Assembly: GCF_000835165.1 (NCBI RefSeq) | Contig: NZ_CP007790.1 | Location: forward strand, 1 to 64,000 | Length of the DNA stretch: 64,000 nt | Reading direction: 5' to 3' | Source of the DNA: Corynebacterium marinum DSM 44953 | GTDB lineage: Bacteria > Actinomycetota > Actinomycetes > Mycobacteriales > Mycobacteriaceae | Part shown: in pieces, positions 1 through 64,000 of the stretch | Layout: each line of letters begins with the position of its first letter | Position numbering within the stretch: the first letter of the stretch is position 1 | Made by a program: the position numbers and the translations under genes | The notes under the pieces: model-generated | Seen by the model: the letters and a program-made list of their open reading frames with translations, nothing else | Told to the model about the DNA's origin: nothing | The model's database searches: none

Positions 1-1614
1 GTGACAGATGAGCAGCATTCTCTCGCCCAGACCTGGGAGGCGATCAAGGCGGAACTTCTCGACCAGTCGGAACGCCCCGACACCGACATCCCCGTCTTCA
101 CCCACCAGCAGCGGGCCTTCCTGGGCCTGGTGCAGCCGATCGTGCTCGTCGACGGCTACGCCGTCCTCGCGACCCCCCACGCCATGGCCAAGCAGGTCAT
201 CGAGGACGACCTCGGCCCGCACATCGTGAAGGTGCTCTCCGAACGCACCGGCCGGCCCTGCAGCCTGGCGGTGTCCATCCAGCCCGAGGCTGCCCCGCCG
301 CCCGCCCCTGCGCAGACCCAGGTCCAGACCCAGGTGCAGGGCATCCAGCAGCAGATTCCCGATCACCAGCTCGGGTGGAACACATCGCACACGACCCAGC
401 CGAGGCCTCCCGTGCAGCGCGAGGTGCCGGCCTCCCGGCCGCAGCCACCGGCCCCGCCCGCGTACCCGCAGTACCAGTCGAGCTCCGCGGCCGCGCCGCC
501 GAACCCGGCCCCCGCGGCGCCGGTGTACCACCAGTCCCAGCGCATGCAGCGGGAGACACCGGCGCACGACCCGAACCGCGAGCGTTCGCTGAACCCGAAG
601 TACACCTTCGAGAACTTCGTCATCGGTTCCTCCAACCGTTTCGCCAACGGTGCCGCCGTGGCCGTGGCGGAGAACCCGGCCCGCGCCTACAACCCGCTCT
701 TCATCTGGGGCGGTTCAGGTCTGGGCAAGACGCACCTGTTGCACGCCGCAGGCAATTACGCGCAGGTGCTGCAGCCCGGCCTGCGGGTGAAGTACGTCTC
801 CAGCGAGGAATTCACCAACGACTACATCAACTCGGTCCGCGACGACAGGCAGGAGTCCTTCAAGCGCCGTTACCGGAACCTGGACATTCTCATGGTCGAC
901 GACATCCAGTTCCTGCAGGGCAAGGAGGGCACCCAGGAGGAGTTCTTCCACACCTTCAACGCCCTGCACCAGGCGGACAAGCAGATCATCCTGTCCTCCG
1001 ACCGTCCGCCGAAGCAGCTGACCACGCTGGAGGACCGCCTGCGCACCCGATTCGAGGGCGGCCTGATCACGGACGTCCAGCCGCCGGACCTGGAGACGCG
1101 CATCGCCATTCTGGAGAAGAAGGCCCAGGCGGACGGCACGCACGTCGACCGCAGCGTCCTCGAGCTCATCGCCTCGCGCTTCGAGTCCTCGATCCGCGAG
1201 CTCGAGGGCGCGCTCATCCGCGTCTCCGCCTACTCCTCCCTGATCAACGAGCCGATCAACCGGGAGATGGCGGAAATCGCGCTGCGCGACATCCTCCCGG
1301 ACGCCGCGGACGTGGAAATCACCGCCTCCGCCATCATGGAGGTGACCTGCGAGTACTTCGGCATCACCATGGAGACGCTCACCGGCGCCGGCAAGACCCG
1401 TTCCGTGGCGCACGCCCGCCAGCTGGCGATGTACCTGTGCCGCGAGCTGACGGACCTGTCCCTGCCGAAGATCGGCAACGAGTTCGGTGGCAAGGACCAC
1501 ACGACCGTCATGTACGCGGACCGCAAGATCCGCGGTGAGATGACGGAGAAACGGGACGTGTACGACGAGATCCAGCAGCTGACGCAGCTGATCAAGAATC
1601 GCGGCCGCGCCTGA
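1..1614 (+). CDS. dnaA: Chromosomal replication initiator protein DnaA
   Basis: 537 residues from GTG at base 1. DnaA binds DnaA boxes as ATP-DnaA, melts oriC and loads the replicative helicase. The N-terminal domain is followed by a long Pro/Gln/Ala-rich linker (about residues 95-195), the variable domain II typical of actinobacteria. The AAA+ core has Walker [10 protein letters not shown] near residue 240 and Walker [10 protein letters not shown] near 300. The C-terminal DNA-binding domain carries [14 protein letters not shown] near 500, which reads TTATCCACA boxes. The oriC directly downstream and dnaN after it confirm the identity. Nothing precedes it in the window, so its promoter is not visible. 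Confidence 0.99.
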
Positions 1615-1637
1615 CCTCACCGCTCTTATCGACGCCG

Positions 1638-1675
1638 CCCCGGGCTGCAGGATCCTCCTGCGACCTGGGGTTTTT
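1638..1675 (+). terminator. Rho-independent terminator of dnaA
   Basis: A CCCC/GGGG outer stem and GCAGGA/TCCTGC inner stem are followed by TTTTT at 1671-1675, 20-odd bases after the dnaA stop. Copy-like motif CTTATCGACG lies just upstream at 1625. Confidence 0.7.
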
Positions 1676-2201
1676 GCGATTCATCCCCAGAAAAGAAGGC
1701 CATCCACAGGGTTGTCCACAGCAGTGTAATTACAAGAATGTAAGTCAGAGAGATTAGTCACAGAGTGGCCGGGAGCACATTCGGGCGGGGGCCTGTGGAT
1801 AACTATGTTTCCCCTGTTGAGAAGTGGTGTCCGGGGTGGGGAGCAATTGTGGACAACTCCGCCTGTGGATAATTTATCCACAGATGGGCAGAGTTATCCA
1901 CAGGTTGTCCACACCCTGAATCACACCGTGTATTCGATCCGCTACCTTGTGATTCAGGGCCCCATCCACAGATTGCACAGGACCTATTGTTACTACTCCT
2001 TTTAAAACTTGTAATTTCTAAAGAAGAAAAAGGGTGTGGGGAGAACAGCTCGGCAGGGCGGGCCGGGGCCGCCGCGGCGGGGGACTTCCTGGAATTACAG
2101 GATTTCGACTGACGGGACCGTGGGGTACGTTGGTGATTGTTGTTTCAGGTCCGCCCGTCCTTCCGGCGGTGGATCACACATATTTCGAGGAGCCCGAAAG
2201 C
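1676..2201. other. oriC: Replication origin oriC (dnaA-dnaN intergenic region)
   Basis: Non-coding dnaA-dnaN spacer with clustered DnaA boxes on both strands. Perfect TTATCCACA boxes are at 1794-1802 (-), 1864-1872 (-), 1874-1882 (+) and 1894-1902 (+). TTGTCCACA-type boxes are at 1712-1720 (+), 1848-1856 (-) and 1905-1913 (+). Weaker ones read CCATCCACA near 1962. The tight block at 1848-1913 holds five boxes. An AT-rich stretch at about 1980-2035, ending in an A-rich tract before dnaN, is the likely unwinding element. Location, box density and AT-rich flank fit the standard actinobacterial origin. The short open frames across it are chance. The dnaN promoter must also lie here but is not clear. 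Confidence 0.95.
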
Positions 2202-3389
2202 ATGGAGTCGCAAGCAGTGTCGTTCCGGGTGGCCAGGGACGACCTGGCCAACGCCGTCGGGTGGGTGGCCAGGAGCCTGCCCACCAAGGTGACCCAGCCG
2301 GTGCTGCGCGCCATGCTCGTCACCGCGGACGACAACGGGTTGGAGTTCGCCGGCTTCGACTACGAGGTGTCGACGCGGGTGCGCATCGCCGCCGAGGTCG
2401 GTGAGCCCGGACGCATCGCAGTCGCCGGTAAGCTCATCGCGGAGATCGTCAACATGCTTCCGAACAAGCCCGTCGAGCTGCGCGTCGAGGGCTCCAAAGC
2501 GATGCTCTCGTGCGGTTCCTCCCGTTTCGAGCTGCCGCTGATCCCGCTGGACGACTACCCGCAGATCCCGACCCTGCCCGAGGTCACCGGGAGTATCGAC
2601 CCGGCGCTGTTCGCCGAGGCGATCACCCAGGTCGCCACCGCTGCGGGCAAGGACGACACTCTTCCCATGCTCACCGGCGTGCACATGGAAATCTCCGGCA
2701 GCGAGGTGAAACTCGCCGCGACCGACCGTTTCCGTCTGGCGCTGCGCACCTTCGAGTGGGATCCGGTCTCTCCGGACGTCCAGGCGAAGCTGCTCATCCC
2801 TGCCAAGACCCTGCTCGACAACGCCCGCACCCTGGACTCCCACGTCCGGGAGCCCGTGGAGATCGCCGTCGGCGCAGGCGAGCAGATCGGCGCTGCCGGC
2901 CTGTTCGGCGTGCACACCGACAGCCGCGAGACCACCACCCGCATGCTGGACGCGGACTTCCCGAACATCCAGCCCCTGCTGCCGAAGACCCACACGTCGA
3001 TGGCCACCGTGGAGATCGCCCCGCTGCAGGAGGCCATCCGCCGCGTCAGCCTGGTCACCGAGCGCAACGCCCAGATCCGCATGCAGTTCAGCGAGGGCGA
3101 GCTCATCCTCTCCGCCGGCGGCACGGAGTCCGGCCACGCGGAGGAGCGCCTGCCCTGCGGTTTCGCGGGCCGCGACGAACTGACCATCGCCTTCAACCCG
3201 GGCTACCTGCGCGACGGTCTGGCAGTGGTCAACACCAACCGGGTCGTCTTCGGTTTCACCGAACCCTCCCGCCCCGCGATCCTCATCCCGGAGCCGGAGC
3301 AGCTGCCGGAGGCCGACGCCGACGGCACGTTCCCGACGCCCGACTCGGAGTTCACCTACCTGCTCATGCCGGTCCGGCTGCCGGGCTAG
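2202..3389 (+). CDS. dnaN: DNA polymerase III beta subunit (sliding clamp)
   Basis: 395 residues. The ring-shaped clamp tethers DNA polymerase III and other repair enzymes to DNA. The open frame extends upstream to 2034, but ATG 2202 (MESQAVSFRVARDDL) is where homology to beta clamps begins, so the longer form is rejected. Three repeated clamp domains are recognisable, including the typical LPLIPLDDYP region near residue 110 and TDRFRLALRTF near 175. The C-terminus ends YLLMPVRLPG, the usual clamp ending. It lies between oriC and recF and is probably cotranscribed with recF after a 29-base gap. Confidence 0.98.
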   Translation: MESQAVSFRVARDDLANAVGWVARSLPTKVTQPVLRAMLVTADDNGLEFAGFDYEVSTRVRIAAEVGEPGRIAVAGKLIAEIVNMLPNKPVELRVEGSKAMLSCGSSRFELPLIPLDDYPQIPTLPEVTGSIDPALFAEAITQVATAAGKDDTLPMLTGVHMEISGSEVKLAATDRFRLALRTFEWDPVSPDVQAKLLIPAKTLLDNARTLDSHVREPVEIAVGAGEQIGAAGLFGVHTDSRETTTRMLDADFPNIQPLLPKTHTSMATVEIAPLQEAIRRVSLVTERNAQIRMQFSEGELILSAGGTESGHAEERLPCGFAGRDELTIAFNPGYLRDGLAVVNTNRVVFGFTEPSRPAILIPEPEQLPEADADGTFPTPDSEFTYLLMPVRLPG

Positions 3390-3418
3390 TTCCAGCTTCG
3401 TCCGGGAGGTGAGCACAC

Positions 3419-4600
3419 ATCTACATCAGGACGCTTGATCTGCGGGATTTCCGCAGCTGGCCGCAGCTGACCCTGGAGCTCGAGCCGGGGATCACACTGT
3501 TTCTCGGCCGCAACGGCTTCGGCAAGACCAACATCATCGAGGCCGTGGGCTACATCGCGCACCTGTCCTCGCACCGCGTCTCCCACGACGCCCCGCTGGT
3601 GCGGGCGGGGGCGGTAAACGCGCGGATCACCGCGACCGCGGTCAACCAGGGCCGGGAGTTGACTGCCCACCTGCTGATCAAACCGCACGCCGCGAATCAG
3701 GCGCAGATCAACCGGACCCGGCTGAGCTCACCGCGGGAGGTGCTGGGGGTGGTGCGTTCCGTGTTGTTCGCGCCGGAGGACCTGGCGCTGGTCAAGGGGG
3801 AGCCGGCGGAGCGCCGCCGCTATCTCGACGACATCATCGCCACGCGCAGTACCCGCCTGGCCGGGGTGAAGGCGGACTACGACAAGGTGCTGCGCCAACG
3901 CAACGCGCTGCTCAAGACGGCGGGCGCTGCGCTGCGCCGCGGTTACCGGGACTCCGACGGGGCGAGCGCGCTGGCCACCCTCGATGTGTGGGACGGGCAG
4001 CTGGCCGCCCTGGGTTCTCAGGTGACCGCCGCGCGGCTGAACCTCGTCGACGAGCTGGGCGACCTGATCGCGGAGGGTTACGCGGGTCTGGCGCCGGAGT
4101 CGCGGCCGGCGCAGGTGGGTTACCGGTCGACGGTGGCGTCGGAAAGCAGGGACCCGCAGGTCCTCGAGGCGGAGATGCTCGCGGAGCTCGGCCGGGGCCG
4201 CCAGCGGGAGATCGAGCGCGGGATGTCGCTGGTGGGGCCGCACCGCGATGATCTGGCGCTGAAGCTGGGCGGGCAGCCGGCGAAGGGATTCGCGTCGCAC
4301 GGCGAGACCTGGTCTTACGCGATCTCGCTGCGCCTGGCGGAGTTCCGGCTGCTGCGCCGCGACGGTTCGGATCCGGTGCTCATCCTCGACGACGTGTTCT
4401 CGGAGCTGGACGCGGGCCGCCGCGAGCAGCTGGTCAGGCTGGCGGCGGAGGCCGAGCAGGTGCTCATCACCGCCGCGGTGGCCGGGGATCTGCCGGATAA
4501 TCTCGGCGAGCTGTCCCATGCCCCGCTCCGGCGTTTCACCGTCGGCGTCCGGGACACCGGGGAGGGCCGCGTCAGCGTGCTGGAGCCCGACGATGAGTGA
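3419..4600 (+). CDS. recF: DNA replication/repair protein RecF, apparent ATC start
   Basis: SMC-like ATPase that loads RecA at gaps with RecO and RecR. Family homology starts at [13 protein letters not shown], encoded from 3422. Walker [10 protein letters not shown] is near residue 36, the ABC-type signature region near 290, and Walker [12 protein letters not shown] near 320. In this frame a TGA at 3410-3412 is followed only by GCA CAC ATC TAC, with no ATG, GTG or TTG before the Walker A motif. The first standard start (GTG 3545) would delete the ATP site. GGGAGG at 3404-3409 sits about nine bases before ATC 3419. I therefore take ATC as the start, giving 393 residues, the normal RecF size. 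A sequencing error or a true ATG-to-ATC change are the alternatives. Confidence 0.93.
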
Positions 4601-5114
4601 GCAGCCGGACCCGGTCAAAGCCGCGTTCGATGCGATGCAGCAGGCGGCGAAGCGGCGGGGCGCCACCCCGCTGCCGCCGCGCAAACCCGCCGCCAAGAAG
4701 ACCCTGCCGCCGCGGATCGGCCGGCCCACCGGCCGCGACGGCCGACGAAGGCGGCGCCCGCTGGAGGTGGATTCCCTGGGTTCGGTGCTGGGCACGGAGA
4801 TCTCCCGGCGGGGCTGGGAGAAGGAAATCGCCGGCGGCTGGGTGACTGGGCACTGGGACGAATTGGTGGGGGAGAAGATCGCCCAGCACACGGCGGTGGA
4901 GATGATCAAGGACAAGAAACTGTTCATCACCTGCGATTCCACTGCCTGGGCCACGAACCTGCGGATGATGCAGAGGCAGATTCTGCAGGTCATCGCGGAA
5001 AAGGTGGGCCCGAACATCATCGTGGAACTGAAGATCTTCGGGCCGAAGACGCCGAGCTGGCGCAAGGGGCCGCTGCATGTCAAGGGCCGCGGGCCGCGCG
5101 ACACCTTCGGATGA
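4593..5114 (+). CDS. DUF721 (DciA-like) protein
   Basis: 173 residues from ATG 4593, which overlaps the last eight bases of recF (ATGAGTGA), indicating translational coupling. The N-terminal half is basic and low-complexity ([18 protein letters not shown], near residue 25). The C-terminal half is the compact DUF721 fold ([20 protein letters not shown] near 85, then an [11 protein letters not shown] end). DUF721 proteins between recF and gyrB are related to DciA, which helps load the DnaB helicase in bacteria without DnaC. That role here is inferred from family and position. A start at 4518 is rejected because it would lie deep inside recF. Confidence 0.88.
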
Positions 5115-5197
5115 GGGGATCCGCCGAAAACGCGCGAGAACGCCCCTCCACGGCGCGAGACCCCTTCTCTGGTGGTTCCCCATTAGGTGTAGACTAA

Positions 5198-7300
<2,103 letters not shown>

Positions 7301-7315
7301 GGCCTGCTTATCGAC

Positions 7316-7346
7316 ATCCCCGCGCTGCTCACCCCAGCGCGGGGAT
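7316..7346. terminator. Bidirectional terminator between gyrB and the phosphoesterase gene
   Basis: ATCCCCGCGCTG (7316-7327) pairs with CAGCGCGGGGAT (7335-7346). The right arm overlaps the last codons of the convergent phosphoesterase gene. No long T-run follows on either strand. A GTCGATAAGC motif (reverse strand) lies in the gap at about 7307-7316. Confidence 0.5.
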
Positions 7347-7961
7347 ATCTATTTCCAGCATCTCGCCCATGCCGATCCAGCCGATCCACGGGTCGTCGTT
7401 GAGCACGACGGGGGAGTGGACGTGGCCCAGCAGGCACGCCCCGTAGCCGCGGGACAGGAGGTGTTCCTGGGTGGTGGGCAGGCAGGGGTTCTTGGTGTAC
7501 TGGCCCTCGACCTCGGTGTGCAGCACCCCCACGTGGCCGGGTTCGTTGACCCGGGGCAGGTCCTTGAGCAGGTCCCGCGGGTCCGGGTCGGCGACGACGT
7601 TGGCGGCGTGGAACAGCAGGGGCACGCCCGGCACCCGGATCTCCTCGATCCCGTCGCCGCGCGGGCGGTGGACGCCGGGGAGGTCGGGGAAGCGGGGGAT
7701 CATCCCGGAGCCGACGTCGTGGTTGCCCCACACGTGAACCAGGGGCAGGGTGAGGTCGCGGGTGATGTGGCGGAACAGGGCTATGCCGTCCGCCAGGTCC
7801 GCCTCCGTGGCTTTCTTCTTGTCCAGCAGGTCCCCGGTGAACACGATGGCGTCAGGGCGGATGGCGGCCCCGGCCAGGGATTCGTAGGCCCACTGCACCC
7901 CGGGGGACTTCTTTTTCCCCAGGTGCAGGTCGGCGAAAGCGAGGAGGCGGACCGTAGCCAT
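7329..7961 (-). CDS. Metallophosphoesterase family protein
   Basis: 210 residues from ATG 7961. The frame is open further upstream, but the calcineurin-like fold begins MATVRLLAFADLHLG. Metal-binding motifs are in order: ADLHLG near residue 9, FTGDLLD near 41, WGNHD near 70, LHTEVEG near 145 and LLGHVHSP near 172. The substrate is unknown: the fold is used for nucleotides, phosphodiesters and protein phosphates. Residues KKKSPGVQWAYESLAGA suggest a DNA-repair-exonuclease-like (SbcD-type) N-terminus, but there is no SbcC partner. It ends against gyrB and starts four bases after the DUF6918-like gene's stop, so the two are probably one operon. Confidence 0.85.
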   Translation of the reverse strand: MATVRLLAFADLHLGKKKSPGVQWAYESLAGAAIRPDAIVFTGDLLDKKKATEADLADGIALFRHITRDLTLPLVHVWGNHDVGSGMIPRFPDLPGVHRPRGDGIEEIRVPGVPLLFHAANVVADPDPRDLLKDLPRVNEPGHVGVLHTEVEGQYTKNPCLPTTQEHLLSRGYGACLLGHVHSPVVLNDDPWIGWIGMGEMLEIDIPALG

Positions 7962-7965
7962 GTGC

Positions 7966-8406
7966 CTAGGGCATGTGCTTCTGCAGGATGCGGCCGAACT
8001 CGGGGATCTCCGGCTCGATGACCTTGGCGGCCTTACCGCGCAGGGCGTTGTAGGCCTTGGCCAGCGGGGCGACGGTGATGGACTCGGCGTTGCGGTCCGC
8101 GATCGCCATGAGGGAGTCCACGACCTGGCTGCTACGGCCGGCGAGGAAGGCGCCGAAGTCGCTTCCGCCCTCGTTCCGGAAGGCCTGCCAGTGCGGCTGG
8201 AGGTCGCCGAGCACATCCGGGAGCATCCGGTTGAGGCCCTTGGACACGATGTCGCCGTCGATCTTCTTGGCGGCCGCCACGGCGCCCTTCATGGCGGTGC
8301 CGCTGAGGCCGGACTGCTTGGCGACGGTCGCGTCCGCGAACGCGGCCAGGTCCGCCAGCACGGCGGGACGTTTGTCGTCGGTCAGGAGCAGGGAGAGATC
8401 AGTCAT
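7966..8406 (-). CDS. Small conserved actinobacterial protein (DUF6918-like)
   Basis: 146 residues from ATG 8406 (MTDLSLLLTDDKRPAVLADL). It is mostly helical, with no signal peptide, membrane segment or catalytic motif that I recognise. The pattern of a short Leu-rich start followed by GLSGTAMKGAVAAAKKI is seen in an uncharacterised actinobacterial family; the DUF6918 label is from memory and not certain. The upstream extension to 8697 is rejected because it runs through a large hairpin and an AT-rich spacer. It is likely cotranscribed with the phosphoesterase gene four bases downstream. No function is proposed. Confidence 0.75.
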   Translation of the reverse strand: MTDLSLLLTDDKRPAVLADLAAFADATVAKQSGLSGTAMKGAVAAAKKIDGDIVSKGLNRMLPDVLGDLQPHWQAFRNEGGSDFGAFLAGRSSQVVDSLMAIADRNAESITVAPLAKAYNALRGKAAKVIEPEIPEFGRILQKHMP

Positions 8407-8682
8407 GGTTGCCAGCCTAGCGTCAGGCTGGCGGCCGGGTGGGGTGAAAAAGAGGCGATCACCATGGTTGAACTCGTCCGGGATGGTCCGGACGGGTTCA
8501 ACGACGGTGATCGCCTCCGCGTTGTGGTTCTTCCGCCGCAGCCTGTTAATCACACAAGTAACTTTAATTGACTGCAACCACAACGTTACTGACTTTACAC
8601 ATAAGCACGCAATCCCGCCAAGGAAACAAGCGGGGAATGTCCCCACCGTGTCATTATCGACATCCGCGCAGTTCAACCACGA
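8407..8682. other. Intergenic spacer with a large hairpin
   Basis: No gene is seen. It holds the 30-bp-arm inverted repeat at 8452-8517 (separate entry), a smaller inverted repeat GTTGTGGTT (8521-8529)/AACCACAAC (8576-8584), and an AT-richer stretch at 8545-8610 that may carry the promoter of the leftward DUF6918-phosphoesterase pair. Confidence 0.6.
8452..8517. repeat. Long near-perfect inverted repeat (30-bp arms, 6-bp loop)
   Basis: The left arm at 8452-8481 starts GAGGCGATCACC. The right arm at 8488-8517 ends GGTGATCGCCTC. 27 of 30 positions pair. Read leftward, the hairpin is followed by TTTTTCACC, so it could act as a strong terminator, although a dedicated terminator for the upstream gene already exists at 8683-8718. 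Confidence 0.85.
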
Positions 8683-8720
8683 AAAACCGCCCCGCACCCG
8701 GAGGGTGCGAGGCGGTCCGT
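8683..8720 (-). terminator. Terminator of the surface-protein gene
   Basis: Read leftward: a GACCGCCTCGCACCC/GGGTGCGGGGCGGT hairpin followed by TTTTTCGTGG, about 30 bases after the surface-protein stop. Classic rho-independent form. Confidence 0.85.
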
Positions 8721-8747
8721 CATGCTGCCCGGTGCGGGCCGTCCGTT

Positions 8748-10028
8748 TTAGGCGGAGCGGCGGCGCAGAACCAGGAGGCCGGCGCCTGCGGCGGCGGCGA
8801 TGAGGCCGACGGCGAGGGCGATCATGGTGCCCTCAACGCCGGTGTTGGCCAGCTGCTTCTGCTGTGCGGCCTGGGCCGGAGCGGCGGCCTGCTGCTGAGC
8901 AGCCGGTGCAGCCTTGGCCGGGGCGGCCTGCTGCTTTGCCGGTGCGTACTGCTTGGCGTTCTCGGCCTGCTGCTGAGCCATGGCCTTGTGATCGACGAAG
9001 TCACCCTTTCCGCCCTGGCCCGGGGTGCCCGGCACTGCGGGAGCAGCCGGGGCTCCGGGTGCTGCCGGAGCAGCCGGGGTGGTGGTCGGGGCCGGAGCCT
9101 GGTCGTTCGAGGAGCCGTCGGAGGAGCCGGAGCTCAGGAGGGCGGACCCGGCGAGGCCGGACAGGCCGAGTGCGGCAGAGCCGCCGAGGGAGGAGTCCTC
9201 GGTGGGCGGGGTGTCGTCGGAGGAACCGGAGGAGAGGTCAGCGGAGCCGTCGCCCGGCGCCGGGCCGTCGGAGGATCCCTGGGAGGAGCCGGAGCTCAGG
9301 GCCGCAGAACCAAGAGCGGCAGAACCGAGGCCGGACAGGCCGAGTGCGGCAGAGCCGCCGAGGGAGGAGTCCTCGGTGGGCGGGGTGTCGTCGGAGGAAC
9401 CGGAGGAGAGGTCAGCGGAGCCGTCGCCCGGCGCCGGGCCGTCGGAGGATCCCTGGGAGGAGCCGGAGCTCAGGGCCGCAGAACCAAGAGCGGCAGAACC
9501 GAGGCCGGACAGGCCCAGTGCAGCGGAGCCGCCGAGGGAGGAGACCTCGGTGGGCTCTGTGGTTGGGGGACTGGAGGTGGTGCTGGTTTCGGTGGTGCTG
9601 GTTTCGGTGGTGCTGGTTTCGGTGGTGCTGGTTTCGGTGGTGCTGGTTTCGGTGGTCGGCGGTGTGCTCTCATCGAGGAAGCAGTTCGCGTTCAGCATGT
9701 AATAAGTCACTTTCTCGCCCTCGACCTCTACGGTCTGTTCCCGGGCTCCCTGAACGTTGTAGGTGACGAACGTTTCTTCCGCGTTATGGGTGGCGCAGGA
9801 GTTGTGGGGTCCACCCGGACCTCCGTTTGCGGCCAGATCTTCGGGGCTCAGGACCGATTGGCCAGTAGGAACGAAAATGTACGCTTCGCCTTCCTGCTGA
9901 GTCTGAACCAGTACGAGGGTGCCGCCTTCGACCGGGATGCTGTTTTGGGCCCCGGCCTGGGGGACGAATGCGAGGGAGGCTGCCAGGGCGACGCCAGCGA
10001 TTGCGGCGGAAATACGCTTCTTGGACAT
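8748..10028 (-). CDS. Repetitive sortase-anchored surface protein (LANTG motif)
   Basis: 426 residues from ATG 10028, preceded by AAGGAA. A signal peptide (MSKKRISAAIAGVALAAS, cleavage near AGAQ at about residue 27) leads to a short globular part with two cysteines (CATHNAEE and ANCFLDE). Five TTETS repeats follow near residue 125. Then come long Ser/Gly/Ala repeats built of a 58-residue unit, a Pro/Ala/Gln stalk, and a C-terminal sorting signal LANTG near 398, a hydrophobic segment and RRRSA. The sortase motif has Ala in place of the usual Pro. The design suggests a wall-anchored, extended surface protein, perhaps an adhesin or pilus-like stalk. The globular part matches nothing I recognise. 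The repeats make the length prone to change. Confidence 0.85.
   Translation of the reverse strand: MSKKRISAAIAGVALAASLAFVPQAGAQNSIPVEGGTLVLVQTQQEGEAYIFVPTGQSVLSPEDLAANGGPGGPHNSCATHNAEETFVTYNVQGAREQTVEVEGEKVTYYMLNANCFLDESTPPTTETSTTETSTTETSTTETSTTETSTTSSPPTTEPTEVSSLGGSAALGLSGLGSAALGSAALSSGSSQGSSDGPAPGDGSADLSSGSSDDTPPTEDSSLGGSAALGLSGLGSAALGSAALSSGSSQGSSDGPAPGDGSADLSSGSSDDTPPTEDSSLGGSAALGLSGLAGSALLSSGSSDGSSNDQAPAPTTTPAAPAAPGAPAAPAVPGTPGQGGKGDFVDHKAMAQQQAENAKQYAPAKQQAAPAKAAPAAQQQAAAPAQAAQQKQLANTGVEGTMIALAVGLIAAAAGAGLLVLRRRSA
9154..9510. repeat. 174-bp tandem repeat within the surface-protein gene
   Basis: The sequence AGGCCGGACAGGCC starts at 9154, 9328 and 9502, an exact 174-base period equal to 58 codons. 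The first two units look identical by eye over almost their full length. A third, partial copy diverges (GCCCAGTGCAGCGG for GCCGAGTGCGGCAG). Confidence 0.9.
9584..9656. repeat. 15-bp tandem repeat encoding Thr/Ser/Glu
   Basis: About five copies of the unit GTGCTGGTTTCGGTG encode repeats of TTETS in the leftward surface protein. Confidence 0.9.
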
Positions 10029-10330
10029 GGTGTTCCTTAAGGGACGAAGTACAGAGGGATCGGTCGTCGGAAACGATTCCGGAGCTGCGACCGAGCCGGC
10101 TGAGGGAAATCATCCCAGCGCCGACTACGTCTCACAGACTAAGTGAGTTGGATGAGAAATTGGTTGTAAGCGAAAAGAATCCTGTCAATTGGGAAAAAGA
10201 TAAGATCATAGCCTCCCCTGCCTGGGGGTGAAATTGGTAAATATTCAGGATATTTGAGAAAGAAGCGATTTTTCCTCGGTCCGAATTGTGGCTGTTGTGA
10301 CTGCTGTGAAGTGTGGGGCGTTTCGACCGG
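10029..10330. other. AT-rich upstream region of the surface-protein gene
   Basis: No gene is seen. It contains a possible leftward promoter (next entry), a small inverted repeat AAATAT/ATATTT at 10234-10250, and a leader of roughly 170 bases before the ATG. It is noticeably richer in A and T than its flanks. Confidence 0.5.
10205..10233 (-). promoter_or_regulatory. Possible sigma-A promoter of the surface-protein gene
   Basis: Reading leftward, TTTCAC (10233-10228) and TATGAT (10210-10205) are separated by 17 bases. The -10 hexamer matches well and the -35 weakly. Chance occurrence in AT-rich DNA is possible. Confidence 0.35.
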
Positions 10331-10597
10331 TCACGTCGCCAGGCGGACATAAACCGCCTCGCAGGCCGTTGCGAAATCCCGGTTCCGTCCGCTCAGTGGC
10401 TCCAGGCGGGCCACGGCCCGGGCGAGGGCCGCGCCGGCGGCGGCGGGATCGGCGTGCACGGCGAGGCCGTGGATGCGGGCCCCCGGCACGGACGCGGCGG
10501 CCACGAGGGCGGCGAAATCCCGGACCTGCACACGGTGGGCGGCGCAGAACTCATCGGCGATGAGCAGCAGCTGCTCCGGCGTGAGGGGGGGTGTCAT
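10331..10597 (-). CDS. Short Doc/Fic-like protein lacking the catalytic motif
   Basis: 88 residues. The start TPEQLLLIADEFCAAHRVQVRDFAALVAAA resembles the N-terminus of Doc toxins (short helix, then a xxRDxxxLxxA pattern). The end ARLEPLSGRNRDFATACEAVYVRL aligns with the HPFVDGNKRTA..FL region of Doc. Here the Fic His is Leu and the acidic residue is Ser; only the central Gly and final Arg fit. The protein stops about 35 residues short of a normal Doc. It overlaps the ribbon-helix-helix gene upstream by four bases, the usual antitoxin-toxin order. It is probably a catalytically dead or repurposed relative. The assignment rests on a weak motif match. Confidence 0.6.
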   Translation of the reverse strand: MTPPLTPEQLLLIADEFCAAHRVQVRDFAALVAAASVPGARIHGLAVHADPAAAGAALARAVARLEPLSGRNRDFATACEAVYVRLAT

Positions 10598-10806
10598 CCG
10601 CGCGCCCGCCTTATCCGGGATTCCAGATCGGCGTGACCGGGGATGACGTCGCGGGCGAGCTGGGCGACGGCGTCGTCGGCAAGCAGGCGGTTCGCGGCCG
10701 CGACGATGGCGCGGACGGCGGCCTCGTGCTTGCTGGAGCCCTGGGCCCCGGCGAGCAGCGTCAGGGCGCGGTCCTGTTCAGGGGTCAGGCGAAGGGTCAT
10801 GGCCAT
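10594..10806 (-). CDS. Ribbon-helix-helix-type small protein (antitoxin-like)
   Basis: 70 residues. MAMTLRLTPEQDRALTLLA followed by SSKHEAAVRAIVAAANR fits the beta strand plus two helices of RHH (CopG/Arc) DNA-binding proteins. Either ATG 10806 or ATG 10800 could be the start; the second puts MTLRL at the beginning, as in most homologues. The four-base overlap with the Doc-like gene indicates a two-gene operon. Such antitoxins usually repress their own promoter, which would lie in the 120 bases between here and gyrA. Confidence 0.65.
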   Translation of the reverse strand: MAMTLRLTPEQDRALTLLAGAQGSSKHEAAVRAIVAAANRLLADDAVAQLARDVIPGHADLESRIRRARG

Positions 10807-10927
10807 GTCCCAGTGATACCAGAATGGTGGCAGATTGCGGGGGAGGAGCGCAGAAAACTGCCGGAGAAGCCCCTCAGTGGCTTGGGGGTAGTATAGGGGG
10901 ATCTACACCCTCAACAGATAGGTGATC

Positions 10928-13474
<2,547 letters not shown>

Positions 13475-13477
13475 CCG

Positions 13478-13822
13478 ATGGCAACACGCGACGTCTCAGT
13501 GACTCGGGTGTCACCCCTGTCCGCCTTCCGCGTCGGTCTGGCCATGTCCCTGGTGGGTCTCGTGGCCTGGCTCATCGCCGTCGCGCTGCTCTACGTCGGC
13601 ATGGACGCCGCAGGCATCTGGGACCAGGTGAACTCCCTGATCGGCGATGTCGGCGGTTCCCAGGCGGTGAGCTTCGGGCTCGTCATCTCCTTCGCCGCCC
13701 TGCTGGGTGCGATCAGCACGATCCTCACTGCCGTCCTGGCTCCGCTGACCGCGGTGATCTACAACGCCATCGTCGACCTCTTCGGCGGCCTGCAGGTCAG
13801 GCACCAGGAGGAGGCGGAGTAG
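13478..13822 (+). CDS. DUF3566 membrane protein
   Basis: 114 residues starting three bases after the gyrA stop, so cotranscribed and probably translationally coupled. Two long hydrophobic segments (about residues 20-45 and 65-95) flank an extracytoplasmic loop MDAAGIWDQVNSLIGDVGG. This fits DUF3566, a family found next to gyrA across mycobacteria and corynebacteria. The conserved linkage is known. The function is not, and the sequence gives no catalytic hint. Confidence 0.85.
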   Translation: MATRDVSVTRVSPLSAFRVGLAMSLVGLVAWLIAVALLYVGMDAAGIWDQVNSLIGDVGGSQAVSFGLVISFAALLGAISTILTAVLAPLTAVIYNAIVDLFGGLQVRHQEEAE

Positions 13823-13837
13823 GGGACCGTTCGCAAC

Positions 13838-13879
13838 TCGCCTGTTCAGAAGTAGCAAATACCCCTTCTGAACAGGCGA
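13838..13879. terminator. Perfect 15-bp inverted repeat after gyrA-DUF3566
   Basis: TCGCCTGTTCAGAAG (13838-13852) pairs exactly with CTTCTGAACAGGCGA (13865-13879) around a 12-base loop, followed by TTTGTCT. It probably terminates the gyrA operon before the tRNA genes, though it is less GC-rich than usual for this genome. Confidence 0.6.
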
Positions 13880-13925
13880 TTTGTCTCGATGGCACACTAC
13901 TGGGTAATGTTACGTTTCGTTCCCA

Positions 13926-14002
13926 GGGCCTATAGCTCAGTTGGTTAGAGCGCATCGCTGATAACGATGAGGTCGCAAGTTCGATTCTTGCTAGGCCCAC
14001 CA
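13926..14002 (+). tRNA. tRNA-Ile (anticodon GAT)
   Basis: A 77-base cloverleaf. Acceptor GGGCCTA pairs with TAGGCCC, followed by discriminator A and an encoded CCA. The anticodon stem-loop CATCG-CTGATAA-CGATG carries GAT, and the T-loop GTTCGATTC is present. It is followed seven bases later by tRNA-Ala, as usual near gyrA in corynebacteria and mycobacteria. Confidence 0.98.
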
Positions 14003-14009
14003 GGAACAT

Positions 14010-14082
14010 GGGGCATTAGCTCAATTGGTAGAGCATCTGCTTTGCAAGCAGAAGGTCAGGAGTTCGATTCTCCTATGCTCCA
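14010..14082 (+). tRNA. tRNA-Ala (anticodon TGC)
   Basis: A 73-base cloverleaf. Acceptor GGGGCAT pairs with ATGCTCC (one G-U pair). The anticodon arm TCTGC-TTTGCAA-GCAGA gives TGC, and the T-loop is GTTCGATTC. The full 3' CCA is not encoded (ACA follows the stem). Confidence 0.97.
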
Positions 14083-14105
14083 CAGCAGGGGAAACCCCAT
14101 GTGAA

Positions 14106-14138
14106 CCCGCCCTCCGGAAGATCCGGAGGGCGGGTTTT
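14106..14138 (+). terminator. Terminator after tRNA-Ile/tRNA-Ala
   Basis: A perfect 12-bp stem CCCGCCCTCCGG/CCGGAGGGCGGG with a five-base loop, followed by TTTT, ends the tRNA transcript. Confidence 0.92.
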
Positions 14139-14233
14139 CTGTTGCCGGGTCCGGCGTGGCGCCTCCCCGGTGCGGGTCGGGTGCGTTACGATATCGAATC
14201 GTTACATACCCCGATATGCATAAGGTGCCCCCT

Positions 14234-14737
14234 ATGAAGAATCTGAAGCGAAGTGCCATCGCCCTGGCCGCCGCCACCGTGCTGTCTGCCGGGGTCGTCT
14301 CCCCGGCCAGCGCCCTCTCTTCACACCCTGCCCTGTCGTTCCTGCCCGCCCTGCCAGCCCTCCCTGCGCAGCAGTCCGCGGCGCCCGTGTCCGGCGACGC
14401 CGCGCACCTCGAGCACCAGACGATCCAGCGGCTCAACGACTACCGCGCCTCCCGCGGGCTCAACCGGCTGAGCGTCGACCCGGGTCTCACCTCCCAGGCC
14501 CGGGCCTGGTCCCAGCGCATGGCCGCTGGCAGCTCTTTCTCGCACAGCAAGGGGAACAACGTGTTCGAGAACATCGCCTGGAACACCCACGCCGGGCCGG
14601 ACACCTTCTTCGGCCAGTGGAGGAACTCCCCGGGCCACGACCGCAACATGCTCCAGGCAGGGGTGACCAAGGTCGGGGTCGGCGTCGCCTACGCGCCCGA
14701 CGGCAAGGCCTTCGCCACCATGCAGCTCGCCCGCTGA
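14234..14737 (+). CDS. Secreted CAP-domain (SCP-like) protein
   Basis: 167 residues from ATG 14234. The signal peptide MKNLKRSAIALAAATVLSAG has a probable cleavage after ASA near residue 27. A CAP domain follows. Its signature pieces are HQTIQRLNDYRASRGL (near 60), the helix ARAWSQRMAAG, FSHSKGNNVFENIAW with the cavity His and Glu, and GQWRNSPGHDRNML near 135, the usual CAP motif. Bacterial CAP proteins are extracellular; proposed roles include lipid or ligand binding, but none is established here. The upstream in-frame start at 14156 is rejected in favour of the signal peptide. Confidence 0.9.
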   Translation: MKNLKRSAIALAAATVLSAGVVSPASALSSHPALSFLPALPALPAQQSAAPVSGDAAHLEHQTIQRLNDYRASRGLNRLSVDPGLTSQARAWSQRMAAGSSFSHSKGNNVFENIAWNTHAGPDTFFGQWRNSPGHDRNMLQAGVTKVGVGVAYAPDGKAFATMQLAR

Positions 14738-14794
14738 GGGAAGTTGCGCGCGGCAGATGCGCCATTGTTTAAAACATTCAGAAACGTGTTAAAT

Positions 14795-14813
14795 AGGTAG
14801 GTGATACTTACCT
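14795..14813. promoter_or_regulatory. Palindromic element upstream of the CueP-like gene
   Basis: AGGTA (14795-14799) and TACCT (14809-14813) are separated by nine bases, about 20 bases before the start codon. The position suits an operator for a metal-responsive repressor. The spacing does not fit the DtxR box, and no known corynebacterial operator is an obvious match. Confidence 0.4.
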
Positions 14814-14832
14814 TCGACACGAGGAGAATGAC

Positions 14833-15393
14833 GTGAAACGCACCCCGGCAGCCGTCGCCGGCCTGGTACTCGCTCTCGGTCTGGCGGGGTGCGCTGCGGC
14901 GGACGACGACACGGCGGAGTCATTCCTCAAGTCCCAGGGGCTGGCGGGAATGGACGCGGTGGAGATTGTCGAGTACCTCGACCGGATCCCCGTCTCCGCC
15001 CGCTCCGCGGAGCTGGTCGCCTCCGTGCGCCACGATGAGCTGGTGCTGGCGGCCGAGGGGCAGGAGGTCGTGCTGGATCTGCCGGAGGATCAGACCTATG
15101 TGTCGGTGGCCCCGTACGTCGACGAGACCCACGACTGCTTCTATCACAGCCTGACCACCTGCCGGGGGGAGTTGGCCGGCCAGCCGGTGCAGGTCACCTT
15201 CACCGACGCGGCGACGGGGGAGACGCTGATCGAGGAGGAGACGACCACCTTCAGCAACGGCTTCGCCGGTTTCTGGGTGCCCAGCCACACCACCGGCACC
15301 ATCGAGGTGACCCACCAGGGGCGCACGGGCACCACGGAATTCTCCACCGGAGAGGACGGCGCGACCTGCGTCACGGACCTCCGTTTGACCTGA
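14833..15393 (+). CDS. CueP-like copper/metal-binding lipoprotein
   Basis: 186 residues from GTG 14833, with GAGGAG upstream. The type II signal peptide ends LGLAGC (lipid-modified Cys near residue 20). The mature part matches the CueP family: GMDAVEIVEYLDR, YVSVAPYVDETHDCFYHSLTTCRGELA with two conserved Cys, FWVPSHTTGTIEVT and a final CVTDLRL Cys. In Salmonella, CueP is a periplasmic copper-binding protein that helps survival under copper stress. By analogy this would be a membrane-tethered extracellular metal chaperone. The CDF exporter 66 bases downstream supports a metal-handling theme. Family call from motifs: fairly sure. Confidence 0.78.
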   Translation: MKRTPAAVAGLVLALGLAGCAAADDDTAESFLKSQGLAGMDAVEIVEYLDRIPVSARSAELVASVRHDELVLAAEGQEVVLDLPEDQTYVSVAPYVDETHDCFYHSLTTCRGELAGQPVQVTFTDAATGETLIEEETTTFSNGFAGFWVPSHTTGTIEVTHQGRTGTTEFSTGEDGATCVTDLRLT

Positions 15394-15459
15394 CCGTGGG
15401 CCCGCCCCGCCGTTTTCATTAACGTTTCAATAAAGCGGTCCCGGGACTAGGCTGGAGCC

Positions 15460-16401
15460 ATGGGCACCCACGCGCATGAGCACCGCCACGGCGTCGGCAG
15501 CACGCACGCCACGTCGGCCCCGCTGCGCGCGCTGGCGGTCGCATTCGTCATCACCGCGACGGTATTCTTCGCGGAACTGGCCGCTGGCCTGATCTCCGGT
15601 TCGCTGGCGCTGCTCTCCGATGCGATGCACATGCTCTCGGACGCCGCGGGCCTGATCATCGCGCTGCTGGCGGCGGTGGTGGGGAAGAAGGCGGCGTCGA
15701 GAAGCGCGACCTTCGGCCATCGGCGGGTCGAGGTGCTGGCGGCCCTCATCAACGCGGTGACGGTCACCGGTGTGGTGGGGTGGATCCTCGTCCGGGCGGT
15801 GGGGCGCCTGGGGGAAACCCACGAGATCGACACCACGGTGATGCTCATCGTCGCGGTGGTCGGCCTGGCGGCGAATGCGCTCTCCGCCTGGGTACTGTCG
15901 CGCCACAGCTCGGAGAACCTCAACGTCCGGGGAGCTTTCCTGCACATCGTGGCGGACATGCTGGGTTCCGTGGCGGTCATCGCCGCGGGTCTGGTGATCC
16001 GTTTCACGGGTTGGACGCCCGCGGACACCATCGCCTCACTGGCGATCGTCGCCTTCGTCCTGCCACGGGCGTTGACCCTGCTGTGGCAGACGGTGGAGGT
16101 GCTGCTGGAGCGCGTTCCGCGGGGCGTGGACACCCGGGAGATCGAGCGGGCCCTGCGCGCCGTTCCGGGCGTGACCGACGTGCATGACCTGCACATCTGG
16201 TCCACCGACGGTGTGACTCCGCTGGCCACGTGCCACCTGGTGGTCGATGAAGTCTGCGTGGGGACGGGGGAGTGCGGCGTCCTCGGGCAGGCCCAGGCCG
16301 CGCTGTGCGGGCTGGGTATCGGGCACTCCACGCTTCAGCTGGAGCATCCGGGCCACGTGGACAACGAGCAGGTGTGCGGGCCCCAGCCGTACGGGCTCTA
16401 G
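15460..16401 (+). CDS. Cation diffusion facilitator (CzcD-type metal exporter)
   Basis: 313 residues. The His-rich N-terminus MGTHAHEHRHG precedes six predicted membrane helices. Metal-site motifs are in LLSDAMHMLSDAAGLIIAL (near residue 55, the HxxxD/DxxxD type) and HIVADMLGSVAVI near 165. The soluble C-terminal domain (VPGVTDVHDLHIWSTDG near 240) carries the typical CDF HxxHxW pattern and ends with two Cys in CVGTGECGVLG. It should export Zn2+, Co2+, Cd2+ or similar by proton antiport. Its position after the CueP-like lipoprotein suggests co-regulation. The last four bases overlap the convergent gene downstream. Confidence 0.93.
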   Translation: MGTHAHEHRHGVGSTHATSAPLRALAVAFVITATVFFAELAAGLISGSLALLSDAMHMLSDAAGLIIALLAAVVGKKAASRSATFGHRRVEVLAALINAVTVTGVVGWILVRAVGRLGETHEIDTTVMLIVAVVGLAANALSAWVLSRHSSENLNVRGAFLHIVADMLGSVAVIAAGLVIRFTGWTPADTIASLAIVAFVLPRALTLLWQTVEVLLERVPRGVDTREIERALRAVPGVTDVHDLHIWSTDGVTPLATCHLVVDEVCVGTGECGVLGQAQAALCGLGIGHSTLQLEHPGHVDNEQVCGPQPYGL

Positions 16402-16637
16402 TCCTCCTGCGTCCCGATGCTGAACTTGGCGATCTCCCGGGCGCTCACGCTCTGGGCCTGCCCGTCGAGGTCCTCGCACTCGAAGACGGCGTCGGGGTTC
16501 TCCGACTCGACGACCGCCCGGAGGCGCTGGAAGTTGTTGACCTCCGGCAGGCCGTTCACGTCTTTCTCCCCCGACTGGGCGGGGAAGTGGAAGGTCCGGT
16601 CGTCGACGGTGGTGACGGTGAGCACATTGGTCTTCAT
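16398..16637 (-). CDS. Small hypothetical protein
   Basis: 79 residues from ATG 16637 (MKTNVLTVTTVDDRTFHFPAQ); the longer start at 16673 adds a Gly-rich tail with no merit. Beta-rich, with no signal peptide. Elements such as LPEVNNFQRLRAVVESENPDAVFECED suggest a compact domain, but I do not recognise the family. It converges on and overlaps the CDF gene by four bases, with 38 bases to the next leftward gene. Confidence 0.6.
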   Translation of the reverse strand: MKTNVLTVTTVDDRTFHFPAQSGEKDVNGLPEVNNFQRLRAVVESENPDAVFECEDLDGQAQSVSAREIAKFSIGTQED

Positions 16638-16675
16638 GCGGCCGACACTACCGGCGCCCACCGCCGTACGCACCC

Positions 16676-17374
16676 CTACTTCTTCTTGGCGTCGCCTTCG
16701 ACGGTCTCTTCGGCCGGGGCTGCGTCGCCCGCGGCGATGTCGGCGTCGGCATTCACGTCGACCTCGTCCTCGGTCTCGGCCTCGTCGGCCTCGTCCAGTG
16801 CAGCGGCGTGGTGCTTCTCCAGCTGCTCGTCCAGGGACTGCATGAGCTCCTCGTCGACCTCCTCCGGCACGCCCTCCTCCGGGGTGGTGGTGGAGTAGAC
16901 CAGCGTGGACTCGGTCTCGGGCGCCTTCTCCTCGGTGCCGGAGAAGTCCTCGACGCGCGGCGGGGTGTCACCCGGCTTCGGCTCCTGGCGGGTGAACCAG
17001 TAGACGCCGCCGGCCACGGCGGAGAGCAGGAGGGCGACCAGCCCGGCGATCGTCAGGGTGCGGCGGCGCTGGGCAGCCTGGGCGCGCTGCCGGGAGGGGC
17101 GGTTGTCGGCGGCCTTCTCCAGCCGCTTCTTCGCCGCGTCGAGGCGCGCGTGGGCGGCCTGGGTGACGTGGCCGGCTTCGCGGCGGCTTTCGTCGAGAAG
17201 CGACCCGCCGCGGGCCTTGAGGTCCTCGAGGTCGACGCGTCCCGCGGCGTCGGAAAGTAGATCGTATGCCTCGCGGGTCTTCTTCTCGTTGTACTCCTTG
17301 ACGCGGTCGCGGACGGCGAGTGCGGCGCTGAGGGCCATTTTCAGGGTCACGGGGTTCACAGCAAGCTCCTTCAT
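16676..17374 (-). CDS. Hypothetical single-pass membrane protein with acidic tail
   Basis: 232 residues from ATG 17374 (MKELAVNPVTLKMALSAAL). The N-terminal 100 residues are helical and charged (RDRVKEYNEKKTREAYDLLSD, then RREAGHVTQAAHARLDAAKKRLEKA), probably a coiled coil. One membrane helix, LTIAGLVALLLSAVAGGVYW, is near 115. The rest is very acidic and disordered (EEVDEELMQSLDEQLEKH) with a KKK end. An N-in orientation would put the coiled coil inside and the acidic tail outside. Such proteins are common in corynebacteria without known roles. Confidence 0.75.
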   Translation of the reverse strand: MKELAVNPVTLKMALSAALAVRDRVKEYNEKKTREAYDLLSDAAGRVDLEDLKARGGSLLDESRREAGHVTQAAHARLDAAKKRLEKAADNRPSRQRAQAAQRRRTLTIAGLVALLLSAVAGGVYWFTRQEPKPGDTPPRVEDFSGTEEKAPETESTLVYSTTTPEEGVPEEVDEELMQSLDEQLEKHHAAALDEADEAETEDEVDVNADADIAAGDAAPAEETVEGDAKKK

Positions 17375-17651
17375 GGTGAATTCGACTTGCCTCAAGCGTA
17401 GCCAGAACATCCCGGCCGTGCGGCGGGTCCGACCCCGGGAATACGCGGCGAAAGAAAGTGGACAGCTTGGTTCATTTCGGCCGCTCGGAAGGCCGTTTTT
17501 CGGCATTTATATTCATCTCACTATTAGTCCGTTTTGCCAGGTCAAAGCATTAGTCACACGTGATATCTTTGAAAATATTACGCTGCTTCTTCCGGTGCGT
17601 TGCTACATTCACCATCACTTGCTCAACGGACACGGAAAAGGAGGGTCGAAC

Positions 17652-18626
17652 ATGAACGCGACAGCACCGCAACACAGCGTCAAACGGCGCTTCTCGGCTT
17701 CCGTTCCGCTGGACTCCTTCGACCCCGTCGAGACGCATCAGGCGCCGGTGCCCTCCCGCACCTCCCTCTCCTTCGAGGTCATGCCCCCGCGCCACGACGT
17801 GGACGAGACGAAGATCGACGAACTCCTGGCCACCCTCGGTTCCTACCGGCCGGACTACATCTCCGTGACCAGCTCCCGGAACTCCGGCTGGCTGGAGGGC
17901 ACCGCCCGCTTCATCGAGAAGGTCGACGCGCAGACCCGGATCCCCACCCTCGCGCACCTGGCCTGCACCGCCGGCACGCGGCAGGAGCTCATCGACTGGA
18001 TCAACCGGCTCATGGACTCCGGTGTGCGCGGCTTTTTGGCGCTGCGGGGCGACTACGCCGAGGGGCAGACCGGGATGCCCGCGGGCTACCTCCCGCACGC
18101 CACCGATCTGATCAGTCTCATCCGGTCGCTGGAGAACGACCAGCGCGCCCGCTTCGGCGCCGGCCGCCTGGCCATCGGCGTGGCCGCCTACCCCAGCGGC
18201 CACGAGGAGTCCGCGAGCAGGGACGAGGACATCGACGTCCTCCTGGCCAAGCAGCGCCTCGGCGCGGACTTCGCCATCACCCAGCTCTTCTTCGACGCGG
18301 AGGACTACCTCCGCTTCGCGGAGAGAGCCCGCCTGGCGGGCGTGAGGATCCCGCTCATACCGGGAATCATGCCCATGACGAGCCTCGCGAGACTGCGCCG
18401 AATGGGCGAGCTCTCCGGACTCACCGTCCCCGACCGGCTGACCCGCCGGCTGGCGGCGGCGGGACCGGAGGGCGAGTACCAGACGGGCCTCGACCTCACG
18501 GCCGAGCTCGCGCAGACCATCCTGGCAGCCGGTGCCGGCGGGATGCACGTCTACACGTTCAACCGGCCCGACACCACCACAGAACTGCTGGACCGCATCG
18601 GCATCGCACCCCGGCCAACCGGCTAG
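17652..18626 (+). CDS. metF: 5,10-methylenetetrahydrofolate reductase
   Basis: 324 residues from ATG 17652, with AAAAGGAGGG directly upstream. It reduces methylene-THF to 5-methyl-THF, the methyl donor for MetE next door. The TIM-barrel begins at SLSFEVMPPRHD near residue 37. Other family pieces are YISVTSSRNSGWLEGT (near 72), ACTAGTRQEL, FLALRGD near 130 (folate/FAD region), and the late motif QLFFDAEDYLRFAERARLAG near 215, then PLIPGIMPM. About 35 residues precede the barrel, an extension common in actinobacteria. The 590-base frame extension upstream is rejected. It forms a methionine-synthesis unit with metE, 93 bases downstream. Confidence 0.95.
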   Translation: MNATAPQHSVKRRFSASVPLDSFDPVETHQAPVPSRTSLSFEVMPPRHDVDETKIDELLATLGSYRPDYISVTSSRNSGWLEGTARFIEKVDAQTRIPTLAHLACTAGTRQELIDWINRLMDSGVRGFLALRGDYAEGQTGMPAGYLPHATDLISLIRSLENDQRARFGAGRLAIGVAAYPSGHEESASRDEDIDVLLAKQRLGADFAITQLFFDAEDYLRFAERARLAGVRIPLIPGIMPMTSLARLRRMGELSGLTVPDRLTRRLAAAGPEGEYQTGLDLTAELAQTILAAGAGGMHVYTFNRPDTTTELLDRIGIAPRPTG

Positions 18627-18719
18627 GCGAAGACCGACCGCATCCACCGGGAGACCTGCCCCAGGCGGTCCCCGGCCCCTAATTCTCACCTGCGAACCTT
18701 TTTGAGAGGCCTTCTTTCC

Positions 18720-21026
18720 ATGACTTCCTTCCCGTCCTTCACCATCGAGGGTTACCCCCGCGTCGGCGCCAACCGCGAGCTGAAGAAGGCCCTCGAGTCC
18801 TTCTGGGCCGGCCGCATCGACGAGGAGACCTTCACCTCCTCCGCGCACTCCATCCGCCTGGAGAACTACGCCCGACTGCGTGACCTCGGACTGGACGCCG
18901 ACTACGCCATCCCGGCCGACGTCGCCCTCTACGACCACGTCCTGGAGACCTCCCTGACCGTCGGCCTCATCGGCGGCGACGCGGAGGAGATCGACCTCGC
19001 CGAGTACTTCGCCCTGGCCCGCGGCAACGCCGAGCGCTCCCCGCTCGAGATGACCAAGTGGTTCGACACCAACTACCACTACCTCGTCCCCGAGGTCGCC
19101 GACTCCGGCGCCATCACCCCCCGCGCCCAGCGCATCCTGGACATCGTCGCCGAGGCCAAGGCCGCCGGCCACGTCGTCCGCCCCTACCTGGTCGGCCCGG
19201 TCACCCTGCTGGCCAAGTCCAAGCCGGCCGAGGGCGCAGGCAACCCGCTCAACCGCCTGGCGGAGCTGACCGAGGCCTACAAGACCGTCCTCGCCGCACT
19301 CAAGGAGGCCGGCGTCGAGTGGGTCCAGCTGGCCGAGCCCGCCCTGGTCTCCGACCTGACCGTCGCCACCGACGAGGAGCTCGCCCAGCACGCCGCCGAC
19401 ACCTACGCCGCCATCCTCGGCGTGACCAACCGCCCGCAGGTCCTCATCTCCACCCCCTACGGTTCCCTGCGCGCCGGCCTCGAGGCACTCGCCCAGGCCG
19501 GCCCGGAGGCCCTGCACGTCGACCTGGCCCCGGCCACCCTGGCAGCCGACGCCGGCTACGCCGGGCGCGTCGCCGCCGCCGTCAAGGCAGCCGGCAAGAA
19601 CACCGTCCTGGTCGCCGGCGTCATCGACGGCCGCAACGTCTGGGCCGCCGACCTGCGCGAGCGCCTGTCGGTGCTGGAGGGCCTGAAGGAGGCGGGCGTC
19701 GAGAAGCTCGCCGTCTCCTCCTCCGTCTCCCTGCTGCACGTGCCGCACACCGTCGCCGGCGAGACCTCGCTGCCGGTCGACGTCGCCGGCTGGCTCTCCT
19801 TCGCCGACGAGAAGATCGGCGAGGCCAAGGCGCTGTCCGCAGCGCTGGCGGGCGGCACCGTCGCCGCCGCCGACGACTTCGCCCGCTCCGACCGCGCGGT
19901 GCGCACCCGCACCGAGTCCGCCCGCACCCACAACGAGGCCGTCCAGGCCCGCGTCGCCGCTCTGCCGGCCGGCCAGGTCGCCCGCCAGCCGGAGTTCGCC
20001 GCACGCGTCGAGGCGCAGAAGGCCCTCAACCTGCCGAAGCTGCCGACCACCACCATCGGCTCCTTCCCGCAGACCGCCGAGATCCGCAAGGCTCGCGCCG
20101 ACCACCGCACCGGCGTCCTCAACGAGGAGCAGTACACCGAGGCCCTGAAGGACGAGGTCAAGTCCGTCATCGAGCTGCAGGAGCGCCTGGGCCTCGACGT
20201 CCTCGTCCACGGCGAGCCCGAGCGCAACGACATGGTCCAGTACTTCGCCGAGCTGCTCGACGGCTTCGTCGTCACCGAAAACGGCTGGGTCCAGTCCTAC
20301 GGCTCCCGCTGCACCCGCCCGCCGATCGTCGTCGGCGACGTCTCCCGCCCGGAGGCCATGACCGTCGAGTGGGCCAAGTACGCCCAGTCCCTGTCCGAGA
20401 AGCACGTCAAGGGCATGCTCACCGGTCCGGTCACCATCCTGGCCTGGTCCTTCGTGCGTGACGACGTCCCGCTGTCCGTCTCCGCCGACCAGATCGGCGT
20501 CGCCCTGGCCGACGAGGTCGCCGACCTCGAGGAAGCCGGCATCGAGATCATCCAGATCGACGAGCCCGCCCTCCGCGAGCTGCTGCCGCTGCGCGAGGAC
20601 GCCCGCCCCGAGTACCTCGACTGGGCCGTCCGCTCCTTCCGCCTGGTCGCGATCGACGCGAAGCCGACCACCCAGATCCACACCCACCTCTGCTACTCGG
20701 AGTTCGGCCAGATCATCGACGCCGTCGCCGCCCTCGACGCCGACGTCACCTCCATCGAGGCCGCCCGCTCCCGCATGGAGTTGCTCGAGGACCTCGAGGA
20801 CTCCTTCCACTCCGAGATCGGCCCGGGCATCTGGGACATTCACTCCCCGCGCGTGCCCTCCGTCGCCGAGCTCACCGAGCTGATCAAGGCCGCCCTGGTC
20901 AACGTCCCGACCGAGCGCCTCTGGGTCAACCCGGACTGCGGCCTGAAGACCCGCGGCTACGCGGAGACCGAGCAGTCCCTGCGCAACATGGTCCTCGCCC
21001 GCGACATCGTGGTTGAGTCGCTGTAA
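18720..21026 (+). CDS. metE: Cobalamin-independent methionine synthase
   Basis: 768 residues from ATG 18720. MetE transfers the methyl group from 5-methyl-THF-triglutamate to homocysteine. It has the duplicated barrel of the family: the N-terminal half starts FTIEGYPRVGANRELKKALE and the C-terminal half starts TTIGSFPQTAEIRKAR near 445. Zinc and substrate residues are visible in HTHLCYSEFG near 660 (His and Cys) and WVNPDCGLKTR near 745 (Cys). QIDEPALRE near 620 binds homocysteine. The codon use is strongly biased to C-ending codons, which suggests high expression. It pairs with metF upstream. In C. glutamicum these genes answer to McbR, but I do not see a clear McbR site. Confidence 0.98.
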   Translation: MTSFPSFTIEGYPRVGANRELKKALESFWAGRIDEETFTSSAHSIRLENYARLRDLGLDADYAIPADVALYDHVLETSLTVGLIGGDAEEIDLAEYFALARGNAERSPLEMTKWFDTNYHYLVPEVADSGAITPRAQRILDIVAEAKAAGHVVRPYLVGPVTLLAKSKPAEGAGNPLNRLAELTEAYKTVLAALKEAGVEWVQLAEPALVSDLTVATDEELAQHAADTYAAILGVTNRPQVLISTPYGSLRAGLEALAQAGPEALHVDLAPATLAADAGYAGRVAAAVKAAGKNTVLVAGVIDGRNVWAADLRERLSVLEGLKEAGVEKLAVSSSVSLLHVPHTVAGETSLPVDVAGWLSFADEKIGEAKALSAALAGGTVAAADDFARSDRAVRTRTESARTHNEAVQARVAALPAGQVARQPEFAARVEAQKALNLPKLPTTTIGSFPQTAEIRKARADHRTGVLNEEQYTEALKDEVKSVIELQERLGLDVLVHGEPERNDMVQYFAELLDGFVVTENGWVQSYGSRCTRPPIVVGDVSRPEAMTVEWAKYAQSLSEKHVKGMLTGPVTILAWSFVRDDVPLSVSADQIGVALADEVADLEEAGIEIIQIDEPALRELLPLREDARPEYLDWAVRSFRLVAIDAKPTTQIHTHLCYSEFGQIIDAVAALDADVTSIEAARSRMELLEDLEDSFHSEIGPGIWDIHSPRVPSVAELTELIKAALVNVPTERLWVNPDCGLKTRGYAETEQSLRNMVLARDIVVESL

Positions 21027-21051
21027 CGCGCTGTAAGTACTGACGCCATCA

Positions 21052-21084
21052 GGGCGCAACCGACCTCGGGTCGGTTGCGCCCTT
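21052..21084 (+). terminator. Terminator of metE
   Basis: GGGCGCAACCGAC pairs with GTCGGTTGCGCCC around a short loop, followed by TTCGT. It lies about 25 bases after the metE stop. Confidence 0.8.
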
Positions 21085-21185
21085 CGTGCGTCTACCGTGA
21101 GAGTGTTCGAGAACTCCATGGTCGTGGCGGGGTCCGGGGATAAGCTTGCGGCATCAAAAGTCGAAAACCCTGACAAGGAGTCACC

Positions 21186-21875
21186 GTGAACACTGAGGAA
21201 GCAGAAATCCGGACTCTCGTCTCCTACTGCGAGGACAACCTGGGGGATCCCCACCTGTGGAAGACCCCGGACGGGTACCCCGAGAGTCTGGCGCTGTGCA
21301 TCATCGATTCGCTCTACTCCACGGGGTCCCACTACACCTCGGTGGTCAACGTGATCAGGCGGTACAAGGAGAAGTACCCCGCCGGCGGCAAGCACGGCGC
21401 GGAAGATCTCCTCCGGTCCATCATGGAGGCCGGCGGCGCCCGGAAATGGGCCGAGGACGTGGTGCAGAACAGAAAGCCCGCCCACACCCGCCCCGGGGCA
21501 CCGCTGAAAGCAGAGATCATCGAACAGGCGGCCCAGCTCATGATTGACCTGGGCATCCACACCGTCCCCGATCTGCGCCGGGTGGTGGAGGAGAAACCGC
21601 AGGACAATCCCGTCTATTACGGCTGGAAGAAACTGCCGAGCCAGAGCTCCGGGGTCACCTACAACTACCTGCTCCTACTGGCTGGCATGCAGTCCATCAA
21701 GCCCGACCGCATGGTCCTGCGTTTCCTCGCCGACGCTCTGGGCAAGAACACGCAGATATCCAATGACCGGGCATGCAGACTCCTTACAGAGACCGCGAAG
21801 CATCTAGGCGTCGAGCCCCGGGTCCTCGACCACATCGTCTGGCGGGCGGCGTCGGGACGCGAACTCACGGACTGA
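21186..21875 (+). CDS. Uncharacterised actinobacterial protein, possible HhH-type fold
   Basis: 229 residues from GTG 21186, preceded by AAGGAG. It is soluble, with no signal peptide. Striking segments are YPESLALCIIDSLYSTGSHY (near residue 35), YTSVVNVIRRYKEKY, and SSGVTYNYLLLLAGM followed by KPDRMVLRFLADAL near 170. Actinobacterial homologues with the same layout exist. The last part looks like the helix-hairpin-helix plus Asp arrangement of HhH-GPD DNA glycosylases (a Gly-rich turn, then a helix and KPDR). That is an inference from pattern only; no catalytic Lys or FeS Cys cluster is seen. It stands alone with its own ribosome site. Confidence 0.7.
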   Translation: MNTEEAEIRTLVSYCEDNLGDPHLWKTPDGYPESLALCIIDSLYSTGSHYTSVVNVIRRYKEKYPAGGKHGAEDLLRSIMEAGGARKWAEDVVQNRKPAHTRPGAPLKAEIIEQAAQLMIDLGIHTVPDLRRVVEEKPQDNPVYYGWKKLPSQSSGVTYNYLLLLAGMQSIKPDRMVLRFLADALGKNTQISNDRACRLLTETAKHLGVEPRVLDHIVWRAASGRELTD

Positions 21876-21935
21876 GCGGGTGATCGGCCCCGTCACCTTC
21901 CGCATCTCCACCCGGGTTTCGTTAGGATGGCCACC

Positions 21936-22457
21936 ATGACCAACAAGACCGCTACCGCGACGCTGCACACCAACCGCGGCGACATTGTCATCGAGCTCTT
22001 CGGGAACCACGCCCCGGTCACCGTCGAGAACTTCGTCGGCCTGGCACAGGGCACCAAGGAGTACTCCACCGAAAACGCTAAGGGCGAGAAGAGCGGCCCG
22101 TTCTACGACGGCGCCGTGTTCCACCGCGTCATCGACGGCTTCATGATCCAGGGCGGCGACCCGACCGGCACCGGCCGTGGCGGCCCGGGCTTCATGTTCG
22201 CCGACGAGTTCCACCCGGAGCTGCGCTTCGACCGCTCCTACCTGCTGGCCATGGCCAACGCCGGCCCGGGCACCAACGGCTCCCAGTTCTTCATCACCAC
22301 CGGCCCGACCCCGCACCTGAACAACCACCACACCATCTTCGGCGAGGTCGTCGACGAGGAGTCCCGCAAGGTCGTCGACGCGATCTCCTCCACCCCGACC
22401 GACCGCATGGACCGCCCGGTCGAGCCGGTCGTCATCGAATCCGTCACCATCGCCTAA
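21936..22457 (+). CDS. ppiA: Cyclophilin-type peptidyl-prolyl cis-trans isomerase
   Basis: 173 residues from ATG 21936 ([19 protein letters not shown]); ATG 21927 is nine bases upstream but less well spaced from AGGATGG. Catalytic cyclophilin motifs are intact: [19 protein letters not shown] near residue 62 (catalytic Arg), [19 protein letters not shown] near 105 and [11 protein letters not shown] near 130. No signal peptide, so cytoplasmic. It occupies its usual corynebacterial place near the origin, upstream of the rhomboid gene. Confidence 0.96.
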
Positions 22458-22471
22458 CACCCCCTTCCCCG

Positions 22472-22512
22472 AAGGCCCGCCACGTTGCTTATCGACGTCG
22501 GCGGGCCTTCCC
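22472..22512 (+). terminator. Terminator between ppiA and the rhomboid gene
   Basis: AAGGCCCGCC pairs with GGCGGGCCTT, followed by CCCCTTTCC. The loop contains GCTTATCGAC, the reverse complement of the motif repeated through the window. Confidence 0.75.
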
Positions 22513-22532
22513 CTTTCCAGGAGCCCTCATAA

Positions 22533-23180
22533 GTGACCACCCTGCGCCGTTGGTGGGCTGACGCCCCCGCCACCACACTGCTCACTCTCACCGCGGTTAT
22601 CGTCTACGCGATCACCGCGCTGCAGTCCGGCTCCCTGATGGACAACCTCCCCGGTTCCTCTCTCGGCGCCGCCTGGGTCCTCTACGGCCCGGAGGTAGCG
22701 CAGGGCGGGCTGGACCGCCTGCGGGCCCTCGGCGCGATCTTCCTCCACATCGACCTGGGCCACGTGGCCATCAACAGCTTCATGCTCCTGCTCATAGGCC
22801 GCGAGATCGAGCGGTTCGCCGGCACAGCCCTGTACTCCGCGGCCTTTTTCGCCGGGGGAATCGGCGCCTCCGCCACCGTCCTGTGGATGGCGCCGTACAA
22901 CCCGACCGCGGGGGCCTCCGGGGCGTTGTTCGCGCTCATGGTCCTGCTGCTGGGCATCACCCGCGCTCGGGGCGGCGACCTGCGCGCGCCCCTGGCGCTG
23001 ATCCTGGTGAACGTGGCGTACACCTTCATCGCCCCGTCAGTGTCTCTCTGGGGCCACCTCGGGGGACTCTTCGCCGGTCTGCTCATGGTGTTGTTCTTCG
23101 TCCACCCGCGGGCAGCCTTTCGCTGGGCGGGTGTGCTGGGCGTGCTCCTGCTCTCCTGCGCGGCAGTCCTGCTTGTGTAA
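22533..23180 (+). CDS. Rhomboid family intramembrane serine protease
   Basis: 215 residues from GTG 22533. Six or so membrane helices. The catalytic Ser is in GASGALFALM near residue 128 and the catalytic His in LWGHLGGLFAGL near 172. The HxxxN of the oxyanion region is HVAINSFML near 75, and the usual rhomboid GxxxG spacing is present in the last helices. Rhomboids cut single-pass membrane proteins inside the bilayer. The substrate is unknown; the anchored surface proteins in the window are only possibilities. It sits downstream of ppiA, a conserved order in corynebacteria, and converges on the DnaA-box gap. Confidence 0.93.
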   Translation: MTTLRRWWADAPATTLLTLTAVIVYAITALQSGSLMDNLPGSSLGAAWVLYGPEVAQGGLDRLRALGAIFLHIDLGHVAINSFMLLLIGREIERFAGTALYSAAFFAGGIGASATVLWMAPYNPTAGASGALFALMVLLLGITRARGGDLRAPLALILVNVAYTFIAPSVSLWGHLGGLFAGLLMVLFFVHPRAAFRWAGVLGVLLLSCAAVLLV

Positions 23181-23547
23181 TCCGGGGGCTGAAAGTTATC
23201 CACAGGCTGTGGAGTGATCTGTGGATATTGTGAAGAACATCTCTTCGGGCAAACCATCCCCAGCCTGTGGATAACTTTGTGGACAGTTTTCCCCACCTGC
23301 GCAAACGTTCGAATAATTCACGATTTTCACAGCTTATGGGGCCAGCCGACGAACTTTTCCGGTGTCCTGACACCAAACTACACACGTGTAACTATCCACA
23401 GTGTGGATAACTCCTGTGGAAGGATTCCGGCCGTGGGGGCTGGTGGATAACTCCGTGGAATTCTCCACCGGCCTGGGGATAAACAGGGCAGTTATCCACA
23501 TTCCTCCGCCCGGTGACTGATTCGTGTCCTTCGCACCTGTGGCAGCC
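23181..23547. promoter_or_regulatory. Cluster of DnaA boxes, possible datA-like site
   Basis: A 367-base gap between convergent genes with no coding potential. Perfect TTATCCACA boxes lie at 23196-23204 (+), 23266-23274 (-), 23402-23410 (-) and 23492-23500 (+). One-mismatch boxes lie at 23220-23228 (-), 23392-23400 (+), 23442-23450 (-) and 23474-23482 (-), with a TGTGGACAG at 23278-23286. That density rivals oriC. An AT-rich stretch sits in the middle (about 23300-23335). It lies between gene ends, so promoter control by DnaA is unlikely. DnaA titration (as at datA in E. coli), DnaA reactivation or an accessory origin are the candidates. The boxes are seen; the role is inferred. Confidence 0.8.
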
Positions 23548-25015
23548 TCAGGACATCGCCAGGGCAATCCCCATCACGACCAGGAAGCCGACGAACGGGG
23601 CGATGACGGTCACCCTGCCGATGTCCTTGTAGGACTGGCGGTGCGTGAGGCCGCACACGAGTAGCAGGGTGATGACGGCACCGTTGTGGGGGAGCGAATC
23701 GAAACTGACGGAGGCCATCGCCGTCACGTGGTACATCAGCTCCGGACTGACGCCCTGTTCGGCGGTCATTCGCGCAAGATCTGAGCCGAAGCTCTCCAGC
23801 GCGATGCTGAGTCCGCCGGAGGACGATCCGGTGATGGCTGCGATCACGGCGGTGGATAGTTCCGCCACCACGAGCGCGTTGTCGCTGACCTCGAATATGC
23901 CTTCCCGGATGACGGCGAATATTGCCAGTGAGGCGATCACGCCACCGTAACCGACCTCGCTCGCCGTGGTGAATGCGGGGAGCACGGCGGTCTTGGCGCC
24001 CTCCGAGATGCCGTCGACGTAGTCCTTGGCCCGCTTCGGCCGCATGAGGAAGATGGCGATGACCGCCGTGGCGAGGGCGATCGTCACCGACCAGACCCCG
24101 ATGACACTGCTCAAGGTCGTGGCGCCGAACTGTTCCTCGGCGAGGTAGTCGAAGTTCATCGTCGTGGAGAAGACGTACACGAACAGGAAGTTCATGGTGA
24201 CGACGACCAGAATGGGCACCAGCGCGATCACGCCCCTGACGGCCACGTTCTGCGCTGTCTGCGGGCGCTCCAGGACTGCGACGCCGCCGCCGGTGGACGG
24301 TGCCGTGCCGGCGGGGGAAGGGCCGTCACTGTCCGGCGATCCCGCTTTCAGGTCGGGTCCATATGATTCTCCGGCGTGGATTAATTTGCGCTGGCGCCAG
24401 GTGAGCCAGGCGATTCCGAAGGCGTAGGTGACCATTGCCCCGAGGATGCCCAGGACCGGGGCGGCGAACGTGGTGGTTTCGAAGTACCGGGTGGGGATGG
24501 CGTTGTGGATCTGCGGGGATCCCGGCAGGGCGGCCATGGCGAAGGAGAAGAACCCCAGGGCGATCGCGGCCGGCATCAGGCGTTTGGGGATACCCGCCTC
24601 CTGGAACAGGGCCTGCGCGATCGGGTACATCGCGAAGACCACCACTCACGCGCTCACGCCGCCGTAGGTGAGCAGTGCCGAGGCTATCGACGTGGCGAGG
24701 ATGGCGCGCTGCGGGCCCAGTGCCCTGGAAATCCACCGGGCGAGATCTTCGGCGTACCCCGATACCGACATCAGCCGTCCGAAAATTGCGCCGACCAGAA
24801 ACACCGGGAAGAACTTCACGATGAATCCGCCCAGGGCCGGCATAAAAATTTGAGTGTAGGAGGCAAAGAGAAGTGCCCCGGAGAACAGGACGGCGATCAT
24901 CGCGGCGACCGGCGCGATGAAGATGACTGAGTGGCCCCGGTAGGCGAAGAAAATGAGGAATGCCAGCGACACCAGGATGCCGATAAAGGGAAGGACTATA
25001 GGGGTTCTCTTTCAT
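23548..25015 (-). pseudogene. GntP-family permease, disrupted by a frameshift and a stop
   Basis: A gluconate/organic-acid proton symporter of the GntP type, about 488 codons if repaired. Family motifs remain: TYGGVS near residue 120, GSSSGGLSIALESFG near 390 and SFDSLPHNGAVITLLLVCG near 430. Two lesions are visible. First, ATG 25015 gives MKENP, but one extra base (T after CCC, about 25000) throws off the frame; removing it restores IVLPFIGILVSLAFLIFF. Second, an in-frame TGA at 24648-24646 splits GGVSA from VVVFAMYP, probably a former TGG. The rest reads without damage, so decay is recent or the sequence is wrong at two points. The 3' end borders the DnaA-box cluster. Confidence 0.85.
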
Positions 25016-25366
25016 AGTGATGGGGTTGGCGCCAAGACGCCGGCGAGCAGATGATGCGCGATTGCCCCTGCCGGCGTGACGGATTACCGGGAGAGCTGAT
25101 GTGACTTCTGCCTTATCTCGCAGAATTAGTAATGCGGGTCACTAGTAACAACTGCACTGCGCGCGCCCCGATGAGAACGATGATTATTGATTTTTCGATA
25201 CCAGATCTAGTGTTGATTAATGTTGGAAATACAATAGAGATGGCCGGGTGCGGGTCCGGAGAGGACCACGGCACCTCGGGTTCAACAGCGTGGAGGATCA
25301 GCAAAACCCCGGTCCCCGCCGCCGGACGGCAGCAGAAACCGGGGTTGAACCACGCGGGGAGGGCGG
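25016..25366. other. Intergenic spacer upstream of the GntP pseudogene
   Basis: 351 bases with no gene. An AT-rich part (25160-25245, with several TTGATT/GATTATTGA strings) may hold the promoter of the leftward permease. The right end holds the crgA terminator. Nothing else is recognisable. Confidence 0.5.
25303..25347 (-). terminator. Terminator of crgA
   Basis: Reading leftward, AACCCCGG and CCGGGGTT form the outer stem with an inner GCTGCCGTCCGGCGGC hairpin, followed by TTTTG. It lies 20 bases after the crgA stop and likely ends the pkn operon transcript too. Confidence 0.75.
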
Positions 25367-25633
25367 CTAGCGCCAGCCCATCGTCATCAGCAGGCCCAGG
25401 ACGAAGAGTCCGAAGCCGATGCCGTAATTCCAGGGCCCGAGTTCCACCATGAAGGGGATCTGGGCGCCCGCCAGGTAATTCACGATGAGCCACACGAGTC
25501 CCGCGAGCATCAGCCCGAACATGAGGACCTTGTACCAGAGCGGCGTGCCGCCGGTGTTGATCTTCACGGGGGTGCGGTTGGCGGAGGAGGTCGAATGGGC
25601 GATGGGGCTCTTGGTGATCTTTGCCTTGGGCAT
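25367..25633 (-). CDS. crgA: Cell division protein CrgA
   Basis: 88 residues from ATG 25633. A basic N-terminal tail ([20 protein letters not shown]) is followed by two membrane helices: [20 protein letters not shown] near 35-54 and [19 protein letters not shown] at the end. This is the standard CrgA layout. In actinobacteria CrgA interacts with FtsZ, FtsQ and the penicillin-binding proteins and helps place the divisome. Its position directly downstream of pknB is conserved. 46 bases separate it from pknB, so it may be read from the same transcript. Confidence 0.92.
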
Positions 25634-25679
25634 CGTGGGGGGCCTTTCGGTGGGTTGTCAGGATCAGGTTAGCAGCAGA

Positions 25680-27647
25680 TCACCGTCTGTTGAGGAGCTG
25701 TTCCAGGGGGTTGGCGGGGGGAGCCTCGACGGTGTCGGCGCCCGGTACAAAGACGCCGACGTCGAACTCCCAGTACCGCACCGTGATCGTCTGGTCCCGG
25801 CGGAGCGTGGTGCCCTGGGAGGGGTCGGAGGCGGCGATGAGACCGGCGTCGACGAGTGCCCCCGTGCTCACGGGTTCGCCCGTGGCGAGGTTGCCGGTCC
25901 AGCCGGCGGCCCGGAGCGAGGCCAGGGCCTCCTCCTCGCTGAGACGGGTGATGCCGGGCATGGTCATGATCATGCCGTTGGACACCTCGAGGGTGACGGC
26001 GGTGCCCGGGGGCACCTGGGATCCTTCGTCGCTGACGGAGAGGACGAGGCCCTCGGTTTCGGCGGAGTCGCTCATCCGCACCTGGGCGACCAGGCCGAGG
26101 TCGTTGAGTGTGGCCTCCGCCTGCTCCAGCTGCATGCCGGAGAGGGTGGGGACGCGGATGAGGGCGGGGCCGGTGGAGACGGTGATCCGCACGCGGGAAC
26201 CCTTCGAGATCTGCGCCCCGGCGGGCGGGTTCTGCTCGATGATCAGCCCGGCGGCCACCGTGCCGGAGTTCTCCTCCGCCACCTGCTGCTCCAGCAGCAG
26301 GCCGGCCGCGGTCAGCGCTTCGGCGGCCTGCTGCGGGTTGAGCCCCGTGACGTCGGGGACGTCGGTGATCTCCCGCCCGCTGGACACCGCCACGGTCACC
26401 GTGGTGCCCTTCTGCAGCTGCGAGCCGGCGGTCGGGTTGGTGCGGATGACGTCGCCGCGGGGGACGTCGGGCGAGGGTTCCTCGTTGACGTCGACCCGCA
26501 GTTCCAGCGCCTCCAGCTGCGCGACGGCGTCCTGGCGGGGCAGGCCGGTGACGTCCGGGACCGCGACGGTGTTCTGCACGGTCTGCGTCTGCCCGCCATC
26601 TCCGCCGCTGTCGCCGCCCCGCAGGTCCCAGAGGAAAGCGCCGCCGATACCCACCGCGATCAGGGCCAGCAGCGCCGCGAGCCACACCATCCATCTGCTT
26701 CTCGACGCCCCCTCGTCCCCGCGCACCACCGACGTGACGGTCGTGGGGGTGTCCTCGACGGGTTCGACGGCGGTGATGTGGTGCCGCGCGGCGTCGGTGA
26801 CCGCGTTGCGGGAGAGCTTCAGCAGGTCCTTGCCCATGTCGGCGGCCGACTGGTAGCGGTCCGCGGGGTGCTTGGCCATGGCGGTGAGCACCACCGCGTC
26901 GACGTTGACGGCGGCGGTGGGGGAGAGGGGGGTGTCGATAAGCGAGGAGGGTGCGTCCGGTTCCTCCTGGACGTGCTGGTACGCCACGGCGAAGGGGGTT
27001 TCGCCCTGGAAGGGCGGCCGGCCGGTGAGGAGTTCATAGAGCACGCAGCCGAGAGCGTAGACGTCGGAGCGGCCGTCGGCGGCCTTGCCGCGCGCCTGCT
27101 CGGGGGAGAGGTACTGCGCGGTGCCGATGACGGCGGAGGTCTGGGTCATCGCGGAGGTGGAGTCGTCGAGCGCGCGGGCGATGCCGAAGTCCATCACCTT
27201 GACCTCACCGGTGTTGGTGATCATGATGTTCGCCGGCTTGACGTCGCGGTGGATGATGCCCGCGTCGTGGCTGACCTGCAGCGCCTCGGCCACCGGGAGG
27301 AGTATCTCCGCGGCGCGGGTCGGGGTGAGGGGCCCCTCCTCGCGGACGATGTCCCGCAGGGTGCGGCCGTGGACCCGCTCCATGACGATGTAGGGGACGG
27401 CGATGCCGTCGACGACCGTGTCGCCGGTGTCGTAGACGGCCACGATGGCGGGGTGGTTGAGCCTGCCGGAGTTCTGCGCCTCCCGGCGGAACCGCTCCCG
27501 GAAGCTCACGTCCCGGGCGAGCTCCACCCGGAGCATCTTGACGGCGACCCCGCGGCCGATCAGGGTGTCCTGGGCGGCGTAGACCTCGGACATGCCCCCG
27601 GTGCCGATCACCTCGGCCAGGTCGTAGCGGTCACCGATCAGAGACAT
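25680..27647 (-). CDS. pknB: Serine/threonine protein kinase PknB with PASTA domains
   Basis: 655 residues. The cytoplasmic kinase domain (1-275) has the Gly loop IGTGGMSEVY, catalytic Lys37 in VAVKML, HRDVKPANI near 136, DFGIA near 155 and the APE-like SPEQA near 182. A single membrane helix (WMVWLAALLALIAVGIGGAF) is near 340. The outer part has four PASTA repeats, starting VPDVTGLP, VPDVTGLN, VPTLSGMQ and MPGITRLS, which bind muropeptides. PknB senses wall state and phosphorylates growth and division proteins. Its start ATG 27647 overlaps the pknA stop (ATGA), as expected for a coupled pair. Phosphatase PstP is in the same operon. Confidence 0.97.
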   Translation of the reverse strand: MSLIGDRYDLAEVIGTGGMSEVYAAQDTLIGRGVAVKMLRVELARDVSFRERFRREAQNSGRLNHPAIVAVYDTGDTVVDGIAVPYIVMERVHGRTLRDIVREEGPLTPTRAAEILLPVAEALQVSHDAGIIHRDVKPANIMITNTGEVKVMDFGIARALDDSTSAMTQTSAVIGTAQYLSPEQARGKAADGRSDVYALGCVLYELLTGRPPFQGETPFAVAYQHVQEEPDAPSSLIDTPLSPTAAVNVDAVVLTAMAKHPADRYQSAADMGKDLLKLSRNAVTDAARHHITAVEPVEDTPTTVTSVVRGDEGASRSRWMVWLAALLALIAVGIGGAFLWDLRGGDSGGDGGQTQTVQNTVAVPDVTGLPRQDAVAQLEALELRVDVNEEPSPDVPRGDVIRTNPTAGSQLQKGTTVTVAVSSGREITDVPDVTGLNPQQAAEALTAAGLLLEQQVAEENSGTVAAGLIIEQNPPAGAQISKGSRVRITVSTGPALIRVPTLSGMQLEQAEATLNDLGLVAQVRMSDSAETEGLVLSVSDEGSQVPPGTAVTLEVSNGMIMTMPGITRLSEEEALASLRAAGWTGNLATGEPVSTGALVDAGLIAASDPSQGTTLRRDQTITVRYWEFDVGVFVPGADTVEAPPANPLEQLLNRR

Positions 27648-29131
27648 CAGGTTCCTCCGTTGGTCATGTTCCCCAGGTTATCCAGGAATTCATCGGCGCC
27701 GCCCGGAGTTGCGTTACCTGTCGCCGGCGGCGGCTGGGTCTGCGGTTGCGGTTGCGGCTGTGTCTGGGTCTGTGTCTGGGGCTGGGTCGGAGTCGGCTGG
27801 GGCGCCGGGCTGGGCTCTGGTTCAGGCTCCGGCTCTGCGGTCACCTCCGTGGGGGTGATCAACTCGGTGATGGTCTCCTGGGGTGCCTGAGTCGGCGGGG
27901 CCGGCGCCACGGTGGGTTCCTCCGCCGTCGGGGTGACCCACTCGGTGACGATCTCCTGCGTGACGGTCGGCGGCGTCTGCGTGGGTTCCGGTTCCGTGCC
28001 CGCGCCATCGAAGAGGCCGGCCTGCCAGGCGAAGTAGAGCCCGCCACCGAGCAGGGCCGCGATGAGCACGGCCAGCAGCACCCCCGAGATGAAACCGCCG
28101 CCCCCGCCGCCCCCGCTGCGGCGGGGCTGTGCGGGGGGCGCGGGAGGTGCTGTCACGGTGGCCGAGGCCGCGGGCCTGACCGTCGTGGGGTGGGTGACCG
28201 CCCCCAGCATGCGGGTGGATTCGGTGGGCGAGGGCTCGGGGGCCAGACGGGTCATCACCGCGGACTTCGGCTGCGGGGGCCGCTGGCCGAGCCGCACGGC
28301 GGACACGGCCAGCGCCATCTCGTTGCCGTTGGCGAAACGCTGCGTCGGGTCCTTGCGCAGGGCGATGCCGATCAGCTCGCGGGTTTCGGCGCTGACGCTG
28401 GTGGACAGCGCCGGCGGCGCCTGGCTGATGTGGGCCAGGGCCACCGACACGGAGGAATCCCCGGTGAAGGGCCGACGGCCCGCCAGCATCTCGTACCCGA
28501 CGACGCCCAGCGAGTAGATGTCGCTGCTCGCCGTGACCTCCCGCCCCTGCGCCTGCTCGGGGGAGACGTACTGGGCGGTGCCCACCACCATGCCGGTGCG
28601 GGTCAGCGGCACCGCGGCCGCCGCCTTCGCGATGCCGAAGTCGGTGATCTTGACCTGCCCGTTCTGGGTGATCATCAGGTTGCCCGGCTTGATGTCGCGG
28701 TGGACCAGGTCCATGCGGTGGATGATGGACAACCCGTGCGCGGCCTGCTCCAGAACATCCAGGGCGAGGTCCTCGGTGAGGGTGTTCTCCCGCGCAAGCA
28801 GGTCGGCCAGCGACTCGCCGCGCACGTACTCCATGGCGATGAAGCAGAACGTGTGCCCGCTGGGGTCGGGGATCTCCCGGTAGTCGTAGGTGCGCACGAC
28901 GTTGTCTGAGTCGATGAGTTCGGCGGTCTCCGCCTCGTTGCGGAAGCGGTCGAGGAACTCCCGGTTGTCCGAGAACTCCGGGCGCAGGACCTTGACGGCC
29001 ACCTCGCGGTCGAGGACGGTGTCGTCCGCCAGCCACACGGTGGACATGCCGCCGTGGCCGATGATCCACTGCAGGACGTAGTCCGGCCCGATGAGGTTCT
29101 GGAGCCGCTCGCGGCCCTCGATGTCGGCCAT
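27647..29131 (-). CDS. pknA: Serine/threonine protein kinase PknA
   Basis: 494 residues from ATG 29131 (MADIEGRERLQNLIG). The kinase domain has the Gly loop IGHGGMSTVW near 21, catalytic Lys in VAVKVLRPEF near 46, HRDIKPGNLM near 145 and DFGIAKA near 163. A membrane helix (GFISGVLLAVLIAALLGGGLYFAW) is near 355. The outer tail is a disordered Thr/Pro/Glu/Gln region ending in TQTQTQPQPQ, with no PASTA domains, as usual for PknA. It works with PknB in controlling cell shape and division. The start overlaps the pbpA stop and the stop overlaps pknB. Confidence 0.96.
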   Translation of the reverse strand: MADIEGRERLQNLIGPDYVLQWIIGHGGMSTVWLADDTVLDREVAVKVLRPEFSDNREFLDRFRNEAETAELIDSDNVVRTYDYREIPDPSGHTFCFIAMEYVRGESLADLLARENTLTEDLALDVLEQAAHGLSIIHRMDLVHRDIKPGNLMITQNGQVKITDFGIAKAAAAVPLTRTGMVVGTAQYVSPEQAQGREVTASSDIYSLGVVGYEMLAGRRPFTGDSSVSVALAHISQAPPALSTSVSAETRELIGIALRKDPTQRFANGNEMALAVSAVRLGQRPPQPKSAVMTRLAPEPSPTESTRMLGAVTHPTTVRPAASATVTAPPAPPAQPRRSGGGGGGGFISGVLLAVLIAALLGGGLYFAWQAGLFDGAGTEPEPTQTPPTVTQEIVTEWVTPTAEEPTVAPAPPTQAPQETITELITPTEVTAEPEPEPEPSPAPQPTPTQPQTQTQTQPQPQPQTQPPPATGNATPGGADEFLDNLGNMTNGGT

Positions 29132-30564
29132 CACTGACCCCCGGCCGCGTCCAGGACGGCACGCCCGACGGGGGAGGCCACCTGGCCGCCCGTCGCGCTG
29201 CTGCCGAACCCGCCGCCGTCCTTGACCACCACGGCCACGGCCACGTCGCTGTCCGGCAGGTACGCCACGTACCAGGTGTGCGGCGGGGTGCCCTCTCCGC
29301 CGTGCTCGGCGGTGCCGGTTTTCGAGGCGATGCCGGAGCGCCCGCCGGAGGTGTTGCGCTCGGAGGCGAGCATGAGATCCTCGATCTCCCCAGCCACCTC
29401 CGGGGAGACGGCCTGGGTGATCTCGCGCGGCTCGTTGCCGCGCAGCTCCCGCAGGTCGGTGCCGGTGATCCGGTCGACGAGGTAGGGCTCCATCCGGAGC
29501 CCGTCATTGGCGACGGTCGCGGCCATCACCGCGGCCTGCAGCGCCGACATGGTCACGTCGCGCTGCCCGATGGAGGTCTGACCGAGGGCGGCGTCGTCGG
29601 GGAGCTCGCCGAGGCTGCCCGGGGAGACCGGCAGACCCAGGTCGTACTGCTCGCCGACGCCGAAGGACTCGGCGGCCGAACGCAGGGCGTCGGCACCGAC
29701 GTCGATGCCCATCTCCACGAAGGCGGTGTTGCAGGACAGGGAGAACGCCGTCTCCAGGGACACCTGGCCGCCGCCCGCGCAGGTCTGGCCGGCGTAGTTG
29801 GTCAGCGTGGTGGTGGTGCCCGGCAGCGTGATCTCGGCCGCGCCGGTCAGCTGCGAGTCGGCGGAGTAGCCGTTGTCCAGGCCTGCCGCGGTGGTGATGA
29901 TCTTGAAGATCGACCCCGGCGGCAGTGTCTCCTGGGTGGCGTGGTTGATCAGCGGGTTGCCCGGATCCGTGGTCACGGACTCCCACGCGCCGGCGGCGGT
30001 GGCGGAATCGCTGAGCGGGTTCGGGTCGAAACCGGGGGAGGACGCCAGCGCGAGGACCTCGCCGCTGGAGGGTCGCAGGGCGACGACCGCACCTTCGTAA
30101 CCGTTGGCGCTCAACTGCCGGTGCGCGACCTCCTGCATGCGGGGGTCGAGCGTGAGCTCCAGGTTCGCTCCGGGGGAGTCCTTGCCCGTCAGGGTGTCCA
30201 GCCAGCGGGCGCTGAACAGTCCCGGGTCGGTGCCGTTGAGCACGCCGTTGTAGGAGGACTCCAGGCCGGAGGCGCCGAACTGGTCCGAGAGGTAACCGGT
30301 GACCGGGCCGAACGCGGTCGGGTTCTCGGAGGGGTAGGAGCGCTGGTACAGGCCCTCCCCGTCGGCGGCGGAGGTGGCCAGCACCATCCCACCGGTGGAG
30401 ATCTGGCCCCGCGGGGTGGACTTGAGCTCGAGGAAACCGCGCTGGTTGAGCGGGTTAGCCGCGTACTCGTCCTGCCGGAAGACGTGGATGATGCTCAGGT
30501 TGACCAGCAGGACCAGCGTCAGCAGGAGGGCGAAAATCGAGGTGAAACGAATGGAACGGTTCAT
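29131..30564 (-). CDS. pbpA: Penicillin-binding protein, class B transpeptidase
   Basis: 477 residues from ATG 30564 (MNRSIRFTSIFALLLTLVLL), one N-terminal membrane anchor. A dimerisation domain precedes the transpeptidase, which has the three active-site motifs: SIFK in LPPGSIFKIITTAAG near 218, SCN in FSLSCNTAFVEMG near 280 and KTGT in IASKTGTAEHG near 420. It cross-links peptidoglycan and works with the SEDS glycosyltransferase RodA encoded just upstream (overlap of four bases). A much longer open frame back to 32028 is rejected, as it runs through rodA out of phase. Confidence 0.96.
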   Translation of the reverse strand: MNRSIRFTSIFALLLTLVLLVNLSIIHVFRQDEYAANPLNQRGFLELKSTPRGQISTGGMVLATSAADGEGLYQRSYPSENPTAFGPVTGYLSDQFGASGLESSYNGVLNGTDPGLFSARWLDTLTGKDSPGANLELTLDPRMQEVAHRQLSANGYEGAVVALRPSSGEVLALASSPGFDPNPLSDSATAAGAWESVTTDPGNPLINHATQETLPPGSIFKIITTAAGLDNGYSADSQLTGAAEITLPGTTTTLTNYAGQTCAGGGQVSLETAFSLSCNTAFVEMGIDVGADALRSAAESFGVGEQYDLGLPVSPGSLGELPDDAALGQTSIGQRDVTMSALQAAVMAATVANDGLRMEPYLVDRITGTDLRELRGNEPREITQAVSPEVAGEIEDLMLASERNTSGGRSGIASKTGTAEHGGEGTPPHTWYVAYLPDSDVAVAVVVKDGGGFGSSATGGQVASPVGRAVLDAAGGQ

Positions 30565-31931
30565 CGCGCAACCCCCTCCTCCGGTTGGACGGGGAAAAGG
30601 CCGGTGCCGTCGGTGGCTTCGGTGGCGTCGATACGCGGCGACGTCTCGGCGGGGCGGCGGGCGGAATGCGAGATGCGCAGCAGAAGTCCCAGCAGAATGT
30701 AGTTGGCCATGAGCGAGGAGCCGCCGGCGGACATGAACGGGGTGGTCAGGCCGGTCATCGGCATGAGCGCGGAAATACCCGCGGTGACCACGAAGACCTG
30801 GATCGCGATGGTCAGCGACAGGCCGCCGGCCACGAGCTTGCCGTAGGAGTCGCGCACCTGCAGGGAGGCGCGGAAACCGCGGGCGACCAGCAGCGCGAAG
30901 AGGACGAGCACGGCGGCCAGGCCGACCAGGCCGAGCTCCTCGCCCACGGCCGCGAGGATGAAGTCCGAGTGGGCGACGGGGACGATCTCCGGGTGGCCCT
31001 GACCGATGCCGGTGCCGGTGATGCCGCCCCAGGACATGCCGAACAGGGACTGGGAGAGCTGGTAGCCGGTGGAGTCGTAGTTGGCCACCGGGTCGACGAA
31101 GTTGGTCACCCGCTCCTGGATCTTCGCCGAGACCTGGTACACGGCGAAGCCGCCGGCGGCGACGAGCGCCAGGCCGATGAGCAGCCAGGAGCCGCGGCCG
31201 GTGGCCAGGTACATCATGCCCAGCACCGTAGTGAACAGCAGCAGCGCGGGGCCGAAGTCGTTGGAGACGGCCATGATGAGGATGGCGATGGCCCACACCG
31301 CCAGGATCGGCGCGAGGTCGCGCAGACGCGGGAAATCGATGCCCAGGAAGCGGTAGCCGGCGATGGTGAACAGGGCGCGCTTGTTCACCAGCAGCTGCGC
31401 GAAGAACAGCAGCAGCAGAATCTTGGAGAACTCGCCGGGCTGCACGGAGAACGGGCCGATGGAGATCCAGATCCGGGCGTCCGCGTTGATCGACGTCGGC
31501 CACACCAGGGGCAGCGCCAGCAGCACCAGGCCCACCAGGCCCAGGAGATAGGAGTACTTGCTCAGGACCTTGTGGTCGCGGACGGACACCAGCACGCCGA
31601 TGAGCAGCACGATGCCCACCAGCGTCCACATCACCTGCCGGCCGGCCATCGACGTTCCGGTGGCCAGGTCGAGGCGGTGGATCATCACCAGCCCGACGCC
31701 GTTGAGCAGGGCCGCGACGGGCAGCATCAGCTGATCCGCCTGCGGGGCGAAGAAGAGCAGCGCCACATGCGCGACGGCGAACACCGCGATGAAACCGCCG
31801 ATGAGCCACAGCATGTCGGTGCTCAGGACGTTGCCCTGGCTCAGCTCCAGGCTGGCCAGCATGACGGTGAGGACGACCGCGCCGAGGATCAGCAGACCGA
31901 GCTCGGTGCGTCGGGTGAGGAAGCGGGACAT
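30561..31931 (-). CDS. rodA: SEDS glycosyltransferase RodA/FtsW
   Basis: 456 residues with 10-12 hydrophobic helices. SEDS signatures include NAGVGLVMIHRLD-like LLNGVGLVMIHRLDLATG near 90, WISIGPFSVQPGEFSKILLLL near 160 (the conserved QPSE-like loop, here QPGE) and SAGGSSLMANYILLGLL near 410. It polymerises glycan strands from lipid II and is paired with the PbpA transpeptidase. The start is directly after the pstP stop. The homologue in this operon is named rodA in mycobacteria and corynebacteria. Confidence 0.95.
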   Translation of the reverse strand: MSRFLTRRTELGLLILGAVVLTVMLASLELSQGNVLSTDMLWLIGGFIAVFAVAHVALLFFAPQADQLMLPVAALLNGVGLVMIHRLDLATGTSMAGRQVMWTLVGIVLLIGVLVSVRDHKVLSKYSYLLGLVGLVLLALPLVWPTSINADARIWISIGPFSVQPGEFSKILLLLFFAQLLVNKRALFTIAGYRFLGIDFPRLRDLAPILAVWAIAILIMAVSNDFGPALLLFTTVLGMMYLATGRGSWLLIGLALVAAGGFAVYQVSAKIQERVTNFVDPVANYDSTGYQLSQSLFGMSWGGITGTGIGQGHPEIVPVAHSDFILAAVGEELGLVGLAAVLVLFALLVARGFRASLQVRDSYGKLVAGGLSLTIAIQVFVVTAGISALMPMTGLTTPFMSAGGSSLMANYILLGLLLRISHSARRPAETSPRIDATEATDGTGLFPVQPEEGVAR

Positions 31932-33365
31932 CTACTTCACCTCCCGGCAGTTGATGCCCGGGCGGGTCAGATCGCCGCCGTCGGATTCGGCGTCCCCGCC
32001 CTCCGGCGGGTTCTCCCGGTCGATGCACACCGGCAGAGCCTGGTCGGCCAGGCGGCGCAGCTGCTGCGTGACCTCGTCGTAGGAGCCGGTCTCCAGCCCC
32101 GCGACCGAACCGCGCGCGGATTCGGGCAGGTCCTGCAGCGTGAAAGGCGAGCAGTCCTCCGTGCTGCCGACGTCCACCACGCGCAGGGCGCCCGCCTCGT
32201 CGAGGCAGGCCTCCTGGTAGGGCGTATGGAGGTCACGGCCGAAGACCGAGAAGTCCACGCCGCTTTCGATGACGAGGTGTTCCTCCTCGCCGGTGCTGAT
32301 GAAATAGGAACGGTCGACGGTCGAGTAGACCCACCAGGCGGCGGCCACCAGGCCGATGAGGGCCAGCAGGGCGAGGATCAGCGAGGGGAGACGAAATCGG
32401 CCCCGCCGGGCGGCATCATCTGCCGGCCCGGCAGTCACCTCCTGCGCTCCGGACGGCACCTGCGGGGCGCCCGTCAGCGGTTGGCTGGACACTTCGCCGT
32501 CCGGCGAAATGGTCTTCGGCCGACGCGAGAGAAGCGCCGCGCGCCCCGCCGAGGTGTCCGGGTGGGACTCCTCCTCCGGGTCGCCCAACAGGGCGCCCGC
32601 GGTGACGGGGACGGCGGGCAGGGCGGCGACGGCGGCGTCGTCAAGTTCGTCCGTGTCGACGACGTCGGCGACGACGACGGTGATGTTGTCGGGGCCGCCG
32701 GAACGCAGCGCCAGCTCGATGAGGCGGCGCGCGGCGACCTGCGGGGCGCCGGTGTTGAGTTCGGAGGCGATGGTGGAGGCCGTCACCGGGTCCGAGAGTC
32801 CGTCGCTGCACAGCAGGAGGCGGTCGCCCGGACGGGCGTCCAGGTTGGCCAGCGTCGGCTCCACCGGCCGGCCCGTGTAGGCCTTGAGGATCAGCGACTT
32901 CTGCGGGTGCGAGGAGACGTCCTCCGGATCGAGGCGGCCCTCGTCGACCAGGGACTGGACGAACGTGTCGTCGACGGTGATCTGGCTGAGCTCGCCGTCG
33001 CGCAGCCGGTAGCCGCGGGAATCGCCGACGTGGATCAGGCCGAACTCCCGGCCGTTGAACATCAACGCCGTCAGCGTGGTGCCCATGCCGTCGGTCTCGG
33101 GATCCTGCCGGATCGCCTCGGCGATCTCCCGGTTCGCGTCGTCCGCCACGCTGCCCAGCAGGGCGAGCATGTCGTTGTCGGCCGGGTCGGCGTCGAGCTG
33201 CTCCAGGCGCGTGACCATCATCTGGCTCGCCACCTCGCCGGCGGCGTGGCCGCCCATGCCGTCCGCGATGATCAACAGATTCGGACCCGCGTAAGCGGAA
33301 TCCTCGTTGTTGCCGCGCACCAGGCCACGGTCCGAAAGGGCCGCATAATTCAATCTCAGGTTCAC
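31932..33365 (-). CDS. pstP: PP2C-type protein phosphatase PstP
   Basis: 477 residues. The catalytic domain (1-235) has the metal-binding Asp motifs RGNNEDSAYAG, IADGMGGHAAGE near 35, VGDSRGYRLRDG near 118, LLLCSDGLSDP near 188 and GGPDNITVVVAD near 220. A linker, a membrane helix (PSLILALLALIGLVAAAWWVY near 325) and an outer domain of about 140 residues with three Cys follow. PstP reverses PknA/PknB phosphorylation. Its start overlaps the fhaB stop and its stop abuts rodA, so the kinases' opposing enzyme is made from the same transcript. Confidence 0.97.
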   Translation of the reverse strand: MNLRLNYAALSDRGLVRGNNEDSAYAGPNLLIIADGMGGHAAGEVASQMMVTRLEQLDADPADNDMLALLGSVADDANREIAEAIRQDPETDGMGTTLTALMFNGREFGLIHVGDSRGYRLRDGELSQITVDDTFVQSLVDEGRLDPEDVSSHPQKSLILKAYTGRPVEPTLANLDARPGDRLLLCSDGLSDPVTASTIASELNTGAPQVAARRLIELALRSGGPDNITVVVADVVDTDELDDAAVAALPAVPVTAGALLGDPEEESHPDTSAGRAALLSRRPKTISPDGEVSSQPLTGAPQVPSGAQEVTAGPADDAARRGRFRLPSLILALLALIGLVAAAWWVYSTVDRSYFISTGEEEHLVIESGVDFSVFGRDLHTPYQEACLDEAGALRVVDVGSTEDCSPFTLQDLPESARGSVAGLETGSYDEVTQQLRRLADQALPVCIDRENPPEGGDAESDGGDLTRPGINCREVK

Positions 33366-33826
33366 GGAACCAACCTCACTGTCGTCCGGCCGACCTTAAT
33401 GTCCGAGCCCACGCCGACGCGTTCGGGCTGGTCGATACGCCCGCCGTCGACGAAGGTGCCGTTGCGGGAATCCAGATCCTCCACGAACCAGTCCGAGCCA
33501 CGCCGGAACAGCCGCGCGTGACGCCCCGAGGCGAAATCATCGCCCAACTGGAAATCACATTCCGGGGAACGTCCCATCACCACCTCCTCCAGCGAACCGA
33601 CTGCCATGTGCGAACCCTTCAAGGGGCCCTCCACGACGGCCAACTGCTTCGCCGCTTCACGACGCCCCGGCACCACCGCGGCGCGCCGCGGCGTCGCCGG
33701 GGCGCTGGTCCGCACGCCGGCGGCGAGACGGACGTCCTTGTACATGGCGCGGACCGCCATGAAAATAAAGAACCACAGGAGCAGCAGCAGGCCGATCCTG
33801 AAGATCTGCAGGACAATCGAATCCAC
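33362..33826 (-). CDS. fhaB: FHA-domain protein FhaB (FipA)
   Basis: 154 residues. The N-terminal membrane helix IGLLLLLWFFIFMAVRAMY anchors a C-terminal FHA domain that binds phosphothreonine: MGRSPECDFQLGDD near 83, then GRHARLF (the usual SxxH contains Gly, as SGRH) and DSRNGTFVDG near 118. In mycobacteria this protein links PknA/PknB signalling to FtsZ and division. It starts two bases after fhaA ends and overlaps pstP by four. Confidence 0.94.
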   Translation of the reverse strand: MDSIVLQIFRIGLLLLLWFFIFMAVRAMYKDVRLAAGVRTSAPATPRRAAVVPGRREAAKQLAVVEGPLKGSHMAVGSLEEVVMGRSPECDFQLGDDFASGRHARLFRRGSDWFVEDLDSRNGTFVDGGRIDQPERVGVGSDIKVGRTTVRLVP

Positions 33827-33828
33827 CG

Positions 33829-34629
33829 CTACCTCCTCGACGAGGAGCGGGAAGGATCGACGATCCGCACCTCGATATGCGAATGGCCCACCGTGATGAC
33901 GTCGCCGTCAGCCAGCAGCCAGTTGTCCACCGGGGTGTCGTTCACGGTCGTGCCGTTCGTCGACTCCAGATCCACCAGCACGGCATCCTGCCCGTCCCAC
34001 GTGACCTCCGCATGCTGACGCGACACACCCGTGTCCGGCAGCCGGAAATCCGCGTCGTTCGACCGGCCGATGATGTTCGACCCCTCCTGCACCAGAAAAG
34101 TCCTGCTCGAGCCGTCCTGCAGCAGCAGGGTCACCACCGGCTGAATCGGAAGCTCGGTGACTTCGGTGGGTGCGTCCTGCTTGTTCATGGTCTTCTCCTG
34201 AGGTTCAGGCTGGTCAGTACTGATGGCGTCGAAGCCACTGTCGTCCGAAGGCGCATCATCCCGGAAGGACGACACCCGCAGCTGGCCCGTGTGCAGACCC
34301 GACTCCTCCGCGATGCGGACGACCACGGGGCCGCCCACGAACCACCCCTGGTTGCGGCAGTAGCGCGTCATCTGATCGGCGAAAGCCGCCGGCAGATCCG
34401 GATTCACCTGCGAGAGGTTCTCCAGATCCTTCGACGACACGCCCACCACGTAGACGTTGGGGGCAGTGACCACGCCGTCATCGACGACGAGGTTGTCCCC
34501 CGACTCCTGCTTGAGCAACTCCTCGATCTCGGCGGAAACTACTTTCCCGCCGAAAATCAGGGCAAACCCGTTGTCGAGACCGCGCTGCAGAGCACTGTCG
34601 AGCCTGGCGAAACGAGCCATCATGGACAT
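33829..34629 (-). CDS. fhaA: FHA-domain protein FhaA (DUF3662)
   Basis: 266 residues from ATG 34629, chosen because AAAGGAGG sits nine bases upstream; two more ATGs (34623, 34620) follow. The DUF3662 domain covers about 1-115 (FARLDSALQRGLDNGFALIF, then the conserved NVYVVGVSSKDLENL). A disordered linker includes PTEVTELP. The C-terminal FHA domain shows IIGRSNDADFRLPDTGVSRQHAEV near 185 and LESTNGTTVND near 222. FhaA binds phosphorylated wall-synthesis regulators such as the MviN/MurJ pseudokinase. It heads the operon. Confidence 0.94.
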   Translation of the reverse strand: MSMMARFARLDSALQRGLDNGFALIFGGKVVSAEIEELLKQESGDNLVVDDGVVTAPNVYVVGVSSKDLENLSQVNPDLPAAFADQMTRYCRNQGWFVGGPVVVRIAEESGLHTGQLRVSSFRDDAPSDDSGFDAISTDQPEPQEKTMNKQDAPTEVTELPIQPVVTLLLQDGSSRTFLVQEGSNIIGRSNDADFRLPDTGVSRQHAEVTWDGQDAVLVDLESTNGTTVNDTPVDNWLLADGDVITVGHSHIEVRIVDPSRSSSRR

Positions 34630-34923
34630 GTCGCACGGCCTCCTTTCTGAAGGGCTTTCCAACGGACGGTTAACCAGCAATGGCGCGGAGGATTCCTCCC
34701 GCGCGCACGATCCACATCATTATAGGGGCCGGGTGGGTGGGAATCGTAGATGAAGAATCCGGGCGGGCGCGGGGGAGCACCTGTCCCGCCGGAGTTTCCG
34801 GGCTGGTTTCGCGGGGTCGGCAGGCCGGGTGGCCTGCAGATTTGTTCTTTGAATGTGACGCCTGTTATCTTGATTAAGTCCGCACAGCAGTAAGGCTAAC
34901 GCCGAGCAGCTGTCGCATCACCC
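34630..34923. other. Divergent spacer between fhaA and tRNA-Leu
   Basis: 294 bases. It should hold the promoter of the fhaA-to-pknB operon (leftward) and of tRNA-Leu (rightward; TTGAAT/TATCTTG-like strings around 34845-34880). Neither promoter is clear. Confidence 0.4.
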
Positions 34924-35006
34924 GCCCGGGTGGCGGAATGGCAGACGCGCTGGCTTCAGGTGCCAGTGTCCGCAAGGGCGTGGGGGTTCAAGTCCCCCCC
35001 CGGGCA
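34924..35006 (+). tRNA. tRNA-Leu (anticodon CAG)
   Basis: An 83-base class II tRNA. Acceptor GCCCGGG pairs with CCCGGGC, discriminator A. Anticodon arm CTGGC-TTCAGGT-GCCAG gives CAG. The long variable arm TGTCCGCAAGGGCG is typical of tRNA-Leu. CCA is not encoded in full. Confidence 0.97.
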
Positions 35007-35020
35007 CAAATTAAAATGCA

Positions 35021-35055
35021 GCGGGTCACACTTAAGGTGTGGCCCGCTTCTTTTT
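35021..35055 (+). terminator. Terminator of tRNA-Leu
   Basis: GCGGGTCACAC pairs with GTGTGGCCCGC (one mismatch) around TTAAG, followed by TTCTTTTT. Confidence 0.88.
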
Positions 35056-35244
35056 GCGTCCGTCGGGGTGGGAGCGGCGGGGCAGGAATCCGCCGCCGCA
35101 CTGACATTGGGCCGCCGAGAGGCCTGTTTCCGGGCCGAGGTCCACCCGGCGGAGGATCCGGGGCCTGTCGACGGCGGCGTCGACACCCAAAACGCCGAAT
35201 GCCCCGGCTTGCGGGGCAGTCGGCGGGCGTCGGACGGGCGGAGA

Positions 35245-35865
35245 CTAGAAGTGGATGCCGTGGTTGGCGAACCACGGCACGGGGTCCACGGCGCCGTTGC
35301 CGCTCGGGTGGATCTCAAAGTGCAGGTGTGAGCCGGTGGAGAATCCCTCGCTACCCATGCCGGCGATGTGCTGGCCTGCGGCCACGCGCTGGCCGACGGA
35401 CACGTTGAGCGTGGACATGTGGCCGTAGACCGACATGGAGCCGTCGTCGTGCTTGACGCGGATCCAGTTGCCGTAGCCGGAGGCCGGGCCGGAGTTGATC
35501 ACGGTGCCGGACATGACGGAGTAGATCGGGGTGCCGATGGCGTTGGCGATGTCGATGCCGTTGTGCATGGTGCCCCAGCGCGGCCCGAAGCCGGAGGTGA
35601 AGGTGCCGGTGGCGGGGCGGACGACGGAGGCCGTCGGTACGACGTCGGCGATGCCGGCCGTGGTGGCGACCTGGTTGACCGCGCCGGTGGCCGCACTGGT
35701 GGCGGCGGAGGACATGGATGCGAAGTCCGGGGTCTGCGCGGAGGCGTTCGCCATGCCCGCCATGCCTGCGGTGGTCACGGTGCCGGCAACGACGGCGGAG
35801 AGCGCGAAGCGTCGCCTGGCGGTCTGGAGGGTGGAGGTCTTGCGGTGGCGTCCGGTGTAGCTCAA
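35245..35865 (-). CDS. Secreted M23-family peptidase
   Basis: 206 residues from TTG 35865, which gives LSYTGRHRKTSTLQ; the frame stays open to 35937, so the start is uncertain. A long signal sequence (ARRRFALSAVVAGTVTTAG) leads to an Ala/Thr/Ser linker and an M23 domain. Zinc ligands are HNGID (His and Asp) near 108 and HLHFE near 185. The ending is WFANHGIHF. It should cut peptidoglycan peptides outside the cell and is most similar, by eye, to the paralogue at 54.2 kb. No LPXTG or lipobox, so free in the wall. Confidence 0.9.
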   Translation of the reverse strand: MSYTGRHRKTSTLQTARRRFALSAVVAGTVTTAGMAGMANASAQTPDFASMSSAATSAATGAVNQVATTAGIADVVPTASVVRPATGTFTSGFGPRWGTMHNGIDIANAIGTPIYSVMSGTVINSGPASGYGNWIRVKHDDGSMSVYGHMSTLNVSVGQRVAAGQHIAGMGSEGFSTGSHLHFEIHPSGNGAVDPVPWFANHGIHF

Positions 35866-35966
35866 GGTCTGACTTTCTTTTGAGGGGCAGTCAACTAGTA
35901 GCGGCTTCGTAACCGTACCGTTATCAATTTGTGACAACCCTAAACCTCGGACGCATTGTTGTCCAG

Positions 35967-36611
35967 TTATGCCTCTGGCCTGCGCTGCTCCGGCCGGGGC
36001 ATCTCGAAACGCTCGCCCTCGGTGATGCCGAAGTAGGTCGCCGGGCCCCCACCTCGGGAGATGGGGTGCGCGAGCGCCGTCTGGTAGATCCCGTCAACCA
36101 GCAGATCCTTGTCGATGTGCACGCCCACCACCTCGCCGAACACCACGCGGGTCTGGGTGGGGGAGCCGGCGGCGTCATCGAGCCGGACGATCTGCGTCAC
36201 ACGGCACTCGAAGACAACGCGGGCCTCGGCGACATGCGGGGCGTCGATAAGCGAGGACGCCGCCGGCGTCAGGCCGGCGAGCTCGAACTCGTCGACATGC
36301 TTGTCGACGATCGCCGCCGACTCATTCATCGCCTCCGCCAGCTCGCGCGTGGCGAGGTTCCAGCAGAACTCGCCGGTCTCGGTGATGTTGGTGACCGTGT
36401 CCTTCATGCCGATGCTGGCGAAACCGATGATCGGCGGCGTGTAGGAGAACGCGTTGAAGAAGCTGTACGGCGCGAGGTTGAGTTGACCTCCGGCGCTGCG
36501 CGTGGAGATCCAGCCGATCGGCCGCGGCGCGATGATCGCGTTGAACGGGGAGTGGGGCAGGCCGTGGCCGGCGGAGGGCTCGTAGAAGTGGAAGTCGCGG
36601 TGGTGGGGCAT
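35967..36611 (-). CDS. Flavin reductase-like domain protein
   Basis: 214 residues from ATG 36611. A split-barrel FMN-binding domain: NAIIAPRPIGWISTRSAGG near 25, NLAPYSFFNAFSYTPPIIGF near 45, NLATRELAEAMN near 85 and FGEVVGVHIDKDLL near 160. This is the flavin reductase/flavoredoxin family (PF01613), which reduces free flavin or supports monooxygenases. No dedicated monooxygenase is adjacent; the luciferase-family gene at 41 kb is broken. Its codons at 36244-36253 contain one of the GTCGATAAGC copies (encoding SLIDA). Function beyond flavin binding is unknown. Confidence 0.88.
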   Translation of the reverse strand: MPHHRDFHFYEPSAGHGLPHSPFNAIIAPRPIGWISTRSAGGQLNLAPYSFFNAFSYTPPIIGFASIGMKDTVTNITETGEFCWNLATRELAEAMNESAAIVDKHVDEFELAGLTPAASSLIDAPHVAEARVVFECRVTQIVRLDDAAGSPTQTRVVFGEVVGVHIDKDLLVDGIYQTALAHPISRGGGPATYFGITEGERFEMPRPEQRRPEA

Positions 36612-36689
36612 GGTGGGGTCCTCGGTGCTCAGTGGGGTGGACGGGTGGGACCCCTCACGGTATCCGTCGACCGCGGTCCGCCCCCGTGA

Positions 36690-37496
36690 TCACCGGGAGG
36701 CGGGGTTCAGCCACGCCTCCACCGTGCCGGGGTGGTTGTCCGCCCACCGGCGCACCGCCGGCAGGACGTCGAGCCCGTCGCGCTGCACGTACAGGTCCAT
36801 CTCGTTGACGTCGGCGGCGGTGAAACGGATGCTCTGCAGCACCGCGCGGGTGCGCTCGTCGCACTCGGCCCAGAAATCGTTGTGCGCGAGCAGGCAGGCC
36901 TCGTCCGGGGCGGGGAAGGCGCCCTTCGGGTCGGCGAGCGGGCGCAGGTCGTGGGCCTCGTTGAGGAACATCGGCTGCCACAGCGGGGTGACGAAGTTCT
37001 CGCGGGCCCCGATGCGGGTGTTCACCGTCTCGATGAGCTTATCGATGTCGCCGGACGGCTGCTCCCAACCCAGCGCATCGAGCCCGTAGGTCTTCAACAG
37101 TTCATTGCCCATGACGGTCAGTCCGGCGTAAGAACCGGTGCCCTGCACCACACGGGTGGTGAAGGTCTCGGCGACCTCCTCGCGGGCGAGGTCCTCCAGC
37201 GAGGTGACCGAGGCGTCGACGTAACCGGGCACCGCCCAGAAGAACCTGGCGTCGCCGTACAGCGGGGCGACATTGGTGACCGCATCCTTGACATCGGCCC
37301 AGTACATGGCATGCCCGCCGGGCAGCCAGGCGTCAGCGAACAACTGGTGCTCCCCGCTGGCGAGCTTCGGGTACATCTCCGGGTGCGGGCCCTCATGGAC
37401 CACGACCTCGTGGCCGAGGCGCAACAGCACCTCCTCGACGACGGCCGCGGCAACCTGGTGGAAGGATTCGTTGATTCGTCCGTAGTGGATCTTCAT
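36690..37496 (-). CDS. Glycine betaine/choline-type solute-binding protein without signal peptide
   Basis: 268 residues from ATG 37496 (MKIHYGRINESFHQVAAAVV). The OpuAC/ProX fold is recognisable: GHEVVVHEGPHPEMYPKLASGEHQLFADAWLPGGH near 30-65, NVAPLYGDARFFWAVPGY near 80, and ENFVTPLWQPMFLNEAHDLRPL near 165, with Trp residues suited to a quaternary ammonium. Neither a signal peptide nor a lipobox is present; extending the frame to 37685 does not produce one. It stands alone, without ATPase or permease. Likely a cytoplasmic binding or sensor protein derived from an importer. The ligand is inferred. Confidence 0.8.
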   Translation of the reverse strand: MKIHYGRINESFHQVAAAVVEEVLLRLGHEVVVHEGPHPEMYPKLASGEHQLFADAWLPGGHAMYWADVKDAVTNVAPLYGDARFFWAVPGYVDASVTSLEDLAREEVAETFTTRVVQGTGSYAGLTVMGNELLKTYGLDALGWEQPSGDIDKLIETVNTRIGARENFVTPLWQPMFLNEAHDLRPLADPKGAFPAPDEACLLAHNDFWAECDERTRAVLQSIRFTAADVNEMDLYVQRDGLDVLPAVRRWADNHPGTVEAWLNPASR

Positions 37497-37705
37497 GTCG
37501 CTGGTGTCCTTGAGGCAGGGTCGGGTACGGGCGGGTTTTCGCCAGCCTAGCCACCCGGTGCGGGGCAGGTGCGAACGCCGCGGTTGCAGGGGGGCGGCGA
37601 CCCGCCCCCGCGGTGGTAGGTTCGGCACGGAAATTACATCTTCTGCCTGGGAGTCCGGTCCGAGACGACCCCGGGAGAGCCCCACTTTATGGAGGTCGGG
37701 ACATC

Positions 37706-38401
37706 ATGAGCACTCGAGTGTCAGCGCAGACGGAGCGGGTGACAGCCGCCGAGACCCTGGCTGCCCGGCTGGACCGGCCGATGGGTTTTCTCGGCGTGCT
37801 CTTCCTCTTCGTGGTCCTGGGACAGCTGCTCGTCACCGAACCGGGGTGGGTGCGGACCCTGAACATCACCGGGTGGGTGTTCTGGGCGCTGTTCGTCGCC
37901 GAGTTCCTGTTGCGCGCCTATATCGCCGGATTCCAGGCGGCGTTTTGGCGCCGCAACTGGTGGCAGGTCATCTTCCTGCTGCTCCCCTTCCTACGGTTCG
38001 TGCGGGCGTTGCGGGCGCTCCGGGCCCTGCGGATGGCCCGGGTCACCCGGGCGGCGCGGGTCGGCGGCATCCTCTCCGCCGGGGTGCGAGGCTCCCGTTC
38101 CGCCGGGCGGCTGCTGTCGAACCGGATCGGCTGGCTGGTGTCCGTTACTGTGGTCGTCATCCTGGCCGCCAGTCAGCTGCTGTACGTCATGGAGTCGGAA
38201 TTGGACTACAGCACGGCGCTCTACGAGGCGGCCCTGGCTACGATCACCGGCACAGGGATCACCGCCGACGACTCTTTCGCAAGGCTGCTACAGCTGGTGC
38301 TGGCCGTCTACTCCGTCGCGGTGTTCGCCACCCTGGCCGGTTCCCTGGGCGCCTTCTTCCTCCAGAACGAGGAGGAGGAGTCGGCGGGACAACAGTCCTG
38401 A
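37706..38401 (+). CDS. Voltage-gated-type ion channel protein
   Basis: 231 residues from ATG 37706. Four hydrophobic segments precede a voltage-sensor-like S4 with Arg every third residue (RFVRALRALRALRMARVTRAAR near 100). A pore module follows: a helix, then ALYEAALATITGTGITADDS near 180 and a last helix (LLQLVLAVYSVAVFATLAGSL). The filter TGTGI replaces the K+ signature TVGYGD, so potassium selectivity is doubtful. The C-terminus is a short acidic tail NEEEESAGQQS. It resembles the bacterial ion_trans/K+ channel family. No partners adjacent. Confidence 0.8.
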   Translation: MSTRVSAQTERVTAAETLAARLDRPMGFLGVLFLFVVLGQLLVTEPGWVRTLNITGWVFWALFVAEFLLRAYIAGFQAAFWRRNWWQVIFLLLPFLRFVRALRALRALRMARVTRAARVGGILSAGVRGSRSAGRLLSNRIGWLVSVTVVVILAASQLLYVMESELDYSTALYEAALATITGTGITADDSFARLLQLVLAVYSVAVFATLAGSLGAFFLQNEEEESAGQQS

Positions 38402-38468
38402 GCCGGCGGGCCTACCCAACCACCCTGCCGTCCCTCACCGGCGCTATGTGAAAGTCGTGCTCAGGAGG

Positions 38469-38489
38469 CCTCAGTTCCAAGAACTGAGG
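38469..38489. terminator. Hairpin between ion-channel and bglA genes
   Basis: CCTCAGTTC and GAACTGAGG form a 9-bp stem with a three-base loop in the convergent gap. No T-run, so termination is only probable. Confidence 0.4.
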
Positions 38490-38565
38490 CAGCCATCCCC
38501 GCCACCTCCAGGTGTTCGCGCCGCCGGTTGTTGACGCTGACGCTCGAGGAGGGCTGTGGTGCTGT

Positions 38566-40334
<1,769 letters not shown>

Positions 40335-41366
40335 TCAGCGACGCCAGGTGGTGGGGTCGCCGGCTGCGTTCTCGGGATCCAGCTCCCACGCCCGGGCGAT
40401 AAGTTCCATGGACCGGGTGTTGCTCTGCGTGTCGGAGCCTTTGACCAGGAGCATGAGCTCGTCTGCCTGCGCCTTCTCGACGAAGGTCTCCAGGTAATCG
40501 GCGACCTGTTCACCGGTGCCGACACCGTAATAGTCGAGCATCGAGGCGTACTGCCGCCCAGCCGCAGAAGCCATCAAGTGAGCGATCTCTCCCTCGCTGA
40601 CGGCACGTCCATTGAAGTGCATCGCCGTGACGTGCTGCCGCACCATCTGTTCGTGGATCCGGCCTGCTTCTTCTTCAGTCTCGGCGGCAGTCGCGTTGAG
40701 GGCCGCGATCACGTAGGGCGCCGACATCACCGAGGAAGGCTCGAAAGTCTCCCGGTAGAGCTCAACGGCCTGTTCGAGCATCGGGGGGAACAGGTGTGAG
40801 GCGAACGAATAGGGCAACCCCAGCTGGGCGGCGAGCTGCGCCCCGTAGAGGGAGGAACCGAGCACATAGAGCGGCACGTTGGTGCCCCGGCCCGGGATGG
40901 CCTGCACGCCCGGGAAGGGCGATTCCCCCTGGAGGTAGTGCATGAGTTCGATGATGTCCGAGGGAAAATTCTCCGCCGCATTCAGGGGGCGCCGCAATGC
41001 CCGCGCCAGGGTCGTGCGGTCGGTGCCGGGGGCCCGGCCAAGCCCCAGGTCGATCCGACCGGGATACATCTCCTCGAGCGTGCCGAACTGCTCCGCGACG
41101 ACATAGGGGGAATGGTTGGGCAGCATGACCCCACCGGCGCCGAGCCGGATGGTCGAGGTATGTGCCGCGACTTGCGCGATGACCAGGGCGGGGACCGCGG
41201 AGGCGATGGAGGAGGAGTTGTGGTGCTCGGAATACTAGACCCGGGAATAACCCAGCCGTTCGGCCTGCTGCGCTATGGCGACAGAACGCCGAAAGGCATC
41301 GGCAGGACGCTCTCCTTCGTAAAAACTGGAGAAATCGACGATGGACAACGGTACTCGGGGTGTCAT
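40335..41366 (-). pseudogene. Luciferase-like (LLM class) flavin-dependent oxidoreductase, nonsense mutation
   Basis: Full length from ATG 41366 would be 343 residues. The single lesion is TAG at 41237-41235, which splits GYSRV from [21 protein letters not shown] proteins usually have Trp or another residue before xxEHHN, so TGG-to-TAG is the likely change. After the stop all signatures are intact: [34 protein letters not shown], then [10 protein letters not shown] and [27 protein letters not shown]. These enzymes use FMNH2 and oxygen, or F420, on varied substrates. A truncated product from ATG 41126 would lack the first barrel strands. Recent loss or a sequence error. Confidence 0.88.
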
Positions 41367-41479
41367 GCGGCTCCGTTTTGTCGGGATCGGGAAGGCGGGA
41401 GGCCACGACAGGAACGCGCTGAGCCCGATGGATGCACCACCGGATCAGGTGACCCCTGACGGGGGATCTCTTGCCGGGG

Positions 41480-42109
41480 TTAGCTCTGGCTGCGGCCGGC
41501 CAGGGCGGATTCGACGAGGTTGCTGGCCGCAACCGGCGTCTTGTCCTCGACCGCCTGGCGCCAGCCGGCGGTGTCGGTGACAGCGGCGAGGTTCGAGTGC
41601 AGCACGGCCAGCAGCGCAGTGTGCACCGTTTTCGCGTCCACGGATCCGGCGGCGTTGGAGATGCCGATCGCCCCGGTCGCGTCCGAGAGCACCTCCACCT
41701 TCAGGCCGAGGGATTCCGCGCCCACCGCGGATCCGATGATGCAGTTGTTGGTCATGAAACCAACCAGAGTGATGGTGTCCACCTCCTGAGCACGGATCCA
41801 TTCCTCCAGGTCGGTGTCGGCGAAGACGCTGGCGAAGACCTTCGAGGTCTGCTGCCAGTCGGACTGCACGAGGTCGGCGACCTCGGGGTGCAGCTGCGCA
41901 CCCGTGGAACCGGCCGCGAAGACCGGGGCGCCTTCAGGCAGCTCGTGCCGGATCGCGGCGACAGGAACGTTGTTCTCGCCAGCGATGGTGAGGGCGTCGA
42001 TGATGGCGGCCAGCGTCTCGTTGCGGGGAGGGTACTGGATTTCCAGGGGGCCGTCGAAATACTCGTTCTGGATGTCGACGAGGACCAGGGCTCTGCGCGG
42101 CTGGGTCAT
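41480..42109 (-). CDS. Isochorismatase-family cysteine hydrolase
   Basis: 209 residues from ATG 42109 (MTQPRRALVLVDIQNEYFDG). The catalytic triad is visible in part: Asp in LVLVDIQNEY near 12, and Cys in LVGFMTNNCIIGSAVGAESLG near 135. Such enzymes hydrolyse amides or isochorismate-like esters; nicotinamidase and N-carbamoyl hydrolases are relatives. It is divergent from a GlxA-type regulator 122 bases away, a common pairing in which the regulator controls the hydrolase. The exact substrate is unknown. Confidence 0.88.
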   Translation of the reverse strand: MTQPRRALVLVDIQNEYFDGPLEIQYPPRNETLAAIIDALTIAGENNVPVAAIRHELPEGAPVFAAGSTGAQLHPEVADLVQSDWQQTSKVFASVFADTDLEEWIRAQEVDTITLVGFMTNNCIIGSAVGAESLGLKVEVLSDATGAIGISNAAGSVDAKTVHTALLAVLHSNLAAVTDTAGWRQAVEDKTPVAASNLVESALAGRSQS

Positions 42110-42162
42110 GGGTGTCCTTTCCACAGTAATGGGCGATCGCGCTGTGGGGCGCGTCAGTCCCT

Positions 42163-42209
42163 AGTGTTCTCTTTTCCCCTCCACTAGCGTGAGTGTCATT
42201 TATGATGAC
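42163..42209. promoter_or_regulatory. Inverted repeats in the hydrolase/GlxA divergent gap
   Basis: CTAGTG (42163-42168) with CACTAG (42182-42187), and GTCAT (42195-42199) with ATGAC (42205-42209), lie between the two divergent genes. They are plausible operator half-sites for the GlxA-type regulator. No experimental match is known to me. Confidence 0.35.
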
Positions 42210-42231
42210 CTTCGATGGAAAAAGGACAAGC

Positions 42232-43200
42232 ATGAAGATCACCGTCCACGCTTTCGAGACGATCCCGATGTTCCACCTCTCGGTCCCCCTGCTGGTCTTC
42301 TCCGAGGTGGGGCAGCTGGGAACGGCGCAGGGCTGGCAGGCTCAGGTGTGGTCTCTGCATGGGCGGCCGGTGCGCACCGCTGAGGGTGTGGTTCTCGGTG
42401 ACATTCACGGCCCGGAGATCGCCGACCACGCCGATCTGCTCATCTTCCCCTCCTGGCCAGCCGATCTGCCTGCCGTCGATGCCGAAATCACACGGATCAT
42501 CCAGCGGGCGCATGAGCGGGGGGCGGTGATTGTCGGCCTGTGTCTGGGGGCGTTTCCCGTGGCGGCCAGCGGTATCACCGATGGGCGGTCGGTGGTGACG
42601 CACTGGGGGGCGGCTGATCAGTTAGATCAGGCCTATCCGCGGGTACGGGTGGAGCCTGAAGCCCTCTACATCGACCACGGTGACGTGCTGACCTCTGCCG
42701 GGACCGCCTCGGGGCTGGATGCGTGTCTGCACCTGGTGCGGGAGCGGTTGGGGTCGCGTGCTGCGGCCATGCTGGCCCGCCGGCTGGTCATCGCCCCGCA
42801 CCGTGAGGGGGATCAGGCGCAGTACATCGACAGGCCCTTGCGGGGTGAGCCGGTGCCCGGACCGGTCAACGAGGTCATCGACTGGATCCTGGAGAACCTG
42901 GACCAGCCGATGACCGTGGCAGCGATGGCGGAGCGGGCGCATATGAGCCAACGCAACTTCACCAGAGTGTTCACACAGATCACCGGCACCACGCCCGGTA
43001 AGTGGCTCACCCAGAACCGGTTGAACCACGCTCGAACCCTGTTGGAGAGCACGCGGGACTCCATCGCGGACATCGCCCGTGCGTGCGGGTTCGCCAGCCC
43101 CGTGACGTTCCGTCAGAATTTCACGGCCGCCTACTCGACCACCCCGACGTCGTACCGGCAGCGTTTCCACGAGAATGAACCCCACCGAGCGTATAAGTGA
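42232..43200 (+). CDS. GlxA-type transcriptional regulator (DJ-1/PfpI + AraC HTH)
   Basis: 322 residues from ATG 42232 (MKITVHAFETIPMFHLSVPL), with AAAGGA upstream; ATG 42193 is less well placed. The N-terminal DJ-1/PfpI-like ligand domain has the elbow IVGLCLGAFPVAASG near 105, with Cys. The C-terminal AraC domain has two helix-turn-helix units: TVAAMAERAHMSQRNFTRVF near 235 and SIADIARACGFASPVTFRQNF near 285. It probably senses a small metabolite and acts on the divergent hydrolase. The end of the gene coincides with an inverted repeat bracketing the recombinase remnant. Confidence 0.93.
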   Translation: MKITVHAFETIPMFHLSVPLLVFSEVGQLGTAQGWQAQVWSLHGRPVRTAEGVVLGDIHGPEIADHADLLIFPSWPADLPAVDAEITRIIQRAHERGAVIVGLCLGAFPVAASGITDGRSVVTHWGAADQLDQAYPRVRVEPEALYIDHGDVLTSAGTASGLDACLHLVRERLGSRAAAMLARRLVIAPHREGDQAQYIDRPLRGEPVPGPVNEVIDWILENLDQPMTVAAMAERAHMSQRNFTRVFTQITGTTPGKWLTQNRLNHARTLLESTRDSIADIARACGFASPVTFRQNFTAAYSTTPTSYRQRFHENEPHRAYK

Positions 43201-43212
43201 CAGAAGTGCGTT

Positions 43213-43329
43213 ATGGCGTTGATCGGTTATACGCGGGCTCTGAAATCGGACGGATCGTAGACCGCGGATCTGCAGCGTGTCGCTCTGCTGGCTACCGGGG
43301 TGGAACCGGAGCATCGGTATAGAGGCCTC
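43213..43329 (+). pseudogene. Remnant of a serine recombinase (Tn3-type resolvase) N-terminus
   Basis: Translation from ATG 43213 reads MALIGYTRALKSDGS, a TAG stop, then TADLQRVALLATGVEPEHRYR. This follows the resolvase N-terminus (xxLIGYARVSxxDGSQxxDLQxDALxxAGVxxxxIYED). A Gln codon has become TAG, the catalytic Ser position reads Ala (YTRALK), and similarity stops at about 39 codons. The remaining 150 or so residues are gone. It directly follows the GlxA gene. Seen by pattern, not by alignment. Confidence 0.6.
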
Positions 43330-43453
43330 GCGATTCCGCTACCGCCGGTCGGTGCCGGAGCGGCGGTGCAGGCGACTTCTGACAGCGGCACTATCGCTGG
43401 GCCGGGATCCATGACATACTGGGCGTTGGTCGCGGTTTCTGTGTGCAGTGTCT
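43330..43453. other. Spacer between recombinase remnant and cspA leader
   Basis: No gene is recognisable. GC-rich DNA that may be more of the decayed element; a promoter for the cspA transcript could lie near the end (GACATACTGG around 43413). Confidence 0.35.
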
Positions 43454-43492
43454 AGGCGCTCGCAAGAGATTTACACGCGAGCGCCTTGTTTT
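43454..43492 (+). terminator. Hairpin with T-run ahead of cspA
   Basis: AGGCGCTCGC (43454-43463) pairs perfectly with GCGAGCGCCT (43477-43486) around a 13-base AT-rich loop, followed by TTGTTTTCC. It lies 120 bases before cspA. It may terminate an upstream transcript, or act in the cspA leader as an attenuator. Confidence 0.65.
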
Positions 43493-43608
43493 CCTCAGCC
43501 ATGCAGTAACTGCGGAGGTTGATGGTCGACGAGGAGTTCCAACGACTCGGGCGTCAGCGAATCATGCTGGCGAACGTAGCATCGCCTCATCAGGAAAAGG
43601 TAATACAT

Positions 43609-43812
43609 ATGGCACAGGGAACTGTTAAGTGGTTCAACGGCGAAAAGGGCTTTGGTTTCATTGCCCCCAACGACGGATCCGCTGATCTCTTCGTCCACTA
43701 CTCCGAGATTCAGGGTGGCGGTTTCCGCACCCTCGAGGAGAACCAGCCGGTCGAGTTCGAGGTCGGCGAGGGCGCCAAGGGCCCGCAGGCACAGCAGGTT
43801 CGCCCGCTGTAA
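43609..43812 (+). CDS. cspA: Cold-shock protein
   Basis: 67 residues from ATG 43609 ([20 protein letters not shown]). RNA-binding motifs RNP1 (KGFGFIAP) and RNP2 (LFVHYSEI) are intact, and the length is that of a single cold-shock domain. The protein binds single-stranded RNA/DNA and melts RNA structure. AGGAAAAGG lies 11 bases ahead of the start. The frame from 43519 is rejected. A long untranslated leader is expected for cold-shock genes. Base composition is lower in GC than the genome average in the leader. Confidence 0.97.
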
Positions 43813-43834
43813 GCCACTGGCTCGCTAAAGAATA

Positions 43835-43864
43835 ACCGCCTCACCTTCGGGTGCGGCGGTTTTT
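43835..43864 (+). terminator. Terminator of cspA
   Basis: ACCGCCTCACC and GGTGCGGCGGT pair with a TTCG tetraloop, followed by TTTTC. Confidence 0.92.
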
Positions 43865-44320
43865 CTCATCTCCGGGTCAGGCTTGGATTCGAGTGGTCGC
43901 TGCAGCAGCACCGTCAACACCACTTCTTGAAGGGCGGTCATCGTTGCTCGGCGTGGTCGATTTTGAGCTGTATCGCCTGCATGCATGCTCACCTACCGGC
44001 CGTTGAGCATAGGCGTCATCGTGGAAGCGATCACCCCGAGACCGGATATGTTCGTTAAAGGTCATCGCAAGGCTGAGGTGTGAGGCGTTAGACGCCTTCT
44101 GACCCTGCCAACGGCCCCGATCCGGCAACAGCGTTGGAACTGAGACCGTCACCGGTACAAACTCGATCCAGAAGGTCATCGCAGCCCCCGATCATCCGAA
44201 AGATCGGACCATCCAAAGCCCCACACGTTGTGAACTACGCGCCTGAAGCGGGACCGAGAAATCGATGTCCACTCCAGAAATCGCAGTTCACTTATACGAT
44301 TGGGGGTTAGACTGACGTGC
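43865..44320. other. Gene-free stretch after cspA
   Basis: 456 bases with no supported gene. Short frames on both strands are stop-ridden. It could be decayed mobile DNA: it lies within the inverted-repeat bracket and is less GC-biased at third positions than its flanks. No transposase motif could be confirmed. Confidence 0.5.
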
Positions 44321-45895
44321 ATGATGCCGCTGAAGCCTGACCGATCCGGACATCACGACCCCACATCCCGTGGACGCGAGGTGACCGCCGCCGATTCAAA
44401 CGACGACGTCGTCCCGGCCGGGCAGATCACGCCGTCCATCCCGAAGTTGATCGGAGTGGCCGTCGCTGCCGCCGCCCTGATCGGCGGGGGGACGGCCCTC
44501 GGAATCTCCCAGGCGATGCCCGTCCCTCAGGAGTCCGCGTACGTCATGCAGGATTCTCCCCGGCTCGCGCCGTCCGAACAGACGGACGTGGTGATCCACA
44601 ACCCGGACGCGGTGCTCAGCGCCGGGGACGAGGCCAGGATCGTCCGGGATGCCGAGAGGCTCGAGGTTCCCGCGGTGGTCACCCAGCTGCACTACATGGT
44701 CTTCGCCGACAACCACGAGAACGTCAACGACACGGTGGAGGAGTTCGCCCGCGACACCCGACCCGACCTGATCTCCGCCGATGACGACCACTTCGCCGAC
44801 GGCGTCCTCATTGTCGGTGTCGGGCTGGACCCTCGCCAGTCCTTCGTGTTCGCGGGCAACGACGTCGCCGACGCGCTGCATCTGCACTCGGGTAGCCACC
44901 TCGACAAGGCGGTCACCGCAATCCAGCCCGGGGTCAAGGACAACAACATCCCCGCCGGGCTGTTCGCCGGTGCCGATGCCGCCACCGACACCGAGACTCT
45001 CGCGCGGGACCTGTACGGGGATGCCCGCAACAACCGGGTCGGTGCGATCATTGGCGGGGGAGTGGGTGCGGCGGGAGGTGCCGCGGCGGCGGCCGCCGGC
45101 GCCGGCGCCGTGCTCCGGACCCGCCGCAAGAAGGCGCTGACCGCCCGGCAGCACTACGACGTGGTGTCCCGGGAGTACGGTTCGCTCGCCCAGCGGCTCG
45201 ACCACATCGACATCCGGGCACACTCGCTGACCTCCCCGTTCGCGGACAACCAGATGCGGAAGCAGTGGGAGGAGGTACGCGACCGCTTCCTCAATCTTCA
45301 CGATCATGTGGATTCCTTCAGCCATCTCTCCGCCAGCTCCCCGGACAAGGCCTTCCTCTCACACGCCACGGAGCTTGACGACGCCGCGGAAACCACCACC
45401 CGGGTCAGCTACGCCGAAGCGAACATCGACAGCCTGTTCAGGCTCGAACACGGCGATGAAACCGTGCGCCGTACCGAGCTCGCGGCGCTCCGCGAGGACG
45501 TCATCGCGGCTCAACTGGAGATAGGCGAGTCCGAATCGGAGCTGTCCCAGCGCCTGCGCGGCATTGAGCGCCGCGCCGACGAGCTCTCCGCCTCCGCGTC
45601 GTCGCCGTCGTTCATGGACCAGTTCGTGGTGCTGCTGGGGGATTACCGCCTGGCACTGGCTCAGCTGCAGGAGCAGAGGTTCTCGGATGTCAAGCCCGCC
45701 TCGGAGCTGGCCGCCCCGGCCATCTACGACCGGAACTACCGCCCCGGTTACGGCTACCACGGCTTCGTCCCTTTCTGGACGTTGAGCACCTGGCACTCGA
45801 GCAATGTCCAGGCAAACGAGGCGACGCAGTCCTCCTCGACCAACTCGTCCTTCAGCTCGGGCTTCTCCGGGGCGGGCGGTTCCTCAAGCTTCTGA
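44321..45895 (+). CDS. DUF5129-type membrane protein
   Basis: About 524 residues from ATG 44321; GTG 44381 (VTAADSNDD) is another candidate, as no clear ribosome site marks the start. A membrane helix (LIGVAVAAAALIGGGTAL near 45) leads to an outer TPM-like domain (LSAGDEARIVRDAERLEVPAVV near 100, GVLIVGVGLDPRQSFVFAG near 160). A second helix is Gly/Ala-rich (IIGGGVGAAGGAAAAAAGAG near 245) and followed by RTRRKK. A long helical cytoplasmic part contains a coiled coil (AAQLEIGESESELSQRLRGIERRADEL). The Ser-rich, Gly-rich tail ends GGSSSF. This matches a corynebacterial family of unknown role. Confidence 0.78.
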   Translation: MMPLKPDRSGHHDPTSRGREVTAADSNDDVVPAGQITPSIPKLIGVAVAAAALIGGGTALGISQAMPVPQESAYVMQDSPRLAPSEQTDVVIHNPDAVLSAGDEARIVRDAERLEVPAVVTQLHYMVFADNHENVNDTVEEFARDTRPDLISADDDHFADGVLIVGVGLDPRQSFVFAGNDVADALHLHSGSHLDKAVTAIQPGVKDNNIPAGLFAGADAATDTETLARDLYGDARNNRVGAIIGGGVGAAGGAAAAAAGAGAVLRTRRKKALTARQHYDVVSREYGSLAQRLDHIDIRAHSLTSPFADNQMRKQWEEVRDRFLNLHDHVDSFSHLSASSPDKAFLSHATELDDAAETTTRVSYAEANIDSLFRLEHGDETVRRTELAALREDVIAAQLEIGESESELSQRLRGIERRADELSASASSPSFMDQFVVLLGDYRLALAQLQEQRFSDVKPASELAAPAIYDRNYRPGYGYHGFVPFWTLSTWHSSNVQANEATQSSSTNSSFSSGFSGAGGSSSF

Positions 45896-46020
45896 TCCGC
45901 CGCAGGTCACTCGACCTCGACGGGCAGGCTCGCGGCCGTCGACAAGCTGGGTGAGATCCACGAAGGGGCCCGACCCAGACACGAGGATTGAAAACCCCAT
46001 TCGAGGAGAAGAGGAATAAC

Positions 46021-46563
46021 GTGAAGATCACCGTTGTCGGAGGTTCGCCGGGTGCAGGTGCCCAGTTAGCTGTCGCGGCGGTGCGGGCGGGACATGATGT
46101 GACTGCGGTGTCGTGAAGCGGCAACGTTCCGGATGGCGTCACTGCGGTTGCCGGTAGCGCGACGGATGCTGAGGTCGCCCGCGCGGCGGTGACAAGGTCC
46201 ATCATTGCGGCGATGAGGGAGTCCGGGGTTCGTCGGCTTGTTGTCCAGTCCTCCCTGGGTGCGGGTGATTCGGGGAAGCAACTTCCTGTTCCGCTGCGTC
46301 AGCTGATGAAGGTTCTTCTTGCCAAGCCGTTGGCTGATCATAATGAGCAGGAGAAGGCGGTGCGGGAGTCCGGACTCGATTGGACCATTGTCTGCCCGAC
46401 CGGGCTGAAGGATGCTCCTGCCCGCGGCACGTGGCGGGCGCATGAGGTGCCTGACGGGGAAACGTTGGGCGGAACCATTCCCCGGGTTGATCTGGCTGCT
46501 TTCATGCTGGAGGTTGTGGCGGACGATTCGGCCGTTGCTAAGGGGTTCGGTATCAGCAGCTGA
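46021..46563 (+). pseudogene. NAD(P)-binding oxidoreductase, decayed
   Basis: From GTG 46021 (VKITVVGGSPGAGAQLAVAAV) the Rossmann GxxGxxG start is clear, but TGA at 46114-46116 interrupts TAVS-SGNVPDG, likely a former CGA. Downstream, AEVARAAV runs straight into TRSIIAAMRESGVRRLVVQSSLGAG, so some 25-30 residues that usually hold the central ADAVVVALG strand are missing. The C-terminus (DWTIVCPTGLKD, then PRVDLAAFMLEVV) is intact and typical of SDR-like NAD(P)H-binding proteins. Two independent lesions make it a real pseudogene. Ribosome site GAGGAGAAGAGG remains. Confidence 0.85.
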
Positions 46564-46631
46564 CCCACTCAGCTGCGTTCTGCGGGGAAATGCTTGTCGA
46601 CGCCCACGTGGCCAGCCCCGGGAAAATAAAA

Positions 46632-46656
46632 ACCGGGCCCCGTAGTGGGGCCCGGT
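46632..46656 (-). terminator. Terminator of the 46.7-kb membrane-protein gene
   Basis: ACCGGGCCCC and GGGGCCCGGT pair perfectly around five bases. Read leftward it is followed by TTTTTATTTTCC. It could also stop rightward reads from the decayed NAD(P)-binding gene. Confidence 0.88.
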
Positions 46657-46701
46657 AGAACATGTCACCGGCTCAACTGCTCACCGGCGCACGTCGGAAT
46701 G

Positions 46702-47058
46702 TCACCAGAAGACGGCGATGGCGATGTTGATCAGCGACATGCCGCCGACGGCGTGGGCGAGGCCCTTGGACACCGGCTCGTCGCGGGCGACCTTGCGGCG
46801 CGCGATGACGGCGGCGACCAGGACACCGACGAGGATGACCAGCTTGATGCCGATCTTCATGTGGTTGACCGTGCCGTCGTTCATCTCGGCCAGGCCGACG
46901 AGGCCCAGGCCGGTGAGCAGCTGGACCCAGGCGCCGATGTGCTGCCACTGGAGAACGGTGGGCTGGCGGAAGGTGGCGAGCCAGCCGCCGACGAGGGCGG
47001 CTGCACCGACAATGTGCAGGAAGACGAGGAAGGTATAGAGGAGGTCCATGCCTGACAT
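46702..47058 (-). CDS. Small four-helix membrane protein
   Basis: 118 residues from ATG 47058, or 115 from ATG 47049 (MDLLYTFLVFLHIVGAA). Four hydrophobic helices: LLYTFLVFLHIVGAAALVGGW, WVQLLTGLGLVGLAEM, IGIKLVILVGVLVAAVIA and GGMSLINIAIAVFW. The His in the first helix and the arrangement resemble small haem- or quinone-associated membrane proteins, but I cannot name a family. Probably its own transcription unit; TspO follows 40 bases further on the same strand. Confidence 0.8.
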   Translation of the reverse strand: MSGMDLLYTFLVFLHIVGAAALVGGWLATFRQPTVLQWQHIGAWVQLLTGLGLVGLAEMNDGTVNHMKIGIKLVILVGVLVAAVIARRKVARDEPVSKGLAHAVGGMSLINIAIAVFW

Positions 47059-47098
47059 GCTAACTTTTCGGCACTCAGGTGGCTAAACGGACAGCGGC

Positions 47099-47608
47099 TC
47101 AGCGGTTCTGGTACCAGATCGTCCCCGTGAGCACGGTGGCGAAGGCGGTCCACGCGGCGTAGGGGAGAAGGAACGCGCCGCGGCGCTTATTCACTGCGAT
47201 GTTGCGTCTGGCCAGGTCGGCGCTGGAGATCGCGAGCATGCCCGCCTCGAGGGTGGCCGGTCCGGGCTGGTGCCCCTTGAAGAACAGCGCGCTCCACCCG
47301 GCGTTGAGCGCCAGGTTGGCGGCGAGCGCGTTGCGCAGCTCCTGGTATTCGGCCGTATCGCCGCGTTCCTGCAGGTCGGCGAGGCTCCGGCCCGCGACGG
47401 CGGCGATGCTGGCGTACAGCCCGGTCCAGGCGACGGGGAAGACCCAGGCGGGTGGCTGGATAGCGGGTTTGGTCAATGACCGGTACCAGGGCGAGGACGT
47501 GTCGGTGGCCAGGGAACCTGCAATGGCGGTGGCCACGACTGCAGCTGACGTGGCGCCGATGGTGCGGTGGCGGCGCTGTCTGAGGGCGGGGAAGTCGAGG
47601 ATGTCCAT
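47099..47608 (-). CDS. TspO/MBR family protein
   Basis: 169 residues from ATG 47608. Five membrane helices with the aromatic-rich TspO signature SLTKPAIQPPAWVFPVAWTGLYASIAAVAG near 44-73 and a late WTAFATVLTGTIWYQNR. TspO proteins bind tetrapyrroles and related ligands in the membrane and have been linked to stress and porphyrin handling. An N-terminal extension of about 15 residues is longer than in E. coli-type families. It is 40 bases upstream of the small membrane-protein gene, same strand, so perhaps cotranscribed. Confidence 0.9.
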   Translation of the reverse strand: MDILDFPALRQRRHRTIGATSAAVVATAIAGSLATDTSSPWYRSLTKPAIQPPAWVFPVAWTGLYASIAAVAGRSLADLQERGDTAEYQELRNALAANLALNAGWSALFFKGHQPGPATLEAGMLAISSADLARRNIAVNKRRGAFLLPYAAWTAFATVLTGTIWYQNR

Positions 47609-47702
47609 GTCCCCGATGCTAGAGAATCGCGTGCCCGCCAGCCGCGCCGAGGAGGAAGGGGCGGGTCCACTGACACCGTGAACCAGCCCCCGCGTCCACC
47701 TC

Positions 47703-48872
47703 CTATTCGGCGGCGAGTTCGGCGAGACCAGCCTGATCGGTGACCTCGATGTCCTCGTCGGTGATGAGGAAGCTCATGAGGTCCTGGCCGAGGACGACTT
47801 CGCCGTCGTAGTTTTCCTTGGTCCGGGCGATCATCTCTTCGTCGCTGATGCCCTCGACCTTGCCGGGGATGCCGTTGACGAAGTGGCTGTACACAGCCAG
47901 CTTCGGCTGTGCCTGGGCGAAGATCTCGCCGGCCTGGTCCGGGGTGGTGTGGTGCGAGATGACCTGGGGCAGGACGTTGCGGTCCTGGAAGGCGGCGACT
48001 TCGTGGATCAGGATGTCGGCGTCCTTGCCGTAGGTCGCCACATTCTCGTTCGGGATGGTGTCGCCGCTGATGACCACAGACTTGCCCTCGTAGTCGATCC
48101 GGTAGCCCTTGGCTGGTTGGATCACGTCCGCCGGGTCGTGCTGCACGTCGAACATCGTCACCTTCAGGCCGTCCTCGTCGAAGATGACGCCGTCCTCGGT
48201 GAACTCGTGGGCCTCGATGCCGGTGGTGTCGCGCTCGAGCTCCCCGTCGGCGACGCGGACGTCGACGTCGTTCTGGAAGGCTTCGCGCAGGTTGTCCACG
48301 ATGTTGGTCACGCCCTCGGGGCCGTAGACGTCGAAGGCTCCCTCACGGCCGCCGAAGGCGGGCACGTAACCGGTCATCCACAGGTCGTCGATGCTGAGGA
48401 CGTGGTCGGAGTGGAAATGGGTGAGGAAGAGTCCGTCGACTTGTCCGGCCTCCACGCCGGCCTGGATGAGGCGGACGATGGCGCCACGGCCGGCGTCGAC
48501 GACGTAGTTGTTCTCTCCCGCCTGGACGAGCACGGAGAAGCCGAAGCGTTCCGTGCTCGGGATCGGGCTGCCCGTGCCCAGCAGCGTCACCCGCAGTTCG
48601 CCCTCGGCCGGGGGGTTCGCCGCCGGGTGGGTGGACTCGGTGATGTTCACCGGGAAGTCGTTCGCTGTCACGTCCCGGGGCTCAGCTGCGTTGCGTGACG
48701 ATGTCGCCGACGAGGACGTGGACGAGGACGTGGACGAGGACTCAGTGGTGGAGGATCCGCTTTCCTGGGCCCCGGTGGCGGTGCAGGCGGTGACTGCCGT
48801 CAGCGAGAGAAGGAGGGCTCCGGTCAGGGCCGTCCTGGCGAAGGGGCGGGTTCTGGAAATGAAAGGTTTCAT
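47703..48872 (-). CDS. Secreted metallo-beta-lactamase-fold lipoprotein
   Basis: 389 residues from ATG 48872. The signal peptide ends LTAVTAC (lipid-modified Cys near 30), followed by a Ser/Thr linker. The MBL fold has GTGSPIPSTERFG near 100, the metal motif THFHSDHVLSIDDLW near 155, VISGDTIPNENVATYGKDADILIHE near 270 with the metal Asp, and HHTTPDQAGEIFAQAQPKLAVYSHF near 318. The layout is that of RNase Z/arylsulfatase-like MBL proteins. Being exported and lipid-anchored rules out tRNA processing; an extracellular esterase or sulfatase role is inferred. Confidence 0.9.
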   Translation of the reverse strand: MKPFISRTRPFARTALTGALLLSLTAVTACTATGAQESGSSTTESSSTSSSTSSSATSSRNAAEPRDVTANDFPVNITESTHPAANPPAEGELRVTLLGTGSPIPSTERFGFSVLVQAGENNYVVDAGRGAIVRLIQAGVEAGQVDGLFLTHFHSDHVLSIDDLWMTGYVPAFGGREGAFDVYGPEGVTNIVDNLREAFQNDVDVRVADGELERDTTGIEAHEFTEDGVIFDEDGLKVTMFDVQHDPADVIQPAKGYRIDYEGKSVVISGDTIPNENVATYGKDADILIHEVAAFQDRNVLPQVISHHTTPDQAGEIFAQAQPKLAVYSHFVNGIPGKVEGISDEEMIARTKENYDGEVVLGQDLMSFLITDEDIEVTDQAGLAELAAE

Positions 48873-49084
48873 TGCTCAGCTACCGTTCTCTTATGTGACG
48901 TGGGTCATATAATGGTAGCAGACGTGAATCATCAGACCTGACCGGTTCCGCGCCCTTCCTGGGGCGTCGAGGTCCCTACAACCGCATCAGCCACCGCACT
49001 ATCCTGGAATGAGGCAGTCAATGATATGACGTGTCGCCCCGGGCGAAGCCCCAACGAGAGTCCCCAGGAGAGCGGAGTCCCAGC

Positions 49085-50578
49085 ATGGACCACAAGATTC
49101 CCACCATGCCGGTGAAGCGGAAGAAGTCCACCGCTCCGTACGTGGTGGCGCTCGACGTCGGGTCCACAGCCTCGCGGGGAGGGCTCTACGACGCCACGGG
49201 TCGCCCGGTCTCCGGGTCCAAGCAGCGGATCGCGCACGAGTTCAGCACGGCCGGCGACGGGACGAGCGTCATCGACGCAGACCAGGTCGTCGCCGAGTGT
49301 CGGGAGATCATCGACGAGATCGTGTGGTTCGCGCAGAACAAGGGGTTCGCCGACCAGATCGCCGGCGTTGCCATGGATTCCTTCGCGTCCTCGCTCGTCC
49401 TCGTCGGCGCCGACGGCAAGGCGCTGACTCCGTGCCTCACCTACGCCGATTCCCGTTCCCGGAAGCAGGTGCAGGAGCTGGGGGAGCGTATCGACGAATC
49501 CGCGTACCACGCCCGCACCGGCGTCCGGCTCCACAGCTCCTACCATCCGGCCCGCCTGCTGTGGCTGCAGAATGAGCACCCGGAGACCTTCGCGCGTGCG
49601 GAATCCGTCATGACGATCGGGGAGTACGTCTACCTCCGCCTGGCCGGCATCCGTGGCCTGGCCACCTCGGTGGCGGCGTGGTCGGGCATCGTCGATGTGC
49701 GCACCGGCGAGCTTGACCTGCCGGTTCTGGAGGCGTGCGGGGTTGCCCCGGAGTTGTTCTCGCCCATCGTCGACCCGGACCAGCCCGACCGTCCGACCTC
49801 CACCGGCTGGAAGGAGCTGAAGAAGGTCGACTGGTTCCATGCCATCCCCGACGGCTGGCCCTCCAACATCGGCCCCGGGGCGATCGACAGCTCAACCGTC
49901 GCCGTCGCCGCAGCCACCTCCGGCGCCGTGCGCGTGATCCTCGACGAATGCCCGACCGAGATCCCCTCCGGCCTGTGGTGCTACCGGCTCTCGCGAGATC
50001 GGTGGATCGTCGGCGGCGCCCTCAACGACGTCGGCCGCGCGGTCTCCTGGCTGGACGCCACCGTCGCCTCGCCCGGAGAGAATCTCGACGCGGTGCTGGC
50101 CGGACCCCCGCTGGCGGGCACCCCTGCTGTCCTCCCGTTCTTCAGCGGCGAGCGCGCCACCGGCTGGGCGGCCGGCGCCCGCGCGACCTTCCACGGAGTC
50201 ACCGCCGCCACCGGCCCGCAGGAACTGTGGCGGGGCGTGTTCGAGGGCATCGCCTTGTCCTACCGGCGGGTGTGGGACGAGCTCACCGCCGCCGGAGCAA
50301 GGCCGTCACGGGTGATCGCCTCCGGCCGTGTCTCGCTCGACCATCCCGCCTGGCTGCAGATGCTCGCCGACGCCCTCGAGGCCCCCGTCATCCCTCTGGC
50401 CATGAAGCGCGCGACGCTGCGCGGAACCGCCCTGATCGCGCTCGACACACTGGCACCCGGAGTGGAGAGGGCGACGCCACCTTTCGGGGAGGAATGGCGG
50501 CCCGTCGATAAGCATCTGCCCCATTACCGGCAGGCGATGGGCGACTTCGAGATGCTTTACGGCGTACTCGTCGCTTAA
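49085..50578 (+). CDS. FGGY-family sugar kinase (gluconokinase-like)
   Basis: 497 residues from ATG 49085, with AGGAGAG upstream. FGGY kinases phosphorylate sugars or polyols with ATP. Seen: VVALDVGSTASRGGLYD near 20 (phosphate loop with Asp/Ser), PCLTYADSRS near 123 (catalytic Asp), TGVRLHSSYHPARLLWLQNEHP near 145, LPFFSGERATGWAAGARATFHG near 355 (ATP part) and SGRVSLDHPAWLQMLAD near 423. The HSSYHP sequence fits gluconokinase-like members better than glycerol kinases. No transporter or regulator is adjacent, so the substrate is open. Confidence 0.87.
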   Translation: MDHKIPTMPVKRKKSTAPYVVALDVGSTASRGGLYDATGRPVSGSKQRIAHEFSTAGDGTSVIDADQVVAECREIIDEIVWFAQNKGFADQIAGVAMDSFASSLVLVGADGKALTPCLTYADSRSRKQVQELGERIDESAYHARTGVRLHSSYHPARLLWLQNEHPETFARAESVMTIGEYVYLRLAGIRGLATSVAAWSGIVDVRTGELDLPVLEACGVAPELFSPIVDPDQPDRPTSTGWKELKKVDWFHAIPDGWPSNIGPGAIDSSTVAVAAATSGAVRVILDECPTEIPSGLWCYRLSRDRWIVGGALNDVGRAVSWLDATVASPGENLDAVLAGPPLAGTPAVLPFFSGERATGWAAGARATFHGVTAATGPQELWRGVFEGIALSYRRVWDELTAAGARPSRVIASGRVSLDHPAWLQMLADALEAPVIPLAMKRATLRGTALIALDTLAPGVERATPPFGEEWRPVDKHLPHYRQAMGDFEMLYGVLVA

Positions 50579-50585
50579 CGGCCAT

Positions 50586-51020
50586 TCACTGGGTGGCCTC
50601 CGGCTCCATGCCGCGCTCCGCCATGACCTCCTTGACCAGGGTGAGCGCGTTGAGCACCCGCGGGAAACCGGCGTAGGGGAGGAGGTGGATCATGGTACCT
50701 ACGATCTTTTCCCTGGTCAGAACCACGTTGAAGCCGACGTTGATGTGCAGCTTCAGCTGGCGCTCCGTGCCCAGGGCGGCCAGGGAAGAGATGGTCACCA
50801 TCGTCTGCTCCTGCTGGGACAGGCTGTCGCGGGAATAGATGTCGCCGAAGGCGAAAGAGACGATGTCGTCGGAGAGCAGCGGGCCCAGGTCCTTGTACGA
50901 CTCGACGAGCTTGGCGTGGTCGCAGGTGTTGGACTGGCCGCCGGCGACCAGCTCCATCATGCGGTCGAGGCCCTTCTGGAAGCGCTCAGCGGTCCCGGGC
51001 GGGGGCCCCGCGTGCCTCAC
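50586..51020 (-). CDS. Carboxymuconolactone decarboxylase-family protein
   Basis: 144 residues from GTG 51020; a later ATG (MMELVAGGQSN) is possible, since no strong ribosome site precedes the GTG. The helical CMD domain is seen: LLSDDIVSFAFGDIYSRDSLSQQEQTMVTISSLAALG near 48-85 and LKLHINVGFNVVLTREKIVGTMIHLLPYAGFP near 90. The family includes AhpD-like peroxide-reducing proteins with a CxxC and a Cys-less branch. Only one Cys (NTCDHAK) is present, so an AhpD-type redox pair is absent. It converges on the FGGY kinase gene with a seven-base gap. Confidence 0.85.
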   Translation of the reverse strand: MRHAGPPPGTAERFQKGLDRMMELVAGGQSNTCDHAKLVESYKDLGPLLSDDIVSFAFGDIYSRDSLSQQEQTMVTISSLAALGTERQLKLHINVGFNVVLTREKIVGTMIHLLPYAGFPRVLNALTLVKEVMAERGMEPEATQ

Positions 51021-51228
51021 AGGGCGGCGGGTAGGGCGGACGAGGGCGTCGATAAGCGGGGCGGCTTCCCGGGACCGCCGCCGAGAACGACGGACCGGAC
51101 AATAATCAACGTCTAATAGGTCACGTTGCGTCGTAACCGGCCGGCGCAGGGAGGGGGCGGGCTAGTGTTCGAGACAGTACCGGCCCACTTGACCGGGGTG
51201 AATTCCTCCGTCGAAGCAAGGAAAAGTC

Positions 51229-52731
51229 ATGGTCACCAGTCCTGTCTCGTCCTCCCGATACTCCGCGCGCACCAGACCCTTCAACTGGGTCCTGCTCGTA
51301 CTCGGCGTCCTGCTCACCGCTCTGGGCCTGGGACTGAGCGCCGGCGGATTCGCCATCATGGGCGCCGAGGCAGCCCAGCGGGACGGCCAGTACCTGACCG
51401 GCCCTGCGCAGAGGTTCGAGTCCACCGGCCACGCCGTGACCACAGGTTCCCTCGTGATCGACCCGGGTGAGGCCGGCATGAGCGGCCTGCCGCCGCTCAA
51501 CGAGCTGGCCAGCATCCGGATCCGGGTGACTCCCGTCGTCCCGGACGAGGCGGTGTTCGTGGGCATCGCCGAGGCCGCCGACGTCTCCGGCTACCTCGAG
51601 GATGTCCCCCATTCGGCGGCGGGGGACGCCGCCTGGATGAACGGCGGGTCCCGCACAACGCAGTGGGACTGGCGCACCGGCGATGTTGACCCCGACCTCA
51701 GGGAGGTGTCCGGCAACCGGAGCCCGGAACCTCCGGAGCAGCAGGACTTCTGGGCAGTCTCCGCCAGCGGCGCCGGCGTCCAGGACATCACCTTCGACCT
51801 GCAGGAGGGGCAGTGGACACTGGTAGTGATGAACGCCGACGCCGACCGCCCGGTGTGGGTCGACGTGGAGGCCGACGTCCGCACCGGGCTGCTCGGGGCA
51901 GTCAATCCGGGGCTGCTGATCGCGGGCCTGATCGGACTGCTGCTCGGCATCCCGCTGCTGCTGTTCGGCACGGCGGGGCTGGGCCGGGACATCGCCCCCC
52001 GGGAACCGGTGGGGGACGCGGGAGTCGGGGGAGTTGGGCCCGTGCCACTGGGCCGCTCCCCGCTGACCTTCACCGGTTACCTCGACGAGGGCGTCTCCCG
52101 CGGGTTGTGGCTGGTCAAATGGCTGCTGGCCATTCCGCACTACCTGGTGCTGGGCCTGTTGTGGTTCGCATTGGTGGTCACCACCATCGCCGCCGGGCTG
52201 GCCATCCTGTTCACCGGCCGCTTCCCGCGGGCCTGGTTCAACTACAGCGTCGGCGTACTCCGCTGGAACTGGCGGGTGGGCTTCTACGCCTACTCGGCGC
52301 TGGGCACCGACCGCTACCCGCCCTTCACGCTGGCCGCGGGCGACTACCCTGCGGACCTCGACGTCGCTTACCCCGAGCGCCTCTCACGCGGACTGGTGCT
52401 GGTCAAGTGGTGGCTGCTGGCCATTCCGCACCTGCTGGTCGTGGCGCTGCTCACCGGCAGCGGCGGGATGCTGAGGCTCGAATCGGGCGACGGCGCCGGT
52501 GCCAGCCTGGACATGTCCCTGATTGGGTTGCTGGTACTCGTGGCGGCCGTGATCCTGCTGTTCACCGGCAGGTACCGCCGCGACATCTTCGACCTCATCG
52601 TCGGCCTCAACCGCTGGGTGTACCGGGTGTCCACTTATGTGCTTCTGCTGCGCGACGAGTACCCGCCGTTCCGCCTCGACCAGGGGCCGACGGAAGAACT
52701 GGTGGAGAAACAGGCGGCGGCGGGAAGCTGA
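51229..52731 (+). CDS. DUF4389 membrane protein
   Basis: 500 residues from ATG 51229. An N-terminal helix (WVLLVLGVLLTALGLGLSAG), an outer domain of about 170 residues (VTPVVPDEAVFVGIAEAADVSGYL), another helix pair (LLIAGLIGLLLGIPLLLFG near 225), and then a duplicated DUF4389 unit. Its repeats are RGLWLVKWLLAIPHYLVLGLLW and RGLVLVKWWLLAIPHLLVVALL, each followed by a TGRFPR/TGRYRR and an RVxFYAYxxxDxYPPF-type motif. The family is widespread in actinobacteria with no known function. Confidence 0.85.
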   Translation: MVTSPVSSSRYSARTRPFNWVLLVLGVLLTALGLGLSAGGFAIMGAEAAQRDGQYLTGPAQRFESTGHAVTTGSLVIDPGEAGMSGLPPLNELASIRIRVTPVVPDEAVFVGIAEAADVSGYLEDVPHSAAGDAAWMNGGSRTTQWDWRTGDVDPDLREVSGNRSPEPPEQQDFWAVSASGAGVQDITFDLQEGQWTLVVMNADADRPVWVDVEADVRTGLLGAVNPGLLIAGLIGLLLGIPLLLFGTAGLGRDIAPREPVGDAGVGGVGPVPLGRSPLTFTGYLDEGVSRGLWLVKWLLAIPHYLVLGLLWFALVVTTIAAGLAILFTGRFPRAWFNYSVGVLRWNWRVGFYAYSALGTDRYPPFTLAAGDYPADLDVAYPERLSRGLVLVKWWLLAIPHLLVVALLTGSGGMLRLESGDGAGASLDMSLIGLLVLVAAVILLFTGRYRRDIFDLIVGLNRWVYRVSTYVLLLRDEYPPFRLDQGPTEELVEKQAAAGS

Positions 52732-52769
52732 CCTGGGGCCGGATTCGAGGCGGCGTCGATAAGCGGCGC

Positions 52770-53996
52770 TCAGGCGCGGCGGCCGTGTACCGCGAAGTAG
52801 AGGACGGCAGCGGCGGCCGCGACGCCGGCGAGGGTCGCGTACATGGTGCCGTAGCCGGTGGCGGCGACGAGGGCGCCCAGCAGGATCGGGCCGAGACCGA
52901 GGCCGAGGTCCATGAACAGGAACAGCGTGGAAATGCCGGTGCCGATCTTCTCCCGGGGAACCGCGTTGACGGCGATGGCCTGGCAGGCGGGCATGAGCGT
53001 GCCGTAGCCGAGACCGGTCAGCGCGCCGGCGAGGACGACGTGCCAGTCTGCGGTGGCGAGGGCGAGCATCCCCAACGCAAGGATGAACAGTGCCAGACCG
53101 AGGTAGACGACGATGTTGTCACCGCGCTTGTCCTGCAGTCGGCCGAGGACGGGGCGCATGAGGAGCATCGGCACCGCGTAGGCCAGGAAGAACAGGCCGG
53201 CGCCGGTGAGCACCCCGCGTTCGACGGCGTAGCCGTTGAGGAAGGTGATCACGCCGCCGTAGGCGAGCCCGATGAGCAGCATGAAGGCGCCGATGGGGGC
53301 GACGGCCGGGTGGGCGATGTCGCGGAAGGAGAACCGGGGCCGGGTGGCCTTCTTCGCCTCGGCGATGGCCTGGCGCTGGGCGGCGGAGGGGCGGAGGAAG
53401 ATGCTGAGCGCCAGGGCGAGCACGGCGATGGCCAGGCTGGCGATGAAGAGGATGTCGTAGGTGAAGGCGCCGACCAGTGCCAGGCCGAGGGCAGGTCCGA
53501 CTGCGGTCGCCAGGGTGGAGGTGAGCGCGAAGTAGCCGGTTCCTTCGGCGCGGCGCCGGGAAGGGATGGCGGTCTGCGCGATCGCCATGAGTGCCGTGCT
53601 GGCGAAGGCGTACGCGCAGCCGTGGACGATGCGCACGGCGATGAGCAGGGGGAGGGAATCCACGACCAGATACAGGGTGGACGTCAGCGCTATCACTACG
53701 GCGGAGACGAGCAGGACCGGCCGTTTTCCCAGCGTGTCGATGACATAGCCGCAGAAGATCCGCCCGAGCGTGGCGCCGATGACGAATGAGCTCGCCGCGA
53801 GACCGCTGGCGGTCTGTGAGGCGGCGAACTCCCGGACGGCGTAGAGCGCGATGGTGGTCACCAGCAGATAGAAGAGCAGGTACTGGAGGAAGTTGACCAC
53901 CCAGGCCAGCACGAAGGTGGGGGAGATCAGGCGCTCACGTGCGGTGGAGTCGACTTTCGGGGTGCGTTCCTGCCGGCTGTCGTCGTCGACTGTCAA
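52770..53996 (-). CDS. MFS transporter
   Basis: 408 residues from TTG 53996 (LTVDDDSRQERTP), chosen because GAGGAGAA lies five bases upstream; the GTG further out at 54047 has none. Twelve membrane helices. The MFS loop motif is GRIFCGYVIDTLGKRPVLL near 80, with a second in GRLQDKRGDNIVVYL near 285. The N-terminus (ISPTFVLAWVVNFLQYLLFYLLV) is typical of drug/metabolite proton antiporters. Substrate unknown. It ends 38 bases from the convergent DUF4389 gene, the gap containing a GTCGATAAGC copy. Confidence 0.87.
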   Translation of the reverse strand: MTVDDDSRQERTPKVDSTARERLISPTFVLAWVVNFLQYLLFYLLVTTIALYAVREFAASQTASGLAASSFVIGATLGRIFCGYVIDTLGKRPVLLVSAVVIALTSTLYLVVDSLPLLIAVRIVHGCAYAFASTALMAIAQTAIPSRRRAEGTGYFALTSTLATAVGPALGLALVGAFTYDILFIASLAIAVLALALSIFLRPSAAQRQAIAEAKKATRPRFSFRDIAHPAVAPIGAFMLLIGLAYGGVITFLNGYAVERGVLTGAGLFFLAYAVPMLLMRPVLGRLQDKRGDNIVVYLGLALFILALGMLALATADWHVVLAGALTGLGYGTLMPACQAIAVNAVPREKIGTGISTLFLFMDLGLGLGPILLGALVAATGYGTMYATLAGVAAAAAVLYFAVHGRRA

Positions 53997-54163
53997 TGAA
54001 GTTCTCCTCGTGGATGTTGCTGCGTGTAGCGAAAATGATATTCCCAATAATGGCCAGGAACAATCCGCGGGAGGGGAATCGTGTGTCTGTGTGGCATCAG
54101 GGGAGGGGCGGGGGTTTCACGTGGAACATCCCGGGGCATTGGCGGGAAGGTCCATGAGGGCGC

Positions 54164-54193
54164 AAAAAGGCCCAGCCCGTGGGGGCTGGGCCT
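54164..54193 (-). terminator. Terminator of the 54.2-kb M23 peptidase gene
   Basis: AGGCCCAGCCC and GGGCTGGGCCT pair around four bases. Read leftward they are followed by TTTTTGCG, 15 bases after the gene. Confidence 0.92.
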
Positions 54194-54207
54194 GTGGGAG
54201 CGGCAGG

Positions 54208-55035
54208 TTAGAAGGAGATGCCGTGCTGGGCGAACCAGCCGACCGGGTCGACGGCGCCGGCGCCGCCGGGGTGGATCTCGAAGTGCAGGTGGGAGCCGGT
54301 GGAGAAGCCTTCGCTGCCCATGCCCGCGATCTGCTGGCCGGCGGTGACGCTCTGGCCGACGGACACGGCCAGGGTGGACATGTGGCCGTAGACGGAGACG
54401 GATCCGTCGCTGTGCTGGATACGGATCCAGTTGCCGTAGCCGGAGGCCGGGCCGGAGTCGATGACGGTGCCGTCCATGATCGCGAGAATCGGGGTCCCGA
54501 TGGCGTTGGCGATGTCGATGCCGGCGTGGAGAGTGCCCCAGCGCATGCCGTAACCGGAGGTGAAGGTTCCCTGCGCGGGGCTCACGACGGCGCCGGAAGC
54601 GGTCTGTGCCGCATGGGCCGGAGCGGCGGGGGCTGCGGCTGCCTGGGCGGCTGAGGCAGCGGCAGCTACGGCGGCCGCTGCCTCCTCGGCCTCTGCCTGG
54701 GCCGCAGCGGCGCGCTCGGCGCTGAACGCGACGGCCTTGTCCAGCTGCTCGTCGATGTTGGCCACCGGCTTGTACTCGGAGATCTCCAGGATCTGCGGCG
54801 ATGCGGCCACGGCCGGCGACTGGTCGGCGTCGCTGGTCAGCTGGTAGTCGACGTCGACGGCCTGCGGGGAGGGCTCCGGGGAGGCCTGCAGAGTGGCGGC
54901 GGCTGCGCCGCCGACGCCGGCGGAGGACACCGCACCGGCGGTGAGGGCCACCAGGGCGAAGCGCTTACGGGTTGCCTGGGCGGTGGAGATCCTGCGGTGA
55001 CGGGCTGCAGTCGACCGCTGAGTGTTGTTGAGAAT
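54208..55035 (-). CDS. Secreted M23-family peptidase, apparent ATT start
   Basis: 275 residues if read from ATT 55035. The frame contains RHRRISTAQATRKRFALVALTAG, equivalent to RHRKTSTLQTARRRFALSAVVAG of the paralogue at 35 kb, but no ATG, GTG or TTG precedes it. AGGAGT lies seven bases before ATT, which starts I/M-LNNTQRSTAAR. The first ordinary codon, GTG 54951, would drop the basic n-region of the signal peptide. A long Ala/Glu-rich, probably coiled-coil stretch (ERAAAAQAEAEEAAAAVAAA) follows. The M23 domain has HAGID and HLHFE zinc ligands and ends WFAQHGISF. Peptidoglycan hydrolysis outside the cell is inferred. Confidence 0.88.
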   Translation of the reverse strand: MLNNTQRSTAARHRRISTAQATRKRFALVALTAGAVSSAGVGGAAAATLQASPEPSPQAVDVDYQLTSDADQSPAVAASPQILEISEYKPVANIDEQLDKAVAFSAERAAAAQAEAEEAAAAVAAAASAAQAAAAPAAPAHAAQTASGAVVSPAQGTFTSGYGMRWGTLHAGIDIANAIGTPILAIMDGTVIDSGPASGYGNWIRIQHSDGSVSVYGHMSTLAVSVGQSVTAGQQIAGMGSEGFSTGSHLHFEIHPGGAGAVDPVGWFAQHGISF

Positions 55036-55388
55036 GGAATTACTCCTGTCGTGCTGCCGGCGAGGCGGTCCGGGCTCGTGTTACATCCGTGAGCACGTCG
55101 TGACCGATTCGTTATTGATGGGCGTCACGCTACCGATTCGACTGCATGCATGCAAGTCATGTATGGGGCAGGAGCTCTCTACTGGGGTCCGAAATGTGGA
55201 AAATGGTGGGAAGCCGGATATTTTCCCAGTTCCGATGCCAAGGTGGACAGGATTTTATGTCAGACGGCCATGTAGTTCACAGGTTCTTGTGCGGTGCCGG
55301 GGGTGACGGCGGAGACAGCCGGACAAGCGGGAGAGGCCCCGCCGGACCCGGTGGGGGTCGGCGGGGCCTCATCGGCGTGCGTCAGGAA
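55036..55388. other. Upstream region of the M23 gene and 3' side of the PRC gene
   Basis: 353 bases without a gene. It should hold the leftward promoter of the M23 gene and contains the PRC/DUF2382 terminator. An AT-rich part at 55190-55275 is otherwise featureless. Confidence 0.4.
55333..55370 (-). terminator. Hairpin after the PRC/DUF2382 gene
   Basis: GAGGCCCCGCCG and CGGCGGGGCCTC form a perfect 12-bp stem. No T-run follows on the minus strand, so termination is probable rather than certain. Confidence 0.6.
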
Positions 55389-56291
55389 TTAACGGCGCGG
55401 GGTGCGGCCTTCGGAACCGGGGTCGAAACCGGCGTCGGCATCGCCGTCGACGTCGAGTTCCTCGCGGGCGACGTCCTCGCGGACGGTCTCGGTGTCGCGG
55501 ACGGTCTCCTTGTGCAGGCTGACCTCCTCCACCGGGACGGTTTCCTTGGTGACGTTGACGCGTTCCTCGGACAGGGACACGGTGGTCTCCTCCTCGCCGA
55601 GGGCACCGCCGCGATCGCCGCGGTCGGCGCGGTCACCGTCGACCGGAGTGCGCTCGATGCGCAACTCCTCACGCTCCACGGGGACCTCGACGGTCTGGGT
55701 GTCGTGGACGACGTGCTTGCGCAGACGCACCTCACCGGTCTGGACGTTCTCCTTGTCCACGTTCACGCGCTCCTCGGACAGCGTCATCGAGTCCGCGTCC
55801 GTGGTGGTGTCCACGTCGGCGCCGGTATGTCCACCGATACGATCATCGGTGCGGTCGTATGCGGCGCCGCCGGCGAGGCCCGCCGCTCCCGCTCCCGCGC
55901 CCGCTCCCGCTCCGGCCACGTCACGGCCGGCCGGGCGGTCACGGTCGTGGTCGCCGGCGTCGTAGGTCTCGACGTTCTGGGTGCCCTCGAGGCCGTAGTG
56001 GCGGTAGATGACGGCCTGGTCCTCGTCGGACAGGTGGGCGTCGTCGTCGATGTTCGGGGCGTCCTGGATACGGTCCTTGGTGAAGGCCAGTCGGAGTTCC
56101 TCGCCCGTGAGCTGGTGGCCGCGCAGCGGCACCAGGCTGGAGCTCATGCCGAACAGGCCGTGGCCGACCTCGACGAAGTCGGGCTGGCCGGTGGAGTCGT
56201 TGATGTACACCTGCTTGACCGAGCCCAGCTTGTCGCCGCTCTTGTCGTAGGCGGTGGCGTTTGCGAGATCCTGAATGTTGCGGTTTACCAT
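55389..56291 (-). CDS. PRC-barrel and DUF2382 stress protein
   Basis: 300 residues from ATG 56291 (MVNRNIQDLANATAYDKSGDKLGSVKQVYIND). The PRC-barrel domain covers about 1-95. A Gly/Ala/Asp-rich flexible middle (AGAGAGAGAAGLAGGAAYDRTDD) follows. Then come two DUF2382 units, both with LSEERVNVxKExV and a pattern ending REELRIERTP/REELDVDGDA. Proteins with this layout are found in actinobacteria and Deinococcus and are associated with dehydration or radiation stress by family. No enzyme motif is present. The GGAGTG ribosome site lies just upstream. Confidence 0.88.
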   Translation of the reverse strand: MVNRNIQDLANATAYDKSGDKLGSVKQVYINDSTGQPDFVEVGHGLFGMSSSLVPLRGHQLTGEELRLAFTKDRIQDAPNIDDDAHLSDEDQAVIYRHYGLEGTQNVETYDAGDHDRDRPAGRDVAGAGAGAGAGAAGLAGGAAYDRTDDRIGGHTGADVDTTTDADSMTLSEERVNVDKENVQTGEVRLRKHVVHDTQTVEVPVEREELRIERTPVDGDRADRGDRGGALGEEETTVSLSEERVNVTKETVPVEEVSLHKETVRDTETVREDVAREELDVDGDADAGFDPGSEGRTPRR

Positions 56292-56504
56292 CGTGCACTC
56301 CTTTAACTCGTTGTCGCGGTCGTCCGGGGTGCGTGCCGTGCGTGGCCCGCGGTCCCGGTCAACTGCTTTGACTGCTTCGGGGTGGTGCACCGCCAGCCTA
56401 GGAACGCTCCGCCCGGAATTCCATGCTTCTCAGCTAATGGATATGGATCCGTAACTTTTCCCGCATTCAATACACAGGAACCGGGCTGCGCGGACAGGGA
56501 CGCC

Positions 56505-56538
56505 GGAGCGCCGCCCGGGATCCCCGGGGCGGCGCTCC
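56505..56538 (-). terminator. Terminator of the PhoX-like gene
   Basis: GGAGCGCCGCCC pairs with GGGCGGCGCTCC around a GGGATCCCCG loop, 35 bases beyond the stop. There is no T-run in the leftward direction. Confidence 0.65.
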
Positions 56539-56573
56539 GTATTCAGCTCGGGTCTCAGGACACGCCTGTTGTC

Positions 56574-57917
56574 TTACAGGGCGCCGTTCTCCCACGGGCC
56601 GGTGATGGCGTAGGTGATGCCGGGGTTCTGCACGTTGAAGAACAGGATCCTGCCGTCCGGGCTGAACGTGGCGCCGGCGACCTCGCTGTTGTTGTTGGAG
56701 TTCAGTTCCGCGAGGTCGAAGATCTGGCCGTCGAGGGTCACGCCGCGCAGCAGGTTCTTGCCTGCGCCGTCCTCGCACAGCACGAGGGCGTTGGTGTTCG
56801 GGGAGACGCAGAGGTTGTCCGGGCTCTGCAGGACCTCGGGGTCGGTGGACTCGTAGGTCAGCTCGAGCTGGCCGCCGGAGTTGCCCCGCGGGGTGTAGCG
56901 CCAGACCTGGCCCAGGCCCGCGTCGCCGCCGCTGGTGGAGACGATATAGATGGAACCGTCGCCGTACCAGGCGCCCTCGAGGCGGGCGAAGAGCGCGCCG
57001 CCCTGCTCGTAGCCCTGCTTGAACACGGCGAGGGAATCGGTGCTGTCCGGATCCGGATCCTTGATGTCGACCCAGGTGACCGGCAGGGGCTTGCCTGCGC
57101 GCTGGCTGATGCTGGTGTCGAACTTGGGCTGGGCCTTGATGGCCATCATCTGCAGCTTGCCGCCGGCGGTCAGGTCATTGCGGTCGTTGGGGACGAAGCG
57201 GTAGAAGCCGGAGGTGCCGCGGTCCTCGGTCTCGTAGACGATGCCGGTCTCCGGGTCGATGGCCACGGCCTCATGGGTGAAGCGGCCCATCTCCTTGATC
57301 GGGACGGCGTCGACGGGGGAGGTGGCGTCGGCCGGGACCTCGAAGACGTAGCCGTGCGGGTGCGCGACGTCCAGGCCGGTGAAGGTCTCCTCGCAGGTCA
57401 GCCAGGTTCCAGCGGGGGTGGGGCCGCCGGCGCAGTTGCGGATGGTGCCGGTCAGCGAAGGGTACGCGGACACGAGCTCCATCTTGTTCGGATCGAAGAC
57501 CAGGTTGGTCGTGCCGCCGCCGGCGTTCGGGTCGTAGGAGTTGGCGCCGAAGGCCGCGCCCTGCGACCGCTCGTGGTTGCGGACCAGGTTGATCATGCCG
57601 TTCGCGCCGGCGAAGGCGGCCATGCCGTCATGCATGTTCGGCGTCGGCGTCCCGTCGCTCATCAGGGTGCCGGTCTGGCCGAAGGCCACGTAGGAGAAGC
57701 CGGCGGGCAGGAGCAGCTCGCCGCCCGGGGCCGGCTGCAGCGGGCCGTAGCCGCCGTTGTCGGGTGCCTGCATGGTGTCGACGCCGCGCCCGCGGCCTTC
57801 GGCGGCCAGCGCGGCGTTGCCCATCAGGGCGGAGAGGACGCCTGCGGCGCCCAGTGCTCCGCCGGCCTTCAGGAATCCGCGGCGCCCGAAGGCGGGCTGC
57901 TGCTGTGATGCGTTCAT
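56574..57917 (-). CDS. Tat-exported PhoX-like (DUF839) protein
   Basis: 447 residues from ATG 57917. The twin-arginine signal RRGFLKAGGALGAAGVLSALMG is near 12-35. The rest is a beta-propeller-like PhoX/DUF839 fold: PNMHDGMAAFAG and LVRNHERSQG near 95-115, TWLTCEETFTGL near 168, GRFTHEAVAIDPETGIVYETEDRG near 205, and EGAWYGDGSIYIVSTSGGD near 320, LVLCEDGAGKN near 395. PhoX alkaline phosphatases fold in the cytoplasm with iron and calcium before Tat export. Conserved CEE, HE and EDRG residues fit the metal site. Phosphatase activity is inferred. No Pho box found upstream. Confidence 0.9.
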   Translation of the reverse strand: MNASQQQPAFGRRGFLKAGGALGAAGVLSALMGNAALAAEGRGRGVDTMQAPDNGGYGPLQPAPGGELLLPAGFSYVAFGQTGTLMSDGTPTPNMHDGMAAFAGANGMINLVRNHERSQGAAFGANSYDPNAGGGTTNLVFDPNKMELVSAYPSLTGTIRNCAGGPTPAGTWLTCEETFTGLDVAHPHGYVFEVPADATSPVDAVPIKEMGRFTHEAVAIDPETGIVYETEDRGTSGFYRFVPNDRNDLTAGGKLQMMAIKAQPKFDTSISQRAGKPLPVTWVDIKDPDPDSTDSLAVFKQGYEQGGALFARLEGAWYGDGSIYIVSTSGGDAGLGQVWRYTPRGNSGGQLELTYESTDPEVLQSPDNLCVSPNTNALVLCEDGAGKNLLRGVTLDGQIFDLAELNSNNNSEVAGATFSPDGRILFFNVQNPGITYAITGPWENGAL

Positions 57918-58233
57918 CTGCTTATATCCTCACTGGATCATTCTGGCGGTTGTGTCCCGCCCGTGTAATTCAAACGGTCAATCGATAGTTTTAGGCGAAT
58001 TGGCCGCTGGGCATTCATGTGAGCGCCCCCCGGTGCCGCCGAGCCCCCGACCCCAGGCGAGATACTGAAAAAAACCTTAAAGAGTGGGTGCGGTGAGGAC
58101 TTTAACAAAGGTTGGTATGACCTGCAGGGTGAGCGAAATTGCTGCTGGTGGGGTATTTTCTCCCGATTCCCCGGTCGCACCGATACTGATGCTCCGGCAT
58201 CCGGACCCCCGGAAATTGGCTACGCTGAGCGGC
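57918..58233. other. Divergent spacer between PhoX-like and CHY zinc-finger genes
   Basis: 316 bases. It should hold promoters in both directions. The middle (57960-58130) is AT-rich, including an A-run at 58069-58075. No gene is supported; the frame before the CHY start lacks its motifs. Confidence 0.4.
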
Positions 58234-58539
58234 ATGGAGGTCGAGGGACGCGAGGTCGACGAACAGGGGCGGTGCGCCCACTACCGCGGTGAACGGGACG
58301 TGGTGGCCAACCGCTGCGCGGTCTGCTGCCTGTACTGGGCGTGCCACGCCTGCCACCGTGAGCTCGCCGACCACCCCTTCGGGCGCATGCGTATCGACGC
58401 CCCCGCCTCCGTCCTCTGCGGCAACTGCGGTTACACCATGGGCTACCAGGAATACTCGGCGGCGCCGGACTGCCCGAACTGCGACCACCCCTTCAACCCG
58501 GGCTGCGGGCTGCACGCGCCCTTGTACTTCGAGATCTGA
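58234..58539 (+). CDS. CHY zinc-finger protein
   Basis: 101 residues from ATG 58234 (MEVEGREVDEQGRCAHY). Zinc ligands are arranged as in CHY fingers: CAHY near 14, CAVCCLYWACHACHRE near 31-46, CGNCGYTM near 68 and CPNCDHPFNPGC near 83. In eukaryotes the CHY domain is in Pirh2. The bacterial single-domain versions have no known function. The gene reads toward a DUF202 gene 19 bases downstream. A longer frame from 58084 is rejected because the similarity begins at the finger. Confidence 0.9.
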   Translation: MEVEGREVDEQGRCAHYRGERDVVANRCAVCCLYWACHACHRELADHPFGRMRIDAPASVLCGNCGYTMGYQEYSAAPDCPNCDHPFNPGCGLHAPLYFEI

Positions 58540-58558
58540 GGAAAGCCGGTACCCCGAC

Positions 58559-58936
58559 ATGAACGACCGAGACCCGCACGCCCGCCGGGGCTGGGAGAAC
58601 TCCATCCTCGGCGGTGGCGAGGAACCCGACGCCCGCTTCACCCTCGCCAACGAGCGGACCTTCCTCGCCTGGACCCGGACCTCCCTGGCCTTCCTCGCCG
58701 GCGGCATCGCCCTCGGCGCGTTCCCCCTGGCGGAGATCTCCGATGAGGTGCGGACCCTCGCCGCCATTTTCGTGGTGACCGTCGGCCTGCTCATCTCCGG
58801 TGGCGCGGCGGTGAGGTGGCTGCGGGTGGAGCGCGCCATGCGCCACGGGCGGCCCCTGCCCATCCCCGGGATCGTGCCGCTGCTCTCCTTCGCGGCGGTG
58901 TGCGCCTGCCTGCTGACGATCGCGATGCTGCTGTGA
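58559..58936 (+). CDS. DUF202 membrane protein (YidH-like)
   Basis: 125 residues from ATG 58559 (MNDRDPHARRGWENSILGGG). DUF202 signature FTLANERTFLAWTRTSLAFLAGGIALG near 30, then two more helices (LAAIFVVTVGLLISGGAAV and IVPLLSFAAVCACLLTIAMLL). Small integral membrane protein of unknown role. The stop overlaps the start of a second DUF202 gene (GTGA), so the two proteins are made together and may form a complex. Confidence 0.9.
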   Translation: MNDRDPHARRGWENSILGGGEEPDARFTLANERTFLAWTRTSLAFLAGGIALGAFPLAEISDEVRTLAAIFVVTVGLLISGGAAVRWLRVERAMRHGRPLPIPGIVPLLSFAAVCACLLTIAMLL

Positions 58937-59259
58937 CGCCCCCGCCGCTCATCCACGGGGACCCCGGGCTGCAACCGGAGAGGACCACCCTGGCGTGGAC
59001 GCGCACCACCGTGTCCTTCGCGGTGTCCAGCGCGATCCTGCTGCGCTGGCTCCCGCACTACGGGGTTCTCGTGGTCACCCTCATCCTCCTGCTGGTGGCC
59101 ATGGCGCTGGGCATCTACCTCTCCCAGACCGCCCGGCACCGCGCCGCAGTTCAGGGTCTCGTTGCCGGCCGCGTCCGCGCCCAGGTGGGGGTGGTCGCGC
59201 TCATGACCGCGGGCATGATCGTGTTCGGGGTCGCCGGGCTCTTCCTCATCCTGTCCTAG
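58933..59259 (+). CDS. Second DUF202 membrane protein
   Basis: 108 residues from GTG 58933, overlapping the first DUF202 gene by four bases. The signature is PERTTLAWTRTTVSFAVSSAILLRW near 15-38, with three membrane helices. It is a diverged partner of the preceding gene. An MFS gene follows after 10 bases, so the run from CHY finger to MFS is probably one transcript. Confidence 0.88.
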   Translation: MTPPPLIHGDPGLQPERTTLAWTRTTVSFAVSSAILLRWLPHYGVLVVTLILLLVAMALGIYLSQTARHRAAVQGLVAGRVRAQVGVVALMTAGMIVFGVAGLFLILS

Positions 59260-59269
59260 GCTGAAACCC

Positions 59270-60460
59270 ATGTCTCCCGTCGCTTCCCGACGCCGCGTCC
59301 TCACCGCCCTCATCATCGCCCAGGTCATGGCCGGGCTGGGGCACGGCGTCACCTACTCCATGGGCGCGTTGCTCGCCGCCGACCTCGCCGGAACCATGTG
59401 GGGCGGCGCAGCGGCCACGGTGACCACGATCGGCGCCGCGCTGTGGGCCATACCCCTGGCGCGGATCGTGCGGGTGCGGGGCCGGCGGGCGTCGTTGAGC
59501 ACCGGCCTGGTGCTGGGGATGGTCGGCGCACTGCTGGCGCTGAGCAGCGCCCAGACCAGGATCTTTCCCCTCCTGCTCCTGGGCTTCTTCTTCCTCGGCG
59601 CCGCCGTGGCGATGAACCTGCAGGCGCGTTTCGCCGCCGCCGACCTCTCCGAGGAGAACCAGGGGCGCAACATCTCCCTGGTCGTGTGGTCGACGACCGT
59701 CGGCGCGATCCTCGGCCCGAACCTCTTCGCCCCCACGGAGGCCCTGGGCGGCGCACTGGGCCTGCAACCCTATTCCGGTGCCTACCTGGTCGCCATGGCG
59801 GCCCAGCTCCTCGCCGTCCTGGTCCTGCAGGTGATGCTCCGGCCCGAGCCTGCCCCGGTGGCCGTGAAGAGGAAGGCCGGGAGGGTCCGGCTCGCCGACC
59901 ACCCGGTGGTGCTCTCGGCGATCACGTCCATCGCGACGGCCCACTTCGCGATGATCGCCATCATGTCCATGACCGCCGTCCACATGCACCACCACGGCGC
60001 GGAAATGACCCTGATCGGTCTGACCATCTCCTTCCACGTCGGCGGCATGTACGCCCTCGCCCCGGTCTTCGGCGTGCTCAGCGACAAGGCCGGCACCCCC
60101 GTGACCATCGGCCTCGGCATCGCGATGATGCTCGTCTCCGCCCTCATGCTCCTGCCCTTCTCGCAGGTGGAGGCAACCGTAGTGGTTTCCCTGCTCCTGC
60201 TCGGCCTGGGCTGGTCGGCCACCCTGGTCGGTTCCTCGGCGCAGCTGACCGCCGCCGCCCCGGTGGACCAGCGCGCCGCCCTGCAGGGCCGCAGCGACTT
60301 CAGCATGAACATCGCCGGCGCCTTCGGCGGCGTGGTGGCCGGCCCGGTCGTCTCCACGTGGGGCATGCCCGCCATGGCCGGAGTGGTCGTGGTCCTGATT
60401 GTGGCGCAGCAGCTCTGGGCCGTGCGGACCCGACGGCGTGCGGTGTCAGTTTCGGGCTGA
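59270..60460 (+). CDS. MFS transporter
   Basis: 396 residues from ATG 59270. Twelve membrane helices. The first reads LTALIIAQVMAGLGHGVTYSMGALLAADLAG, and the A-loop is RIVRVRGRRASLSTGLVLG near 66-84. LIGLTISFHVGGMYALAPVFGVLSDKAG near 247 is the second-half loop. Small helical runs ending RTRRRAVSVSG. The family is related to bacterial exporters of unknown substrate. It ends the CHY/DUF202 unit and converges on the 60.5-kb gene. Confidence 0.88.
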   Translation: MSPVASRRRVLTALIIAQVMAGLGHGVTYSMGALLAADLAGTMWGGAAATVTTIGAALWAIPLARIVRVRGRRASLSTGLVLGMVGALLALSSAQTRIFPLLLLGFFFLGAAVAMNLQARFAAADLSEENQGRNISLVVWSTTVGAILGPNLFAPTEALGGALGLQPYSGAYLVAMAAQLLAVLVLQVMLRPEPAPVAVKRKAGRVRLADHPVVLSAITSIATAHFAMIAIMSMTAVHMHHHGAEMTLIGLTISFHVGGMYALAPVFGVLSDKAGTPVTIGLGIAMMLVSALMLLPFSQVEATVVVSLLLLGLGWSATLVGSSAQLTAAAPVDQRAALQGRSDFSMNIAGAFGGVVAGPVVSTWGMPAMAGVVVVLIVAQQLWAVRTRRRAVSVSG

Positions 60461-60541
60461 AGTTTCCCGTGAACTGCCTGAAATGAGGGCACTGGGGCGA
60501 GAATCAGCCTGATCCCGACATGGCCTGCCGGAATCCACCGG

Positions 60542-61945
60542 CTATGTCGCCGCGCGCCGGTTTCCCGCCACCAGAACCAGTACGCCGGCCGCCACCAGCA
60601 GCACGGTGGTGACCAGCAGCGCCGAGCTGAACGCGTCGGCTGCGGCGGCCCCGTCGGCCAGTCGAGTGGCGTAGATCGAGCCGATGACGGCCGGACCCAG
60701 TGCGCCGCCAGTCTGGCGCAGCACCGTGTTGGTGGCGCCGGCCATCGCGGCCTGCCGGAGGGGCACCGAATTGACGGCGACGGTGGCCACGGAGGCGAAC
60801 ATCGCGGCGATGGAGACACCGAAGATCATCAGGCGCCACACCACGTCGAGGTGGGCGGAGGTTTCGTCGGTGCGGCCGATGAGGAGGGTGCCCAGTGCGG
60901 CGAGGAGGAGGGCGAGGGAGAGGGCGACGTCGGCACGCATCCTCCCCAGGAACCGACCGACCAGCGGGGCGGCGAAAAACGCGGTGCCGGGGATGAACGC
61001 GATGTAGGAGGCGATGCCCAGCGGGGAGAGCTGTCTGGCCTGGCCGAGGAAGAGTGCCAGCAGGAAGCCGACACCGACGACGGAGAACAACGCCATCATC
61101 GCGGCGACACCGGCGGCGGCGAAACCCGGGTTGCGGAAGATCCGCAGATCCATGAGCGGGGCGGCGGCGGTGCGCTCGCGGTGGATGAACAGGCCGAGGA
61201 AGACCACGAACACGAGGTAGCCGAGGAGGGCGGGCACCGAGAACCAGCCCTGCGCGCCGCCCTGGATGACACCGAAGATAAGGCCCACCACGGTGAGGAC
61301 GGCGAAGAGCTGGCCGGGCACGTCCAGGCCCGGGGAACTGGTGGGGGCGGCGGGCAGGAAGCGGCGGGTGACCAGGGCGATGACCACCGCGAGGAGGCCG
61401 GTCGGCACGAAGATCCACCCCCACGGGGCGAATTCCAGGATCAGGCCCGACGCGACCGCGCCGAACGCCAGGTCGGCGGTTGTGCCGGCGCCCCACAGCG
61501 CCATGTAAGGTCCGCGTTGGCGGGGGTCGGGCACGGCCATGGCGATGGTGCCCAACGTGGTGGGCAGCAGCGCGCCGCCGCCCAGACCCGCGAAAGCCTG
61601 GCCGAGCCACAGGACAGGCATGGCCAGCCCTTCACCGGCCAGGGAGGCGAGCCCGCCGAGCACAGACCCCAGAGCCATGAGCCACAGCGCACCCACCATG
61701 ATCTTCCGTCGCCCGATGTTCTCGGCGATAACTCCCGCGGAGAGGACCGCGGCAGCCATCGCGAGGATGTAGATCGACTGCACCCACTGCAGGCCGGCGG
61801 TGGCGGCTCCGGTATCGGCGGCGATGGTGGTCAGGGACACCGATACGGCGTTGATCGGCAGCTGCGCCATGAGGACGGTCAGGACCGCGACGGTCACCGC
61901 GCGCCGGGATTCGGGGGAGAGCTGGTGCTTCCGGATGCCGGACAT
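60542..61945 (-). CDS. DHA2-family multidrug MFS transporter (14 helices)
   Basis: 467 residues from ATG 61945. The N-terminus LPINAVSVSLTTIAADTGAATAGLQWVQSIYILAMAAAVLSAG is typical of the EmrB/QacA class. The loop motif is GVIAENIGRRKIMVGALWLMALGS near 78 and antiporter motif C appears as GLGGGALLPTTLG near 138. Fourteen hydrophobic segments are expected from the spacing. It should pump drugs or dyes out by proton antiport. No adjacent regulator was found, although the DinB-like gene starts divergently 130 bases away. Confidence 0.92.
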   Translation of the reverse strand: MSGIRKHQLSPESRRAVTVAVLTVLMAQLPINAVSVSLTTIAADTGAATAGLQWVQSIYILAMAAAVLSAGVIAENIGRRKIMVGALWLMALGSVLGGLASLAGEGLAMPVLWLGQAFAGLGGGALLPTTLGTIAMAVPDPRQRGPYMALWGAGTTADLAFGAVASGLILEFAPWGWIFVPTGLLAVVIALVTRRFLPAAPTSSPGLDVPGQLFAVLTVVGLIFGVIQGGAQGWFSVPALLGYLVFVVFLGLFIHRERTAAAPLMDLRIFRNPGFAAAGVAAMMALFSVVGVGFLLALFLGQARQLSPLGIASYIAFIPGTAFFAAPLVGRFLGRMRADVALSLALLLAALGTLLIGRTDETSAHLDVVWRLMIFGVSIAAMFASVATVAVNSVPLRQAAMAGATNTVLRQTGGALGPAVIGSIYATRLADGAAAADAFSSALLVTTVLLVAAGVLVLVAGNRRAAT

Positions 61946-62077
61946 TGAGGCCTTCCACGTGGCGGGGGGGGATGGACCTACGGCATCTTAGGCCCTCACC
62001 GTCACCCGGCACGGAGCCTGCTGTTAAGCACAGATAAACGCCGACGCTTCCGGGGGTGGCGGGCGTAGCCTTGTCCC

Positions 62078-62590
62078 ATGGATATCAAGGACGCATACCT
62101 CAACCTCATCGACCGCGCGACCGCCAACCTGGAGCGCGTACCCGTGCTCTCCCCGGCGCAGCTGAACACGCACCCGGGCGGCCACCCGAACTCCGCCGCG
62201 TGGAACCTGTGGCACGCGGGCCGGGTCCTGGACGTGATGGGAGTCTCCGCCCTCGCGGGCCAGCCCCAGGTGTGGGAGGAGCAGGACTACCGCTCCAGCT
62301 TCAATATCGGACCGGCCGGCGAGGAGACCGGTTTCGGCCACTCCGACGGGGAGGCCGCCGCCGTCATCGTCGAGGACCGGGACCTGCTGGTCGACTACAT
62401 CGCCGCGTCCCTGGCTGCCCTGCGCGAGTACGTCTCCACCCTGGAGGCCGAGGACTTCGACAAGGTCATCGGCGAGTTCAAGGGCGCCCCGGAAACCGTC
62501 CAGGGCCGCCTGAGCCTCATCCTCATCGACGCGCTCCAGCACGTGGGCATGGTCCAGTACATCGGCGGTGTCCCGGAGCTGGGCAGGTAG
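62078..62590 (+). CDS. DinB-fold, mycothiol-transferase-like protein
   Basis: 170 residues from ATG 62078. The four-helix DinB bundle is seen: AYLNLIDRATANLERVPVLSPAQLNTHPGGHPNSAAWNLWHAGRVLDVMG at 5-55 with His in LWHAGR, and IDALQHVGMVQYIGGVPEL near 150 with the second His. DinB proteins in actinobacteria often act as mycothiol-dependent transferases, using a His-rich metal site. Whether the third ligand is in place is not clear. It ends two bases from the convergent ABC gene. Confidence 0.82.
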   Translation: MDIKDAYLNLIDRATANLERVPVLSPAQLNTHPGGHPNSAAWNLWHAGRVLDVMGVSALAGQPQVWEEQDYRSSFNIGPAGEETGFGHSDGEAAAVIVEDRDLLVDYIAASLAALREYVSTLEAEDFDKVIGEFKGAPETVQGRLSLILIDALQHVGMVQYIGGVPELGR

Positions 62591-62592
62591 TT

Positions 62593-63630
62593 TCAGGCGG
62601 GGTAGGCCAGGGGCCGGCGGATGCGTATCGACGCCGCGTCGCCCACCCGCGGCCGCGCCCCGCGCACCGTGGCGCGGAACACCGCCCCCGCCGCGTCGAG
62701 GGTGACGGACCAGTCGCGGGAGTCGTAGAGCACTGACCGGATCTGGGCGGGCAGCGCGTCCGGTGTATCCGCGGGCAGGACCTCCACGGCCGACGGCAGG
62801 ACCGCCAGGGTCAGCGCCGGGGAGGGTTCGTCGACGAAGTCCACCTCCTCGGGGGACCAGGTCAGGGGGCCGGAGGTGACGGCGCTGTCGAAGGTGGCGT
62901 CGAGAAGCGCCGCGTCCGCGATGAACGCGGCGACCCCGGCGGTGGCGGGGCGGGCCACCAGGTCCTGCGGGGCGGCGATCTGCCGGACGCGGCCCCGGTC
63001 GAGCACGACGACGCGGTCCGCGATCGACAGCGCCTCCGAGCGGTCGTGAGTGACGTGCACGGTGGTCAACCCCTCCCGGCGGGTGAGGGTGACCAGTTCG
63101 CGGCGCAGGTTGTCGCGCAGGGGTTCGTCGAGGGCGGAGAGGGCTTCGTCGAGAAGCAGCGCGGTGGGGTCGGCGATGATGGCGCGCGCCAGGGCCACGC
63201 GTTGCCGCTGGCCGCCGGAGAGCGAATCGGGGCGGCGGGCCGCGAACCCGTCGAGGCCGACCAGCTCGAGGGCGCGGGCGACGCGGTCGCTGCGCCCACG
63301 CTTATCGACGCCGCGCATCTTCAGCGGGTACGCCACATTCGCCGCCACCGTCATGTGCGGCCACACCGCGTGCTGCTGGAACACCATGCCGATGTTGCGC
63401 TTGTCGGGGGGAACCCGGGTGACGTCCTCGCCGCCGAGGGCGACGTGGCCCGCGCTCGCCGGGACGAAGCCGGCGATGGTGCGCAGCAGGGTGGTCTTGC
63501 CGGAGCCGGAGGGGCCGATGAGCACCACGAACTCCTCGGGCCGGACGCTGAGGTTCACGTCCGCGAGGCCGGTGGTGCCGTCCGGGAAGGTGACGGACAG
63601 GTCGTGGATGTCGATGGCGGACACGTTCAA
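62593..63630 (-). CDS. ABC transporter ATP-binding protein (iron/spermidine type)
   Basis: 345 residues from ATG 63630 (MNVSAIDIHDLSVTFPDGTTG). Walker A GPSGSGKTTLLRTI near 38, Q-loop FQQHAVWPHMTVAANV near 83, signature LSGGQRQRVALARAI near 137, Walker B LLLDEALSALDEPL near 157 and H-switch VHVTHDRSEAL near 188. The C-terminal 110 residues are a TOBE-like regulatory part, as in FbpC/PotA-type importers of ferric iron, spermidine or thiamine. It overlaps the permease gene by four bases. The substrate-binding gene should lie just beyond the window. Confidence 0.93.
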   Translation of the reverse strand: MNVSAIDIHDLSVTFPDGTTGLADVNLSVRPEEFVVLIGPSGSGKTTLLRTIAGFVPASAGHVALGGEDVTRVPPDKRNIGMVFQQHAVWPHMTVAANVAYPLKMRGVDKRGRSDRVARALELVGLDGFAARRPDSLSGGQRQRVALARAIIADPTALLLDEALSALDEPLRDNLRRELVTLTRREGLTTVHVTHDRSEALSIADRVVVLDRGRVRQIAAPQDLVARPATAGVAAFIADAALLDATFDSAVTSGPLTWSPEEVDFVDEPSPALTLAVLPSAVEVLPADTPDALPAQIRSVLYDSRDWSVTLDAAGAVFRATVRGARPRVGDAASIRIRRPLAYPA

Positions 63631-64000
63631 CTCCTGACTTTCGGGGAGCGCACGGTCAGCGCCAGAGCGAGGATACCGACGAGCGCGAACATCAGCGACA
63701 ACGCCGACGCCTGGTTGTAGTTTCCGGCCTGCTGCAGGTTGAACACCTGCACGCCGAGGGTGGTGGTCCCGGGCGCGATGAGCAGGATCGACACCGTCAG
63801 CTCGCGCACGGCGGTGACCGCGACGAGCATTGCGCCGGAGAACGCCGCCGGAATCGCCATCGCGCCGGTGGTGCCCAGCAGCGCGCGCAGCCGCCCCGCG
63901 CCGCTGATGCGCGCGGCCTCCTCCACGGCCAGTGGTGTGTTCTGCAGGGGCGCCCGGACGGCCTGGAGCACCATGGCGGTGAAGGCGCAGACGTACGCGC
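63627..64000 (-). CDS. ABC transporter permease, C-terminal part (runs off the window)
   Basis: The window holds the last 124 codons of a binding-protein-dependent permease; its frame continues past 64000 (AYVCAFTAMVLQAVRAPLQNTP). The EAA loop that contacts the ATPase is EEAARISGAGRLRALLGTTGAMAIP near the start of the visible part. Three membrane segments follow (AAFSGAMLVAVTAVRELTV, STL-like LIAPGTTTLGVQVF, SLMFALVGILALALTV). It is a FbpB-type double-permease candidate by comparison with its ATPase. Confidence 0.9.
   Translation of the reverse strand, partial: AYVCAFTAMVLQAVRAPLQNTPLAVEEAARISGAGRLRALLGTTGAMAIPAAFSGAMLVAVTAVRELTVSILLIAPGTTTLGVQVFNLQQAGNYNQASALSLMFALVGILALALTVRSPKVRS

What the first reader, a model, noticed from the sequence alone, without database searches (positions are those of the whole stretch)
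23181..23547. Second dense DnaA-box cluster 21 kb from oriC
Four perfect TTATCCACA boxes and at least four one-mismatch boxes lie in 367 non-coding bases between convergent genes. A given 9-mer is expected about 0.003 times there on both strands. The site is not at a promoter, so transcriptional control by DnaA is unlikely. A datA-like titration site, a DARS-like element, or a remnant or accessory origin are the options. datA and DARS are known from E. coli; I am not aware of a described corynebacterial equivalent, but cannot search.
Basis: partly seen in the sequence, partly recalled or inferred. Interest (0 to 1): 0.75.

Follow-up and report, generated by a model that had tools for sequence, protein, structure and literature searches.

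The report
DnaA control site beside crgA
Near the cell-division gene crgA and the chromosome's replication origin lies a cluster of binding motifs for the replication starter protein DnaA whose position and layout recur in many sampled actinobacteria; it likely tunes how active DnaA is, and it probably matches a site of unknown role that DnaA binds in the tuberculosis bacterium.

Summary
In detail: four perfect and four one-mismatch DnaA boxes lie at 23196-23500. They contain a fixed three-box core (23387-23424): two boxes face each other across 1 bp, and a third, degenerate in this genome, follows after 4 bp. The facing pair occurs in 117 of 201 Corynebacterium genomes; it lies 13-58 kb downstream of dnaA in 64 of 68 listed same-contig cases. 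The conserved neighbour is crgA, not the permease. In 69 crgA loci from across the class, DnaA boxes occur at 8.8 per kb in the 150 bp beyond crgA's end and 0.1 per kb in and upstream of crgA; 1/4 bp is the best of 169 spacings in 29 of 69. The probable M. tuberculosis counterpart binds DnaA, role open (PMC7738170). Box order and orientation equal E. coli DARS cores; spacing does not. Best reading: a DnaA-activity control site working like DARS (nucleotide exchange), but not a DARS family member; titration is a close rival. A second origin is not supported. Against: 16 of 30 core-less Corynebacterium genomes examined show no box within 1 kb of crgA's end, and the core is weak or absent in Streptomyces-like genomes.

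The parts
23387..23424 (+). three-box core (38 bp): box I, 1 bp, box II inverted, 4 bp, box III in the direction of box II
   Evidence: alignment A1 of 30 cores; model R1 hit at 23387-23421, E 3.5e-12; PWM score 59.3 here, 2.5 at the next best other place in 464 kb of chromosome
23392..23400 (+). core box I, CTATCCACA (one mismatch)
23402..23410 (-). core box II, perfect TTATCCACA
23415..23423 (-). core box III, degenerate in this genome (three mismatches, keeps TCCACA); a box of at most two mismatches stands at this place in 58 of 77 distinct cores of this and other genera
23196..23204 (+). perfect DnaA box, inside the first arm (23192-23213) of a 22-nt inverted repeat with 23257-23278
23220..23228 (-). 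one-mismatch DnaA box ATATCCACA
23266..23274 (-). perfect DnaA box, inside the second arm of that inverted repeat
23442..23450 (-). one-mismatch DnaA box TTATCCACC
23474..23482 (-). one-mismatch DnaA box TTATCCCCA
23492..23500 (+). perfect DnaA box
22533..23180 (+). rhomboid protease gene, 3' end faces the cluster
   Evidence: Pfam PF01694, E 8.2e-22
25367..25633 (-). crgA, cell division gene; the conserved neighbour of the site across the class
   Evidence: Pfam PF06781, E 2.5e-33
23548..24972 (-). GntP-type permease lying between cluster and crgA in this genome; reading frame interrupted by an in-frame stop at 24646-24648
1712..1913 (.). dnaA-dnaN DnaA-box cluster (oriC), seven boxes at up to one mismatch, for comparison; AT-rich stretch from 1992

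Best explanation
The cluster is a non-coding DnaA-box site whose three-box core recurs beyond the end of crgA in many actinobacteria, and it likely works as a DnaA-activity control site in the manner of E. coli DARS, where DnaA molecules predicted to sit head-to-head on boxes I and II would exchange ADP for ATP. Shown: the boxes, the favoured spacing, the genus- and class-wide position, and in three genomes a changed box spelling shared with boxes at dnaA. Published for the probable mycobacterial counterpart, not tested here: DnaA binds it, and variants of it resemble dnaA variants. Inferred: that DnaA binds this corynebacterial copy, that box III and the flanking boxes stabilise or extend the complex, that the outcome is reactivation rather than removal of DnaA, and that the near-origin position matters because the site would double soon after each initiation.
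For: A favoured geometry is kept, which a passive sink would not need: palindromic pair in 117 of 201 genus genomes, reversed-pattern control in 1 of 201; over 169 spacings the 1/4 combination is best in 29 of 69 class loci, 0 of 69 in one shuffle of each locus; core score above 0 within 320 bp of crgA in 39 of 69, at 320-900 bp in 3 of 69, elsewhere in 0 of 69. Box order and orientation equal the DARS1 and DARS2 cores as I located them in MG1655 and as described: box I opposite to II and III, head-to-head contact (PMC5742627, PMC8682772; passages). In 3 of 8 genomes compared the cluster's shifted spelling recurs at dnaA. At the M. tuberculosis site DnaA binds in IDAP-seq and EMSA, at the M. 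smegmatis homologue in ChIP-seq, and site variants give longer cells like dnaA variants, which the authors liken to reduced-activity alleles: the direction expected if the site activates DnaA. No promoter or terminator.
Against: Spacing differs from DARS (1 and 4 bp against 5 and 3 bp); the DARS spacing is not among the favoured ones, and the core matrix does not score at DARS1, DARS2 or datA. Box III is degenerate in this genome. With strict hexamers only 4 of 69 class loci have the 1-bp facing pair within 300 bp of crgA and 6 of 69 have a 14-bp one, so outside the genus box I or II is often degenerate; in five Streptomyces-like loci (L259-L263) four core scores are negative. 7 of 20 origin-region loci also score above 0, up to 9.8. 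Corynebacterium adds many further boxes (24 in 500 bp in L108), which suits a sink. Mycobacterial dnaA variants did not change initiation rate. 16 of 30 core-less Corynebacterium genomes examined have no box within 1 kb of crgA's 3' end. IHF and Fis, which drive DARS2, are not known to me in this group (recalled). I found no binding data for this copy.
Confidence: 0.45

Rival explanations
1. Negative control: the cluster is a near-origin DnaA sink or datA-like inactivation site. It would double soon after initiation and take DnaA away from oriC, preventing a second start.
For: Early-replicating position, 13-58 kb from dnaA in 64 of 68 listed cases; expanded arrays in many Corynebacterium genomes; near-origin DnaA-box clusters repress initiation in B. 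subtilis and S. coelicolor according to the review passage in PMC5742627; boxes near oriC are called ideal for titration in E. coli (PMC12371093, passage).
Against: A sink needs number and affinity, not a favoured 1/4 geometry; 62 of 69 class loci have only one to four boxes in the crgA gap. The site variants in the mycobacterial counterpart resemble reduced rather than excess DnaA activity.
Confidence: 0.35
2. DnaA acts here as a transcriptional regulator of crgA or the rhomboid gene.
For: Class-wide association with crgA.
Against: The site is at the 3' ends of both genes, with no promoter-like site in 23000-23700; in mycobacteria neither Rv0010c nor Rv0011c expression changed in dnaA mutants; relative to the rhomboid gene 17 of 29 loci carry the core in the opposite direction to the window.
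Confidence: 0.05
3. A secondary, accessory or former replication origin.
For: Eight boxes against seven in the dnaA-dnaN region; the cumulative GC-skew minimum of 464 kb lies at 23,581.
Against: Highest AT content in 40 bp is 0.625 here against 0.775 at oriC, though in 2 of 10 relatives the two are equal; leading-strand octamers do not switch at 23 kb but about 48 kb upstream of dnaA; the skew is almost as low 24 kb upstream of dnaA and gene direction turns at the cluster; the core is not found strongly at oriC.
Confidence: 0.04
4. A DNA-architecture site: DnaA bridges it to oriC or helps fold or place the origin region.
For: Favoured spacing and near-origin position; actinomycete DnaA domain I contacts were proposed to link distant DnaA-box clusters within Streptomyces oriC (PMC13270200, passage).
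Against: No direct evidence; copies at 136-140 kb from dnaA exist.
Confidence: 0.1

Closest known systems
DnaA interaction site Rv0010c-Rv0011c of Mycobacterium tuberculosis and its M. smegmatis homologue (PMC7738170)
   Same: Lies beyond the 3' end of Rv0011c (crgA; that identity is recalled); the paper describes a palindrome of two DnaA-box-like sequences. In 8 of 8 examined loci of group g29 (unnamed; Mycobacterium inferred from gene order and size) the core matrix's best hit, an imperfect palindrome followed by a third box, lies 101-103 bp beyond crgA.
   Different: The g29 loci have one to three boxes and no rhomboid match; the Corynebacterium copy is an array. The stricter model R1 finds a match in only 3 of 17 g29 genomes. 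The passages I read do not describe a three-box geometry or a class-wide range.
E. coli DARS1 and DARS2
   Same: Three-box core, box I opposite to II and III, perfect box II, box III degenerate.
   Different: I-II 5 bp and II-III 3 bp against 1 and 4 bp; DARS2 needs IHF and Fis; DARS lie far from oriC (recalled).
Near-origin DnaA-box clusters of Streptomyces (H69, H24, D78) and Bacillus subtilis
   Same: Dense boxes outside oriC that repress untimely initiation (review passage; cluster names recalled).
   Different: Papers not held. H69 may be this very locus, since cosmid H69 covers the crgA region in my recollection; untested.
E. coli datA
   Same: Intergenic DnaA-box cluster.
   Different: Minimal region is boxes 7, 2, 3 with one IHF site; the core matrix scores -13.2 on its region.

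Membership tests
DARS (DnaA-reactivating sequence) | Core of three DnaA boxes with box I opposite to boxes II and III | tested here: met
   box III degenerate in this genome, as in DARS1 and DARS2
DARS (DnaA-reactivating sequence) | Shared spacing of DARS1 and DARS2 cores (5 bp and 3 bp, read by me from MG1655) | tested here: not met
   1 bp and 4 bp here; (5,3) not among the favoured spacings
DARS (DnaA-reactivating sequence) | Stimulates ADP release from DnaA | not testable with these tools
   biochemical
DARS (DnaA-reactivating sequence) | IHF and Fis sites (DARS2) | not tested
   no such proteins known to me in actinobacteria (recalled)
Mycobacterial Rv0010c-Rv0011c DnaA site | On the ppiA side of crgA, beyond its 3' end | tested here: met
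   a permease lies between in this genome
Mycobacterial Rv0010c-Rv0011c DnaA site | Palindrome of two DnaA-box-like sequences | tested here: met
   description
Mycobacterial Rv0010c-Rv0011c DnaA site | Bound by DnaA | not testable with these tools
   published for the mycobacterial copies only
datA / near-origin titration clusters | Dense DnaA boxes outside oriC in early-replicating DNA | tested here: met
datA / near-origin titration clusters | Deletion causes extra initiations | not testable with these tools
   needs a mutant
oriC or accessory origin | AT-rich unwinding element beside the boxes | tested here: not met
   0.625 against 0.775 AT in 40 bp in this genome; in 10 relatives lower in 8 and equal in 2
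oriC or accessory origin | Leading-strand bias switches at the site | tested here: not met
   octamer bias switches near -48 kb; the GC-skew minimum at 23.6 kb is confounded by gene direction

The most novel reading that the evidence does not exclude
An ancient actinobacterial DnaA-reactivation element, a DARS equivalent with its own 1/4 box geometry kept beyond crgA across the class, of which the Corynebacterium array and the tuberculosis bacterium's cryptic DnaA site are two forms.
Probability: 0.35. Interest if true: 0.9.

Novelty: new variant of a known kind. Interest (0 to 1): 0.75.

Why it matters
How actinobacteria keep DnaA in check outside the origin is open. A cis element with a favoured geometry, found by sequence in many genera, gives a concrete target: one 38-bp core that can be removed or rebuilt in a harmless laboratory species. 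It would also give an evolutionary frame to a mycobacterial site linked in print to cell-cycle change and reduced isoniazid susceptibility, whose function its authors left open.

Tried and rejected
Second origin: the GC-skew minimum at 23,581 looked striking, but octamer bias and AT content did not support it. Mobile or plasmid origin: no match of the 367 bp in plasmids or phages. RNA element: only two sub-threshold Rfam hits, E 0.56 and 0.7. Terminator or promoter: none. The permease as conserved neighbour: rejected, its protein matched only the own-genome locus among the 85 loci searched with it. DARS membership: spacing not met. The core as a copy of oriC: best score in 20 origin-region loci is 9.8, against 59.3 here. 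Homology of non-actinobacterial core hits was not resolved. A C. glutamicum copy was not identified by name among fetched loci.

Full report
Observation. The window carries four perfect and four one-mismatch TTATCCACA boxes at 23196-23500. The whole genome has 21 perfect boxes in 2.73 Mb; 11 of these 21 fall in three origin-region gaps: dnaA-dnaN (4), this gap (4) and just upstream of dnaA (3). At the genome's own density 0.0028 perfect boxes are expected in 367 bp. Left of the gap lie ppiA and rhomboid; right of it a GntP-type permease, crgA and pknB (pknB by its kinase and PASTA domains).

A fixed core. Among the 30 best-matching rhomboid loci (30 of 182 genomes with a match among 201 in the genus; these are the nearest relatives, not a random sample), 29 carry a box cluster beside the rhomboid gene and a facing pair TATCCACA-N-TGTGGATA at up to two mismatches; L029 has neither. 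In that genome (G173) a cluster with the pair lies 27 kb away, and in G008, which has no rhomboid match, it is present beside ppiA. Scanned over 201 genomes at up to one mismatch, 117 have the pair and the reversed-pattern control appears in 1. Of 75 pairs in the (capped) listing, 68 share a contig with a listed dnaA: 64 lie 13-58 kb downstream on the dnaN side, 2 at 136-140 kb, and 2 are second copies far away in genomes that also have a near copy. In 77 distinct cores of this and other genera a third box (at most two mismatches) follows box II at the same spacing in 58 (the orientation of each core was chosen partly by this box, so the figure is somewhat flattered). In the window's own core box III has three mismatches. 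Thirty aligned cores give the 38-bp unit.

Lineages without the pair. Of the 84 genomes lacking it I fetched 37 rhomboid loci: 26 have at least four boxes (up to one mismatch) within 500 bp, 1 has three, 10 have two or fewer. A sequence-only model of the core matches 159 of 201 genus genomes at E 0.01 or better (the weakest were not checked by position). Of the 42 genomes without a model match I examined the crgA loci of 30: 13 have three or more boxes on the 3' side of crgA, 1 (G097) has two at 1.3 kb, and 16 have none within 1 kb; of these 16, two have a single box at about 1.1 kb, one at 1.5 kb, and G040 was seen only to about 0.9 kb. So the element is common in the genus but absent or moved in some lineages.

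Box spelling. In G032 the cluster is six of six TTTTCCACA and five of six boxes upstream of its dnaA are the same variant, although its dnaA-dnaN region keeps TTATCCACA. In G188 and G124 TTATGCACA is the commonest spelling in the cluster (6 and 5 of 9) and recurs on both sides of dnaA, beside TTATCCACA (origin regions of 19 genomes fetched, 8 of them compared with their clusters). Single TTATGCACA or TTTTCCACA boxes also occur at dnaA in several other genomes, so this is suggestive, clearest in G032. Both variants fit the E. coli consensus TT[A/T]TNCACA quoted in PMC8682772 (passages). Joint change is expected if the same protein reads both places.

Beyond the genus. At up to one mismatch the pair occurs in 44 of 301 genomes of the family, in 13 of 31 genera. 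A strict three-box pattern occurs in 56 stretches among 84,980 species: 41 Corynebacterium and 15 others (by hand estimate well under one is expected by chance). Of the 8 other actinobacterial stretches, 6 lie on the 3' side of a rhomboid-like gene, 5 of them within about 300 bp. CrgA occurs in 289 of 296 genomes sampled across the class. I examined 69 loci: the 30 returned as best matches minus the own genome, plus 40 chosen by hand for diversity from the listed matches. Boxes of the form [TC][TC]NTCCACA occur at 8.8 per kb in the first 150 bp beyond crgA's 3' end, 1.6 per kb in the next 150, and 0.1 per kb in crgA and upstream; reversed patterns stay flat; 58 of 69 have at least one box within 300 bp. 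With strict hexamers only 4 of 69 have a 1-bp facing pair there, and 6 of 69 a 14-bp one. A score matrix made from 59 Corynebacterium cores has its best hit within 300 bp of crgA in 58 of 69, though many of these scores are negative, including 4 of 5 Streptomyces-like loci; with a score above 0 there are 39 of 69 within 320 bp, 3 of 69 at 320-900 bp and 0 of 69 elsewhere; as a control, 7 of 20 origin-region loci score above 0, at most 9.8. A scan that did not know the core, over 169 spacings, found I-II 1 bp and II-III 4 bp best in 29 of 69, then 2/3 (12.5, ties shared) and 3/3 (7), and 0 of 69 for 1/4 in one shuffle of each locus. The model matches 137 of 296 class genomes; of 67 with both a listed model hit and a listed crgA, 43 have a hit within 1.1 kb of crgA and 24 only elsewhere.

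Known binding. PMC7738170 (passages, abstract with outline, sections 7 and 12) reports that M. [quoted passage not shown] that ChIP-seq in M. smegmatis finds homologues of the same five; that the Rv0010c-Rv0011c site holds a palindrome of two DnaA-box-like sequences with recurrent mutation in clinical strains; that variants there lengthen cells and lower isoniazid susceptibility like dnaA variants; and that neither neighbour's expression changes in dnaA mutants. The authors leave titration or nucleotide exchange open. That Rv0011c is crgA is my recollection. In 8 of 8 examined loci of group g29 (unnamed; Mycobacterium inferred from size and from ppiA and crgA without a matching rhomboid) the matrix's best hit sits 101-103 bp beyond crgA, scores 11.5-29.8; the model R1 finds a match in only 3 of 17 g29 genomes of the class sample. 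I take this as the same element; the link is by position and layout, not by a named sequence.

Mechanism. In E. coli, DARS cores have box I opposite to II and III, and DnaA on I and II meets head-to-head, which promotes ADP release (PMC5742627, PMC8682772, passages). In MG1655 I read the DARS1 and DARS2 cores as box I, 5 bp, inverted box II, 3 bp, box III (their places were recalled and confirmed only by this pattern). The corynebacterial core has the same order and orientation with 1 and 4 bp. E. coli DnaA also prefers box pairs 2-3 bp apart (PMC11317965, passages), close to II-III here. A favoured geometry speaks for a defined complex; the reduced-activity-like phenotype of variants at the mycobacterial site speaks for an activating role. 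Against this stand the changed spacing, the large arrays in Corynebacterium (24 boxes in 500 bp in L108), the degenerate boxes in other orders and the unchanged initiation rate of mycobacterial dnaA variants. I therefore hold DARS-like exchange at 0.45 and a sink or datA-like role at 0.35; correcting box III of the window to three mismatches did not change this, since box III of both DARS cores is degenerate as well.

What is new. No title listed in my searches concerns this site in Corynebacterium: 18 of 18 papers listed; 20 of 34; 2 of 2; none found; 15 of 30. Three papers name the mycobacterial site with DnaA: one seen as above, one as a passage (PMC9579286), one as listing only. Two Corynebacterium genome papers place oriC downstream of dnaA by six or seven boxes (PMC3219685, PMC2830990; passages). 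The Streptomyces and Bacillus cluster papers are not held, so overlap with Streptomyces cluster H69 cannot be excluded.

Noticed in passing
window 24646-24648: The GntP-type permease frame (23548-24972 -) is interrupted by an in-frame stop; only the upstream piece matches Pfam.
   Followed up: partly
own chromosome about 48 kb upstream of dnaA (G000:C1 near 2,559,000): Leading-strand octamers switch strand there (253 of 306 fit that cut) and not at dnaA, as if the origin region had been rearranged.
   Followed up: no
window 23581: Minimum of cumulative GC skew over 464 kb falls at the cluster's edge; it is almost as low 24 kb upstream of dnaA, and gene direction turns at the cluster, so probably confounded.
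   Followed up: partly
L211, L221, L186, L224, L178, L179, L190: The same core, with matrix scores of 30-55, occurs in Persicobacter (two records, between an SNF2 helicase and an MGS-domain gene), Bacteroidota MAGs (one with two copies, one near a ribonucleotide reductase gene) and Clostridia/Bacillota MAGs (two near gidB).
   Followed up: partly
class genomes of group g50 (large, Streptomyces-like, unnamed): Core-model hits covering boxes II-III lie 92-139 kb from crgA in several of them; possibly a second conserved DnaA site.
   Followed up: no
L108 (G119) 3673-4189: 24 DnaA boxes (15 perfect) within 500 bp at this locus, the densest of the loci in that scan.
   Followed up: no
L001-L030: Relative to the rhomboid gene the core stands as in the window in 12 of 29 loci and inverted in 17 of 29.
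   Followed up: partly
G000:C1:2359391-2359415 and 1375386-1375423: Two further close pairs of perfect DnaA boxes elsewhere in the own genome.
   Followed up: partly
window 54113-54128: A parS-like 16-mer with two mismatches to a recalled consensus.
   Followed up: no
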